Part shown: piece by piece, positions 1-43,386 of the stretch
How positions within the stretch are numbered: position 1 is the stretch's first letter
Layout of the letters: each line of letters begins with the position of its first letter
From: a virus
Strand: one strand, 5' to 3'
DNA length: 43,386 bases
Virus record (IMG/VR): IMGVR_UViG_3300010391_000188
Span: 1 to 43,386 of that record
The notes under the pieces: model-generated
Seen by the model: the letters and a program-made list of their open reading frames with translations, nothing else
The model's database searches: none
What the model was told of the DNA's origin: nothing
Translations under genes and position numbers: made by a program

Positions 1-180
1 AGAAAAAATAATTGATAATACACGTGAACAATATAGAATTAATCATTTCAAGTAAGTGGACAACCGTTGTCCGTTTTGGTGGGAATGACGTGTAAGCAAG
101 TGGGTTTGTAAATGGGCTATTTGCAGTAAATACCATACTTTAACAACAGAATCAACGGTGTAATAACGGATTGTTTAACA
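1..180. other. Non-coding arm left of attP, with an inverted repeat
   Basis: No gene of its own is seen here. Positions 1-15 may be the last codons of the large gene that runs off the right end of the window. A perfect 7-bp inverted repeat with a one-base centre, GGACAACCGTTGTCC, lies at 58-72. The stretch is AT-rich and next to the attachment core, so it is where integrase arm-type or excisionase sites would be expected. That role is inferred from position only. Confidence 0.4.
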
Positions 181-225
181 TTCCCAAGCTTGGTGTCGCG
201 GGTTCGAACCCCGTCGCCCGCTCCA
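181..225 (+). other. attP: Phage attachment site attP core: 3' half of tRNA-Gly(CCC)
   Basis: Read as a tRNA, 181-187 is an anticodon loop TTCCCAA (anticodon CCC), 188-192 is the 3' anticodon strand, and 198-214 is a T arm (GCGGG, TTCGAAC, CCCGT). Positions 215-221 are the 3' acceptor strand CGCCCGC, then T and CCA. A U discriminator and this acceptor strand fit tRNA-Gly. The bases before 181 (taaca) cannot pair with GCTTG and no D arm is present, so this is not a working tRNA. Tyrosine integrases often use the 3' part of a tRNA from the anticodon loop onward as the crossover core, so that insertion rebuilds the host tRNA. Confidence 0.85.
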
Positions 226-233
226 AATAAATC

Positions 234-267
234 AAAGGGTTACGGTTCAGGCCGCAACCCTTTTTTC
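234..267 (+). terminator. Intrinsic terminator between attP and int
   Basis: AAGGGTT (235-241) pairs with AACCCTT, with an inner CGG/CCG pair and loop TTCAGG, followed by six T residues at 261-266. It would end rightward transcription coming from the tRNA side. It abuts the integrase stop codon at 268-270, so it may also help end the leftward transcript, although the T run on that strand is poor. Confidence 0.7.
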
Positions 268-1494
268 TTAGGGTCGTCCAAAAGGTTGTCCATACATCTC
301 CGAAAACGCGCTCCCCTCGTCCCCTTTTGGCATATACTTTGCGTACCTCTCGAATATCATGTTTACGTTGACATGCCCCATCTGATTAGCCACCCACAGG
401 GGCCGCTCGCCTGCCAACAACATTAAACTTGCGTAGGTATGCCGGGACTGATAGACCCCGCGCCTTTGCAACCCTACACGCTCAAGAGCCGGATACCAGA
501 CCCGTTCCCGGATATTCCGGTTCTCCCACATACCACCCTCATTATTTGAAAAGACATAAGGACCCATAAGACCCGGTTCATAGTTTTGGAGGTCAAGTAG
601 ATGCTCTTTCCAGTAGCCCCGCGCGTTCTTACGCTTAACCATCCTTGCCATGCAGTAACCCGCCATAAGCTCCAGGAGCGCATTTCTGGCCGGGGGGAGT
701 ATCAGAACATCCCTTATGCTGGACTTATTCTTTGGAGGGCCTACACGAGAGCGCACGACGGCTTCCTTGACCTGAATGTAGCCTGTATCAAGACGGACAT
801 TAGACCACCGCAGAGCCAGCAGCTCGCTTGTCCGCAACCCGGAAAAACAGGCGACCTCGAGGAATAACCGCCAGTACCAGGGCAGGGCGAGCTTGAATAC
901 TTCTATCTCTTTCAGGGAAAACGGATATATCTCCGGCATGGGCGTACCTTTGCCACGCCGTACCCGGACGGTAGTAATCGGGTCCCGGTCGATTATATCA
1001 TCCTCCAGAGCTTCATTAATCACGCCCCGGATCGGTTTGAATATAGCTTTTATCCGGTTACTGGACATGCCGACCAGGGCGGCGCGCAACCTCTTGATTT
1101 CAGCCTTGCCTATTTCCGATAGCGGGATATGCCCGATAATGGGGTAGACCTGATTTTGCAGGATGTTGGCATAGTCTTCATGAGTGGACGGACTGAGGCC
1201 GTCTGTTTTGTCGGGGGCATTGGCTATTAACCAGATGTCGGCATACTCCCGGAAAGTCTGGCTTGATTTTTTATCGGTCTTCTCGAAAAGGTGTATCCGG
1301 TTTCCATGCGGAAACCGCTTGGCATAGTCGAACTCGCCCGCCGCGATCTCCGCGTCTATCAGGCGCATGTACTTTTCGGCTTTGACGCGGTTTACGGGTA
1401 TGTCTCTTAGACCCGTCCCTTCCCGGTACCTCCTGCCGTTATAACGAAAATCAAAATAGAGGCATTCATGCTGATTGACTGAAACTACTCCCAT
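268..1494 (-). CDS. int: Tyrosine-family integrase
   Basis: Site-specific recombinase that would integrate the phage at the tRNA-Gly gene. Of 408 residues, about 1-60 look like an arm-type DNA-binding domain and 80-170 like the SAM-like core-binding domain. The catalytic domain follows, with Arg221 (GLRTSELLAL), a Lys near 255-257, Arg351-His352 in YQSRHTYASL, His374 in QMGH and nucleophile Tyr384 in ERYAKY. The first position of the usual HxxR box is Tyr348, which is seen in many phage integrases of this subgroup. The start is ATG with AAGGA four bases upstream inside the previous gene, whose end it overlaps by 10 bases. Its 3' end lies 43 bp from attP, the normal arrangement. Confidence 0.93.
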   Translation of the reverse strand: MGVVSVNQHECLYFDFRYNGRRYREGTGLRDIPVNRVKAEKYMRLIDAEIAAGEFDYAKRFPHGNRIHLFEKTDKKSSQTFREYADIWLIANAPDKTDGLSPSTHEDYANILQNQVYPIIGHIPLSEIGKAEIKRLRAALVGMSSNRIKAIFKPIRGVINEALEDDIIDRDPITTVRVRRGKGTPMPEIYPFSLKEIEVFKLALPWYWRLFLEVACFSGLRTSELLALRWSNVRLDTGYIQVKEAVVRSRVGPPKNKSSIRDVLILPPARNALLELMAGYCMARMVKRKNARGYWKEHLLDLQNYEPGLMGPYVFSNNEGGMWENRNIRERVWYPALERVGLQRRGVYQSRHTYASLMLLAGERPLWVANQMGHVNVNMIFERYAKYMPKGDEGSAFSEMYGQPFGRP

Positions 1495-1769
1495 ACGTCC
1501 TTAGCCTTGGCTTCTTCAATCGTTTGCCATTGCAAGTTCTGGACTTCATCTTTGCCGCCCCTTTTCAACGGAATAATGTGGTCAACTACATAGCCTTTCA
1601 AACCTCTCTTGAATCCTGACTTGCGCATGAACTCACGTTTGACGGCGTATGAGCGCTTAATGCGCCCGTTCGCGTCCCTAGGGATGTTCTCGACCTTGTG
1701 GCGGCCAGCGAAAACGGGAGCGCAAAGAAGGGATAAAACGAGGGCGTGGGCGAGGATGAGACGGGTCAC
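1485..1769 (-). CDS. Small HNH nuclease-like protein with a Sec signal peptide
   Basis: The 94-residue product starts with a typical signal peptide: hydrophobic LILAHALVLSLLCAPVFA, then a likely cleavage before GRHK. The rest is basic and ends in an HNH-type core, VVDHIIPLKRGGKDEVQNLQ, in which the Asp-His pair and the downstream Asn match the metal-binding and structural residues of the HNH family, followed by a conserved-looking KD..E end. If active it would cut DNA in the periplasm or outside the cell. It overlaps int by 10 bases and the upstream membrane-protein gene by 4, so it is part of the leftward lysogeny operon. A role in blocking incoming DNA is possible but is inference. Confidence 0.75.
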   Translation of the reverse strand: MTRLILAHALVLSLLCAPVFAGRHKVENIPRDANGRIKRSYAVKREFMRKSGFKRGLKGYVVDHIIPLKRGGKDEVQNLQWQTIEEAKAKDVWE

Positions 1770-2125
1770 TGATTATCCTTGACGCTGTTGGTATCAATCC
1801 ATATTTGTTTCAAGAATTTAGGGCCTTCACTTAATAAACCTATTAAGCCAATGATTATTCCTCCCCAAAATACGCCAGTACTTATTCTGTCTTCCATATC
1901 AATTTTAGTTGAGAGCCAGTTGAGAAACCACAAATCTGCTCGAAAAAGTAAAGTACCAACTATACTCATCCCCAAGTACATAAATATTACAGGTATCTTA
2001 CATCGTTTTCTGAATATACCAATAACAGCAAAAACAATAGAAAATAAACCGGCCCAAGAAACGAAGAGAAATATCAAAGAGAAAAGTCCGAATATAAAAT
2101 TAATGAGCCAAGATATTAAAATCAT
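1766..2125 (-). CDS. Small integral membrane protein
   Basis: The 119-residue product has about three hydrophobic segments: residues 1-35, which may be two segments, about 44-62 and about 83-100. The C-terminal tail is polar (SVKDNQ). No family is recognised. A strong AAAGGAGG ribosome site precedes the ATG. The gene lies in the leftward int operon with 2158-2385, so it is probably expressed in the lysogen. Small phage membrane proteins in this position are often superinfection-exclusion or immunity proteins; that is inference from position only. Confidence 0.7.
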   Translation of the reverse strand: MILISWLINFIFGLFSLIFLFVSWAGLFSIVFAVIGIFRKRCKIPVIFMYLGMSIVGTLLFRADLWFLNWLSTKIDMEDRISTGVFWGGIIIGLIGLLSEGPKFLKQIWIDTNSVKDNQ

Positions 2126-2157
2126 AGAAACCCTCCTTTACACCGTCTGCAAAAATG

Positions 2158-2385
2158 TTACTGACTTGAGGCCGCCCATCGCCACGCAATAAGGGCAAGT
2201 TTAAAGATGATGTAAATGCCCGATAAAAGTATAATCCAATTGCTTATAGAAAGAGTCCATTCCCATACTCCTTCTTTGCAATCTATAAAGCTCCCTGGAC
2301 TTTCATTTTTTTCAATCTTCGCATCGCTTAAAACAGCGATACCCCCTGAAACAAAAAGGATAATTATTGCTATTATGATTTTCAA
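2158..2385 (-). CDS. Small two-segment membrane protein
   Basis: The 75-residue product has an N-terminal hydrophobic helix (residues 1-18), a polar loop with one Cys (Cys36) and a second hydrophobic helix at about 48-68. The start codon is TTG, chosen because AGGGGAGA lies just upstream and no ATG is available. It is the first gene after the repressor in the leftward direction, 33 bp before the next membrane-protein gene. No family was recognised. A lysogenic-conversion or exclusion role is possible but unproven. Confidence 0.6.
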   Translation of the reverse strand: MKIIIAIIILFVSGGIAVLSDAKIEKNESPGSFIDCKEGVWEWTLSISNWIILLSGIYIIFKLALIAWRWAASSQ

Positions 2386-2513
2386 ATGTCTCCCCTAAGC
2401 CTATTTTATCTTTACCATGAACTTCGGGCCTAACCTGTCCTTTAGGCCAGTATGGCTATTATTAGAAGCTATTAATGCTAGATAATCTTTTTTGGCTCGT
2501 ATTTTGCAATTCA
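2386..2513. other. Intergenic stretch with a 7-bp hairpin
   Basis: No gene is seen. GGCCTAA (2427-2433) and TTAGGCC (2442-2448) form a perfect stem with an 8-base loop. Neither strand has a good T run after it, so it is a weak terminator candidate for the repressor transcript or a small regulatory hairpin. Confidence 0.35.
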
Positions 2514-2969
2514 TTATTGGTTTTTTTTACCTGGCCGAAATGCGCCCTCAGTGCCGGTAGCTTTAAATTCTTCGGGCTGTTCTACGGGCATTAATCCGCC
2601 TATCATCTGTTCTATAAGAAGTTGTTGGGCTTTAGGGAGTACCATTAATTTAGCGGCTACACGGTAGGCGGCGTCTTCTTGGGTCAGTTGCTTGCCCTCT
2701 ATAGTGCAACCCTGGTCAGACGATTTTTCGAATACTTTTTTATCAAGGAAATCGGCGGTCGATACGCCAAGTTCGTCTCCTATACCAATAGCAACATCTA
2801 TGCCGAAGTTCCCCATAGAGCCAGATTCTACCTTGCTCATATAGTTCTCACTTTTACCAAGCGCGTTGTTTAAATCCTGCTGACGCTTGCCGACCCTCTT
2901 CCTGATAGATTGGATTCTCGAACCTATCTCTCTAAGGTCAATTTCTATATTTGGGAGCTTTTCTTTCAT
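2514..2969 (-). CDS. XRE-family repressor (CI-like regulator)
   Basis: The 151-residue product has an N-terminal helix-turn-helix of the XRE/Cro-CI type at about residues 12-75 (GSRIQSIRKRVGKRQQDLNN, then SENYMSKVESG). The C-terminal half carries no LexA/CI self-cleavage Ser-Lys signature that I can see, so induction may not work by RecA-stimulated cleavage. It is divergent from the early genes and faces an intergenic region with clear palindromes (2992-3057), the usual place for the lysogeny repressor. The tail is short, basic and Gly-rich. Confidence 0.8.
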   Translation of the reverse strand: MKEKLPNIEIDLREIGSRIQSIRKRVGKRQQDLNNALGKSENYMSKVESGSMGNFGIDVAIGIGDELGVSTADFLDKKVFEKSSDQGCTIEGKQLTQEDAAYRVAAKLMVLPKAQQLLIEQMIGGLMPVEQPEEFKATGTEGAFRPGKKNQ

Positions 2970-2981
2970 ATAACACTATTT

Positions 2982-3008
2982 TGTATACGAACTTGACGTA
3001 TATGTCAA
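2982..3008 (-). promoter_or_regulatory. Leftward promoter for the repressor (PRM-like)
   Basis: On the minus strand TTGACA lies at 3008-3003. A -10 TATACA is found at 2987-2982 with a 15-bp spacer, or TACAAA with a 17-bp spacer. The -35 box lies inside an 18-bp palindrome (2992-3009), so binding there would directly affect this promoter. Confidence 0.5.
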
Positions 3009-3009
3009 G
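2992..3009. promoter_or_regulatory. Palindromic operator candidate (CTTGAC / GTCAAG)
   Basis: CTTGAC at 2992-2997 is the exact inverted complement of GTCAAG at 3004-3009, separated by six bases. It overlaps the -35 element of the leftward promoter. This fits a dimeric HTH repressor binding its own control region. Confidence 0.5.
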
Positions 3010-3019
3010 CCTTTTTTTC

Positions 3020-3057
3020 TTATTCACACAATAAAGCATGTATAAAAGTGTGAATAA
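3020..3057. promoter_or_regulatory. Long-spaced inverted repeat, second operator candidate
   Basis: TTATTCACAC at 3020-3029 and GTGTGAATAA at 3048-3057 are a perfect 10-bp inverted repeat with 18 bases between. It differs in sequence from the 2992-3009 palindrome, so a second regulator, or two half-site pairs bound by one protein, is possible. It lies upstream of the rightward promoter at 3091-3119. Confidence 0.5.
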
Positions 3058-3090
3058 AGTATTTTCTATGCTTTTTAGTATTATTTTTTG

Positions 3091-3119
3091 TTGACACGCT
3101 ACAATATATGCAGTATAGT
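3091..3119 (+). promoter_or_regulatory. Rightward early promoter (PR-like)
   Basis: TTGACA at 3091-3096, a 17-bp spacer and TATAGT at 3114-3119 form a near-consensus sigma70 promoter. Transcription would start near 3126 and read into the HTH genes at 3168 and 3385. A possible 14-codon leader frame (ATG at 3142, stop at 3184-3186) overlaps the start of the first gene. Confidence 0.8.
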
Positions 3120-3167
3120 ATTAACTGTAAAAGGCAAGTTGATGAAAACTATTAAGCGAGGTATAAA

Positions 3168-3368
3168 TTGGACAAAGAATATTTGACCCCCAAAGATTTA
3201 TCAAATCTGTTCGGCATTAAAAAGCCAACCATCTACAAGCTCACAAAGGATATTCCCCATTATCAAATCGGAAACTCAATCCGTTACAAAAAAGAAGACG
3301 TTTCTAAATGGCTTGCAGAACAGAAGATTGAGCCCATTCCCGAACTCGACAAGAAGAAAGTATCCTAG
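3168..3368 (+). CDS. Excisionase-type HTH DNA-binding protein
   Basis: The 66-residue product matches the short MerR-like helix-turn-helix found in excisionases: YLTPKDLSNLFGIKKPTIYK, then a wing IGNSIRYKKEDVSKWLAEQK. This is the first gene after the rightward promoter, where Xis or Cro proteins usually sit. The start is TTG, chosen because GAGG lies 6-7 bases upstream and the HTH begins at once. It may direct excision at attP or regulate early transcription; both fit. Confidence 0.75.
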   Translation: MDKEYLTPKDLSNLFGIKKPTIYKLTKDIPHYQIGNSIRYKKEDVSKWLAEQKIEPIPELDKKKVS

Positions 3369-3384
3369 CACAGAGAGGTCAACG

Positions 3385-3630
3385 ATGGAAAGTCCATATT
3401 TCACTTTGGCGGAAGCGGCTGAGTACGGCAGATACCCTACACATGACGCACTTAGGCGCGATATGGAAAGGCGTCAATTAAAAAAGGGAATCCATTACTT
3501 CAACCTTGGCGGAAAACCCAAGGGTCCTATCAGATTTTATAAGGACAAATTCATTGCATGGCTGGAAGGCCGGGATACAGCCGCCGAGCCGGAAGCAATG
3601 GATTTTTCCAAGCAAGCGAACAGAGGGTAA
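3385..3630 (+). CDS. Second excisionase-like HTH protein
   Basis: The 81-residue product starts at ATG 3385 after AGAGAGG. It begins with an HTH-like segment (YFTLAEAAEYGRYPTHDALR) followed by a basic wing and RFYKDKFIAWLEGRD, the same fold pattern as the previous gene but more diverged. The two may be a Xis/Cro-like pair. A longer frame starting at 3313 overlaps the upstream gene and lacks a ribosome site, so it was not used. Confidence 0.6.
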   Translation: MESPYFTLAEAAEYGRYPTHDALRRDMERRQLKKGIHYFNLGGKPKGPIRFYKDKFIAWLEGRDTAAEPEAMDFSKQANRG

Positions 3631-3652
3631 CAATGATTCAAAGGAGGACAGC

Positions 3653-3745
3653 ATGCCCGCACCATTCCTAGACACGGTGACCATCCTTGGCGGACTAACC
3701 ATTTTCGGCCTGATAATTATTTACGTGGCGTGGAGGACAGCATAA
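3653..3745 (+). CDS. 30-residue single-pass membrane peptide
   Basis: ATG follows AAGGAGGACAGC, a very strong ribosome site. The product is almost entirely one hydrophobic helix (TVTILGGLTIFGLIIIYVAW) with a short charged end. Its stop overlaps the next start (TAATG), showing translational coupling. No family is known to me. Confidence 0.6.
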   Translation: MPAPFLDTVTILGGLTIFGLIIIYVAWRTA

Positions 3746-3948
3746 TGTCAATAAAGCGAGTGATTATTTGCGATGCTTGCGGTAGCACCACCTCAACAGA
3801 AGAATCGGCCTTTTCCGTGCTTGTCCAGCAGGCCGATAACGAAAAGAAAATTGCAATAACGAGAGGCATCGGTAATGGGCAGAACTCCCATGTTTGCGGG
3901 AGTGAGTGCCTACTGAAATTCATATCTACTAACCTTGTCTGCTTATAA
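3745..3948 (+). CDS. Small Cys-pair protein, putative zinc ribbon
   Basis: The 67-residue product has CDAC near the N-terminus (residues 9-12) and CGSEC near residues 51-55, together able to bind one zinc ion. Start ATG overlaps the preceding stop. It resembles small phage proteins with a degenerate zinc ribbon; function unknown. Confidence 0.6.
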   Translation: MSIKRVIICDACGSTTSTEESAFSVLVQQADNEKKIAITRGIGNGQNSHVCGSECLLKFISTNLVCL

Positions 3949-3964
3949 GGGAGGCGCGACTCAC

Positions 3965-4270
3965 ATGAGCGAGAAATTTACAAAGGGGAAATGGGTATTA
4001 GAAGGTTGGCTAATCGTCAAAGACGTTAAAACTCGCCGCCTCAGGACTTCAATCGCCATGATTGATGATAATGACACAACGTCAGAAACGGAACGTACCG
4101 CCAACGCCGCCCTGATAGCCGCCGCACCGGATATGTACGAGGCGCTAAAGGGCTTAATAGAAGAATACGAAAAATGCAAGGGCAGCGTACCAACCGACCT
4201 GAGCGATGAAATAAACATATTTTGCCGCGCCGCGCTCAAGCTTGCCCGAGGGGAGGCGCGCCTTGTATAA
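3965..4270 (+). CDS. Conserved small phage early protein
   Basis: The 101-residue product contains ERTANAALIAAAPDMYEALK, a pattern seen in a very widespread phage early protein of unknown function, followed by a helical tail. ATG at 3965 follows GGGAGGCG with a somewhat long gap. It overlaps the next gene's TTG start by 8 bases. Confidence 0.7.
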   Translation: MSEKFTKGKWVLEGWLIVKDVKTRRLRTSIAMIDDNDTTSETERTANAALIAAAPDMYEALKGLIEEYEKCKGSVPTDLSDEINIFCRAALKLARGEARLV

Positions 4271-4430
4271 CCCCCACGTCGCAAAGCGTTATGAGCTTCT
4301 GGACAAGAAGCGAAAGTCCCGCATAGATATTCTCCTATTTTTTGCCCTGATTAATTTATTCACCGGCGCTCTCGTTTGGCTATTCAGCACCACATTAACA
4401 GCAATCGTACCATATTTCATAAAGCACTAA
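4263..4430 (+). CDS. Small single-pass membrane protein
   Basis: The 55-residue product starts at TTG 4263, preceded by GGGAGG. A basic N-terminal 20 residues (YELLDKKRKSRID) is followed by a hydrophobic helix from ILLFFALINLF to about residue 50. The basic side would stay in the cytoplasm. Function unknown. Confidence 0.55.
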   Translation: MYNPHVAKRYELLDKKRKSRIDILLFFALINLFTGALVWLFSTTLTAIVPYFIKH

Positions 4431-4439
4431 GGAGGCCAA

Positions 4440-4673
4440 ATGCAGTTTTTCACCTGTAAAGAATGTGGAAACAGTCAGGCTCATCCCATCCCGTCCGTCG
4501 AACTTTCGGACGCGTATAAATCACAGGCCTTATTTGTTAGGCAACTCGTAGCCATAGTAGAGGCGAAAAAAGAAGATGAATACGTCAAAATGATTGATTT
4601 GATAGAGGAAGCCAATTTTTTTATTGAAGAGCATGATAACGCAGATAAGGCTTGCTCGGCGGCGGTGAGATAG
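4440..4673 (+). CDS. Small hypothetical protein with one CxxC
   Basis: The 77-residue product starts after AAGGAGG. It begins FFTCKECGNSQ, a single CxxC knuckle, followed by a helical acidic region and a late Cys. It is not recognised. The 73 bases that follow (4674-4746) hold no gene. Confidence 0.55.
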   Translation: MQFFTCKECGNSQAHPIPSVELSDAYKSQALFVRQLVAIVEAKKEDEYVKMIDLIEEANFFIEEHDNADKACSAAVR

Positions 4674-4746
4674 CCGTAGGACGGTGATTAACCACACGCG
4701 CACCATCTACGTTGCCGCCGAGCACTTAATTAACAAGGAGGGAAGT

Positions 4747-4854
4747 ATGGAAGAGATAGAAAGACTCGAAATAGACTTAGAGGAAGAAGTCCACGACTTG
4801 GCGCATATAAAAAGCGTGAAGTCAACCAGGGCGAAGGGGGAACGCGATGAGTGA
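4747..4854 (+). CDS. 35-residue acidic/helical peptide
   Basis: ATG at 4747 follows AAGGAGGG. The N-terminal half is rich in Glu and Leu (MEEIERLEIDLEEEV) and probably one amphipathic helix; the C-terminal half is basic. It overlaps the start of the Gp157-like gene by 8 bases, so it is likely translated and coupled. Unknown function. Confidence 0.5.
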   Translation: MEEIERLEIDLEEEVHDLAHIKSVKSTRAKGERDE

Positions 4855-5392
4855 AAAATTACCAAGCCTTTACCAGCTATCAGCCGACTATTCCGCCGCA
4901 GTGGAAATACTCTCGGATATGGACGCGGACGAGCAGACGGTGAAGGACACGCTTGAAGGCTTATCGGGACTGCTGGAAGTCAAGGCCGCAAACGTATTCA
5001 TGTTCATGCGCGATCTTGAAGGCCGCGCCAAAGCTTTCAGGGCGGAAGAGGCGCGGCTTGCCATATGCGGCGAGTTTATGGAGAAGCGGGCGGGGCAGAT
5101 AAAGGACTATCTCAAGAACGCTATGAAGGGCGCAGGGATAAAGAAAATAGAAGCCCCGAAAGATTACCCGGTATTCCGATACCTTGCCGTCAGGGACAAT
5201 CCCCCCGCCGTGGAGATAGACAACGAGGATGATGTGCCGGCTATATTTTTCCCGCCGCCGCCCCCGCCGAAGGAACCGGAACTAAAGCCGGACAAGAAAC
5301 GGCTCAAGGCGGCAATAGAGGCCGCTACCGAAAATGGAGGTTACATACCAGGAGCGCATATTACACAGGGTACACGATTAGAAATCAAATAG
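4847..5392 (+). CDS. Gp157-family phage protein
   Basis: The 181-residue product matches the siphovirus Gp157 family: N-terminal YQLSADYSAAVEILSDMDAD, a central helix (KAANVFMFMRDLEGRAKAFR), and EARLAICGEFMEKRAGQIKD followed by an amphipathic helix. In other phages this gene lies next to recombination genes, as here. An unusual polyproline run with Lys/Glu (residues about 136-150) sits before the last, basic segment. The molecular role of the family is unsettled. Confidence 0.8.
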   Translation: MSEKLPSLYQLSADYSAAVEILSDMDADEQTVKDTLEGLSGLLEVKAANVFMFMRDLEGRAKAFRAEEARLAICGEFMEKRAGQIKDYLKNAMKGAGIKKIEAPKDYPVFRYLAVRDNPPAVEIDNEDDVPAIFFPPPPPPKEPELKPDKKRLKAAIEAATENGGYIPGAHITQGTRLEIK

Positions 5393-5400
5393 GGGGATTT

Positions 5401-6363
5401 ATGGAGAACACAGTTTTGTCATTAAGAAACAACAATGAAATAACGGAGATTCCGCCGCTCACTTCGGCGCAGATACGGCAACAAGTCAACCTGATTCAAT
5501 CGGTTATGTCTGAGGTGATGAAAAAGGACGAACACTACGGCGTGATACCGGGTACGGGCGGCAAGCCGTCCCTTTTAAAACCCGGCGCGGAAAAACTGAT
5601 AATGACTTTTCGTCTCGTGCCGGATGTAGAGATCGAAGTTGTTGATATGCAGGGCGGACACCGCGAATATCGAATCAAAGTCAAGCTTTACGCTCAGAAC
5701 GGCAATTTTTTGGGTTCTGGTGTCGGCTCGTGTTCAACGATGGAGGGCAAGTACCGTTTCAGAACCGGGCCCGTTGAAATCACGGACAAGCCCGTGCCAC
5801 AGGAATATTGGACGAATCGAGACATATCGCTGATAGGTGGTAAAGGGTTCTCGACAAAAAAGAACGATACTGGAAAGTGGATGATAGCCATAGCGGGTGA
5901 AAAGGTCGAGCATGACAACCCCGCTGACTATTACAACACTTGCCTTAAGATGGCAAAGAAAAGGGCTCTGGTCGATGCTTGTCTTACCGTAACCGCCGCC
6001 TCTGATATCTTCACTCAGGATGTAGAGGAAATGGATTTTAACGAGAGGGGCGCGGCAGGTTTCGATGCGGCCACAGCCGAGAAAGACGCCTTACAGGACG
6101 AAACATACTGGGCGGCGGGGACGAGAAGTGCACAGCATGAAGGCAAAACATCAAAGACCATTACCGAAGGCCAAAGGAAGATGTTGTGGGCGAAGATGAA
6201 GGCAAAGAAGATGCCAGAAGATGAGTTTTACGGACTTCTACTTGAGCATGGGGCCGTGGAAGGCGAGGACAAAGTAAGCGTTGATAGCCTTCCGGCAACG
6301 AGCATGAATGCCGTCCTAAAGGACCTGGAAGCATGGATGCCGGAAGAAATACCGTTTGGCTGA
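5401..6363 (+). CDS. Putative single-strand annealing / recombination protein
   Basis: The 320-residue product contains MKKDEHYGVIPGTGGKPSLL followed by KPGAEKL (about residues 40-66), VGSCSTMEGKYRFR, a variable loop and NTCLKMAKKRALVDACLTVT near residues 180-200. This arrangement is that of a widespread phage family found next to Gp157 and, from context, thought to be a RecT/Erf/Rad52-like annealing protein. The last 80 residues (TITEGQRKMLWAKM onward) form a separate small helical domain. I place it in recombination on family pattern and context; the fold was not tested. Confidence 0.65.
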   Translation: MENTVLSLRNNNEITEIPPLTSAQIRQQVNLIQSVMSEVMKKDEHYGVIPGTGGKPSLLKPGAEKLIMTFRLVPDVEIEVVDMQGGHREYRIKVKLYAQNGNFLGSGVGSCSTMEGKYRFRTGPVEITDKPVPQEYWTNRDISLIGGKGFSTKKNDTGKWMIAIAGEKVEHDNPADYYNTCLKMAKKRALVDACLTVTAASDIFTQDVEEMDFNERGAAGFDAATAEKDALQDETYWAAGTRSAQHEGKTSKTITEGQRKMLWAKMKAKKMPEDEFYGLLLEHGAVEGEDKVSVDSLPATSMNAVLKDLEAWMPEEIPFG

Positions 6364-6370
6364 TAACAAA

Positions 6371-6470
6371 TCTTCTCCGGGCCGAAAGGGCGCGAGTCAA
6401 AAACCGGTCGGGCGTCGCCGGGGCCTCCTTAAGCGCGGAGTAGCTGACAACTGCTCCCCCGGAGAGAAGA
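6371..6470 (+). ncRNA. Structured untranslated region upstream of 6484
   Basis: This 120-base gap can fold. TCTCCGGG (6374-6381) pairs exactly with CCCGGAGA (6458-6465) and closes a roughly 75-base interior containing smaller hairpins, one pairing GGAGTAG with CTGCTCC around TGACAA. A good ribosome site (AAAGGAG) follows. No known riboswitch core was recognised, so it is a candidate cis-acting element only. Confidence 0.35.
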
Positions 6471-6483
6471 ACAAAGGAGAATA

Positions 6484-6738
6484 ATGACACAGGAGAGCGC
6501 GGTAGAAATATTGCACGAGATAGCCAGAGAAGTAGATGGCACTATAGACGATTGCTACTCAGGGCGGGGAATGTACGGTGCGACTTGCTATGGAATTATC
6601 GCCGTGGACGCTCTAGAGGTAATCAACCTTGCATCGGAGCAGGGAATAAAGGGCGCAAAAATGGCAAACCTGGGACGGAACACATTGGGACGGAACATAA
6701 TTATTTACTGGCCGAAGATAGAAGGGAGGGCCGCTTAA
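6484..6738 (+). CDS. Hypothetical protein, 84 residues
   Basis: Starts at ATG 6484 after AAAGGAG and ends in TAATG overlapping the next gene. The product is a mixed helix/strand protein with two Cys in ARLIDDCYSGRGMYGATCYG-like context (actual residues DDCYSGRGMYGATCYG). No family was recognised. It follows the structured region at 6371-6470, which may control its translation. Confidence 0.6.
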   Translation: MTQESAVEILHEIAREVDGTIDDCYSGRGMYGATCYGIIAVDALEVINLASEQGIKGAKMANLGRNTLGRNIIIYWPKIEGRAA

Positions 6739-7061
6739 TGTCAAACTACATCGACGTTAAAGCCGCAGGCATGTTCACCCCGCAAACTGAAGGTGACTGC
6801 AAACTGACCATCATCATCTCGGAAGAGGATAAGACTTCTCAGAACTTCGCATTTACAAAACTTCGATATCAGCCGGTGCGCATATCCCTTATCCCTGTAG
6901 AAGCCTCAGATGCCCCCGCAGAGCTTTCACACGCCGATGGCGCGGATATGGTGCGCCGGGGCCTGGAGATAATGATAGCGGCTGAGATGGCGCATAACGA
7001 GCCTATCCCTGTAACGGTTATTGAGCCACGGCTTGCGCTTGAGGGTGAAGAACATTTTTAA
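6738..7061 (+). CDS. Hypothetical protein, 107 residues
   Basis: ATG at 6738 overlaps the previous stop and has GGAGGG upstream. The product has an N-terminal beta-rich half (CKLTIIISEEDKTSQNF, VRISLIPVE) and a C-terminal half with a helix (DMVRRGLEIMIAAEMAH). It lies between recombination and replication genes. The family was not recognised. Confidence 0.55.
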   Translation: MSNYIDVKAAGMFTPQTEGDCKLTIIISEEDKTSQNFAFTKLRYQPVRISLIPVEASDAPAELSHADGADMVRRGLEIMIAAEMAHNEPIPVTVIEPRLALEGEEHF

Positions 7062-7116
7062 TACTATCGGTAATTAAGGAGTTTCAGAAGTAACAGTTTG
7101 AGGAAAGGAGGAAGTT

Positions 7117-7983
7117 ATTAATCAGGATATTCGGCTAGATATTCATTTCCATACGAACCTTAAAACCAAGAGGCTTATTAGGAAAGTTGGTATTGAGGGC
7201 GTTTGGGCATTACAGCGTCTTTGGTGCTATGCCGCAGAGTACAAGCCTACCGGAATATTAAGAGGCATGACCGATGCGGAAATAGCTTCTGAATCCGGTT
7301 GGGATGGTGAGCCATCCGATTTTGTAACCGCTCTATCCTCTCCTGATACCCGCTTCATTGACATAAAAAGTGGCGTGAAAGTTTTACATAACTGGAAAAA
7401 AAGACAACCATGGGTTGTGGGTGCAGAAAAGCGAAGTAAGGTTGCAACCGATAACGCGACTAAGGGTTGGCGCAAAAGAAAACAAGGGGTTAAGCCGACT
7501 GCCAACGGCATGCCAGTTGCATGCCAGTTGCATGCCAACGGCAATGCTCCTTCTCCTTCTCCTTCTCCTTCTCCTTCTCCTTCTCCTTCTCCTTCTCCTT
7601 CTCCAAAAGATATAAAAACAAGAGGTAAAGATATTGTCGGGCTTTTGCCCGACGTTGACACTCATGCCCGGATAATTGACCACTTCAACAAGCAGTCGGG
7701 TTCCAAGTTCCAGATGGCCGATTCGACTATTCGGTTGATTAACGGCAGGCTCAGAGAAGGATTCACGGAAGACGACTTAAAGGCGGTTATAGATTCCAAA
7801 TGCCGGGAATGGAAGAACGACCCCAATATGCGGCAATATCTCAGGCCAGTAACTCTTTTTGCCCCTTCTAAATTTGAAGGTTACTTGCAAGTTGCCTTAA
7901 AGCATGTCCCTGGTATGGAAAAATACTCGCCCAATACTCAAAAGACCCTTGAGGCGTTATCGAGGTGGAACCCGAATGGATAA
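7117..7983 (+). CDS. Replication initiator-like protein with an ATT start
   Basis: The first ATG is at 7267, but the frame is open upstream and encodes NQDIRLDIHFHTNLKTKRLI then VGIEGVWALQRLWCYAAE, the conserved N-terminus of phage replisome-organiser (lambda-O-like) proteins. The only start with a ribosome site is ATT at 7117, six bases after AAAGGAGG. Residues about 1-90 form the winged-helix-like DNA-binding domain, followed by a flexible Pro-Ser linker and a C-terminal domain with FNKQSGSKF, RLREGFTEDDLK and YLRPVTLF. Four iterons lie in the linker coding region. It overlaps the next gene by 8 bases. Confidence 0.75.
   Translation: MNQDIRLDIHFHTNLKTKRLIRKVGIEGVWALQRLWCYAAEYKPTGILRGMTDAEIASESGWDGEPSDFVTALSSPDTRFIDIKSGVKVLHNWKKRQPWVVGAEKRSKVATDNATKGWRKRKQGVKPTANGMPVACQLHANGNAPSPSPSPSPSPSPSPSPSPKDIKTRGKDIVGLLPDVDTHARIIDHFNKQSGSKFQMADSTIRLINGRLREGFTEDDLKAVIDSKCREWKNDPNMRQYLRPVTLFAPSKFEGYLQVALKHVPGMEKYSPNTQKTLEALSRWNPNG
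7497..7540. repeat. Four tandem 11-bp iterons, candidate replication origin
   Basis: The units are GACTGCCAACG, GCATGCCAGTT, GCATGCCAGTT and GCATGCCAACG, joined without gaps. Eleven is not a multiple of three, so the repeats are not kept by protein repetition; they suggest DNA-level selection. Lambda-type phages carry their initiator-binding iterons inside the initiator gene, as here. Confidence 0.65.
7549..7602. repeat. Hexanucleotide microsatellite (CCTTCT) x9
   Basis: Nine perfect copies encode a (Pro-Ser)9 linker. One strand is all pyrimidine, so the tract can slip during replication and can form unusual DNA structures. Copy number changes keep the frame and would only alter linker length. 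It directly follows the iterons and precedes an AT-rich stretch. Confidence 0.9.
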
Positions 7984-8611
7984 AATTTTCAAAGAGCTAA
8001 TGGCGACTCTAAGCGTGATTCATGACAAGCCCTTAACAGACAGCCTGATTAGTATTTATTGGGCTGTCCTGAAAGAATACGAGATTGACGAACTTAAAAA
8101 AGGGTTCCGCCGCGCAGTCGAGGAGTGCAAGTTTTTTCCGAAGCCTTCTGACCTCGTGGAGCTTATGAATGAATCAGTCTCGGACCGCGCCCTGATAGCA
8201 TTCAATAAGCTAAAGAACGCGATAGAAGACCACGGGCATACTACATCCGTAGCTTTCGACGATCCCGCCATTCATTCGGTAGTCGAGGAAATGGGCGGCT
8301 GGCTAGATATTTGTAGTTGGCTACGGGACGAACTGCCTTTCAAGCGGCAGGAGTTTGAGCGGTGGTACAAAATTTGTATCAGGCGCGAAAATCATCCGGC
8401 ATATCTTCCAGGCTCCTACGAGGCCGAAAACAGGGCTTGGCTTGACGACCCTACCCGTGGGGCCATTGTCCAGAAAAATCTAGCCATACGCTTCATAGGG
8501 AACTCACGGAAGGCATTAGAACAGTATCAGCGGACCCAAGCAAAGATATTGCCGCAACCGACTGAGGTAGAGCAGATAATCGGCGGCTTTTTGGAGAAGT
8601 TTAAGATTTAA
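7976..8611 (+). CDS. Replication-module protein, possible helicase loader
   Basis: The 211-residue product is helical with LISIYWAVLKEYEIDELKKG, FRRAVEECKFFPKPSDLVEL, then GHTTSVAFDDPAIHSVVEEM, GGWLDICSWL and FKRQEFERWYKI. This pattern is common in phage proteins that follow an O-like initiator (DUF6475-like), often suggested to act in place of lambda P. ATG 7976 overlaps the end of the initiator gene. No ATPase motif is visible. The helicase-loader role is inference from position. Confidence 0.6.
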   Translation: MDKIFKELMATLSVIHDKPLTDSLISIYWAVLKEYEIDELKKGFRRAVEECKFFPKPSDLVELMNESVSDRALIAFNKLKNAIEDHGHTTSVAFDDPAIHSVVEEMGGWLDICSWLRDELPFKRQEFERWYKICIRRENHPAYLPGSYEAENRAWLDDPTRGAIVQKNLAIRFIGNSRKALEQYQRTQAKILPQPTEVEQIIGGFLEKFKI

Positions 8612-8635
8612 CCTTACGGAGGCGAGAGAGAATAA

Positions 8636-8947
8636 ATGGACGCAATAATAAGTTTGAATATTAACGGGATTAAATGTGACAGTCCTTCATGCGACTACAA
8701 GGATAACAGCTTCAAATGGAATGGCTTTGAGACTATGCGCGAATTTTTGAATAAGCCCTGTCCGAAGTGCGGGGCAAATTTATTCACTCAGGCCGATTAT
8801 GAGGCCATGACCGCTATACTTGCCGCCGTTAAAGTAGGTGAGGTTTTAGCTGAATCAGGGATTATACCGCAAGAAGTACTGGACGAGAAAAAGCTATTCC
8901 GTTGCGATATGGACGGCACAGGTTCTATAAAACTAACAACCGATTAA
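8636..8947 (+). CDS. Small zinc-ribbon protein
   Basis: The 103-residue product has CDSPSC at residues 14-19 and CPKCGANLFTQADYEAM near 42-58, a typical Cys4 zinc ribbon, followed by a helical region and an acidic end. The upstream sequence CTTACGGAGGCG is repeated before the next gene. Probably nucleic-acid or protein binding; function unknown. Confidence 0.65.
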   Translation: MDAIISLNINGIKCDSPSCDYKDNSFKWNGFETMREFLNKPCPKCGANLFTQADYEAMTAILAAVKVGEVLAESGIIPQEVLDEKKLFRCDMDGTGSIKLTTD

Positions 8948-8967
8948 TAACCCTTACGGAGGCGGGA

Positions 8968-9174
8968 ATGAATATAGAGATTGAATTTATGAACGGTATT
9001 GCACTTATTAAGGATAGCACGGATGAGTCGGTAATAATTCCAGAAGAAGACTACGTCCCTCTTGCCCTTGCCCTTCTCAAAGAGGCCGGGGCGGAGGTGA
9101 TAGAGGCATATGACGGTCAAGAGTTTAAAATGCCAGCCGGAATTGTTGTTATTATGCCCAAGGTGCGGAAATGA
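8968..9174 (+). CDS. Hypothetical protein, 68 residues
   Basis: ATG at 8968 follows CGGAGGCGGG. The product is a compact beta-rich acidic protein (IEIEFMNGIALIKDS, SVIIPEEDYVPLALALLKEA). Its stop overlaps the next start (ATGA). Not recognised. Confidence 0.55.
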   Translation: MNIEIEFMNGIALIKDSTDESVIIPEEDYVPLALALLKEAGAEVIEAYDGQEFKMPAGIVVIMPKVRK

Positions 9175-9335
9175 AAGAATATCCATGCCGTCTATCTCTA
9201 ACGTGTACATGCGAATATGGTGGCAACAAGAATTATAACTATGGATTCGCGTCTGGCTCGGCTGGATATTGCCGCCTGAAAAAAGAATGGCTATGCAATA
9301 TCAAGGAATGCCCCAGAAAATCCAGCGGCAATTAA
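9171..9335 (+). CDS. Cys-rich peptide, 54 residues
   Basis: ATG overlaps the previous stop. Six Cys (residues 6, 12, 14, 34, 42, 47) in 54 residues suggest a metal-binding or disulfide-rich mini-protein. No signal peptide is seen, so metal binding is more likely. Not recognised. Confidence 0.5.
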   Translation: MKEYPCRLSLTCTCEYGGNKNYNYGFASGSAGYCRLKKEWLCNIKECPRKSSGN

Positions 9336-9357
9336 TCATACTACGTGGAGGTGGGAA

Positions 9358-10089
9358 GTGAGTCCGTATATTTATCAGCCAAAAGGCCGCGCTCGGGAAT
9401 ACTGTGATTGGGCCTTGAATCTTTTTAAAGGCTGTACTCATGGGTGCGTTTATTGTTTTGCGCCGGATGCTACTTTTGCAGACCGAGAGGCGTTCCATTC
9501 AACAGCCATTCCTCGCATAGACATATTTTCAAGCTTGGAAAAGGAAGCCAAGAAGTTCAAAGGGCAGGAAGTCTTTTTATCCTTCACCTGCGACCCGTAC
9601 CCGCTCGACGATTCGCAATTAATGGCACGGCAGGCAATAAAGATTCTTCACGCTGCCGGCGTCAAGGTCCGCATCCTGACAAAGGGTGGATACCGGAGCG
9701 AGAGAGACTTCGACCTGCTGGCAGCCAGGCCGGACTTAAGTTCGTACGGGGCGACGTTGACATTCATAGACGGCATTAAATCCGCTGAATGGGAACCGGG
9801 GGCCGCGCCCCCTCTTGAGAGGATGGAAGCGATCGTTCACGCCCACGAGTTAGGCATTGAGACCTGGGGAAGTTTCGAGCCGGTTATCAACACAGAGGAA
9901 ACGCTACACCTGATAGAGGTCATGGCCCCTTATCTGGACATGTTCAAGGTCGGCATGTTGAACCATGATAAGACCGGGACGGCGAAGTGTATAGACTGGA
10001 AAAAATTCGGACGGGAAGCGGTTGACCTTCTGGAATCACTCGGCAAGCAATATTACATCAAGAAAGACTTGGCTTTGCACATTAACTAA
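9358..10089 (+). CDS. Radical SAM protein related to spore-photoproduct-lyase-like enzymes
   Basis: The 243-residue product has the radical SAM cluster motif CTHGCVYC (Cys26, Cys30, Cys33), which binds a 4Fe-4S cluster and SAM. It then has FLSFTCDPYPLDD, IKILHAAGVKVRILTKGG and GIETWGSFEPVI, patterns typical of the SplB-like subgroup. Start is GTG after GGAGGTGGG. The substrate is unknown; the subgroup includes DNA photoproduct repair enzymes but also unassigned proteins. It is the only large enzyme in this part of the accessory operon. Confidence 0.85.
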   Translation: MSPYIYQPKGRAREYCDWALNLFKGCTHGCVYCFAPDATFADREAFHSTAIPRIDIFSSLEKEAKKFKGQEVFLSFTCDPYPLDDSQLMARQAIKILHAAGVKVRILTKGGYRSERDFDLLAARPDLSSYGATLTFIDGIKSAEWEPGAAPPLERMEAIVHAHELGIETWGSFEPVINTEETLHLIEVMAPYLDMFKVGMLNHDKTGTAKCIDWKKFGREAVDLLESLGKQYYIKKDLALHIN

Positions 10090-10106
10090 CCACCTGGAGG
10101 CAAGGG

Positions 10107-10325
10107 ATGAAGTGGAAAAAACATCGTATATGGGTTGAGGTCATAGCTACCGATAACGGTAAGTATTGCGCCAAAACTTGCCCTTATTGCGAAGATCAGA
10201 GCCAATGCTACTTAACGGGCGAACCAGAAAAGCTGGAATACGCCACCGGAACATTTGGAGAATACTTTACAACTCCAACGTGCAACAGAAGGATTAAATC
10301 AATCACAACCGAGGCGAGGGGGTAG
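10107..10325 (+). CDS. Small Cys-cluster protein
   Basis: The 72-residue product starts after CTGGAGGC. CAKTCPYCEDQSQC (residues about 20-33) plus a late Cys in TPTCNRR could bind metal. It follows the radical SAM gene by 17 bases and might be a partner of it, but no family was recognised. Confidence 0.5.
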   Translation: MKWKKHRIWVEVIATDNGKYCAKTCPYCEDQSQCYLTGEPEKLEYATGTFGEYFTTPTCNRRIKSITTEARG

Positions 10326-10327
10326 GG

Positions 10328-10513
10328 ATGATTAGCGGAATACTTTGGGCCTGTCAGTTTATAGTCGTGAATCATAACGAGGATTTCTTAGCGGAACAAC
10401 TTATGCGCGAGTCAGGGCATTCGCTTAAAGAATTTTTAGCTGAGCAGAAAAAGACGGGCTATGAAACCCGCAGGATGAACGCAGTCATACGCGAAGCTTT
10501 CAGAAGGCAATAA
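10328..10513 (+). CDS. Hypothetical protein, 61 residues
   Basis: Starts two bases after the previous stop with GAGGGG upstream. The product is helical with a basic C-terminus (KKTGYETRRMNAVIREAFRR). Not recognised. Confidence 0.45.
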   Translation: MISGILWACQFIVVNHNEDFLAEQLMRESGHSLKEFLAEQKKTGYETRRMNAVIREAFRRQ

Positions 10514-10535
10514 CTAACCCCCTTTAGGAGCGGAG

Positions 10536-10991
10536 ATGTCTAGTAAAACAAAGAGCGTATTGGCTATATCGCTTTGGCAACCGTGGACTTCTTTGATGAT
10601 GACCGACATGAAACGGAACGAAACGCGCTCATGGCCTAACCACCACTATGGGCTGATGGTTATCTGTGCCGCGCAACGTAAGGGCGAAGATGTTTTCTGT
10701 CCTGGCTGGTTAGATATACCCAAGGAACTCCCCTTTAGGACAGATTGCGGTGTTCGAGAAATACATGGACGTGATCTACCTCTCGGTGCGGCCCTTGGTA
10801 TTGTAGAACTCTGCGGATGCGTTTCTACCGAGAGGGCTAACCCTTCTGAGGTGGAAAGATTATTTGGCGACTATTCACCAGGTCGTTATGCGTGGAAAAC
10901 TCGGCTGATAAAAGTATTTGAGACGCCCATCCCGGTTAAAGGTAAACAGGGGCTATTTCACGTTGAGATACCCATAGAGCTATTACCATAG
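10536..10991 (+). CDS. ASCH-domain protein
   Basis: The 151-residue product carries ISLWQPWTSLMM, KRNETRSWP, a central GLMVICAAQRK, AALGIVELCGCVST, GRYAWKTRLI and the ending PIPVKGKQGLFHVEIP. This is the ASCH/PUA-like fold seen in many phages. Such domains bind RNA or nucleosides, and some hydrolyse modified cytidines, but the activity here is not known. Preceded by TTTAGGAGCGG. Confidence 0.75.
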   Translation: MSSKTKSVLAISLWQPWTSLMMTDMKRNETRSWPNHHYGLMVICAAQRKGEDVFCPGWLDIPKELPFRTDCGVREIHGRDLPLGAALGIVELCGCVSTERANPSEVERLFGDYSPGRYAWKTRLIKVFETPIPVKGKQGLFHVEIPIELLP

Positions 10992-11031
10992 CCTGCCGGT
11001 GTCCGCAAATGGGTAACAAGGAGGAATGAAA

Positions 11032-11610
11032 ATGCCAACAGGATATACGGATTCAATCAGCAACGGTATGAGTTTTAGAAAGTTTGCTTTAACGTGCGCT
11101 CGTGCTTTCGGAGCTTGTGTCATGCAACGTGATGAAGATATGAACGATGAACCTAAGTTGCCGGTAGCCTCAGATTATAATCTGAAAAGGCTTGAGGAAA
11201 CGAGGGTAGAGCTTAACCGGATAGCCGAATGGTCAACAGAGGACATAGCGCGAGAGGCCGAAAAAGAATTTCAGGAAAGGCTTAACAGCCACAACAAATA
11301 CGCACATGAGAAGGTAGATCTCAGGAATAAATATAATGCCATGCTTGCGCGTGTCGTGGCATGGACGCCACCCACAAAGGAGCACGAGGGGCTTAAAGAC
11401 TTCATGCTTCAGCAGATACGCGATTCAATAAAATGGGACTGTATCGAATCTGAACCCCCTAAGCTACTGTCCTTGCCCGAGTGGTATCAGAACAAGGTCA
11501 ACAATCTTGAACAAAGCTTGGCATACCACGAGGAAGAAAATATCAAGGAGCAGGAACGCACGGCAAACAGGACGGCGTGGATAAAAGAACTCTATAAAAG
11601 CCTTGAATAA
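11032..11610 (+). CDS. Conserved phage protein (MPTGYT family)
   Basis: The 192-residue product begins MPTGYTDSISNGMSFRKFAL then TCARAFGACVMQRDE, a very recognisable N-terminus found in many phages and prophages with no known function. The rest is long-helical with charged heptad-like stretches. ATG 11032 was chosen over ATG 11026 because AAGGAGG at 11018-11024 gives seven bases of spacing to 11032 and only one to 11026, and because relatives begin at this Met. Confidence 0.75.
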   Translation: MPTGYTDSISNGMSFRKFALTCARAFGACVMQRDEDMNDEPKLPVASDYNLKRLEETRVELNRIAEWSTEDIAREAEKEFQERLNSHNKYAHEKVDLRNKYNAMLARVVAWTPPTKEHEGLKDFMLQQIRDSIKWDCIESEPPKLLSLPEWYQNKVNNLEQSLAYHEEENIKEQERTANRTAWIKELYKSLE

Positions 11611-11647
11611 TTTATCCGCCCCACGGGGCAGAAGGGGAATGAGGGAG

Positions 11648-12109
11648 ATGAATAGGTACGATGAATGTTCCGGTATGCAGAAAGGGATAACCTGTAAGCA
11701 CGGATTCCCCATAAACGCCGGTTGCTATACGGTCAAAGGAATAACTGAAAATAAATATTATCATCCGAGCGTCCCTGTCTGCTCTAGCGAGAAATTAACC
11801 GAGAGATTTTTTCCGCTTACAGGCGAACCATTCAAGGAAATTATCGCCCAAATATTAACCGGAGGCGCAATAATGGCAAGGCTCAAAGAAATTGAACAAA
11901 TATTAAAACACCACGACATCTGCGGTTACTGCGGTCAACCAGGAGCCGACAAGATGGCACTCTGGACAGGCGACGGGAAATATTGGCCGGGTGAATTTGT
12001 ACCTGATACAGAGCTTGTCCATCAGTCGTGCGAACAGGCTGAAACTAACCGAGCATTTAATTGCTTAACACAGGCAGAGCGCGATTCATTTTTACGCGGT
12101 TGTTGCTAA
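11648..12109 (+). CDS. Cys-rich hypothetical protein with a possible internal start
   Basis: The 153-residue product has Cys residues in an N-terminal segment (CKHGFPINAGC) and a zinc-knuckle-like CGYCGQPGADKM in the C-terminal half. An in-frame ATG at 11872, preceded by GGAGGCGCAATA, could start a second 78-residue protein made of the C-terminal half alone. Which form is made cannot be decided from sequence. Family not recognised. Confidence 0.5.
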   Translation: MNRYDECSGMQKGITCKHGFPINAGCYTVKGITENKYYHPSVPVCSSEKLTERFFPLTGEPFKEIIAQILTGGAIMARLKEIEQILKHHDICGYCGQPGADKMALWTGDGKYWPGEFVPDTELVHQSCEQAETNRAFNCLTQAERDSFLRGCC

Positions 12110-12121
12110 TAAGGAGGCCAC

Positions 12122-12487
12122 ATGCTTGACCAGCTAAAGAAGCTTTACGAGGAAACAGCAGGAAAGTGGAGCGTAGAAATAAAAACTAATAGCGACTTCA
12201 TCACTATTGTTGACGCCTTTGAGTTTGAAATCGCCAAAATTCCGGCAGGAAAAAAGGCCGATGCACCAGACTATTACCATAAGCATAAAAATAACGCGCT
12301 TCTTATCGTCGCCATGCACGCCGCGCTCCCACGGCTCCTTGAGGTGGCGACAGAGGCAAGGAAAGCATGTAACAAGGTTTGCATAAGCAATTGGATAATA
12401 GCAACAGGCGGGGATTGTTCAAACTGCGGGAAATATGCTTTATGCACAGCACTCCATGCGCTGGATAAGGAGGCGAAAAAGTTATGA
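12122..12487 (+). CDS. Hypothetical protein with C-terminal Cys cluster
   Basis: The 121-residue product has an N-terminal alpha/beta region and ends with ARKACNKVCISNWIIATGGD followed by CSNCGKYALC, five Cys able to bind metal. Start follows AAGGAGGCCAC. The stop overlaps the next ATG by four bases. Confidence 0.5.
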   Translation: MLDQLKKLYEETAGKWSVEIKTNSDFITIVDAFEFEIAKIPAGKKADAPDYYHKHKNNALLIVAMHAALPRLLEVATEARKACNKVCISNWIIATGGDCSNCGKYALCTALHALDKEAKKL

Positions 12488-12657
12488 CCAATCTTGAAAA
12501 GTCCGACCTTAGAGCCATTTGCAGGGCCAATAAGGGCAAACGAACCGCCGAGGAAATTTATTTTAGAGTTTCCTTTTATTGCAGTCTATCTACGGTTAAA
12601 AAGTATTTAAAGATATTCGACAAGTTGGATAAGGAGGCTCCCAATGGGAAAGACTGA
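12484..12657 (+). CDS. 57-residue basic HTH-like peptide
   Basis: ATG overlaps the previous stop and the frame ends 14 bases into the next gene. The sequence KRTAEEIYFRVSFYCSLSTV then KKYLKIFDKL could form a helix-turn-helix. Overlaps on both sides and a ribosome site (AAGGAGGCG) favour a real gene. DNA binding is inference. Confidence 0.5.
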   Translation: MTNLEKSDLRAICRANKGKRTAEEIYFRVSFYCSLSTVKKYLKIFDKLDKEAPNGKD

Positions 12658-12949
12658 GGAAATAAAGGCAAGAACTTTGAGTGAGGAAGCAAAACAATTA
12701 TACGCGTGTTCCTTTGAGATGGTAGTTCCGGCTGTCATACGGAAGGGGATTAATCAAATAGCCGAGCGCGCGGTTATCCTTGAAGATGCTCTTGCCGAGA
12801 AGGACGCCAGGATAAAGGAGCTAGAGGAAGTTGCAAAGGCGGTCAAGAAACGTCGGAAATATGAAGAATCTAAAAATTACATGGTCGATGGTTTATTCGC
12901 TTACATAAAAGCGGAAGATAAAGCCCTCGCCGCACTGGAGGCCTCATGA
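12644..12949 (+). CDS. Coiled-coil small protein
   Basis: The 101-residue product is highly helical, with RAVILEDALAEKDARIKELE and a basic continuation to KKRRKYEESK, a likely coiled coil. It starts after AAGGAGGCTCCC and overlaps both neighbours. No function is suggested. Confidence 0.5.
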   Translation: MGKTEEIKARTLSEEAKQLYACSFEMVVPAVIRKGINQIAERAVILEDALAEKDARIKELEEVAKAVKKRRKYEESKNYMVDGLFAYIKAEDKALAALEAS

Positions 12950-13263
12950 CCGACACAGAACAAGTTATCAAGGCGGCAGAGAAGTTGCCGGGATGGGAGA
13001 TAATCACGGATAAAGAGTTGTTTCCTGAAATTCACTTTATAGCCGCACCGAATGATTGCATTGTACGCGAACCAGACGATGTTTCCCTCCATCAGCTTCT
13101 CATGCTGGCGATCTGCAAGCGCAAAGGGTGGAGGCTCGATTATACCATAGACGGCTATGCACGTTTTCAGACTGCGGTTATGGCTGGCACAGAATACACA
13201 GACTGGATGCCCGAAGCCGACCTTGCCATGTCCGTCATCAAAAAGTTTAACGAGGAGGGGTAA
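12946..13263 (+). CDS. Hypothetical protein, paralogue of 14390-14704
   Basis: The 105-residue product starts MTDTEQVIKAAE and contains HQLLMLAICKRKGWRLDYTI and ADLAMSVIKKFNEEG. The gene at 14390 has the same plan (MTDTEIIIEVAK, HKLLMLEVLKKEGW, VIKARHEK), so the two are diverged copies. Start codon overlaps the previous stop (ATGA). Function unknown. Confidence 0.55.
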   Translation: MTDTEQVIKAAEKLPGWEIITDKELFPEIHFIAAPNDCIVREPDDVSLHQLLMLAICKRKGWRLDYTIDGYARFQTAVMAGTEYTDWMPEADLAMSVIKKFNEEG

Positions 13264-13728
13264 ATGAAGATATTTTTTGATACTGAATTCCATGAAGATG
13301 GGAAAACAATAGACCTTATTTCTATTGGCATGGTAGCTGAAGATGGCCGCCAATATTACACGGTTAGTTCTGAGTTCGATTATGGATATGCAATGCAGAA
13401 TGAATGGCTGCTGGAAAATGTCTTAAAGCATTTACCTGAGCGTACTGCATGGAAAACTCGCGCGCAAATTCGTGCGGATGTTTTAAAGTTCGTCGGAAAT
13501 AGCCCAGAGTTTTGGGCGTATTATGCAGATTATGATTGGGTTGTACTTTGCCAGCTATACGGAACAATGATGCAACTGCCGAGCGGATGGCCTATGTACT
13601 GCAAAGATTTAAAACAATTATGCGCTGACAAGGGAAATCCAGAACTACCGAAACAGGCTGGCGCAGAACACAATGCGCTGTACGATGCTTTGCATAACAT
13701 GATTATTTATACCTTTCTAACCAAATAA
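13264..13728 (+). CDS. DEDD-type 3'-5' exonuclease (Rv2179c-like)
   Basis: The 154-residue product begins IFFDTEFHEDGKTIDLISIG, giving the first acidic pair Asp6/Glu8. YYADYDWVVLCQLYG holds Asp91, and the end has HNALYDALHN with His136 and Asp141, completing a DEDDh active site. It matches the small exoribonuclease-like family named after Rv2179c, common in phages, which needs two metal ions and trims RNA or DNA 3' ends. It starts right after the previous stop with GAGGAGGGG. Confidence 0.85.
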   Translation: MKIFFDTEFHEDGKTIDLISIGMVAEDGRQYYTVSSEFDYGYAMQNEWLLENVLKHLPERTAWKTRAQIRADVLKFVGNSPEFWAYYADYDWVVLCQLYGTMMQLPSGWPMYCKDLKQLCADKGNPELPKQAGAEHNALYDALHNMIIYTFLTK

Positions 13729-13755
13729 CCGCAAGTTCGCAGAAAGCGAGGGGTG

Positions 13756-14025
13756 ATGATTACAGAAAATGAAGCGAAAAAGAAAGTATGCCCTTATAGG
13801 GCCGGATATCAGGAAAATAGCGTTGAGAAAAATCATCGGACAGAAGGACAATATTATCAAATCCCATCGGTAGCATGTATCGCCTCCGAGTGCATGGCGT
13901 GGCGGTGGAATAAGTCGTGGGTAAGCTCCATAGAAAACCCGGCAGAAAACACGCTCACGCTTAAACTCAAGCGTTCTTCCGATGAGCCCGTGCTTGGTTA
14001 CTGCGGATTGGCAGGTAAGCCATGA
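13756..14025 (+). CDS. Cys-containing hypothetical protein
   Basis: The 89-residue product has KKKVCPYRAG, VACIASECMAWRW and LGYCGLAGKP. This Cys/Trp pattern is seen in small phage proteins of unknown function and could bind metal. GTG 13753 is an alternative start; ATG 13756 was preferred because GAGG lies just upstream. Ends in an ATGA overlap. Confidence 0.5.
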   Translation: MITENEAKKKVCPYRAGYQENSVEKNHRTEGQYYQIPSVACIASECMAWRWNKSWVSSIENPAENTLTLKLKRSSDEPVLGYCGLAGKP

Positions 14026-14393
14026 CCGACTTTAACAGGCTCGTCAGCGAGAGGACGGGGATGTGGCTGTGTAATGATTCGCCCTCTGAGCCGTCAACGT
14101 GCATTTACGACGACAATCCAAATGCAACCGAGGGCGTTGACTGCCTTAAAACTAAAGCCACGTGCGGGAAATATATCCCGTATGACTTCCTCCACTCATG
14201 GGAAGCGTTCGGGATGTTGGTGGAGTGGCTTCATAATAACTATTTTGACGTAATCATTCACGGTACAGAGCTTTTGTTATATAGAACTGGCTCACGGGCT
14301 AGAATTAGGCTTACATCAGTTAAGCCAGATGGCGACGATATTAGAGAAGCCCTCGTCAACGCCTTCCTTGAGGCGACAAAGGAGCAACCATGA
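14022..14393 (+). CDS. Hypothetical protein, 123 residues
   Basis: The N-terminal half has CNDSPSEPSTCIYDD and CLKTKATCGKYIP; the C-terminal half looks alpha/beta (AFGMLVEWLHNNYFDVIIHG). Translationally coupled on both sides. Not recognised. Confidence 0.5.
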   Translation: MTDFNRLVSERTGMWLCNDSPSEPSTCIYDDNPNATEGVDCLKTKATCGKYIPYDFLHSWEAFGMLVEWLHNNYFDVIIHGTELLLYRTGSRARIRLTSVKPDGDDIREALVNAFLEATKEQP

Positions 14394-14704
14394 CCGACAC
14401 CGAAATAATAATCGAAGTTGCGAAGGACTGCGGATTTGCCGTGCAACCCGAATATGATGTAATTGAACTTGGCCTTGATGCAACCTTTAGTTTATCCAGC
14501 CCATCCGCCCACAAGCTCCTAATGCTTGAGGTGCTAAAGAAGGAAGGGTGGGGCATACATTATGGAGAAGGCGTTGCACATATTCAAAAAGAGTTTGTGT
14601 ATAGTGAGGTATTTTATATTAAAACAAATATACCTGTTTCCGACCTTCCCATTACCGTCATTAAAGCACGTCACGAGAAGATGAAGGAGGGCGACAATGT
14701 TTAG
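14390..14704 (+). CDS. Hypothetical protein, paralogue of 12946-13263
   Basis: The 104-residue product shares the start MTDTE, the central HKLLMLEVLKKEGWGIHYGE and the VIKARHEKMKEG end with the gene at 12946. The two are only about 1.1 kb apart, so a local duplication followed by divergence is likely. Function unknown. Confidence 0.55.
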   Translation: MTDTEIIIEVAKDCGFAVQPEYDVIELGLDATFSLSSPSAHKLLMLEVLKKEGWGIHYGEGVAHIQKEFVYSEVFYIKTNIPVSDLPITVIKARHEKMKEGDNV

Positions 14705-14891
14705 AGGATTACCGGAGTTGAAGGATTACAATATTGAATTATTCAAGCTAGAGGGCAATCCAGCAGACATGTTTGACGTAATGGCGGACATTAACGCCCT
14801 CAATGCCCACGTTCGCGCCCTCGAAGCGCAGGTAGATAAGCGCACCGAAGGCGCCATTATCTATCGAGGCCTTATGGGCGGATGTAGCTGA
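14697..14891 (+). CDS. Short helical protein
   Basis: The 64-residue product contains DVMADINALNAHVRALEAQV (coiled-coil-like) and ends DKRTEGAIIYRGLMGG. The same phrase type recurs near the start of the next protein (DKQAKDAMILRGLIDEL), suggesting shared origin. Overlaps the previous gene by 8 bases. Confidence 0.5.
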   Translation: MFRGLPELKDYNIELFKLEGNPADMFDVMADINALNAHVRALEAQVDKRTEGAIIYRGLMGGCS

Positions 14892-14988
14892 AAATTAAAT
14901 AATGGAGGTTTAAATAAAGAAGTTTTTGTGCTATTTCATGGCTTCGCGGTCACCAGCTAAATCACAACGAAATTGAGAGGTTAGCAGT

Positions 14989-16110
14989 ATGACAAGGGAA
15001 ATGGGTCACCACCAGTTTGACGCAATGGAGAAGAATATAGATAAGCAGGCTAAAGATGCCATGATATTAAGAGGCCTTATCGACGAGCTCGTTGATAAGG
15101 TTGTGGTTGTGGAGAAACGCGTGGAGGGGCTGGAAGGTTATTTTACAGGATTATCCAAAATTAAAATGGATATAGTAAATGAAGCATTAAAAGAAATAAA
15201 ACCCCCTGAGCCGAAGTGCGGGACGTGCGGACTGTGTGGAGGAATAGGCGTTGTTTACATTTACCATGAAGGAAAAATATGCGGACGTAAGCCCTGCCCT
15301 TCTTGCGCTCCCAAGCATAATTTTGAATTTGGATTCCTCTATGAAGGCCGACAGATATGTAAGCACTGTAAAAAAGATAAGGATGATGATATCCATAATA
15401 CTCCCGATCAGGTGAAGAAGTGCGAGAACTGCATTGATACCGATAGCCCCGGTTGTAGACCGATAGGCAAATGCGATGAAAGACTTATATACTGGACTCC
15501 CAAGCCTGACGCTCCCAAAGAAACTGAGGCGGCATGGCCTAAAGGCGCACCAGAAATGGGGTCAGTAGCCTGGTTGCCTGTAAAGGTTGTTTCTCTTATG
15601 CCACATGATTCTTTAAAAGTGGAATACGTAGACCAATATTTCAACGTCAGCCCCGACGACCTTATTCCTGCCGTCAGGAAAATGGTTGATACGGACACTC
15701 CCAAGCAGGAGAAGTCATGCGAGAACTGCGCCGACCCTCTGACAGAAAATATTTTTTGCATGGAGAAGCGTGGAGCGGAGATAGATTTTGATTGCCATAA
15801 ATCCAAGCCTGAGCCGAGAGAGAAGGGGGTTTATGACTGCGGTTCATGCAAGGTGTCCAAAAGTGACGATGAGTGCAGGCGCCTCCTTTGTCCTGAATGG
15901 ACTTCAGCGCACCCGGAGGATTTACCCAAGCCTGACGCTCCATCTTGTAATAAGTGCGGACAACTACTTGCATTGAAACATGAAAAGGCGGATAGGCTGG
16001 AAAGGGCAGAGGAATTGCTGGAAATAGTACATCAAAATTTAAACGTATATTCTCATCTGAAGAAACTGATACGCGCTTTTCTCGTGGGTAACGATGTTCC
16101 AAAAGCCTAA
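14989..16110 (+). CDS. Multi-zinc-ribbon protein, 373 residues
   Basis: After a helical N-terminus the protein carries repeated Cys clusters: CGTCGLCGG, CPSC, CKHCKKDK, CENCIDTDSPGCR, CENCADPL, CGSCKVSK and CNKCGQLL. Segments ending in a Trp-rich strand and KPDAP occur twice, so it is built of repeats of a small metal-binding unit. A non-Cys beta segment (MGSVAWLPVKVVSLMP onward) sits between them, and a helix ends the protein. It probably binds several zinc ions. Role unknown; protein or nucleic-acid scaffolding is inference. Confidence 0.6.
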   Translation: MTREMGHHQFDAMEKNIDKQAKDAMILRGLIDELVDKVVVVEKRVEGLEGYFTGLSKIKMDIVNEALKEIKPPEPKCGTCGLCGGIGVVYIYHEGKICGRKPCPSCAPKHNFEFGFLYEGRQICKHCKKDKDDDIHNTPDQVKKCENCIDTDSPGCRPIGKCDERLIYWTPKPDAPKETEAAWPKGAPEMGSVAWLPVKVVSLMPHDSLKVEYVDQYFNVSPDDLIPAVRKMVDTDTPKQEKSCENCADPLTENIFCMEKRGAEIDFDCHKSKPEPREKGVYDCGSCKVSKSDDECRRLLCPEWTSAHPEDLPKPDAPSCNKCGQLLALKHEKADRLERAEELLEIVHQNLNVYSHLKKLIRAFLVGNDVPKA

Positions 16111-16184
16111 GACGCCGAGAGATAAGAAATATCTGAGCACCATCCAAAAACAATAGCGAGATACCAGAGGGAGATACTGGGGAA

Positions 16185-16616
16185 ATGAAATATATAATAC
16201 CGCAATGGGCGTATGAAATGAGTAAAGAGATAATACCCACCGAGGACCAGGAGCAAAAAGTAGTCGCGCAATGGCTTGACCTGCATAAGATTAAATACGC
16301 GGCTATACCCAATGGCGGTTTAAGAAACAAGATAGTGGCCGCTAAACTGGTAGGGCAAGGGGTGAAAAGAGGAGTGCCGGACCTCTTAATCTTTGACCCA
16401 CCGCCGGCCTCACCTAAACGGACAGGGCTAGCAATCGAAATGAAGCGCACTAAGGGCGGTACGGTATCAGACGACCAAAAGGAATGGCTTGTAGCCCTAG
16501 AAGAGAGGAATTGGATTACTCAGGTCTGCAAAGGAGCTACAGAGGCCATAAGGCTGTTAGAGACGCTAGGGTACGGGAAGCAAAGTTGCAGGACCTTGAC
16601 TGGAGGTGCATCATGA
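16185..16616 (+). CDS. VRR-NUC family nuclease
   Basis: The 143-residue product shows EDQEQKVVAQWL, AAIPNGGLRNK, GVKRGVPDLLIF (Asp66), then LAIEMKRTKGG with Glu85 and Lys87, and a conserved DDQKEWL. This is the PD-(D/E)xK-type VRR-NUC fold, standalone in many phages, acting on structured DNA such as junctions or hairpins. The start at 16185 has GGGGAA close upstream; ATG 16218 is possible but lacks a site. Its stop overlaps the next gene. Confidence 0.85.
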   Translation: MKYIIPQWAYEMSKEIIPTEDQEQKVVAQWLDLHKIKYAAIPNGGLRNKIVAAKLVGQGVKRGVPDLLIFDPPPASPKRTGLAIEMKRTKGGTVSDDQKEWLVALEERNWITQVCKGATEAIRLLETLGYGKQSCRTLTGGAS

Positions 16617-16909
16617 AGTGCGAAAAATGCGGCGGACTGGCGGCACGGCACAGCGAATTTTACGGCGAGTTTGTCAGGTGCCTCAACTGCGGCTGGCAAT
16701 CAAAGATAGTCTTTTTTGTGGAAATCCGGGTAGAGGAACGTCGCGGCATGTATGAAAAGGATGAACTCGGGAAGCCGCTTTACCAATGCCCGGTCTGCAA
16801 GCGGTTCAGGATGCGTCTTAAGACCGCGCAAAAATGCAAAGCCTGCCAGACCGCAGCCATGAGAGGGATACCTATTGCCGAACGCAAATCAAGGCAAATA
16901 ATGGCTTGA
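16613..16909 (+). CDS. Double zinc-ribbon protein, possible late regulator
   Basis: The 98-residue product has CEKCGG and CLNCGW in the N-terminal half and CPVCKRFRMRLKTAQKCKAC in the C-terminal half, two zinc-ribbon-like units, with a basic end. It is the last gene before the late control region, the place where many phages keep a late activator or antiterminator. The regulatory role is inferred from position alone. The promoter at 16906-16934 overlaps its stop codon. Confidence 0.55.
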   Translation: MKCEKCGGLAARHSEFYGEFVRCLNCGWQSKIVFFVEIRVEERRGMYEKDELGKPLYQCPVCKRFRMRLKTAQKCKACQTAAMRGIPIAERKSRQIMA

Positions 16910-16934
16910 CATCCTGATGCGTTTGTAGTAAATA
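16906..16934 (+). promoter_or_regulatory. Sigma70-type promoter before the structured region
   Basis: TTGACA (16906-16911), exactly 17 bp, then TAAATA (16929-16934). The predicted start is near 16941. No coding gene begins for more than 450 bases, so its first product is untranslated RNA. Confidence 0.75.
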
Positions 16935-16940
16935 AATAGT

Positions 16941-17210
16941 ATATTTGTTTTATCAGCCTGTTTAGCGCAAAAAATAAGACGATGAGTCTTAGGTCCAAAA
17001 AGACCCACTAACCAGGACAACCAAATATACCGAGTATCATGCTTAGGTCGGCCCCGTGTGGCCCCTGGTTAGGCATGGTAGATTTACAGGGCGGTTATAG
17101 CCAGGCTATCACGGTAAAGGGCTTGCCATAGCAATATGGCGAGGGTATGATGAAATCTGCTGAGGGAGCGGCCTAAGAGCCATAAATCTTAGGATAGTCC
17201 CTCCGAAAGC
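16941..17210 (+). ncRNA. Highly structured non-coding RNA or late leader
   Basis: This non-coding stretch can form seven or more helices: TAAGAC/GTCTTA (16975-16980, 16986-16991); CTAACCAGG/CCTGGTTAG (17008-17016, 17064-17072); GTAGATTT/AAATCTGC (17078-17085, 17153-17160), enclosing ATAG/CTAT and CTTGCCAT/ATGGCGAG (17122-17129, 17136-17143); and GAGGG/CCCTC (17162-17166, 17199-17203), enclosing CCTAAG/CTTAGG (17172-17177, 17188-17193). CTTAGG occurs two more times (16988 and 17042), so alternative pairings exist. It follows a strong promoter. It matches no RNA class I know. It may be a trans-acting RNA, a packaging RNA or an antitermination leader. Confidence 0.6.
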
Positions 17211-17246
17211 TAAAATGTATTACTTTTTTTTTGTTTCTTTAAATTC

Positions 17247-17261
17247 TGGCACAGTTCTTGA
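17247..17261 (+). promoter_or_regulatory. Sigma54-like (-24/-12) promoter element
   Basis: TGGCACAGTTCTTGA matches the -24/-12 consensus TGGCACN5TTGC at every fixed position except the last (A for C), with correct spacing between the GG and the -12 element. A T-rich tract (17223-17240) lies upstream. It is placed before the TerS-like gene. Confidence 0.5.
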
Positions 17262-17264
17262 GTA

Positions 17265-17290
17265 TTAAGGCCTTCAGGGTTTAAGGCCTT
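17265..17290. repeat. Two direct repeats of TTAAGGCCTT
   Basis: Identical 10-mers lie at 17265-17274 and 17281-17290, 16 bp apart, each containing the palindrome AAGGCCTT. They fall at and just after the start expected from the sigma54-like element. They could be operator sites or part of a packaging site. Confidence 0.5.
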
Positions 17291-17399
17291 CTTAGGGTGC
17301 ATAGTGATGTTGGCTCAAGCTAAAGGTGGGCACATTCAACCCGGAACAGGTTAAAGAGACCTAACGGACCTATTTAACAACAGGACGATTCAATAAAAC

Positions 17400-17819
17400 A
17401 TGGCACAAGGTAAAGCAGCCCAAATAGATTGGGAACTCGTTGATAAACAACTCAAAGGAAACAAAACTCAGCGCGCCATTGCTAAATCATTAAACATCTC
17501 AGCACCAACCTTTTCCCTGCTTCTAAAGAAACGAAACCAAGAATTAAATGCCGTACCTATGATTCAAAATAGGGAAGCATTAGATAACTATAAGAAAAAT
17601 AGAGCAGATATTTATGCAGAGACGGGAAGGAGACTGTTAGAAGGCGTTACTGAAGATAAAATAAAAAAGGCCAGGGTAGGCGAGCTTGTCCTTGCACATG
17701 CCCAAATATCCGACAAAGAACGCCTTGAAAGAGGCCAGTCAACAGCCAATATCAACAACCTAGTGGCAATCCTTGATAGGATAGATGCCAAAGGTATACC
17801 CCCAGAGAGCAGATTTTAG
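17400..17819 (+). CDS. Terminase small subunit-like HTH protein
   Basis: The 139-residue product has an N-terminal helix-turn-helix (KGNKTQRAIAKSLNISAPTF), a helical middle and ends with ELVLAHAQISDKERLERGQS then TANINNLVAIL, a pattern found in phage terminase small subunits and related packaging regulators. It lies 1.8 kb before the large subunit, farther than usual, with an origin-like region and small genes between. The ribosome site is weak. It would recognise the packaging site; a transcription regulator is the alternative. Confidence 0.5.
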   Translation: MAQGKAAQIDWELVDKQLKGNKTQRAIAKSLNISAPTFSLLLKKRNQELNAVPMIQNREALDNYKKNRADIYAETGRRLLEGVTEDKIKKARVGELVLAHAQISDKERLERGQSTANINNLVAILDRIDAKGIPPESRF

Positions 17820-18023
17820 TGGATAACTCTAAATTATCCACAGCCTACAGCCCTTATTTTTATCCACAGCCTTAGACCCTAGCCAAATTCCTTAATAGAA
17901 TCAACATCATGCCTATAATATTTATTATGTAAACTCTTAGGTTATGTTGTTGTAATCATTGGACAATAAGTGTGCCACTCCTTATTAGGAATACAGGTTA
18001 TCCACAAACCTAGGTTATCCACA
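17818..18023. other. Cluster of five DnaA boxes, origin-like region
   Basis: TTATCCACA, the consensus DnaA-binding 9-mer, occurs perfectly at 17834-17842, 17860-17868, 17998-18006 and 18015-18023, all on the plus strand. A fifth, 8/9 box lies on the minus strand at 17818-17826. The last two flank the palindrome AACCTAGGTT (18007-18016). The stretch between (17880-17960) is AT-rich. This density is typical of DnaA-dependent origins or of DnaA-controlled promoters. Confidence 0.8.
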
Positions 18024-18249
18024 CCCCGAAACAAGCCAGTGACCAATCAGCGAACAGTGTATCATCCAGCCTAGGTAGGGGGGGTCTACCCCCCGGCACT
18101 GTCTCACGCGTCCCGATGTATACGTCCATCCCCGTTTCCTCCGTATGTTGTCTAAAAGGATTTTTCTAGGCGTTTAATGCCCCCTGCCTTATTTTCCCGA
18201 CTATTTTTCCCACTTCTTTCCACTCTGTTATTTTTTGCAATATTTCTGC
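18024..18249. other. Intergenic stretch with a G/C hairpin
   Basis: No gene is seen. A run of seven G (18078-18084), loop TCTA and six C form a very stable hairpin near 18078-18094 without a T run. GATGTATACGTC at about 18115 is a near-palindrome. The rest is T-rich. It may insulate the DnaA-box region from the next promoter. Confidence 0.4.
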
Positions 18250-18278
18250 TTGACAATTAGAATCGCTTTTGTTATCAA
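18250..18278 (+). promoter_or_regulatory. Sigma70-type promoter for 18335-18934
   Basis: TTGACA (18250-18255), 17 bp, TATCAA (18273-18278). It precedes three small coupled genes whose transcript would meet the terminator at 18990-19025. Confidence 0.6.
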
Positions 18279-18334
18279 CGAGGTACGTTATGTAGAAAAT
18301 TGGCATTAAGGAGTTTATATCGAGAGGTTAAACT

Positions 18335-18532
18335 TTGGGGAATAAGAACTTCGTGGATAATGAGAAGGGTCGTACTGCGGTATTAGTGCCAGCGGGGACG
18401 ACCCTTTTTGATTGTAATGCAACTTTATCTGTCATAGTAGATTCCATAATTGCCAATAAATTTAAGAGTATTCTTGCAACTGGCGGTCCTGATGACGAGC
18501 CGAACAGGCCGTGGGACGAGGTGTCGGTATGA
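18335..18532 (+). CDS. Hypothetical protein, 65 residues
   Basis: TTG start with GAGAGG seven bases upstream. The product has a central hydrophobic helix-like stretch (ATLSVIVDSIIANKFKSIL) and an acidic end. It is first in a three-gene unit behind the promoter at 18250. Not recognised. Confidence 0.5.
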   Translation: MGNKNFVDNEKGRTAVLVPAGTTLFDCNATLSVIVDSIIANKFKSILATGGPDDEPNRPWDEVSV

Positions 18533-18780
18533 GACCAGAAGCCGCTGAAGGAACAGTGAACCGCTATATTGAAATTATTTTTCCTGACATGATGGGTTTT
18601 GTGGAAAACATGGGGCATGGTTCCATCAATTTAGTTTTTCAGGATGGCCGACTTGTGATGGTAGACAGCACAAACAAGCGTAAAATACCGCCGGTCAATG
18701 CCACCATCAACCACAGTGAGAAGCAAGCCCCCTTGAGATGCGAGCCGGAAGCAAAAATGGCCGCACGTAATTTAAGATAA
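18529..18780 (+). CDS. Hypothetical protein, 83 residues
   Basis: ATG 18529 overlaps the previous stop (ATGA). The product contains IEIIFPDMMGFVENMGHGSI then NLVFQDGRLVMVDSTNKRKI, a beta-rich pattern resembling small phage proteins with a short strand-turn-strand core (DUF2292-like). Function unknown. Confidence 0.5.
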   Translation: MRPEAAEGTVNRYIEIIFPDMMGFVENMGHGSINLVFQDGRLVMVDSTNKRKIPPVNATINHSEKQAPLRCEPEAKMAARNLR

Positions 18781-18799
18781 TCCAGCATGGAGGACCACA

Positions 18800-18934
18800 A
18801 TGGTTTTTTTATTTAGTATGCCATTGAAAAGAAGAGATGCCCGCATTAAGGATGCGTTATTCAGAGAACTATTATACGCATCTCGTGGCAAGGAAGCAAG
18901 CCTGTGCCATTTGCTTTTAGGAACGCCCCTATAA
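18800..18934 (+). CDS. 44-residue basic peptide
   Basis: ATG follows GGAGGACCACA. Hydrophobic first residues (MVFLFSMPL) lead into a basic helix (KRRDARIKDALFRELLYASR). Possibly membrane-associated. No family known. Confidence 0.4.
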   Translation: MVFLFSMPLKRRDARIKDALFRELLYASRGKEASLCHLLLGTPL

Positions 18935-18952
18935 GTTAGACATACAATTTAA

Positions 18953-19025
18953 TACTCGGTAAAACGAGTACGGTGACACGAATAACGTGAGCCGCATTAT
19001 CCTTCGGGATTTTGCGGCTTTTTTT
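18953..19025 (+). terminator. Attenuator-like region: two hairpins and an intrinsic terminator
   Basis: Hairpin 1 is TACTCG/CGAGTA (18953-18958, 18965-18970). Hairpin 2 is CACG/CGTG (18977-18980, 18986-18989), extendable by CGG/CCG (18971-18973, 18992-18994). The terminator is AGCCGCA/TGCGGCT (18990-18996, 19013-19019) with an inner ATCC/GGAT, a TTCG loop and a T run. The extended hairpin 2 uses bases of the terminator's 5' arm, so the two forms exclude each other. It stands directly before the late genes. Confidence 0.75.
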
Positions 19026-19042
19026 ATTTTCGGAGGTTTCAC

Positions 19043-19180
19043 ATGCCACTCAAGAAGGGTTCAAGCCAGAAAACAATATCGGCCAATATCAAGAAGGAAA
19101 TGCAGGCCGGGAAACCACAGCGTCAAGCGGTTGCAATAGCCTTGGACACGGCGCGGAAGTCCGGCAAAAGGAAAGGATAA
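19043..19180 (+). CDS. Small basic phage protein (DUF6496-like)
   Basis: The 45-residue product is Lys-rich with [23 protein letters not shown], a pattern seen in a small phage protein often placed near the terminase. ATG follows CGGAGG. It is the first gene after the attenuator and one base before the next gene. Function unknown; DNA association is plausible from charge. Confidence 0.65.
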
Positions 19181-19181
19181 C

Positions 19182-19622
19182 ATGAAAACAATATTAGCCT
19201 TTTTAGCAATAACCGTTCTCCTGACGGCGGATCTTGCGTTTGGCGGTTCCGGCAACTTCGGCGCCCAGATGGAAGCAAAGACCACCATATTCACAAATCA
19301 GAGTTCCAACGTGACTCCGGCCAACGCAACCCCGATAGATGCCCGGGGTTGGCCGAACCGCACAATATCTTTTGTTGGGCCTGGTGGACGCACCGGATTT
19401 GCCAATGCTTCGACCGCCTGCACTATATGGGGTTCGACCGACTATAACGGCGTAACTGGGAACTGGACCTTTGTCGTTACCAAGACACTCAACACCTCAA
19501 GCACCTACGCGGACATCCCAAGCGCATGGCAGTGGATAAAAGTCAGCAATGCGATAACGGGCGGCGTTCCGAATGCGCGAACAAGCGTCAATGCGACTCT
19601 TTACCAAAACACTTACAGGTAA
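19182..19622 (+). CDS. Secreted-type protein with signal peptide, near terminase
   Basis: The 146-residue product begins with a classic signal peptide (KTILAFLAITVLLTADLAFG) followed by a beta-rich domain of Thr, Ser, Asn and Gly with two aromatic strands (WGSTDYNGVTGNWTFVVTKT; SAWQWIKVSNAITGG). It looks like a small beta-sandwich. It sits two bases before the terminase gene, an odd location for an exported protein. It could be a virion decoration or an exported factor; unknown. Confidence 0.6.
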   Translation: MKTILAFLAITVLLTADLAFGGSGNFGAQMEAKTTIFTNQSSNVTPANATPIDARGWPNRTISFVGPGGRTGFANASTACTIWGSTDYNGVTGNWTFVVTKTLNTSSTYADIPSAWQWIKVSNAITGGVPNARTSVNATLYQNTYR

Positions 19623-19624
19623 TA

Positions 19625-21262
19625 ATGGCCCGTCACAAAGACATAGTCCCGGTTCAGGACCCGCAGGAGCGCGTAGCATCCCTGTTCGAATCCTGGAAGT
19701 GGAACCCCCGCAAATTTGTGGAGGAGGCTATTCTTGCGCCTTTCAACCAGGCTAACGGCACGAACTACCGTCTGAGCAACCAGCAGGCGGAAGCTTACGA
19801 AGAACTCCGCAAACTTGTTACTGCGAAAGTGCAGCTTGAGACGGCGATAGGAAAACTTATTACCGAGAAGTTCCCGACTAGCGGCCCGAACCCAACTCCG
19901 GAACAGATGCAACAGTTGACCGACGAGGGCATGTCTACTCTTTCCGAAAAGGAACAGGAGTATGCCCGGAAGATAGGCATTTCCATACAGGCCGGGAAGG
20001 GTACAGGCAAGGACGCTTTCGCGGCCGGCGCGATTATCTGGTTTCAACTTTTCTTCAAGGGCGCTTTTATACCCTGCATAGCCCCATCCGCGCACCAACT
20101 TGAAGATATTATTTGGGGCGAGATAAAAAAATGGCTGTCCACCAGTCTTGTTTCACACCTGATTGTTTGGCAGGCGCAAAAGATATTCACGAAAGAGGGC
20201 GAGGGAAAGGACTGGAAGGTTATACCTCGCACGGCGAACCCGAAGGCGGACCTTACTACCCAGGCGGCGACGCTCTCTGGACTTCATGCCCGGTACATGA
20301 TGGTTCTATTCGACGAGGCAGACGCCATCCCGGAACCGGTCTATACCGCGCTCGATTCCACACTCACGAATATAGTCAATTTTGTACTTCTGATATACAA
20401 CCCGACCCGCAATACCGGGTACGCCATAGAGACTCAGAAGTCAAACCGCTGGATAAAACTGCATCAGAACGCCGAAGAAAGCGAACTTGTATCCCGCGAA
20501 TCCATACAGGTCAAGAAAGATAGGTGCAACGGCGATACGAACGCGAACTATTACCGCGTATACGTCAAAGGTCTGCCGCCGATTGCCGAGGATGGCGCCC
20601 TTATCCCGTGGGACTGGATTCAGGATGCGATAGAGCGCGAGATCAAAGTAGCGGACGAAGAACAGCGCACAGCGGGCCTCGATGTGGGCGGCGGCGGCGA
20701 CCCAAGCGTTATCTGCTATGGGCGTGGTGACTTGGTAGAAGGTTTCTTCAAGAACAGTTCCCCAAGTTCCATAGAAGTGGGACTTTGGGGTGCGCAGAAA
20801 ATGGACGACATGGATATTGTCGCAAGCGCCGTTGACATAATCGGACTTGGAAACGGGACATATAACGAAATGCGTCTTCTTGGAAAGCGCGTTTATCCTT
20901 TCGATGCCAGAGGCACGGCCCGGAACAAGGACCGCTTTTTTAATCGTCGCGCCGAAGTATGCTGGACGGCCCGCGAGAAGTTCCAGAACGGGACGATCAG
21001 TATCCCCAATAATCCTGAATTTATAGCCGAACTCAGCGTTTTAAAGTACGACGAAGAATCCGGCAAGGTAAAGATAGGCGGCAAGAAACAGATACGTCGT
21101 GACCTTGGCGGAAGTTCAAGCGATTACTTTGATGCCTTCATGCAAAGACTGTCTCTAAACAACGGTGCGTTTAGGAAACCTAAAGAGGACAGATACGAAA
21201 AGGCGTACAACAGGCAGCATGAACGCCGTGACGATTCGGCCTATGCCTGGATGGGAGTTTAA
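19625..21262 (+). CDS. terL: Terminase large subunit
   Basis: The 545-residue packaging motor has Walker A GKGTGKD (residues 124-130), Walker B MMVLFDEAD (225-233), coupling region NPTRNTG (about 259-265) and the RNase-H-like nuclease start GLDVGGGGDPS (Asp353). Further acidic nuclease residues are expected downstream and are plausible at DARGT and SSSDYFDA. ATG 19625 follows the previous stop by two bases and begins at the first conserved region; a longer frame from 19526 overlaps the secreted gene. It ends overlapping the portal start. Confidence 0.92.
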   Translation: MARHKDIVPVQDPQERVASLFESWKWNPRKFVEEAILAPFNQANGTNYRLSNQQAEAYEELRKLVTAKVQLETAIGKLITEKFPTSGPNPTPEQMQQLTDEGMSTLSEKEQEYARKIGISIQAGKGTGKDAFAAGAIIWFQLFFKGAFIPCIAPSAHQLEDIIWGEIKKWLSTSLVSHLIVWQAQKIFTKEGEGKDWKVIPRTANPKADLTTQAATLSGLHARYMMVLFDEADAIPEPVYTALDSTLTNIVNFVLLIYNPTRNTGYAIETQKSNRWIKLHQNAEESELVSRESIQVKKDRCNGDTNANYYRVYVKGLPPIAEDGALIPWDWIQDAIEREIKVADEEQRTAGLDVGGGGDPSVICYGRGDLVEGFFKNSSPSSIEVGLWGAQKMDDMDIVASAVDIIGLGNGTYNEMRLLGKRVYPFDARGTARNKDRFFNRRAEVCWTAREKFQNGTISIPNNPEFIAELSVLKYDEESGKVKIGGKKQIRRDLGGSSSDYFDAFMQRLSLNNGAFRKPKEDRYEKAYNRQHERRDDSAYAWMGV

Positions 21263-23370
21263 TGTTTAAGAAACTCGACAAGGCAAAGAAACATACGCAT
21301 GTTGCGGTAATCAACCCTGACGGGATGAGCGGGGTTTCTTCTCCCGGTCCTGATGGGCATATCCACGACATTGTCATGGGTATGGACATGATGACCGGGG
21401 AACAGGCCGGCCTCAATGTCCTGCCCGTTGAGAACCATACGCATACTCTTTCGGATATTCCACTTGGGACAGAAAATCCGGAAGTCGAAAAGGACGAGGA
21501 CAAGGCAGAAGACGCGATACGCCTGAGAAAAGAAGCTGAAAAATTCGAGGAAGAATCTTTCAAAAAGGCTGTTGAATCGGAAGGTTTCTACGACGGCACG
21601 GATCACTGGACAAAGGCCGCGAGGCGTTCACTCAAGAATGCGAAACGCGCCTGCATTACTGCTAATTATGTGCAACCCCTTGTAGACACTCTTACGGGCT
21701 ACCTTTCCCGCAACCGCCACGATTACAAGTTTTTCCCGAATGAGGGCGGCGACCAGTTTTCAGCAGACATAATGACCGAGACTGTAAAGCTCATTTGCAC
21801 TAATAACGACTTCGAGTTTGCAGAAGTCAGGGTGTTCAAGGATGAGGCGGTAACTGGACGCGGCAACTTCAATATCTACATGGATTTTGACCGTAACCGG
21901 AACGGGGACGGCGAACTCATCATCGAGCATTACCCCTGGCGTGACGTAAGGTTCGGCCCGCATGTCTACCCCGACCTGCGCGACTGCGAATACATGTCCA
22001 AGTCAAAGATGTATTCGCTTGCAGAAGCTAAGAACCTCTGGCCGGACAAGAAGAAGGAACTTTCCGATTGCATATCCCAGGACAACGGGGACGGAACCAT
22101 ATCGGAAGTGAACCGCAACCCGGTTGACCAGTATCGCGAGGAAGGCGAACCGATAACGTCCGCCTCTTCCAGCGATGAGATGGACATTGCCCGCAAACTT
22201 ATCAGAATAACCGAGATATGGCGCAAGGAGCCTATCACGGTGCCGGTGCTCGTATATTCCAATCCAAATGGCGAGGTGGAGGCGTTCAATGCCGAGGATT
22301 GGTCGAAATCAGACCTGGACGCGGCAACGTCTATACCCGGCACAAAACTGGTGCGCCGCAAAATTTACCGTATGCGCGTAACAATGGTTGCGGGCGGCAA
22401 GGTCCTTCTTTCTGACGAGTACCCGGACTTGCCAGAGGTCAATGGGGTCCCTGAATTTGAAGTAGTCCCGGCCTACGCCAAGAAGCAGGGTGACAAGTTT
22501 TGGGGAGTAGTTGAGGCAGTCAAAGATTTATCGCGTGAGATCAATTTCCGGTTCTCCCAGGCCGCCGACATCCTGAAAAACATGATGGCGAAAGGTTGGT
22601 TCTACGACAATCAGACCTTTGAGTCCCCGCAGGAAGAAACCAAATTTAAAGAAAACGCCAACTCCCCCGGCTGGATGTCCAAATTACAGGACGTGAACCA
22701 CAAGCCGGAACAGCCGGAACCCGTACCGTTCCCGACCGAACTCACCAATTATGCCCTTCTTATGACCGACCAGCTTCACAAGGTAGGGAATATCAATCCC
22801 GACCTTATGGGCGCACAGACTAACTCCCGAACAGGAAACGCCATAGCTGAACGTAAGGACGCCGGGCTCATCGGTAATGAGTTCCTATACGACAATCACG
22901 CCTTTGCCAAACGAAAGCTGGCAAAGATGATTATAGCCTATATCCAAAAATACTACACGGCGGACAGGCTTTACCGGATGCTTGCCAACCGCAACGCGCA
23001 GATGTCCAAGTCCATGCAGATAGGCGGACAGGACCTTTCAGAGATTACCCCGCAGAAGTTGCAGGAAGTCTTGGATAACCTGGACCTGACCCTTTACGAC
23101 ATCACCGTGGGCGAGAGCGCGTACAGCCCGACCGCGAGACAGGCGAATCTCAAGCAGTGGACGGATATACAGGCACAGGGCGGCAACGTCCCAATGGAAA
23201 TGCTTATAGATATGTCGGACCTACCGGACAAAGACAAGTACCTAAAGATGCTGGACGACCAACGCAACATGCAGATGCAGGAAGTTAACGCCAAGAACCA
23301 GACAGAGATTGCCAAGACCGAAATAGCGGCCAACGCCAAGCAGACAGAGGCCGCAACAGCGGCACCGTGA
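21262..23370 (+). CDS. P22-type portal protein
   Basis: The 702-residue length is close to the P22 portal. Characteristic stretches include KRACITANYVQPLVDTLTGY, LSRNRHDYKFFPNEGG, DEAVTGRGNFNIYMDFDRN, IIEHYPWRDVRFGPH, VPAYAKKQGDKFWGVVEAVK and the C-terminal coiled helix rich in Gln/Lys/Ala. The first 65 residues carry three H-x-H motifs (11-13, 33-35, 59-61), unusual for the family. The dodecameric ring is the DNA gate and docking site for the gp4-like adaptor. Start overlaps the terminase stop. Confidence 0.88.
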   Translation: MFKKLDKAKKHTHVAVINPDGMSGVSSPGPDGHIHDIVMGMDMMTGEQAGLNVLPVENHTHTLSDIPLGTENPEVEKDEDKAEDAIRLRKEAEKFEEESFKKAVESEGFYDGTDHWTKAARRSLKNAKRACITANYVQPLVDTLTGYLSRNRHDYKFFPNEGGDQFSADIMTETVKLICTNNDFEFAEVRVFKDEAVTGRGNFNIYMDFDRNRNGDGELIIEHYPWRDVRFGPHVYPDLRDCEYMSKSKMYSLAEAKNLWPDKKKELSDCISQDNGDGTISEVNRNPVDQYREEGEPITSASSSDEMDIARKLIRITEIWRKEPITVPVLVYSNPNGEVEAFNAEDWSKSDLDAATSIPGTKLVRRKIYRMRVTMVAGGKVLLSDEYPDLPEVNGVPEFEVVPAYAKKQGDKFWGVVEAVKDLSREINFRFSQAADILKNMMAKGWFYDNQTFESPQEETKFKENANSPGWMSKLQDVNHKPEQPEPVPFPTELTNYALLMTDQLHKVGNINPDLMGAQTNSRTGNAIAERKDAGLIGNEFLYDNHAFAKRKLAKMIIAYIQKYYTADRLYRMLANRNAQMSKSMQIGGQDLSEITPQKLQEVLDNLDLTLYDITVGESAYSPTARQANLKQWTDIQAQGGNVPMEMLIDMSDLPDKDKYLKMLDDQRNMQMQEVNAKNQTEIAKTEIAANAKQTEAATAAP

Positions 23371-23462
23371 CCAGATAACGCCGGTGGATGTTCCATGTGG
23401 AACACGGCACACAATAACGGGGATGGAGGCCACAAACCGCCCCAAATGAAGGGACAAGGAAC
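23371..23462 (+). promoter_or_regulatory. Short gap with a perfect hairpin
   Basis: TGTTCC (23389-23394) and GGAACA (23399-23404) form a 6-bp stem with loop ATGT. No T run follows. It may tune mRNA stability between portal and scaffold genes. Confidence 0.35.
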
Positions 23463-24365
23463 ATGAGTGAAGTAACAGAAGTAACCCCTGGAAGCATGAC
23501 GGACGCCGAACTTGACGCGGCTTTGAGCGCGAGCGAGGAAACAGGGGATGAGACGGTTGTGGTAGAGGGGACAACTGGGACGGAAACCCAGGAAGCCACC
23601 GAAACCGCGACAGAAGCAGGCACGAAAGCCATAGAGACGGAAACAACGGCAGCCCCGGAGGAAAATACCGGGACGGAGCAGCCGGACATAGCCGCCTTGC
23701 GGCAGGAGATGCAGAACAGACTCAGCCAGCAGGAATCTTTTATCCAACAGCTGAAGTCTGAGAACGGAGAATTCCGCAAACTGGCACTCGCACAGGCCGC
23801 GAAGATGCCGCAGGGCATGACTGAGGAACAGTTTAATGCTCTTGTCGCTCAGAAGGGGCTGAAAGAGGCCAATGCCGCCCTGTTGCGCGAGATGATGGAC
23901 GCTGAAAAGCACATAGAAACCATTGCCGTACAAGAACAGGCAGCTTATGAGCAGCAGGTCAAGGAAACAGTAGTCGCCAAAGTGGGCGACCTGGACATAC
24001 TCATGCCGGAAATACTCAAGTTGGCACAGGCGGACGGCCTGATGGAAGAACATGTGGCCGAGATTAAACGAAACCCATACCTGATAAACGCGGGCGTCCT
24101 TATCAACATGGCACAGCGGGCAAAACTGACTGCGGAAAAAGCCAGCCTGACCGCGAAAATCGCCGACCTTACGAAACAACTTGCGGCTAAACCCGCAGAA
24201 GTGGCGGCAAAGATAGACGCCGCCGCCAAAAAGAAACCAAACATGACGGGCGGTTCAGGACAGTCAGCGCAGGCCAAGGGGGTCTCAATACCCTCAGACC
24301 CAAGCGCGATAATGGCTATGTCCGATGCCGACCTTGAAGCTGCACTTAAAGCCGCTGAGGATTAA
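23463..24365 (+). CDS. Capsid scaffolding protein
   Basis: The 300-residue product is acidic and low-complexity at the N-terminus (Thr, Glu, Ala repeats), then a long coiled-coil region (LRQEMQNRLSQQESFIQQLK) and helices rich in Ala, Lys and Glu, with a basic Lys-Ala segment and a short acidic helix at the end. This composition and its position between portal and capsid define phage scaffolds, which guide procapsid assembly and then leave. Confidence 0.8.
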   Translation: MSEVTEVTPGSMTDAELDAALSASEETGDETVVVEGTTGTETQEATETATEAGTKAIETETTAAPEENTGTEQPDIAALRQEMQNRLSQQESFIQQLKSENGEFRKLALAQAAKMPQGMTEEQFNALVAQKGLKEANAALLREMMDAEKHIETIAVQEQAAYEQQVKETVVAKVGDLDILMPEILKLAQADGLMEEHVAEIKRNPYLINAGVLINMAQRAKLTAEKASLTAKIADLTKQLAAKPAEVAAKIDAAAKKKPNMTGGSGQSAQAKGVSIPSDPSAIMAMSDADLEAALKAAED

Positions 24366-24385
24366 GCAGCAATGGAGGATTAAAC

Positions 24386-25393
24386 ATGGCAAGTACAATA
24401 TTTTCAACCAGCGATAATGCGAGGCTTCGCGTATATTCCGAAAGCCTGTACAGACAGGCACTAAAGGAACAATTTTTTAACAGGTTCACGTCGGCTGACG
24501 GCTCCAACCTCGTGCACAGCAAACGCGACCTTGCTGGAAAACTCGGTACAAAAGTAACATTCGGCTATATCAACCAGCTCGACGAGAACAAGGTAATACT
24601 CGGAAGCTCCGGCGACTCGCTGGAAGGCAACGAGGAAGGCATAACCTGGTACACGCAGGACGTGGAGCTTGAACAGTACAGGTTCGCGGTCAAGAACGCA
24701 GGCAAACTGGCCGATAAGCACGCCATGTTCTCAATTACCGGCGAGGCTCAGACGCTTCTCAAGAACAAGGCATCACGCTACATAGACAAGCTCCTATTCG
24801 ACGCGATACAGACTAGCCCAACGGCTGTCATCTACGCTGGTGCGGCCACAACCACCGCCACCTTGACGGCCACAACCAAACTTGACCTGGAAACCATCGA
24901 TAGGGCTACGGCTATTGCCATGACCGGTAACAGCAGGGCCTTTGACCCGCTCAAGCCGGTAGTCGTGGAAGGCAAGGCGTATCTGGTCCTTGTTACTCAC
25001 CCCTACGCCATCTACGACCTCCGAAGGAATGCCGAGTTCCAGCAGGCCATGCGCGAGGCTATGGAGCGTGGCAAGACCAACCCGCTGTTCTCCGGAGCAA
25101 CCGCCGTGTGGAACAACACCATCGTATTCGCACACGAGCGCATCAACAAGTACACCACCGGCGGCGCGGGCGGCGTGACTCCTTACTGCACCGGAACCAT
25201 CATGGGCGCTCAGGCTCTTATGCTGGCCGAAGGCGAGAGCGAGGAGATTGTGCAGGAGACGTTCGACTACAAGGACAAGGTCGGCTACGCATGGGGAGTT
25301 ATAACCAAGGCGACCAAGCCGAAGTTTAACAGCAAGGACCTTGGAAGCATGGGCGTCTACACAACCTTAACCAACCTGGCCGCTGGCACATAA
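24386..25393 (+). CDS. Major capsid protein, N4-gp56 type
   Basis: The 335-residue product matches the N4-gp56/DUF4043 capsid family: NARLRVYSESLYRQALKEQF, the KRDLAGKLGTKVTFGYINQL strand, LEGNEEGITWYTQDVELEQY, then the helix ASRYIDKLLFDAIQ, a variable A domain, VLVTHPYAIYDLR and a conserved end. It forms an HK97-fold shell. Pairing with a P22-type portal is seen in some podoviruses. Confidence 0.88.
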   Translation: MASTIFSTSDNARLRVYSESLYRQALKEQFFNRFTSADGSNLVHSKRDLAGKLGTKVTFGYINQLDENKVILGSSGDSLEGNEEGITWYTQDVELEQYRFAVKNAGKLADKHAMFSITGEAQTLLKNKASRYIDKLLFDAIQTSPTAVIYAGAATTTATLTATTKLDLETIDRATAIAMTGNSRAFDPLKPVVVEGKAYLVLVTHPYAIYDLRRNAEFQQAMREAMERGKTNPLFSGATAVWNNTIVFAHERINKYTTGGAGGVTPYCTGTIMGAQALMLAEGESEEIVQETFDYKDKVGYAWGVITKATKPKFNSKDLGSMGVYTTLTNLAAGT

Positions 25394-25422
25394 TAGCGGA
25401 CAGATAACAGGAGGTACTTCAA

Positions 25423-25842
25423 ATGTCAGTCGATTACACAGCAGCACAGAACGTACATGAGGTAGTCAAGGGGTACAAGGGCTACATAAAGAACAAGGTA
25501 CTCCTTTCCGAACTCACCCCGACCAACTCGGACGTATTGCAGTGCCTCAAGGTCGGCGCAGGGATGCTCGTGACCAACGTCCGCGTGGCGATAGTCACGG
25601 CATCGGGCGGGACCCTGACGGCTACGGCTGGCGACGGCGACGGAGCAAACTCGTGGGATGCGTCCACCAACCTTAACGCAACGGCAGGTACGGTAACGGC
25701 TGGCCTCGCCGGAACGGATACGTATGCCACGGCAGGCAAGCTCTACACCGCAGCAGACACCATCGACCTCACGTTGAGCAACAACACTCCCGGCACTACC
25801 GGCGTGTTCTACATCGAGGCCGAGTACGTCAGGCCGTACTAA
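25423..25842 (+). CDS. Head decoration/stabilising protein candidate
   Basis: The 139-residue product lies right after the capsid gene. It is beta-rich (DVLQCLKVGAGMLVTNVRVA, a Thr/Gly/Ala-rich middle, then TTGVFYIEAEYVRPY). Length, place and composition fit a head decoration protein. No sequence family was recognised with certainty. Confidence 0.6.
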   Translation: MSVDYTAAQNVHEVVKGYKGYIKNKVLLSELTPTNSDVLQCLKVGAGMLVTNVRVAIVTASGGTLTATAGDGDGANSWDASTNLNATAGTVTAGLAGTDTYATAGKLYTAADTIDLTLSNNTPGTTGVFYIEAEYVRPY

Positions 25843-25889
25843 AAATGACGGGGGGTGCAATCCCCCTATCTTTCAAAGCTGGAGGATAA

Positions 25890-26315
25890 ATGAAAAAGAC
25901 GGTATCAACAATCTCGGCCCTTGCACTTACGCTGATGCTGATTTTAGGCATTATGTCGTTTGCAACGGCGGGGACTATAACCCCTGCGGGCGTCAACCAG
26001 GGCGACCTGGTTAATTACCTGACTAATACCGGGACGGCTGTCAATGAGGTTAAATCCGATTATAACTCCACTTTCGGGAGTTATTCGGCCACCCGGATAA
26101 TGGTCAACGATTTGCAGACCAAATACAACGCGACATTCAGGGCATTGTCCACCATCAACCACAAGTTGAACCATTCGGCATCTTTTGATACCTATACAGC
26201 CGTAAAGGTATATATGGGTACAACGGGCGCCGCACGCTCCACGGCCACGGCAGACTCCACCGTTCTGTCCGGGAAACGCATGTCAACTACGGATCTTACT
26301 TTAGTCAACCCTTAA
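25890..26315 (+). CDS. Signal-peptide protein in the head operon
   Basis: The 141-residue product has a clear signal peptide (KKTVSTISALALTLMLILGI, then MSFATA and a cleavage site). The mature part has repeated N-x-T/S and Tyr-rich helical segments (VKSDYNSTFGSYSATRIMVN; LQTKYNATFRALSTINHKLN), where the pattern DYNSTF / KYNATF repeats. It is placed between decoration and adaptor genes. Function unknown. Confidence 0.6.
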   Translation: MKKTVSTISALALTLMLILGIMSFATAGTITPAGVNQGDLVNYLTNTGTAVNEVKSDYNSTFGSYSATRIMVNDLQTKYNATFRALSTINHKLNHSASFDTYTAVKVYMGTTGAARSTATADSTVLSGKRMSTTDLTLVNP

Positions 26316-26357
26316 CGGGCGGGGGGTGGAAACACCCCCTGATTTTCAAGAGGCAAA

Positions 26358-27179
26358 ATGTCATATACCATCTATCGTAACCAGATTTGCAGGGATGCAC
26401 TTGAGAACGTCGGGGCAATCAAGCCCGGCGAGGACCCGACCCCTACGATGATGATGTCGGCGGCCCTTAAAATCAACATGATTGTCCAGGCCTTGCCCGA
26501 CTACTTGCCATGGAAGGTAGAGGAAAAGACAAAGACATTTACCGCGCCAACCGTAAAGCTTGTGAGCGGCCTCAATTACAGGTGTATCAAAAACCATACC
26601 GCGACCGCAACCGACCAGCCGGGGGTAGGTGTGAACTGGACGACGTACTGGACCCAAGACGGCACGGCCGGCACGGCATGGGTTGTTGGCGACGTATGCA
26701 CCACTCCGGGCGAGTTCGACTTGACGAAAGACACCATAGCCATTGAACAGGCATTTATCAGGTTCAACAATGCTGACCGATGGCTAGATATAATCACCCG
26801 CTCGGACTATTCAAATGAACCGCTTAAACATATTGCCGGCGAACCGCTATCATTATGGTTTCAGGCGTTGAACCCGACTCCGAAAGTATATCTATTGCCG
26901 CAACCTGATGTTGCAAACATAGCAAACTATGTCCTGCATTATTTCGAGGTGCAGAGGCCATCTGATATGCCGTATGGAAGCAGCACACCAGATATCCAGC
27001 CTGCCCAACTTAATGCTTTGTCGGACATTTTAACAGCGGCTCTTGCCCCTAAATATGTCCCCGCGACCGATACCATAAGGTTAAATGTTTTTAATGCCAG
27101 GGAACGTGAGGCCAAAAAACTATTCAAGACTGCCATGTTTGAAACAGACACATGTTCACGGGTAACACCCGCATTTTAG
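26358..27179 (+). CDS. gp4-like head-tail adaptor with an inserted carbohydrate-binding-like module
   Basis: The 273-residue product has the P22 gp4 plan: RNQICRDALENVGAIKPGED, helix ALKINMIVQALPDYLPW, then C-terminal PKVYLLPQPDVANIANYVLH and LNALSDILTAALAPKY. P22 gp4 is about 166 residues. Between residues about 70 and 112 there is an extra segment, GLNYRCIKNHTATATDQPGV then WTTYW and WVVGDV, like the chitin-binding (CBM5/12-type) modules of tail fibres. It would plug onto the portal; the insert may face outward. Confidence 0.7.
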   Translation: MSYTIYRNQICRDALENVGAIKPGEDPTPTMMMSAALKINMIVQALPDYLPWKVEEKTKTFTAPTVKLVSGLNYRCIKNHTATATDQPGVGVNWTTYWTQDGTAGTAWVVGDVCTTPGEFDLTKDTIAIEQAFIRFNNADRWLDIITRSDYSNEPLKHIAGEPLSLWFQALNPTPKVYLLPQPDVANIANYVLHYFEVQRPSDMPYGSSTPDIQPAQLNALSDILTAALAPKYVPATDTIRLNVFNAREREAKKLFKTAMFETDTCSRVTPAF

Positions 27180-27191
27180 AAGGGGGCAATA

Positions 27192-27440
27192 GTGGTGAAA
27201 TGCGAAGAACACTCATCCTTACTAAAAGATATGGGCGAGATTAAGGGTTCGTTCGCCGCGCAGAAAGACAGTATTACTAGGATTGAAAATATGGTTACTA
27301 CCATTCACGAGAAAGTGAACAACAGCAACATAAGCAACGCCGAATTCAAAGGCCGGGTGACGGGCGGCGGATCGATGATACTTTCAATCGCGGCTTTAAT
27401 AACTGCCGTAGGTGCATTCCTTGTGATTTTCATAAAATAG
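27192..27440 (+). CDS. Coiled-coil plus C-terminal membrane helix, holin-associated (XhlA-like)
   Basis: The 82-residue product starts at GTG after AGGGGG. A coiled-coil region (MGEIKGSFAAQKDSITRIEN, MVTTIHEKV) leads to a C-terminal hydrophobic helix (SMILSIAALITAVGAFLVIF). XhlA-type lysis proteins have this layout. Three genes later comes the cell-wall hydrolase, so this is the start of the lysis block. Confidence 0.65.
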   Translation: MVKCEEHSSLLKDMGEIKGSFAAQKDSITRIENMVTTIHEKVNNSNISNAEFKGRVTGGGSMILSIAALITAVGAFLVIFIK

Positions 27441-27450
27441 CGAGGTAACT

Positions 27451-27624
27451 ATGGATTGTCGCTCATGCACGCTTGACGACGCTGCAAAGGCAAGGAAGGC
27501 CGCTTTGACGCTCCTTAGAACCCCGGGGCAATTACCCGAAGCGGACAGGGATAAAGCCAGTGCCTGTTGCGATTGCTATTCAAAGAGGATGGCCGAAGAC
27601 GCGACGAAAAGGAAAGGAAATTAG
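27451..27624 (+). CDS. 57-residue Cys-cluster protein
   Basis: ATG follows GCGAGG. The product has CRSC at residues 3-6 and CCDC near residues 39-42, a likely zinc-binding pair, with a basic end. Its stop TAG overlaps the GTG of the hydrolase. Unknown role in the lysis block. Confidence 0.5.
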   Translation: MDCRSCTLDDAAKARKAALTLLRTPGQLPEADRDKASACCDCYSKRMAEDATKRKGN

Positions 27625-28115
27625 TGAACAGCCCTGACGTTTACGACCCCATCATAAAGGCCGCAGTTGCCCGCGTATGGCCGGAGATAGATTGGCGGCT
27701 CATCAAGGCTCAGGTTAAGGCTGAAAGTGCGTTCAATGCCCGTGCCGTGTCCAGGTGCGGAGCTTGCGGGCTTATGCAACTCATGTCTGAGACAGCGGCG
27801 GAAGTCGGTGTAAAGGACGTGTTTAATCCCGTCCAGAATATAGCGGGCGGCGTGAAGTATTTAAAGATGATGTTCGACAGGTTCAAGGATGAAACAGGCG
27901 ATGAGCGGTTTAAGTTCGCCTTGGGCGCGTATAACGCAGGGGCGGGAAGCATCATAAAAGCTCAGGGCTTTGCGGCTGGCAAGGGCATAGCTCCCGACAA
28001 ATGGGAAAGCATAGTAAAGATGCTCCCGGTGATTACCGGGACACACGCGGCGGAGACGATTGGGTACGTTGAAAAGATTTTTAAGTTTTGGAACGAATAC
28101 AAAGGGGGTGAGTAA
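27624..28115 (+). CDS. Endolysin: lytic transglycosylase (SLT, GH23-type)
   Basis: The 163-residue product has the SLT motifs: catalytic Glu34 in VKAESAFNARAVS, GLMQLMSETAAEVGV, the NIAGGVKYLKMMFDRF helix and FALGAYNAGAGSI. It cleaves peptidoglycan with formation of anhydro-muramic ends. GTG 27624, overlapping the previous TAG, is preferred to the ATG at 27567: it has AAAGGAAAGGAA upstream and the family start follows directly. No signal peptide, so it depends on a holin, or acts in the virion. Confidence 0.88.
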   Translation: MNSPDVYDPIIKAAVARVWPEIDWRLIKAQVKAESAFNARAVSRCGACGLMQLMSETAAEVGVKDVFNPVQNIAGGVKYLKMMFDRFKDETGDERFKFALGAYNAGAGSIIKAQGFAAGKGIAPDKWESIVKMLPVITGTHAAETIGYVEKIFKFWNEYKGGE

Positions 28116-28117
28116 AG

Positions 28118-28216
28118 ATGGCTAAAAAGAAAAACACGGCGCCGCCAAAGAAGCCGATGCCGCCGAAAAAGGGCGGAATGATGCCCGGCATGCCGATGAA
28201 AAAGGGCTGTAAATAA
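28118..28216 (+). CDS. 32-residue Lys/Pro/Met-rich peptide
   Basis: ATG follows AAAGGGGGTG. The product is an unusual low-complexity basic peptide (AKKKNTAPPKKPMPPKKGGM, then MPGMPMKKGCK). Peptides of this kind recur in phage late operons and may bind DNA or the head interior. No known function. Confidence 0.5.
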   Translation: MAKKKNTAPPKKPMPPKKGGMMPGMPMKKGCK

Positions 28217-28228
28217 CAAAGGAGAATT

Positions 28229-28519
28229 ATGGACATCATAGGCAACCTGCTCTACTCGATATTACCTGCGGACGTGACGCACAACGTCTGGTTTATTCTG
28301 GCCGTGGTACTTGTTTACGCGATGTTTTCGTGTTTGCAGTCCTTTGTCAAGGATCCGCGTTACGGCTGGCTGGCGAAGTACGACGATCCCATACAGACTA
28401 TTCTCGGAGTACTCGGGATATGGCAAAAGAAGTCGTACTCGTTAATGACACAGGCGGGAAAGGGAGGGCCTACCACAACTCTTTCCGACGGCGGCAAGGC
28501 AATGGGGCCGGACAAATGA
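28229..28519 (+). CDS. Single-pass membrane protein, holin candidate
   Basis: The 96-residue product has a hydrophobic helix at about residues 20-40 (VWFILAVVLVYAMFSCLQSF), an amphipathic follow-up and a polar Gly/Lys tail. Together with 27192-27440 it is the most likely pore-forming lysis protein. It overlaps the next gene by four bases. Confidence 0.55.
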   Translation: MDIIGNLLYSILPADVTHNVWFILAVVLVYAMFSCLQSFVKDPRYGWLAKYDDPIQTILGVLGIWQKKSYSLMTQAGKGGPTTTLSDGGKAMGPDK

Positions 28520-28683
28520 AACTCCCTCCCCTCACCATACCCAAGAAAAAGGACCTGGGCGGCGGGGAGGATATCAGCATCGAGGGAGTTTACAACCCCA
28601 AAGAGAAAAGCGGTTCAATCAGGATATCGGGCCATTTTAAGGACGGCTGGAAATATATCAAGAAACTTTTTAAACGGAGGTAG
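28516..28683 (+). CDS. 55-residue basic protein
   Basis: ATG overlaps the previous stop (ATGA). The sequence IEGVYNPKEKSGSIRISGHF then KDGWKYIKKLFKRR ends in a strongly basic amphipathic helix, which may bind membrane or nucleic acid. A longer frame from 28330 contains this one but is a shadow of the neighbouring gene. Confidence 0.5.
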   Translation: MKLPPLTIPKKKDLGGGEDISIEGVYNPKEKSGSIRISGHFKDGWKYIKKLFKRR

Positions 28684-28687
28684 AGGA

Positions 28688-28921
28688 ATGTTTCAGAAAA
28701 TACTGAATGCTTTTTCGAGCGCATGGCATTTCATTGTAGACCACCACGAGGAAGAGGCCCACATAATCGCAATGGCAGAAACCATCGTCGCACCGTTCAT
28801 AAAGAGCAACAAGGCGAAGGCTGGCCTGCAACTGGGCGAAGAAATAGCAAAGCGGGCAACCGACGCGCTGGCTACCGTGCACGATACCAGTATAACTCCG
28901 CCTGCATCACCAGGACAGTAG
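28688..28921 (+). CDS. Hypothetical protein, 77 residues
   Basis: ATG after CGGAGG. It has His/Glu-rich and hydrophobic helices (HFIVDHHEEEAHIIAMAETI; VAPFIKSNKAKAGLQLGEEI) and a Pro-Ser tail. It could be a structural helical-bundle protein of the lysis or tail region. Not recognised. Confidence 0.45.
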   Translation: MFQKILNAFSSAWHFIVDHHEEEAHIIAMAETIVAPFIKSNKAKAGLQLGEEIAKRATDALATVHDTSITPPASPGQ

Positions 28922-28942
28922 TCCTTTTTCCCTGCCTCCTGA

Positions 28943-28965
28943 GTTGTACGGAAAAATCGTACGAC
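28943..28965 (+). promoter_or_regulatory. Hairpin before the PHP gene
   Basis: GTTGTACG (28943-28950) pairs with CGTACGAC (28958-28965), one G-T pair, loop GAAAAAT. No T run, so not a classic terminator. It may be an RNA-processing or attenuation site between lysis and tail genes. Confidence 0.4.
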
Positions 28966-29005
28966 TGCCAGGGGGCCGGGTGAACGGAGAACCACGGAGG
29001 GTTCA

Positions 29006-31495
29006 ATGAGCATCTGGAAAAGAATATTAAATATAACCCCAATAATTTTACTGGTCTGCATGGCCCTGTTCGCCGGTGCCGTAATGGCGGACGGCCTCAA
29101 GAAGACATCGGGCGGCGGCGGAGGCGGGACAGGTGATGCCGACGCTGTAGCCCAAAGGTTAAATAACTTTTCAAGCAACCATGCACCTGTAGTCCTTAAC
29201 GGGAAGTACAACTATTACACAATCAAAAACCCCTACGAGACGGTATACGCGCTCAACATGAAGACACAGCTTCATTCGCATACTACGAACAGCGACGGCT
29301 TTAAAAACATAACCGCGACGGCGCAGGACTACAGAAACGCTGGTTTCGATGCCTGGGTGAATACCGACCACAACAAGATAGTGAACGGCGACCCGAACAT
29401 CTCAGGCCTTACTTATCTCGGCCCTGGCGAAGAATCGAATATTTACGGCAGTCTCAGTTACATGTCCAACCGCCGCCACTTTGTGATAATAGGCGCGGTC
29501 TCAAATGTTAACCTTACAGACACTCAGTCGGTCTTGGACCATCATCACGCGGATGGGGCATTTATAATATGGGCGCATCCCGAATGGCCCGCACAGTATA
29601 CGGGCAGTTTCCCCGAAAACGAATATCTGGGCTGGTCAGGACTGAACGCAGTTGAAATTTATAATGCCATTCTTGATGTTGATTCAACGACTGAAGTTGA
29701 TAAACTACTGGGCGCAGGTAAGAGGATATGGATAACGGCAGACGATGATTGCCACGATACTACAGGTTCGACGTTCAACAAGGCTTGGGTTATAGTGAAC
29801 TGCGCCGCCGCGACTAAGGCCGACATCATGGACGCGCTTCGAAATGGGCGGTTTTATGCCACCCAAGGGCCAAGCATCGAGACTACGGTATCCGGCAAGG
29901 CTGTAACCTTTGCATCTGTCAGCACGGCTAATATCAAGGTCTACGGCGACCACGGGCGCATACTCAAAAACATATCCGGCGTGACATTTGCAACGTATAC
30001 GACAATCGGAAGTGAAGGCTATATACGCGGGCAGGTAATCCACCAGACAAGCGGCTTGAAGGCATGGTCAAACCCGCTGTTCATTGAAAGCAGTTGTAGT
30101 TCGGAATCTATGGCCGACCGGCTCTACAGGACTGGCGGTGTTATTTCCGGCACGTTGTTCCCGGCTGTGCCATCGACTAACAACCCGTTTTTCTATAATA
30201 CGGACACGACCATAATATACGAGTGGAGCGGTTCGGCATGGATGCCCCTGCACTCTTACGGGTCACTGGCATACTACGTTGATGCCTTGGGTACGGACGA
30301 CGTTGCAAAGGGAACTTCGGCCGGCACGGGCGCATTTAATACCTGGACGTACATGTTGTCTCGAATCCCGCCCGTGATTGGAGGCAATGTCTCGGCATAT
30401 ATTAAAAAAGGGACGTACAGAGAAACCGCCAAGATTCAGGGCAAACAGTTTTCCGGCCCTTACAGCATCAGCGTTTTTTGTGAAATGTCCACGATGATCA
30501 CGGGCCAGAGCGTCACAAGCGCAGGGCAACAGTCTTCCGCCACGGCTCCCGCCTGGATAAGGAAGGCGGGTGCGGGCTGGACAGTGGACGCATTCAAAAA
30601 AAAGGTATTCCAACTTTACTCTTGCACCGGAGTCCCGACTGCGGCAACTGAGACGCTTGGGGACGGCACGGTCATGCCGTATGTGACGAGGCCTGTATTA
30701 TCTAATACTACCTCTACTATCTACATTAGGGCACTACCCGCCCTGCCGGATACGACAGGCAAATTCAGGATATTGGACAACTCAGTAACAAGATTGACGG
30801 GTGCGGACGCAGGAGCCGAAACAACTATTGTCAGGGCAAGCGGTTTGGACATAGCTGATGGGCAAACAGCCATCAATGTCTACGGCGCCCATATCGATTA
30901 TTGCACTAATGGCGTGATGGTAGGTATGGGTGCCAACGGTCTTAAGCTTATAAACTGCGAGATTCACAATAATACGTTTGCCGTGAATAATACCGGATCT
31001 AGGGTTTTATACCTTGCCAACAATATCCATGACAATACAAGCCGTGGCATATCGGGCGTAAGTCCTGTGAATTGGATTTATTACAATATGTTTACCGGCC
31101 CGACAACCCATACCGTTTATCAGATTTGGGCCGGAGACTCGGGCGCAAACCAAATACTCGGTAATTCTTTCGACGGGACAAGTTATACATCGGCCGGTGC
31201 AAGGGCGATATTCGCAACGAGAGGCGCAAATTTAAACTTCGGTGCCACCATAACAATTTTCAACACCATCATGAACTATTCCGTGGCGGGTGAGTATGGG
31301 GTTTATGCCGAACGCGGCTCGACCAGCACCGCCGACCAGAGCCAGTATTACAGCAACAACGCCAACAACTGCTACCTGTGGGAACAGAGGGCGTTAAAAT
31401 CCTTGACGACTCCTGCGGATCCCACAACGGTGAACCGAAGATACAAGATTATATTTGAGGACGGCACAACCTGCTGGGTAGATACCCATAAATAG
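29006..31495 (+). CDS. Tail/spike protein with PHP metallohydrolase domain and beta-helix
   Basis: The 829-residue product starts with a signal-peptide-like helix (IILLVCMALFAGAVMA) and a Gly run. Residues about 82-300 are a PHP domain of the CehA/McbA type: HSH (90-92), DHN (His122), GPGEES (Glu142-143), AHPEWP (His191) and DDDCHD (Asp248, His250), then MDALRNGRFYATQGP. These residues bind two or three metal ions and hydrolyse phosphoester or related bonds. From about residue 420 on it is Asn/Gly-rich with repeated strands (CTNGVMVGMGANGLKLINCE, IHNNTFAVNNTGSRVLYLAN), typical of a right-handed beta-helix. It probably binds and modifies surface glycans. Confidence 0.75.
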   Translation: MSIWKRILNITPIILLVCMALFAGAVMADGLKKTSGGGGGGTGDADAVAQRLNNFSSNHAPVVLNGKYNYYTIKNPYETVYALNMKTQLHSHTTNSDGFKNITATAQDYRNAGFDAWVNTDHNKIVNGDPNISGLTYLGPGEESNIYGSLSYMSNRRHFVIIGAVSNVNLTDTQSVLDHHHADGAFIIWAHPEWPAQYTGSFPENEYLGWSGLNAVEIYNAILDVDSTTEVDKLLGAGKRIWITADDDCHDTTGSTFNKAWVIVNCAAATKADIMDALRNGRFYATQGPSIETTVSGKAVTFASVSTANIKVYGDHGRILKNISGVTFATYTTIGSEGYIRGQVIHQTSGLKAWSNPLFIESSCSSESMADRLYRTGGVISGTLFPAVPSTNNPFFYNTDTTIIYEWSGSAWMPLHSYGSLAYYVDALGTDDVAKGTSAGTGAFNTWTYMLSRIPPVIGGNVSAYIKKGTYRETAKIQGKQFSGPYSISVFCEMSTMITGQSVTSAGQQSSATAPAWIRKAGAGWTVDAFKKKVFQLYSCTGVPTAATETLGDGTVMPYVTRPVLSNTTSTIYIRALPALPDTTGKFRILDNSVTRLTGADAGAETTIVRASGLDIADGQTAINVYGAHIDYCTNGVMVGMGANGLKLINCEIHNNTFAVNNTGSRVLYLANNIHDNTSRGISGVSPVNWIYYNMFTGPTTHTVYQIWAGDSGANQILGNSFDGTSYTSAGARAIFATRGANLNFGATITIFNTIMNYSVAGEYGVYAERGSTSTADQSQYYSNNANNCYLWEQRALKSLTTPADPTTVNRRYKIIFEDGTTCWVDTHK

Positions 31496-31502
31496 GAGCG
31501 AC

Positions 31503-31907
31503 ATGAAAAGACTCATAGTAGCAGCCTTCCTTCTGGCACTCACCACGATGGCATCCGCTGCGACATTCTACACGGCTGACTCGGCGCACACGGTCGTCCC
31601 GACTTCGAGTAGCGTTACCAAGAATGGTGCGAACTGGGCACCGGGCAATGTAGCGTTTAGCACGGCCTCAACTATTGCCGGGAAATACGCCACGGTTACA
31701 ATGTCCAACGTCACGACGAGTGGTTCGTACTGTATTGTAGCAAATTATGCCGGGACGAAAGAGACATACCAGGAGGACTACGACAGCCGGATGAACCACC
31801 TTGACGCGGACGTATCGACCGCCGGAGCAAGAGATCAGGAGGCGTTCGCCATCATTTCCAGCATCAAGGTTAAGACCGACAAAATGCCGGACTATTACGC
31901 ACCATAG
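31503..31907 (+). CDS. Secreted-type structural protein
   Basis: The 134-residue product has a strong signal peptide (KRLIVAAFLLALTTMASA). The mature part is a Ser/Thr-rich beta domain and ends SIKVKTDKMPDYYAP, resembling the K-x-K-T-D-x-x-P phrase common in phage structural proteins. It starts eight bases after the PHP gene and precedes the Ig-like gene, so it may associate with the tail. Confidence 0.6.
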   Translation: MKRLIVAAFLLALTTMASAATFYTADSAHTVVPTSSSVTKNGANWAPGNVAFSTASTIAGKYATVTMSNVTTSGSYCIVANYAGTKETYQEDYDSRMNHLDADVSTAGARDQEAFAIISSIKVKTDKMPDYYAP

Positions 31908-31918
31908 GAGCGTGAACC

Positions 31919-33091
31919 ATGCAATATAAGCCAGGAGATACAGCGCGAATCGGAGTAGTCCCGACGTTGAACGGCGTCCCGCAGTCCGGAGCGTCGTTGA
32001 CAATAACGATTTATAACAGGACGACCCAGACTAAGGTAGTCAATGCTCAGTCCATGACGGAGTTTACGAGCGCGGGCGTGTACTACTACGATTACCTGAT
32101 ACCTGCCGGCGATGTAGTTTACGATGTATATATTTACCGTGGCTCTCAGCTTATTAAGACGGTTGACCTTTATGTCACCGCTTCCGCAAATGGCGAGTAT
32201 GTGCCGGGCGACACTATCAGGTTCACCACAGCGGTAGTACAAAACGGCGTACCCGTAACCGGCCTGACCTTGACACTCGACGTATACGACCTGTATAACC
32301 ATGTGAAGGTAGTAACTGCCGGAGCCATGACAGAGGTTGTAGGGACCGGTATATATTACCGCGACTTCGTGAGCGCGAACGCAGACCGGACCTATCTAGC
32401 CGTTATGTTTAACGCCACTCAGGCGGTACATACCACCCTGACCAATACAATCCTGACTACTACGGCTCCTGCCCTGAGCAGCAGATTCACCACGATAGAC
32501 ATCATGGTAACAAGGGTAGGAAATACGCTCAAGGGGTTCAGCGTAGCGGCATCCTCGACGGACGAACGCACATTATGGATTAATCAGGCCATCGAGGACA
32601 TGAACCGTGATTTCGAGATTTTGCAGGACGACTTCTTTTACAATATATCATCCGGCGTGAACGAGTACCAGGTTGACGCGAACCTGCCCTTCCCGGCAGA
32701 GATAAAGAATGTCTGGTATGCCACAGGGTCCGCCAAGGTTCCGCTAGACTATGCACCCCGCGACATCGTGGAAGCCGACATATCGAACGGAAACGACACG
32801 GTTTACAACTACACTATTTACAGAGACAGCTACAAGTCCATTATCGCCCTTAATTCCATACCAAGTGCGAATATTCCCGCTGGCCTGATAATAAATGGGC
32901 CGTACTTCCCAACTTACGCCCTATATGGACAGACGCCAGCGGAGTACCTGCCTCTTGAGCGCCGTTACGATGAGACTATGGAATGGCTGGTCGTCGCCAA
33001 GGGTGTTGAACAGTACATACCTAACCCGCAGATGAAGGACGCGGTACAGAAATACGTGCAGTTTGTACTTTCAAGTTTGAGGGTTTCCTGA
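31919..33091 (+). CDS. Ig-like tandem repeats plus adaptor-like C-terminus
   Basis: Of 390 residues, two Ig-like units at about 1-88 and 90-170 share Y-x-PGDT-x-R, NGVP, VV-x-A-x-(S/A)MTE and YY-x-D, so they are a clear duplication. The C-terminal part (ERTLWINQAIEDMNRDFEIL, FFYNISSGVNEYQV, PFPAEIKNVWYATG) looks like a phage head-tail adaptor of the DUF6682-like kind. Start follows AGGAGCG. It is likely a tail-neck protein with surface Ig domains that may bind glycans. Confidence 0.6.
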   Translation: MQYKPGDTARIGVVPTLNGVPQSGASLTITIYNRTTQTKVVNAQSMTEFTSAGVYYYDYLIPAGDVVYDVYIYRGSQLIKTVDLYVTASANGEYVPGDTIRFTTAVVQNGVPVTGLTLTLDVYDLYNHVKVVTAGAMTEVVGTGIYYRDFVSANADRTYLAVMFNATQAVHTTLTNTILTTTAPALSSRFTTIDIMVTRVGNTLKGFSVAASSTDERTLWINQAIEDMNRDFEILQDDFFYNISSGVNEYQVDANLPFPAEIKNVWYATGSAKVPLDYAPRDIVEADISNGNDTVYNYTIYRDSYKSIIALNSIPSANIPAGLIINGPYFPTYALYGQTPAEYLPLERRYDETMEWLVVAKGVEQYIPNPQMKDAVQKYVQFVLSSLRVS

Positions 33092-33540
33092 TGCGACAGC
33101 TTATCAAATTAACCGGGTTAGGCGCAGGCGTAACTGATATGGTGTTCACATCCGCGCCGATTATCGGCCCTGGATATGACCCGGCTGTCGATGTTGCGGT
33201 TGGCTTGACTAAGGACGATACGCTTTATACACAGAGGTTTGGGAACGGGTCGGCTGAAATAGTCGCGGTTTTTACGGAAGCCAGCCCTTTGAAATATGAA
33301 GATTATCTTGGGAACTATAACCAGTCCACAAGGGCGCAGGCGGCAGCCACGCAGTGTCTTTGCAACGTCTTTGAGAATATAGCTGTTGGCGCGTTAAATT
33401 CGATTACGGCCGTAATAGACGATGGGGACGGCGGCACAACTTCCGTGGCTGTAAACATAATGAATGCGCCGTCTCTTGGTTTTCAACCGGTAGATAGCGG
33501 GGGCTTTATCGGAGAATTAAAATTGAGGGTCCAGAGGTAA
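33091..33540 (+). CDS. Tail-associated hypothetical protein
   Basis: The 149-residue product is beta-rich (LIKLTGLGAGVTDMVFTSAP; TLYTQRFGNGSAEIVAVFTE). Start overlaps the preceding stop, and its end overlaps the hub gene start. It has the size and neighbours of a small tail component, but the family is not recognised. Confidence 0.5.
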   Translation: MRQLIKLTGLGAGVTDMVFTSAPIIGPGYDPAVDVAVGLTKDDTLYTQRFGNGSAEIVAVFTEASPLKYEDYLGNYNQSTRAQAAATQCLCNVFENIAVGALNSITAVIDDGDGGTTSVAVNIMNAPSLGFQPVDSGGFIGELKLRVQR

Positions 33541-36251
33541 TGAGAACCGACCTGACGGCGGCATTTATAGCCGCAATGGCAGACGTAACATCTCAGCCTG
33601 TATTCCTGGCGGAGTTCTATTTCGCCACGGGTACAGTCTACCTTGCCAGCAGAAATGTCACCATCGGCACTCAGGCGTATTCCGGGTTTATCGTGAGTTG
33701 GGATAAAGAGAAACGTATTGACCAGGGCGACCTATTTGATATACCGATACCGTCAAGGAAGTTAAAGATAAACAATACCGGTACGACGCCGTTCTCCGGG
33801 AACCTAAAAGCGAACTCGCCTCAGAACACGCTTGTTAAAACATATCTCTGGTTCTATGGTGCCGGATTGGGCGCGGCAGACAAGGCCGAGATTGGCCGGT
33901 ACTATATCGAAAAGCCGGATTGGGACGGGTTCACTGGCGACATCCTTCTTATAAACGAACTTTACCGGGCGAACAAGCACATCGGAACAAAGATTGACCC
34001 GACGACCTATCCAGGGGCCGCGCCAAAGGCCGTAGGGCAACCTGCCAATATAATCTACGGTCCAGTCAAAGATGTTTCCGTGCAGTGCATCGTAGCGGGC
34101 GGCGCCGATATACTCGCCGTTGCCATGACAAAGACATCCACGACCATAACAATATCGAAACTGCCGAACGCCAAGAGGTTCCCGACTTCCGGCGCGTTCA
34201 CGGTAAGGATAAAGGACGAACAGATACGGTGTTCAGCCTACAACGACACCACGAAAGTATTGACAGTAACCACCAGAGGCTACAACAGCACAATCGCAAA
34301 CTCGTACGGAGTAGGCCAAGCAGTATGGGAATATTTGTCTTCATACGATTATCTTGTGGCCGACCATCCGGTCGTGTCCATCGGAGATGTCCGGGTAAAC
34401 GGATCGAAGGTTCTTACGGGCGCGACGAAGATACTCACGCCTAAAGCGAAGGTCCAGTTGTCGCCGGACTTGACACTTGAAACGAGCGTCAACATGGAAA
34501 CCATCGAGTCAGGTCTATTATTTGGTGACAACACGAGAGAAATAAAACTTTACGGGAGCATAGGCTCTGCCAATTCAAACAGCACACTTACATCTGCCGT
34601 CGCACCTGAAACAGTATCATTGGGGCCAGTTAAAAAGGTTACGGCTCATCTTACTATTTATAATTACGATGCAAACGCTACAAATTTAAATATTAGCGCC
34701 GGTTCCGGCATGACTATGAACTTTAATGGTTTGACTATGAATGCAGGTTTGAACACATACGTTTTGCCGGCTTCGGCTGTTACCGCAGGTATGGCGTGGG
34801 CTACTGCACTCAAATTAACTGCGGCATCTTCGACTTGCCATAGGGCAATACTTGAGTGCTATTTCGTTGTAACTTACGATGGTACAAATGTCATCCCGGT
34901 TAGTTCCATTGACATAGCCGCGCCGATAGGAATTTTAGGTGTTAATGGTTATGGCGGAAGTAATTACATCGGTATTGCAACCGACACGGAGCGTCTAGGT
35001 AATATTGTCGGTATAAGTTACAGCGTTAACGCTACAAATCCCGGTGTCGCGCTCAACATAGATTCGGCTTACCACGCCGACCCTTTAATATTCGATAATA
35101 GCGCGGGCGGTATTGGCAATATAAATTTCACTGCTACGACAACATGGAACTTATCGTATGGAGCATCGAAAATAACATCAACGGCAAGTTGGGTTAACGA
35201 TATTCATTGTTTATTGAGTGGAACGGGAATTATCATTAATGACATTTCTTTTCGTGTCTTATACCAGGATGCAAACTATTTTAAGCCGAGTGGAGTATCC
35301 CTTGACGGTTTGAATGCGGCGGCGATAGAGATAGGCAGCAGAATATCGTTTGACTGCGACGGACAGCCGGACGACGTGAGCGGCACATATACGGGAACTC
35401 CAAACGCCCTGATAACCAACCCCGCCGATGTGAAGCGGCACTTCATAACCGTTTATGGCGGCCTGACCCCGGACGCGACGAGATTCAACACGGCGAGATC
35501 AGCCTACACTGCAAAAAGTTATACGTTCGGGGGAGTCATAAACGATTACCCTCTATTTCTGGATGTACTGTCAAGCATGATGTTTCAGGGCCGCAGCATG
35601 ATCTGGGACAGCTTCGGCGCAGTTCATATTCTTGTACTGCCCGACACGGTTCCGGCATCGAGCAATGACCTGACAAAAGCGGACATCCTTAAAGATTGGG
35701 AAAGCCGTATTCCCATGATACGGATGCAGCCCGTGAGCAAGGACAAGATAATAAACAAAATCGGCCTGCATTACAACAGGGTGGGCGACGGGTCAGCCTG
35801 GAACGAAAAATATTATGGGTTTGTGCCGGAATCATCAGATGCCGCAAGCATAACGGATTACGGCGTATGCGAACGTCCGGAGTTTTACAAATGCAATTTC
35901 ATCAACGACGATGCTATGGCCGCAAGTTTGCAAGCCTTTGTACTCGACAGATATAAGAGCCGGTCGGTTCCTGATGTTCCGTTCAAAACGCCCTTATCCA
36001 ATTTTGATATCGAGCCGGGCGACTTTATAACCGTAACCGATGCGGATGTTGCAATAGGTCTTTCGACATTGACCAAGCTTCTTGTAACCGAGATTGTGCT
36101 TGAACCACCGGTTCAGATGCAGAATGGTCTAAAATTCGTAGAGCATATTTCTTTGGTACTGGCGGGTATTTATCCTGCCGAAATAGCCGCTGCCACACCG
36201 GGAGCCGCCAAGGCGGATGAAGCAAAGGCAGACGAAAATTACGCGGGATAA
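33540..36251 (+). CDS. Large hub-like tail protein
   Basis: The 903-residue product begins VFLAEFYFATGTVYLASRNV then AYSGFIVSW and KRIDQGDLFDIPIPSRKLKI, like hub/tail-tip proteins of longer-tailed phages (DUF2163-like). The C-terminal third has RFNTARSAYTAKSYTFGGVI, FLDVLSSMMFQGRSMIWDSF and DAMAASLQAFVLDRYKSR, then FDIEPGDFITVTD, typical of hub domains. A long variable beta-rich insert lies at about residues 340-600. Its base composition is more AT-rich at 34560-35300 than the flanks. Confidence 0.65.
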   Translation: MRTDLTAAFIAAMADVTSQPVFLAEFYFATGTVYLASRNVTIGTQAYSGFIVSWDKEKRIDQGDLFDIPIPSRKLKINNTGTTPFSGNLKANSPQNTLVKTYLWFYGAGLGAADKAEIGRYYIEKPDWDGFTGDILLINELYRANKHIGTKIDPTTYPGAAPKAVGQPANIIYGPVKDVSVQCIVAGGADILAVAMTKTSTTITISKLPNAKRFPTSGAFTVRIKDEQIRCSAYNDTTKVLTVTTRGYNSTIANSYGVGQAVWEYLSSYDYLVADHPVVSIGDVRVNGSKVLTGATKILTPKAKVQLSPDLTLETSVNMETIESGLLFGDNTREIKLYGSIGSANSNSTLTSAVAPETVSLGPVKKVTAHLTIYNYDANATNLNISAGSGMTMNFNGLTMNAGLNTYVLPASAVTAGMAWATALKLTAASSTCHRAILECYFVVTYDGTNVIPVSSIDIAAPIGILGVNGYGGSNYIGIATDTERLGNIVGISYSVNATNPGVALNIDSAYHADPLIFDNSAGGIGNINFTATTTWNLSYGASKITSTASWVNDIHCLLSGTGIIINDISFRVLYQDANYFKPSGVSLDGLNAAAIEIGSRISFDCDGQPDDVSGTYTGTPNALITNPADVKRHFITVYGGLTPDATRFNTARSAYTAKSYTFGGVINDYPLFLDVLSSMMFQGRSMIWDSFGAVHILVLPDTVPASSNDLTKADILKDWESRIPMIRMQPVSKDKIINKIGLHYNRVGDGSAWNEKYYGFVPESSDAASITDYGVCERPEFYKCNFINDDAMAASLQAFVLDRYKSRSVPDVPFKTPLSNFDIEPGDFITVTDADVAIGLSTLTKLLVTEIVLEPPVQMQNGLKFVEHISLVLAGIYPAEIAAATPGAAKADEAKADENYAG

Positions 36252-36263
36252 AATGGGGGGATT

Positions 36264-37400
36264 ATGAAAAGCATTAAAAATAATTGGGCGGTTTTTGTAA
36301 TTATTGGAATCGGCATACTAGGCCTTGCGGCTATATATTATGGCAATGCACAGGCGCAGGCGGTGAAATACGATGCAAACGGATACCCTTTATTTTTTCC
36401 GCATACGACTATTGTCGCCGAGCAACTTAACAGGCTGGTCGATAAAGATTTTGGAAACCGGACAGGTATAAACCGGCTGAGGGCAACGAAAAAGGATTCT
36501 TCAGTATTTAACGGTTATTCAGCGCGGCTGGCGGCAAGGTTTGGGGCGGCAGGTAGTGCAGGGTCTCCGGGTATTGCGACGTTAAACAGCAGTAGTCTTG
36601 TTGTGCAGAACCCGGCAATAGCTAAAGGTTCGCCTACACCGGCCTCGATACCTATTTCAGACGCCAACGGATGGCTGGATGGCTGGATAAATGCTATTGC
36701 AGATACAATCATAAATTTCTCTGACAATACGACCGGAAACGCAAATGCAGCCATGCACGGGTATATGCCGAAGACACCGGGCGGGACGGGTAAATATCTT
36801 GTGACTGGTCTTGGCAATTATTCGTCGTACGTCCCCGGTGTAGGTATGAACGGCGGAACGGTAACATCCGTGAACGGGACAGATGCAAACGGGTTCGCCT
36901 GGTCTATCTCTGATCCTACCGTGGACCCGTACCTGACGCTCAAGACGACTCCGCACGGGATGTTATTCTCCAATGGAACGGGCATGTCGGTTGCAGTCTC
37001 AGGCACGAATTACCAGGCCCCGATAACATACGTTGAAAACGTCCTGTCCGCAGACGTGACCATGACTAATGCGAACACATATTATGACGGCCCAAGTATA
37101 AGTCTAACAGCAGGGACATGGCTTATAACTTCAAATGTTACAGGATATACGACCAATGCGAATGTTACTGCAAAGTTATGGGATGGTTCAACAGTTCTGG
37201 CATCTGGAGAGTTGCCTTGCGTTACTTATGCTAATCCAGTAACCATATCTCTTTCTCGTGGTGTCGTTGTAGCGTCTCCTACAACATATAAAGTATCTGT
37301 TTCAAGTCCCGCATCTGGTGGGAAAATTAAAGCCGCTACCGTGCATAACGGCGCAGGAAATAACGCTTCGATTATAACGGCCTATAAAATAGGGCCGTGA
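36264..37400 (+). CDS. Tail fibre-like protein with N-terminal membrane/signal segment
   Basis: The 378-residue product begins KSIKNNWAVFVIIGIGILGL then AAIYYGNAQAQA, a signal-type helix with an AQA-like cleavage site. The middle has the fibre phrase GGTGKYLVTG and GGTVTSVNGTDANGFAWSIS. The last 130 residues (ISLTAGTWLITSNVTGYTTN, VTAKLWDGSTVLASGE) are a beta-sandwich knob like fibre receptor-binding domains. It probably binds the host receptor. Confidence 0.7.
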   Translation: MKSIKNNWAVFVIIGIGILGLAAIYYGNAQAQAVKYDANGYPLFFPHTTIVAEQLNRLVDKDFGNRTGINRLRATKKDSSVFNGYSARLAARFGAAGSAGSPGIATLNSSSLVVQNPAIAKGSPTPASIPISDANGWLDGWINAIADTIINFSDNTTGNANAAMHGYMPKTPGGTGKYLVTGLGNYSSYVPGVGMNGGTVTSVNGTDANGFAWSISDPTVDPYLTLKTTPHGMLFSNGTGMSVAVSGTNYQAPITYVENVLSADVTMTNANTYYDGPSISLTAGTWLITSNVTGYTTNANVTAKLWDGSTVLASGELPCVTYANPVTISLSRGVVVASPTTYKVSVSSPASGGKIKAATVHNGAGNNASIITAYKIGP

Positions 37401-37440
37401 CCGTGCCTGTAATTTTGTAGAAACATGGAGGGCTATTAAA

Positions 37441-37944
37441 ATGCCGTACCCATACATGGCGTCTGATGGTTTAGGTGACGACCGGACCGGTTTGGGATTG
37501 GACATCGCAAGGGCGAAGCGGATGTACACGCTGCCACCCAGGGAAAACACTGCGGGCGATTCCGGCGATCTAATACTCAACCCTGCTACCGGGCAGTTGG
37601 AGGACAAGAACGGCAATCCGGTTGCCCAGGTACGCAGCCAGGGGTTGAAGCCCGGCCAGTTTGGAGGCATAGACACGGGGAGCGGACCGACGCAGTTTGT
37701 TAACGCGGGTTTTGACCCTTACGCATACAGCCGGGCGCGAATGGGTGGTATGGGTAGTGATTTGATTGATTATCGCAATAATACCCAAATCCAGCCAGGT
37801 TTCGATCCATACAGTTTGCAATATGGCAGGGCGCCCCTTGCCGGTGGAGCAAGTTCAATTCGCGGCCCTTACTTCGATAGCGGTTTCTCATCGGCTGGCG
37901 GTGGTGGTTTCGTAAAAGGTTACAACCCGAACAAATTTAAATAA
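37441..37944 (+). CDS. Internal virion/ejection-type protein with GFDPY motifs
   Basis: The 167-residue product is Gly/Pro/Tyr/Asn-rich and probably disordered. It has GFDPYAYS (encoded near 37707-37730) and GFDPYSLQ (near 37799). The motif PGFDPYA is shared with the next two proteins. Such low-complexity proteins sit near ejection proteins in podoviruses; the role is inference. Confidence 0.55.
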   Translation: MPYPYMASDGLGDDRTGLGLDIARAKRMYTLPPRENTAGDSGDLILNPATGQLEDKNGNPVAQVRSQGLKPGQFGGIDTGSGPTQFVNAGFDPYAYSRARMGGMGSDLIDYRNNTQIQPGFDPYSLQYGRAPLAGGASSIRGPYFDSGFSSAGGGGFVKGYNPNKFK

Positions 37945-37955
37945 GGAGGTATCTG

Positions 37956-38762
37956 ATGGGAACCGGACTAAGGCCAGGGTTTGACCCTTACGCATACGGA
38001 TTGAATACATATATGCCAGCACTCTCCGATTGGCGCAATCAGCCTGTAGATGATAACCCCTATGGTGGGTATATGTCCAATTCCGCGCTACGCGACCCAG
38101 GCGGCTATTTCAAGACGACCGGCGGTTTGGCGCAGGAACCCGTGACCGGGAAGATATATAACCCAAATAACGGACAGTTCGAGGTGCCTTTTACACCGGA
38201 ACAAGTAAAGCAGAACCTTATAGACTCGGAAAAACGCAAGTCCGATGCCGCCTACGCTAATGCACTCGGATTGCAACAGAATGAACAGGCTTACGGGGGG
38301 ACGCAGGGCGAGGCGAACCGCTTGAACCAATTGAACGTAGCCAAGATACAGAACCCGGTTGATAGGTACGGCGCGGACAGCAAAGTTGATTATACGAACA
38401 AGATGGAGAGTGATATTTTTAAGGCCGCATATAACGCGGAAGCCAAGAAGGACGGGTCTGATCCGGAAGATGCGATGGCACACGCCGAAGCTGCCCTTAC
38501 TTCTTGGCGGAAGTTGCACAATCCCCTGCCTATTGGCGGCGACCCGTACTCTTTTGACTTTTTCAGAAAGAAGGGACTCGACCCGGAACAGGCCAGGGCT
38601 GCGGTAACTTACGCGAACGCGAGCGGCACAGCACCCGCAGGATATAGCACGGGAGGTGCGCGACCGACACAAGCCACGCCGACGCGCCAGGTGGTACAGA
38701 CAGGCAAGGATAAAACGGGCCGCACGGTCTATAAATATTCGGATGGTTCAATAGGTTACTAA
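37956..38762 (+). CDS. Putative ejection/internal protein with GFDPYAYG motif
   Basis: The 268-residue product begins GTGLRPGFDPYAYG, then TGKIYNPNNGQFEVPFTPEQ, a helical middle (QNEQAYGGTQGEANRLNQLN; SDIFKAAYNAEAKKDG) and a C-terminal segment with DKTGRTVYKYSDGSIGY. Start follows AAGGAGGTATC. It precedes the large polyvalent protein and is likely packaged with it. Confidence 0.55.
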   Translation: MGTGLRPGFDPYAYGLNTYMPALSDWRNQPVDDNPYGGYMSNSALRDPGGYFKTTGGLAQEPVTGKIYNPNNGQFEVPFTPEQVKQNLIDSEKRKSDAAYANALGLQQNEQAYGGTQGEANRLNQLNVAKIQNPVDRYGADSKVDYTNKMESDIFKAAYNAEAKKDGSDPEDAMAHAEAALTSWRKLHNPLPIGGDPYSFDFFRKKGLDPEQARAAVTYANASGTAPAGYSTGGARPTQATPTRQVVQTGKDKTGRTVYKYSDGSIGY

Positions 38763-38770
38763 GGAGAGCC

Positions 38771-40678
38771 ATGCCAATAAACCCTGCCGATATTACGTGG
38801 GACGAGACACCGAAGGCGTCTGATATTACATGGGACAGCGAACCGGCAATAGACCCGTCCAGCATTACCTGGGATTCTCCTACGCCCGACTTCTCCGGAC
38901 AGGCCCAGGGGCAAGAAACAGACAAGCCGTTCTTGAGCCGCGCCCTTGACATGGCCAGCCAATACCTGAATGTCCCGAACCTTGTTGAGACTGCAAAAGG
39001 ATTTGCCGCTCCGTTCACCGAAATGCTGCCGGCCGCAGGCACGGCCATAATGGACGCGACCATTGACCCGGCACAGGCAGCTAGGGACCTTGTTGATTCT
39101 CTTGGACGTGTGGACTACGGACAGGTATTGACCGACACCGCCAATGTGGTAGGGCAACCGCTTGGCATCGATACTGCGGAACTTATACGGCATCCGCTTG
39201 ACACACTGGCGGCACAGCCCCATAACTTCGTAAGAAACTGGACGGAACAACCCTGGACATCGGCGGGAAATGCGGCGATAGTTGCAGGAGCATTGAGGCC
39301 ACATGGAGCCGAACCAACCCCCACTCCTGACCTTAGAACCGCACCGGAGATTAAACCCGGCTTCGACCCATACGCACCCGCGCCGGCAGAAGTTCCACGT
39401 GAAGCAACACCGGCCCCGGAAACCGTTACCTACGTCAAACCGGATACGATACCGCAGGACCATAGCATCGGTAAGGACTACAACGGCGACATGATTTCAT
39501 GGTTACGGGACAAGGGCGGTCTGGACCCGGCAAAGTGGCGTGAACTCGGGCTTGGTGGAGAGGCGGAAATATTCTCAAATAAAGAGACGGATTCCAGCGG
39601 GCTTGCCACAAAGAACGGCATGGGACCCGACGCAGCAGTTGAACAGGCTATACAGGATGGATTCTTGCCGGAAGGTTCTACGCCTGCCGACTTCCATAAT
39701 AAGGCAGTTGAACTATTTCAGGCAGGCAAGTTCGAGACGAACCCGGAGAAGGCATACCAGAAGGCACTTGAGGAGAAGTACGGGCCACTCGACGCAGTAC
39801 AGCATTCACCGGAAGTGGAAAAGCGAACCAGCCTTGAACGCAGGACCCGCTACGATGAAGCGGTTGCAAAGGGCGACACGGAAGGAGCATGGAGAGTAGC
39901 CAACGAGGATACTTTGACTGGCCTTCCCAACGCAGACCTTTGGGCGGCTGACCTGCCGAAAGCGGAAGCGGCAGGAAAATACATTGCGACCGGCGACGTG
40001 TCCGGCCTGAAATGGGTAAATGACACCTACGGCCACAACGCAGGAAACAATCTTGTCGCCGCGATAGGCAAAGCCCTGAAAGACGAGGGCTTGGACGCTT
40101 ACCGTTCCGGCAAGGGCGACGAGTTTTCCGCCATCTTCGACAACCACGAAATAGCCGCCGAAAAATTAAAGTCTTTACAAAACAGAATTTCCGAGGCTAT
40201 AATTGAATTAGATACGCCGGACGGTCCGGTACACATCAACGGAGTGAGGTTCGACTATGGACACGGCCCCGACTTCAAGACCGCAGACACAGCCCTCTAC
40301 GACGCCAGAGCAGCCGCAGAAGCAGCCGGTACGCGTAATCCAGTTAGAGGGGGGAAGCCTTACGGAGTTGAAGAAACTCTGCCCCAGTGGCTTCAAGATT
40401 GGAAAGGTTTACCTTCCGAAGAAGTAGCGCCCGCGTTTAAACCGTGGGATACCACGCAACCCGTTTCGTCTGCCGTTTATCATGGCACTAAAGCCCCCCT
40501 AACTAAAATAACCGATGCTTCACCAATGGCATATGGCGATAGTCGCGCTTTGTTCGGCCCAGGTCTTTATCTTACCGACAACCCCGACGTGGCCAAAGGA
40601 TATAGCGAAACTAAGGGTAAGGGCGTAGCAGGCAAAGTCTTTGAGGGTACGCTCAATAATGCAAAATTCTTGACCTGA
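38771..40678 (+). CDS. Polyvalent internal/ejected protein, N-terminal part: GGDEF-like and ADP-ribosyltransferase domains
   Basis: The 635-residue frame holds, in order, three ITWD repeats (residues 8, 19, 32), a helical region, the motif PGFDPYAP, and a domain with SWLRDKGGLDPAKWRELGLG. A GGDEF-like domain follows (DTLTGLPN at 380-387, DVSGLKWVNDTYGHNAGNN, RSGKGDEF at 445-452). An ADP-ribosyltransferase start comes last: YHGT with His571 and GPGLYLTDNPDVAKGY with Tyr600. The frame stops at 40676-40678 inside the ART domain, whose remainder is in the -1 frame. Ejected polyvalent proteins act in the host at entry, so this may be an effector. Confidence 0.7.
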   Translation: MPINPADITWDETPKASDITWDSEPAIDPSSITWDSPTPDFSGQAQGQETDKPFLSRALDMASQYLNVPNLVETAKGFAAPFTEMLPAAGTAIMDATIDPAQAARDLVDSLGRVDYGQVLTDTANVVGQPLGIDTAELIRHPLDTLAAQPHNFVRNWTEQPWTSAGNAAIVAGALRPHGAEPTPTPDLRTAPEIKPGFDPYAPAPAEVPREATPAPETVTYVKPDTIPQDHSIGKDYNGDMISWLRDKGGLDPAKWRELGLGGEAEIFSNKETDSSGLATKNGMGPDAAVEQAIQDGFLPEGSTPADFHNKAVELFQAGKFETNPEKAYQKALEEKYGPLDAVQHSPEVEKRTSLERRTRYDEAVAKGDTEGAWRVANEDTLTGLPNADLWAADLPKAEAAGKYIATGDVSGLKWVNDTYGHNAGNNLVAAIGKALKDEGLDAYRSGKGDEFSAIFDNHEIAAEKLKSLQNRISEAIIELDTPDGPVHINGVRFDYGHGPDFKTADTALYDARAAAEAAGTRNPVRGGKPYGVEETLPQWLQDWKGLPSEEVAPAFKPWDTTQPVSSAVYHGTKAPLTKITDASPMAYGDSRALFGPGLYLTDNPDVAKGYSETKGKGVAGKVFEGTLNNAKFLT

Positions 40679-43386
40679 ATCGTCCACTTGGAGAACATGA
40701 GTTTAACATCTTTGCGGATGAATTACGGCGCCTTGATGCAGATGAAAAAACGATTACAAGTCTACGTGGGCAATCTGGCATAGATGCCATAAATGAACTC
40801 AAGGAAACCATAGCAGATCAAGGCAACTACACAGTCTATGACGCCGCCGAAGTTTTCAATTCCGTGCATGTAGAATTGGAACGTCTTGGCTACGACGGAT
40901 TCAGGCACGAAGGCGGTAAATTCAGAGGCAAGGATTACGGCCCGCATAATGTGGCCGTGCTATTTGATACTGGCGGAGAAAGAGGCATATCAGAGAGAAT
41001 TACGCCCAAAACGACATCCGCGTTTGACCAGCCTATCACATCCGAGGGCAGTCTTGCCAAAGACCGCGCCCAGGCGGAAATAAATTCATCCATTACCAGC
41101 GCGAAACCAAACGCCACAAGCGGAATAGGCAATGACAGCCTGTTCTCTGGCGGACTTGCCCCGGATATGTTCGACAAGACCATGAAGGCCGTGGACTTCC
41201 AGAACGTAGCGGGTGGTAATACGCCTGTTGGGGCGCGCCCCTTGCCCCGTACAGCCGAGACCCTTGTCAATAAAATGGAAGTACCCCGCGCCACATCCGC
41301 CGCGACTGAGGCCATTGTGCGCAACAACATGGACCTCTACGACAACATCGCCGCCAAGACGGTTGACCAGATAACAGCAGAAGGACGCGACAAAGGCTTG
41401 ACGATGGACGACATAAAACGCGACTTCAACAAGGAAGGCGTGATATACAACGATTACCAAACCCGCTCCCTTGGAGAAATGGCAACAGCCGTCACCGATG
41501 ATATGACAAGCCGATGGGCGGACATGAACAAAGAGGAACGAACCGCCGCCCTCGAAAACGCCATATACGCCAACATGTCTTATTTAAAGGTCGGCACGGA
41601 ACAGGGCCGGGCCCTACGCATGAGAGCGGCCAAGATTAACCCGGAAGGCGCATTGGAGGCCGAGGCGTTCCGTACACTCATGCGGAAACTGAAAAAAGAA
41701 GGTTTCGGAGAAGAAGAAATCAAGCGCACCCTGGACGGTGTTGACCTATCCAAGCCGGAAGAAGTACTGCGGAAGATACAGGAACTTAACAAGCCCACAA
41801 TCGGGGATATGATATTTGAGGGGTGGAGCAATATCGGACTTCTCGGAAACCCCGTCACCCAGGCGTCAAACATACTCGGTAATATCGGCGCCCTTACTCT
41901 CAAGGCTCCCGCCCGGATGTTGGCCGGAACGTTCGACGCGGCAGCTACAAAGTTATTCCCGAAGGCATTTGGCAGTGAACGCAACGTCTACGCCTCCGAA
42001 GGCTACAAGATGGCGACCTCGTTGATTCAGGGCGTCAAGGAAGGCGGACAGAGAGCCGTCTACTCATGGGTAAATGAAATGACCATGGGCGACGCGTCCA
42101 AGCTTGACGTACGTTCCAGAACGGCCATACCGGGAAAGACGGGCCAGGTTATACGCTCATTGGGTTACAAGCCCCTGACTTTTATGGACGAGTTTTTCAA
42201 GGGTGTTATCGGGGCCGGAGAAAGAAACGCGCTTGCCTTCCGTGAGGCGTCTAAGGAAGGTTTGACCGGGGAAGCACTCAAACAGCGTGTCATGCAGTTG
42301 AACGAGCAGCCGACCCTTGAGATGATAAAGGCTATAGACAAGGAACAGACGCATTGGACGTACCAGGATGAATTAGGCAAGGTAATGAAGTCTGCAATGC
42401 GCCTCAGGAATATAACACCGACCGCTCGCTACATTGTGCCTTTCGTTAAGACCGCCACAAATCTTGTTAAGATGGGCGCCGTGGAACTTACCCCTGCCGG
42501 ATATGTGCGTGTTGCCGGGAAGCTCCTATACGGCAAGGAAAACGGATTTTTCGAGAAGTACGGCGGTAAGGCCCAGGTGCTTGAGGATTTATCGAAGGCG
42601 ACCATCGGCAGCGTCATAACTGCCATGATAGCGCAGCAGGCGTTTGAAGGCAACATTACCGGCAACGGGCCGAAGGACAAGAACCAACGGGCGGCACTTA
42701 TGGCGACCGGATGGAGGCCGCAAAGTTTCAAGATAGGAGATAACTATGTTTCGTATTCCAGGATAGAGCCGTTCGCAACACTCATGGGGACCACGGCAGA
42801 CCTTGTTGAAGCCTTCAAAATGTACGAGGGCGGAGAGACAGACAAGATCGCGGGCAAACTTACCATGGCATGGGGTCGTAACCTCTTAAATAAAACCATG
42901 ATGCAAGGACTCAATAACTTTAACCAGGCACTCTCAGACCCGGCTCAATACGGTGACAAATGGATACAGGGATTCGCCGGGACCTTAGTTCCTTCCTTTG
43001 TCGGTCAGGTTGCAAAGGCGGACGATCCCTACATCCGGGAAGTGAACTCAGCCCTGGACGCCATGCAAAACCGCTTGCCGGTGATGAAAGACGACCTGCC
43101 TATGCGATTTGATATCTGGGGCCGTCCTCTGGTACGTCAGAACGTCGAGGACAAGACCGGTAATTTCCTGATTAACCTCTTGTCACCCATTACCATATCC
43201 GGCAAATCTGAGGACCCGGTAGATGCTGAGATGGTGAGAATCCAGATGTTTAAGGGACAACCTGGCCGGACGGTAACGGTAAATGGAGAAAAACGGAAAC
43301 TTACAGATACCGAGTACGAGGCGTACGCTAAAGTTACCGGGATGCAGTCTTATGTAATAGTATCCGGCAAAATCAGAAAGTGGAAA
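40660..43386 (+). CDS. Polyvalent protein, C-terminal part in the -1 frame, running off the window
   Basis: This frame is open from 40660 to the window end. It continues the ART domain (DLNRPLGEHEFNIFADELRR; GYDGFRHEGG with the likely catalytic Glu at 40909-40911; YGPHNVAVLFD). It then runs into long helices and a segment FEGWSNIGLLGNPVTQASNI then LGNIGALTLKAP, found in large phage internal proteins. Hydrophobic segments follow (IGSVITAMIAQQAF). No in-frame ATG occurs before 41167. Joined to 1-15 it would end RKNN. A one-base insertion near 40663-40666 (AAAA) would join the two frames into about 1,540 residues. Confidence 0.7.

Follow-up and report, generated by a model that had tools for sequence, protein, structure and literature searches.

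A predicted five-branched RNA domain upstream of the small-terminase-like gene of a temperate phage: a possible cis-acting leader of the late transcript

The noncoding region preceding the small-terminase-like gene (terS) of the virus record IMGVR_UViG_3300010391_000188 (43,386 bases, analysed over its entire length and hereafter referred to as the window) harbors a stretch of 254 bases, from 16961 to 17214 on the plus strand, that is predicted to fold into a single closed RNA domain. The interpretation that we favor, to which we assign a probability of about 0.4, is that the terS/late transcript begins with a cis-acting structured leader of which this domain is part, with elongation as its most likely target. 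The single components of this interpretation have a different strength: the stretch is probably a real transcribed structured RNA, its action in cis as a leader is an evenly balanced matter, and antitermination proper appears rather doubtful. Transcription, start site, cis action, and antitermination are what we infer for this RNA.

Genomic context of the structured stretch

The source virus is a temperate phage: its genes include one for an integrase, on the minus strand at 268-1494, and others for a phage coat protein, a P22-like portal, and the large terminase subunit, TerL (19526-21262, plus strand; PHROG 2, E 1.3e-29). The best TerL matches in the collections were only 36-40% identical, with no close relative there, and single-sequence scans with terS, TerL, and the portal retrieved either no close relative of the phage or one at 36%. 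The gene located before TerL (17400-17819, plus strand) encodes a helix-turn-helix (HTH) protein of 139 residues, which did not match any Pfam or PHROG family; it aligns with the proteins occupying the same place in L015, L027, L037, and L042, where the genes are terS-like, and in about 50 more phages. The name terS is thus given from position and kinship, not from function. The Shine-Dalgarno sequence of this gene is weak.

Directly 5' of the structured stretch, a gene (16613-16909, plus strand) codes for a protein of 98 residues with two CxxC...CxxC zinc-ribbon-like motifs. Its best Pfam/PHROG match was no better than E 0.019, and the family searches did not retrieve any Q-family match; we consider it a candidate late regulator. 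This gene and terS are separated by 490 noncoding bases, with 185 noncoding bases between the end of the structured domain (17214) and the terS start codon. The noncoding nature of the region, proposed in a preliminary description of this DNA, was confirmed: the plus strand from 16910 to 17399 is devoid of any open reading frame of at least 60 residues.

The same description placed a promoter, TTGACA-17-TAAATA, in front of this region. The perfect -35 element (TTGACA, 16906-16911), the 17-base spacer, and TAAATA (16929-16934) are all there, on the plus strand; however, the putative -10 element is weak, since it shares only three of the six bases of TATAAT and lacks the final T, which is the reason why a consensus promoter scan did not list the possible promoter at 16906-16934. 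As for the other end, the T-rich tract reported at 17223-17231 corresponds to nine consecutive T residues one base further on (17224-17232, plus strand), but no terminator hairpin adjoins it according to folding (-1.1 kcal/mol), and the idea that the RNA ends there is, therefore, unsupported. Both the start of the RNA (likely at 16941) and its end are predicted only, and hence unproven. Between the structured RNA and terS, the sequence TTAAGGCCTTC occurs twice (17265-17291) and can form an 8-bp hairpin.

Predicted fold and its stability

Folding of positions 16960-17225 revealed a closing stem of 6 bp, TTTAGC/GCTAAA (16961-16966/17209-17214, p 0.93), which had previously been overlooked and which turns the stretch into one closed domain with five helical branches. 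Proceeding from the 5' end, these comprise the hairpin TAAGAC/GTCTTA (16975-16991, p 0.97), the hairpin GGTC/GACC (16992-17005, p 0.99), and a 9-bp stem, CTAACCAGG/CCTGGTTAG, spanning 17008-17072 (p 1.0) and enclosing the hairpins 17029-17048 and 17050-17063. The fourth branch (17077-17161) is a 9-bp stem (17077-17085/17153-17161) with two G-T pairs, surrounding a hairpin at 17097-17109 and a 9-bp hairpin capped by GCAA at 17122-17143 (p 0.92 and 0.99), whereas in the fifth (17162-17203, p 0.99 and 1.0) a GAGGGA/TCCCTC stem has an inner CCTAAGA/TCTTAGG helix. The mean pair probability exceeds 0.8 for nearly all helices and, for most of them, 0.9.

All the helices of the preliminary description were found in this fold. 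Its 9-bp long-range stem (17008-17016/17064-17072) is indeed perfect, and its nested GAGGG...CCCTC domain corresponds to GAGGGA/TCCCTC (17162-17167/17198-17203) enclosing CCTAAGA/TCTTAGG; the 8-bp stem at 17078-17085/17153-17160 exists as well, but it is not perfect, one of its eight pairs being T-G. The three copies of CTTAGG against one of CCTAAG, from which a switch between folds had been suggested, were counted correctly, but the same count appeared in 31 of 1000 shuffled sequences and is only mildly unusual. The fold switch itself was discarded: the 5' end can enter an alternative fold, but nothing links this fold to CTTAGG.

The folding energy of 16960-17214 is -89.4 kcal/mol, whereas 800 dinucleotide shuffles average -70.7 ± 4.7 kcal/mol and not one of them is as low (z -3.95); the reverse strand of the same interval, with z -1.63, falls well short of this value. 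The difference between the strands, together with the G-U pairs of the predicted structure, speaks for an RNA rather than a palindromic DNA element of the cos or pac type. The domain boundaries were set after folding and adjusted to take in the closing stem; for the whole leader from its likely start at 16941, the z value is -2.86, with 4 of 800 shuffles as low, and a rival fold, slightly better, has the 5' end paired to the bases around 17145-17160. Moreover, when the window was tiled in full, z values below about -2.8 were seen for 15 of 330 tiles, some of them inside genes. Folding energy alone is, therefore, no proof of a functional RNA; as a prediction, the fold is real and has gained definition over the earlier description.

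Search for homologs of the RNA

The preliminary description did not recognize the class of this RNA. This was borne out by the comparison with Rfam 15, which gave no match at the gathering cut-off in the window; a permissive search of the region (E 10) returned four matches, the best at 13.6 bits, to snoRNA and lncRNA models, that is, at chance level, and none of 18 relatives had an Rfam match either. The search of the window for a known intron, tmRNA, tRNA, or riboswitch gave no match, and these identities were discarded. Homologs of the window RNA were not retrieved by blastn against phages and plasmids, nor by nhmmer and blastn across all the fetched loci, and its covariance model (R1) did not match any sequence in 103 loci, in 37 virus records taken whole, or in 396 genomes; these genomes represent the phylum to which L003 belongs, the only genome contig with a relative of TerL. 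As homologs are absent from the collections searched, no covariation, for or against the structure, is measurable for the window RNA.

Leaders preceding terS in related phages

The terS alignment brought in 53 loci for a comparison of leaders. Strongly folded, promoter-proximal leaders of 200-300 nt precede terS in L134, L133, L127, and the group L092/L093/L099; those of L127, L134, L092, and L133 fold better on the sense than on the opposite strand, as expected for RNA and not for DNA dyads.

The branched leader of 257 nt shared by L092 (964-1226) and L099 (1942-2203) is 96.1% identical between the two over its 257 nt, whereas the terS genes that follow it are only 81.1% identical. The sequences immediately preceding the leader are unrelated, so that its upstream boundary is sharp, as if the leader had been swapped as a module. 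Among its 63 consensus pairs, two show compensated double changes and none is broken. A noncoding stretch that is more conserved than the adjacent gene, together with the compensated changes, represents good evidence, at the sequence level, that this leader is a functional and exchangeable RNA module.

A different leader, with two hairpins and resembling the put RNA of phage HK022, was found in L095 (2138-2224), L097 (653-740), L102 (3617-3709), L147 (1254-1351), and L149 (530-614). In the alignment of the five, 100% of the cells are paired and two pairs have double changes; the covariation score was reached by 6 of 500 shuffles and by no slid register. Both compensated pairs lie in the second hairpin, which has a GNRA cap in four of the five loci; the flanking single strands are conserved, and the element is absent from Rfam. 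The terS proteins of L092 and L095 are 76% identical and their leaders are unrelated; the leader is thus an exchangeable module that does not co-evolve with terS. The covariance models of the relatives' leaders (R2 and R3) matched only their own members, the leaders thus not being homologous to each other, and covariance models did not reveal any homology between them and the window RNA.

These good examples were picked out of 38 loci, over which the best fold before terS has a mean z of -1.80, compared to -1.34 for 45 control gaps of the same loci, a difference that is not significant. Structured terS leaders, as predicted by folding, are present in some phages of the group, not in all. The leaders of L127, L119, and L107 fold as far as the start codon, and those of the relatives reach terS with no clear strong terminator intervening. 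The leader is immediately preceded by a sigma-70 region-4-like gene in L112 (E 2e-4) and by a weakly Phage_antitermQ-like one, below threshold, in L095 (E 0.022).

A short terS leader motif in L107 (3708-3774) and L117 (3756-3830) shows paired changes (TTGCACC/GGTGCAA versus TTACCAC/GTGGTAA) and a conserved TCAGTA loop. The paired changes are suggestive, but the stability of this leader is not above that of shuffled sequences, and it was set aside as evidence.

DnaA boxes and terminators between terS and terL

The window has four exact DnaA boxes (TTATCCACA), and all of them map at 17834-18023, directly behind terS, in a DnaA-box cluster covering 17818-18023, with a further site at 18352. Counting over the window and the distinct terS-bearing relatives, from 60 bases before to 700 bases after the terS stop codon, TTATNCACA sites number 17 in 41 kb, compared to 13 in the remaining 392 kb (a 12-fold enrichment; binomial p 1.4e-10). 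DnaA boxes just after terS are found in at least eight phages (L094, L104, L115, L123, L088, L101, L128, and the window). The cluster between terS and terL looks like a candidate DnaA-dependent origin or a DnaA-box-like packaging site, which keeps in play a replication role for a transcript starting from the putative promoter at 16906. The HTH of the terS-like protein of L042 (548-982) has a weak match, below the cut-off, to DnaA domain IV (PF08299, E 3e-4), of some interest because DnaA boxes adjoin terS in relatives.

Two intrinsic terminators are predicted on the plus strand between terS and terL, at 18367-18412 (-21.9 kcal/mol, followed by TTTTT) and at 18988-19026 (-20.3 kcal/mol, followed by TTTTTTT). 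Across the group, terminators behind terS are not enriched on the sense strand (36 sense versus 38 antisense). In the window, TerL, the portal, and the coat protein lie downstream of the second terminator, and no good promoter was seen after it; hence, either a polymerase coming from upstream must pass both terminators or an unrecognized promoter exists. A second TTGACA-17-TATCAA element (18250-18278), about 90 bases before the terminator at 18367-18412, might give rise to a short RNA or an attenuated leader; it could serve the genes beyond terS, yet it sits before both terminators.

The proposed cis-acting leader would work as follows. The promoter at about 16906-16934 would start an RNA near 16941, the first 275 nt of which would fold into the closed five-branched domain, with transcription running on into terS. 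The folded leader would then, most likely, act on its own polymerase or recruit a phage factor to it, and the polymerase so modified would pass both terS-terL terminators and allow the expression of the late genes, an action functionally similar to that of the HK022 put RNA or of lambda late control. A protein-assisted version of the terminator passage is equally possible, because the sigma-region-4-like and weakly antitermination-Q-like genes of L112 and L095 precede leaders. Among the three roles put forward in the preliminary description, the control of late antitermination by a leader is also the best one, given these two regulator-like genes and the two strong terminators that lie ahead of terL. 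The broader proposal of that description, a structured RNA heading the packaging and late genes, draws support from the fold, the strand asymmetry, and the occurrence of structured leaders before terS in relatives.

Alternative explanations

The stretch might owe its fold to chance or drift, being noncoding DNA that folds well without any function at the RNA level. The low tiles elsewhere in the window, coding ones included, are in line with this, as are the lack of a homolog, the post hoc boundaries, the weak -10 element, and the fact that structure before terS is not generally enriched; nonetheless, no shuffle among 800 reached the energy of the domain, the two strands differ, the domain is closed with helix probabilities mostly above 0.9, and leaders at the same place in relatives carry compensated changes, so that we regard chance as unlikely. 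A scenario similar to that of the lambda 6S RNA, in which transcription stops near the T-tract to give a functionless RNA of 270-290 nt unless a Q-like protein encoded upstream is loaded at the promoter and allows the polymerase to continue, appears more improbable. The gene order (a regulator-like zinc gene, promoter, structured RNA, and late genes), the nine T residues at 17224-17232, and the sigma-4-like or antitermQ-like genes upstream in relatives would fit it, but the T-tract is without a terminator hairpin, the zinc protein has no Q-family match, and a by-product of this kind would need less structure than the fold shows. To a stand-alone small RNA acting in trans, regulatory or directed at the host, which was also among the roles first proposed, one might ascribe the putative promoter of its own, the closed domain, the T-tract, and the 185 noncoding bases before terS; the place before terS suggests instead an action in cis, and the relatives' leaders continue to terS with no clear strong terminator, so that such an RNA has a small probability.

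An operator of terS translation, to which TerS or a ribosomal factor would bind, would agree with the leaders of L127, L119, and L107 folding to the start codon and with the weak Shine-Dalgarno sequence of the window terS, but in the window 185 bases part the domain from the start codon, and similar terS proteins have unrelated leaders; we consider it quite improbable. The same applies, to an even greater extent, to a replication RNA, that is, a promoter-driven structured pre-primer or activating transcript directed towards a DnaA-box origin just behind terS: all four exact TTATCCACA sites lie 600-800 bases 3' of the RNA, and boxes follow terS in relatives as well, but a coding gene lies in between, L092 and L099 have the leader and no exact box there, and several box-bearing relatives are without a structured leader. 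Finally, a packaging RNA like that of phi29, another of the roles first proposed, is very unlikely. The predicted RNA is branched and adjoins the packaging genes; on the other side, the permissive Rfam search (E 10) gave no match to the pRNA model, the phage has a terS-like protein, its portal and coat belong to the P22-like kind that works with a terminase, and the RNA is not common to the relatives sharing TerL.

Implications and comparison with known systems

If the leaders of the window, of the put-like type, and of the L092 type change elongation, RNA-based antitermination would be common and exchangeable in uncultured phages; to our knowledge, very few cases of phage transcription control by RNA only have been described. 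One might speculate, with little confidence, that these leaders belong to an undescribed class of late-leader RNAs of phages, modular and fast-evolving, in which the window RNA would be one orphan type. Within such a class, it is similarly questionable whether a shared terS/TerL lineage would carry swappable, sequence-unrelated RNAs between the late promoter and terS, all performing the same job, and it is no less conjectural that this job would be polymerase modification or antitermination. Should such leaders indeed change elongation, the terS leader would be the place to seek new RNA classes. The present loci form a concrete set for tests, with covariation already visible in two leader types.

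The phi29 pRNA belongs to a class of 174 nt from protein-primed phages without terS. Like the window RNA, it is a branched phage RNA near packaging genes, but the window has a terS-like gene before TerL and no Rfam match. In lambda, the late leader (6S RNA) starts at the late promoter pR' and works with Q, with the late genes behind and the regulator gene just before. The window shares with it the late promoter (putative here), a similar leader length, the late genes behind, and a regulator gene (candidate here) just before; it differs in that its late genes begin with terS, and since neither a Q-family gene upstream nor an intrinsic terminator hairpin at the leader end was found, identity with a lambda-type late leader was rejected.

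The staphylococcal cabRNA is a structured phage RNA produced from within the coding sequences of terS and terL, with unrelated sequences in different phages (PMC10686824). The window RNA is noncoding and upstream of terS, but in both cases a structured RNA of the terS/terL region has sequences unrelated between phages. The put RNA of HK022, about 70 nt long with two stem-loops, is located at the early promoters and is a promoter-proximal structured RNA that gets polymerase past terminators (PMC9378689). It does so in cis and needs no phage protein. By anatomy, the window RNA is not a put RNA, since its 254 nt, closing stem, and five domains contrast with about 70 nt and two stem-loops; it also lies before terS, and a sequence relation was not found. 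Nevertheless, the two systems share a structured leader directly 3' of a phage promoter (putative here) and terminators further along the same strand, and the two-hairpin leaders of L095, L097, L102, L147, and L149 are similar to put in both size and plan.

Follow-up and report, generated by a model that had tools for sequence, protein, structure and literature searches.

DnaA boxes around a putative Xer recombination site beside the terminase genes of a phage

In phage P1, a loxP site near pac lets Cre circularise redundant DNA. In the Xer system, XerD is activated at dif by the FtsK-gamma domain. Control of XerD normally lies with FtsK, but plasmid cer sites rely on PepA/ArgR in its place (PMC5357621). 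Other sources deal with phage FtsK proteins (PMC3706429), with plasmid prophages that have XerCD-like recombinases of their own (PMC8026635), and with a phage origin predicted from DnaA boxes (PMC11512268). In the literature covered, dif use is described for filamentous, microvirus-like and tailless phages, and the full-text literature, subscription papers and most preprints aside, yielded no report of DnaA boxes flanking dif at a phage terminase locus. An arrangement of this kind, built around a dif-like site, is outlined here for a 43,386-base virus record (the window, meaning the whole stretch of DNA analysed).

Boxes and a dif-like site downstream of terS

The left end of the window holds its own tyrosine integrase (268-1494) and a repressor-like gene, followed by a replication module, and no repeats were found at the ends of the record. 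The gene to the left of the boxes (17400..17819, + strand, 139 aa) had been called TerS-like, a call that phmmer supports: ORFs located ahead of TerL in relatives match its C-terminal part, with a shared DKERLERGQST-type motif, and the gene itself matched no Pfam or PHROG family. From terS onward the order is a 515-base gap, small ORFs, the terminase large subunit (TerL; 19526..21262, + strand), a P22-type portal and a capsid gene. TerL falls in PHROG 2 (E 1.3e-29) and is distantly P1 PacB-like (tblastn to pacB, E 4e-20); from such homology, the phage would be expected to package by the headful. A possible sigma-70 promoter (TTGACA-17-TATCAA; 18250..18278, + strand), read from the sequence, stands ahead of the small-ORF/TerL operon, in which a small DUF2292 protein is encoded at 18511-18780.

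Other features were noted around terS. A 321-nt non-coding stretch ahead of the gene (16915-17235) has a better predicted fold than 99 of 100 shuffled versions (z -2.77) and ends in a U run; it has no Rfam match and is a possible structured RNA. A sigma-54-like TGGCAC-N5-TTG is found near terS in the window (17247-17261) and in two relatives (L005, about 905-919; L206, about 520-534), and its count inside the window alone is not above chance. The 12-mer ATCCCCGTTTCC, shared by the terS-terL gaps of the window and L005, is likewise within chance.

The sequence-only reading had placed four perfect DnaA boxes and one 8/9 box within 206 bp 3' of terS, and all five lie where it put them. Perfect copies of TTATCCACA are found on the + strand at 17834..17842, 17860..17868, 17998..18006 and 18015..18023; the 8/9 box (TTATCCACT, 17818-17826, - strand) is inverted relative to these and overlaps the terS stop codon. 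Also real are the AT-rich centre, a stretch of 30% GC between the inner boxes (17880-17995), and the palindrome common to the last two boxes, a 10-bp sequence between them (AACCTAGGTT, 18007-18016, + strand). Chance clustering, judged very unlikely in that reading, is indeed so: a first-order model expects 0.30 perfect copies of the box per window against the 4 observed, all of the copies in the record belong to the cluster, and, a simple repeat at 7.5 kb aside, no stretch of 206 bp contains four copies of any other 9-mer. When one mismatch is allowed, 19 box matches are found in the window against 8.17 expected, and the scattered 8/9 boxes outside the cluster are close to background. As judged from its sequence, the cluster is well supported as a genuine target of host DnaA.

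The AT-rich centre contains a feature that had been overlooked, a dif-like Xer site at 17908..17935 (+ strand) consisting of a XerC arm, a 6-bp centre and a XerD arm (CATGCCTATAA-TATTTA-TTATGTAAACT; full 28-mer, CATGCCTATAATATTTATTATGTAAACT). Two dif matrices were used, a broad one built from 49 published sites (taken from PMC2731167 and PMC3025954) and a narrow one built from five dif sites. With the 49-site matrix the site scores 28.0 bits, which is within the range of the published sites (10.3-32.3 bits, leave-one-out) and in keeping with a 28-bp dif consensus; in 200 simulated windows the best score has a median of 13.4 bits and never exceeds 20.3, and the runner-up in the window reaches only 11.1 bits. 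With the five-site matrix it scores 24.8 bits, a value reached by 0 of 60 simulated windows (best, 20.0). The pattern ATAAN6TTATGT has a single match in the record, as expected of dif, which is single-copy in its replicon, and 23 of the 28 positions are identical to B. subtilis dif, including the entire XerD arm. The site begins 89 bp past the last base of terS, and the perfect boxes are centred at -83.5, -57.5, +80.5 and +97.5 bp from its centre. DnaA boxes thus flank a near-canonical dif-like site, a putative substrate for Xer recombination.

Replication origin or Xer site

The cluster had first been read as a DnaA-dependent origin or a DnaA-regulated switch. The part of this claim that concerns a host-DnaA target stands, by sequence; the origin part is opposed by the GC skew, by an initiator gene located elsewhere and by the dif-like centre. 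At an origin, flanking DnaA would melt the AT-rich centre, and the resemblance to dif would be accidental or reflect a co-located resolution site. In favour of this, the four perfect boxes surround a centre of 30% GC, the pairing of boxes with an AT-rich element being what a DnaA origin should have, and a replication-initiator gene adjoins similar box-dif modules in other contigs (the L369/L370 family and L381). Cumulative GC skew, which had been proposed as a check, climbs steeply to about 17 kb and is then nearly flat, so that at the boxes there is flattening without the reversal expected of an origin. Nor would generic AT-richness explain how well the centre matches the 28-bp dif matrix. 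A lambda-O/DnaD-type (Phg_2220_C) initiator gene is found instead at 7.3-8.0 kb, 10 kb from the boxes, and it contains the iterons that had been noted at 7.5 kb, which are genuine 11-bp repeats (7500-7548). By analogy with lambda O, this gene and its repeats would be a better origin candidate than the boxes. An origin at the boxes is a weaker rival to the Xer-site reading, and we consider it unlikely. More broadly, positions 7500-7600 within the initiator gene carry four 11-bp repeats and nine 6-bp repeats, which encode Ser-Pro.

The box-dif pair recurs beside terminase genes

Relatives of the window's TerL were collected by searching with a two-sequence alignment, which gave 80 viral loci and one Nitrospirae MAG contig. 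Used without alignment, TerL brought up a single viral relative and none among bacterial genomes; TerS alone gave no relative among viral contigs and, in named phages, a match no better than chance. Some of the loci are near-duplicates (L130/L131 and L196/L198). Of the 24 dif-like sites of at least 15 bits (49-site matrix) in the 81 loci, 15 fall in the 145 kb that lie no more than 2.5 kb upstream of TerL, and 9 in the remaining 711 kb. Among the 15, L191 and L194 look like AT-rich chance matches; among the 9, four (L130, L131, L137, L164) follow, by no more than about 80 bp, a TerS homologue situated farther upstream. In the 2.6 kb ahead of TerL, none of the 58 relatives examined carries more than one perfect box, and L160 alone carries one. 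From these box and dif scans, the terS-linked dif-like site is more widely shared, and the box cluster is particular to the window phage among the TerL relatives seen. In other Nitrospirota genomes, three regions with TerL relatives also lack the combined module.

Sixteen records of named phages close to the families under study were compared as well, and none of the compared stretches contains a perfect DnaA box. Phage C72C1 has a 22.4-bit dif-like site between terS and terL, weaker sites follow terL in PM1 (19.7 bits), D6E (16.7) and MEP301 (15.9), and in MW202496 a 16.0-bit site lies about 2.5 kb ahead of terL; the remaining named records hold no dif-like site of at least 14 bits. Among the TerL relatives, Sinorhizobium phage phiM5 (L328) has annotated direct terminal repeats at 1-357, directly upstream of TerL. 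In L165, the TerL ORF is apparently split by an intein-like insertion (about 2440-3440), and the TerS helix-turn-helix (548-982, + strand) is weakly like the DnaA C-terminal domain (Bac_DnaA_C, E 3.3e-4, below cut-off).

The repeats could also be pac repeats bound by TerS that merely equal the DnaA consensus. Repeat clusters of other sequences do exceed simulation in L126 (0/100) and, less clearly, in L160 (12/100), but most of the 17 regions compared have no repeat excess, and TerS-binding repeats failed as a general explanation in most relatives. With TTATCCACA exactly identical to the DnaA consensus, and the same 9-mer recurring with dif in phages that have other TerS types, this explanation is very improbable.

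Beyond the TerL relatives, viral contigs were scanned for two perfect boxes 5-35 bp apart, which gave at least 120 stretches (1.05 Mb). Among the stretches listed, all 14 dif-like matches of at least 14 bits by the narrow matrix lie within 84 bp of a box, with bases within 150 bp of a box making up 5.4% of the 1.05 Mb; the broad matrix at 15 bits gives 41 matches, 15 within 100 bp of a box and 26 beyond 350 bp. Five of the listed stretches have boxes on both sides of the dif-like site (L057, L071, L083, L090, L107). PHROG places TerL beside the module in L057, L014, L083, L084, L090 and L062, and TerS in L057 and L014; in L071 a TerS-like ORF on the other strand was called by eye. Over 105-129 bp, the L084 module shares about 75% identity with the modules of L011 and L031.

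Scans for a box near a dif arm returned 36 contigs with the window-like layout and at least 120 for each of two other layouts. Among the 240 loci listed, box-to-arm gaps peak at 6 bp (71), 22 bp (23) and 67-69 bp (103), boxes stand on both sides within 300 bp in 85, and the dif-like 28-mers have a median of 15.6 bits (49-site matrix), below the 28.0 of the window. These preferred spacings bear on a further alternative, in which DnaA would switch transcription of the terminase/late operon and the dif-like site would be a passenger. The sigma-70-like promoter and the terminase operon do come after the boxes, but the boxes precede the promoter-like site by about 230-430 bp and the spacings speak against a passenger; a switch is quite improbable.

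The pair of DnaA boxes and dif-like site recurs beside terminase genes. A search with 14 TerL queries found a TerL homologue in 177 of the 240 listed loci, in 159 no more than 1.5 kb from the dif centre, against 94.3 for random positions drawn from these loci. These counts overstate independence, because clustering at 60% identity places the 240 listed loci in 17 nucleotide families, the largest with 174 members; clustering at 90% gives 123 groups, of which 89 have TerL and 76 have it within 1.5 kb. As controls, box pairs without the module are near TerL in 30 of 108 listed stretches (20.7 at random) and dif-only loci in 6 of 120 (7.8 at random). By the same 14 queries, the window-like layout is near TerL in 5 of 36 (2.9 at random). 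PHROG also places TerL near the module in L370, L374, L379, L383, L389 and, weakly, L398. Acetyltransferase and tail genes adjoin the module instead of terminase in L368 and L384, and some modules adjoin an initiator, so the link between module and terminase is strong but not universal. This recurrence beside DNA-packaging genes suggests that phages borrow host machinery for genome processing. When the dif pattern alone was scanned for, the matches were mostly due to chance, and a box lay within 400 bp of only 5 of 120 sites. Two contigs end inside the module, but their 127-base terminal overlap looks like an assembler k-mer and is unusable for placing physical ends. The 130-kb record from which L045 comes may be partly bacterial.

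One module locus offers a clue to mechanism. L383 encodes a TerS (4374-5558, + strand) with Pfam FtsK_gamma (E 2.2e-29, over cut-off) between the terminase HTH and Terminase_2, and a dif-like site of 27.3 bits and a DnaA box 61 bp away both lie between its terS and terL. FtsK_gamma was found in 2 of 41 virus or phage records, the other being an 88-residue ORF in L380, about 15 kb from its module; none was found in the window.

Integrases matter to another possibility, an IMEX-type attachment site through which the phage would enter and leave the host chromosomal dif by host XerCD. Filamentous phages do so, according to PMC2731167 and PMC5357621, and a tyrosine integrase match is present in only 3 of the 41 module or dif-site records, window included, although many of the 41 are fragments. 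The window, however, has its own tyrosine integrase, and in G146 about 480 kb separate the TerL-relative prophage from the sole match to ATAAN6TTATGT, the presumed dif. Integration at dif is therefore improbable for this phage.

A candidate host-served site at the packaging start

The explanation that we favour, with a probability of roughly 55%, is an Xer circularisation or multimer-resolution site beside the packaging start, with DnaA as regulator or accessory factor. The locus would be a compound site for host factors directly downstream of terS, with a XerC/XerD site whose centre is 57 to 98 bp from the perfect boxes. Host XerCD would recombine two copies of the site, found either in the redundant ends of an injected headful or in replicated multimers, and so circularise or monomerise the phage genome. 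A headful started at pac would include the dif-like site in its redundancy if pac lies within terS. DnaA on the two flanks would license or shape recombination, or couple it to replication status, probably in the manner of PepA/ArgR-type accessory proteins at cer; it is plausible that phages use DnaA, at preferred spacings, in place of FtsK or PepA/ArgR. Counted against this explanation is the absence of box clusters in TerL relatives, even in those that keep the dif-like site. So are the dif-only matches, few of which have a box nearby, the Nitrospirota regions that lack the module, and the scarcity of FtsK_gamma. A broader proposal, that many unrelated tailed phages carry a dif cassette at the packaging start that is served by host XerCD with DnaA as accessory, and that some TerS proteins with FtsK-gamma switch on XerD independently of cell division, is put forward tentatively.

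If true, three host cell-cycle systems (DnaA, XerCD and FtsK-gamma) would be tied to phage packaging loci, phages without Cre would gain a route to genome circularisation or resolution, and DnaA would become a candidate Xer accessory factor. It would also mean that DnaA-box clusters in phages are not automatically origins.

Each of the known systems resembles the locus in part. Like DnaA-box origins (oriC and P1 oriR), it has clustered perfect boxes and an AT-rich stretch, but it has no adjacent initiator gene and its AT-rich stretch is dif-like. With bacterial dif/XerCD it shares the 28-bp layout, the 6-bp centre and the XerD arm of B. subtilis dif, but it is carried by a phage, beside terS, and is flanked by DnaA boxes. 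The IMEX phages CTXphi, VGJphi and TLCphi also carry a dif-like site, but these integrate at host dif, whereas the window phage combines an integrase with a terminase-linked site. P1 loxP-Cre at pacAB offers a recombination site near packaging genes and a related TerL, and the window site is likewise next to terminase genes; no Cre-like gene was seen at the window site, where host XerCD is presumed to act, and the window's tyrosine recombinase is integrase-like and 16 kb away. Finally, ColE1 cer and pSC101 psi have an Xer core with flanking sites for accessory proteins, as in the window, with PepA/ArgR or ArcA sites in the plasmids and DnaA boxes in the phage.
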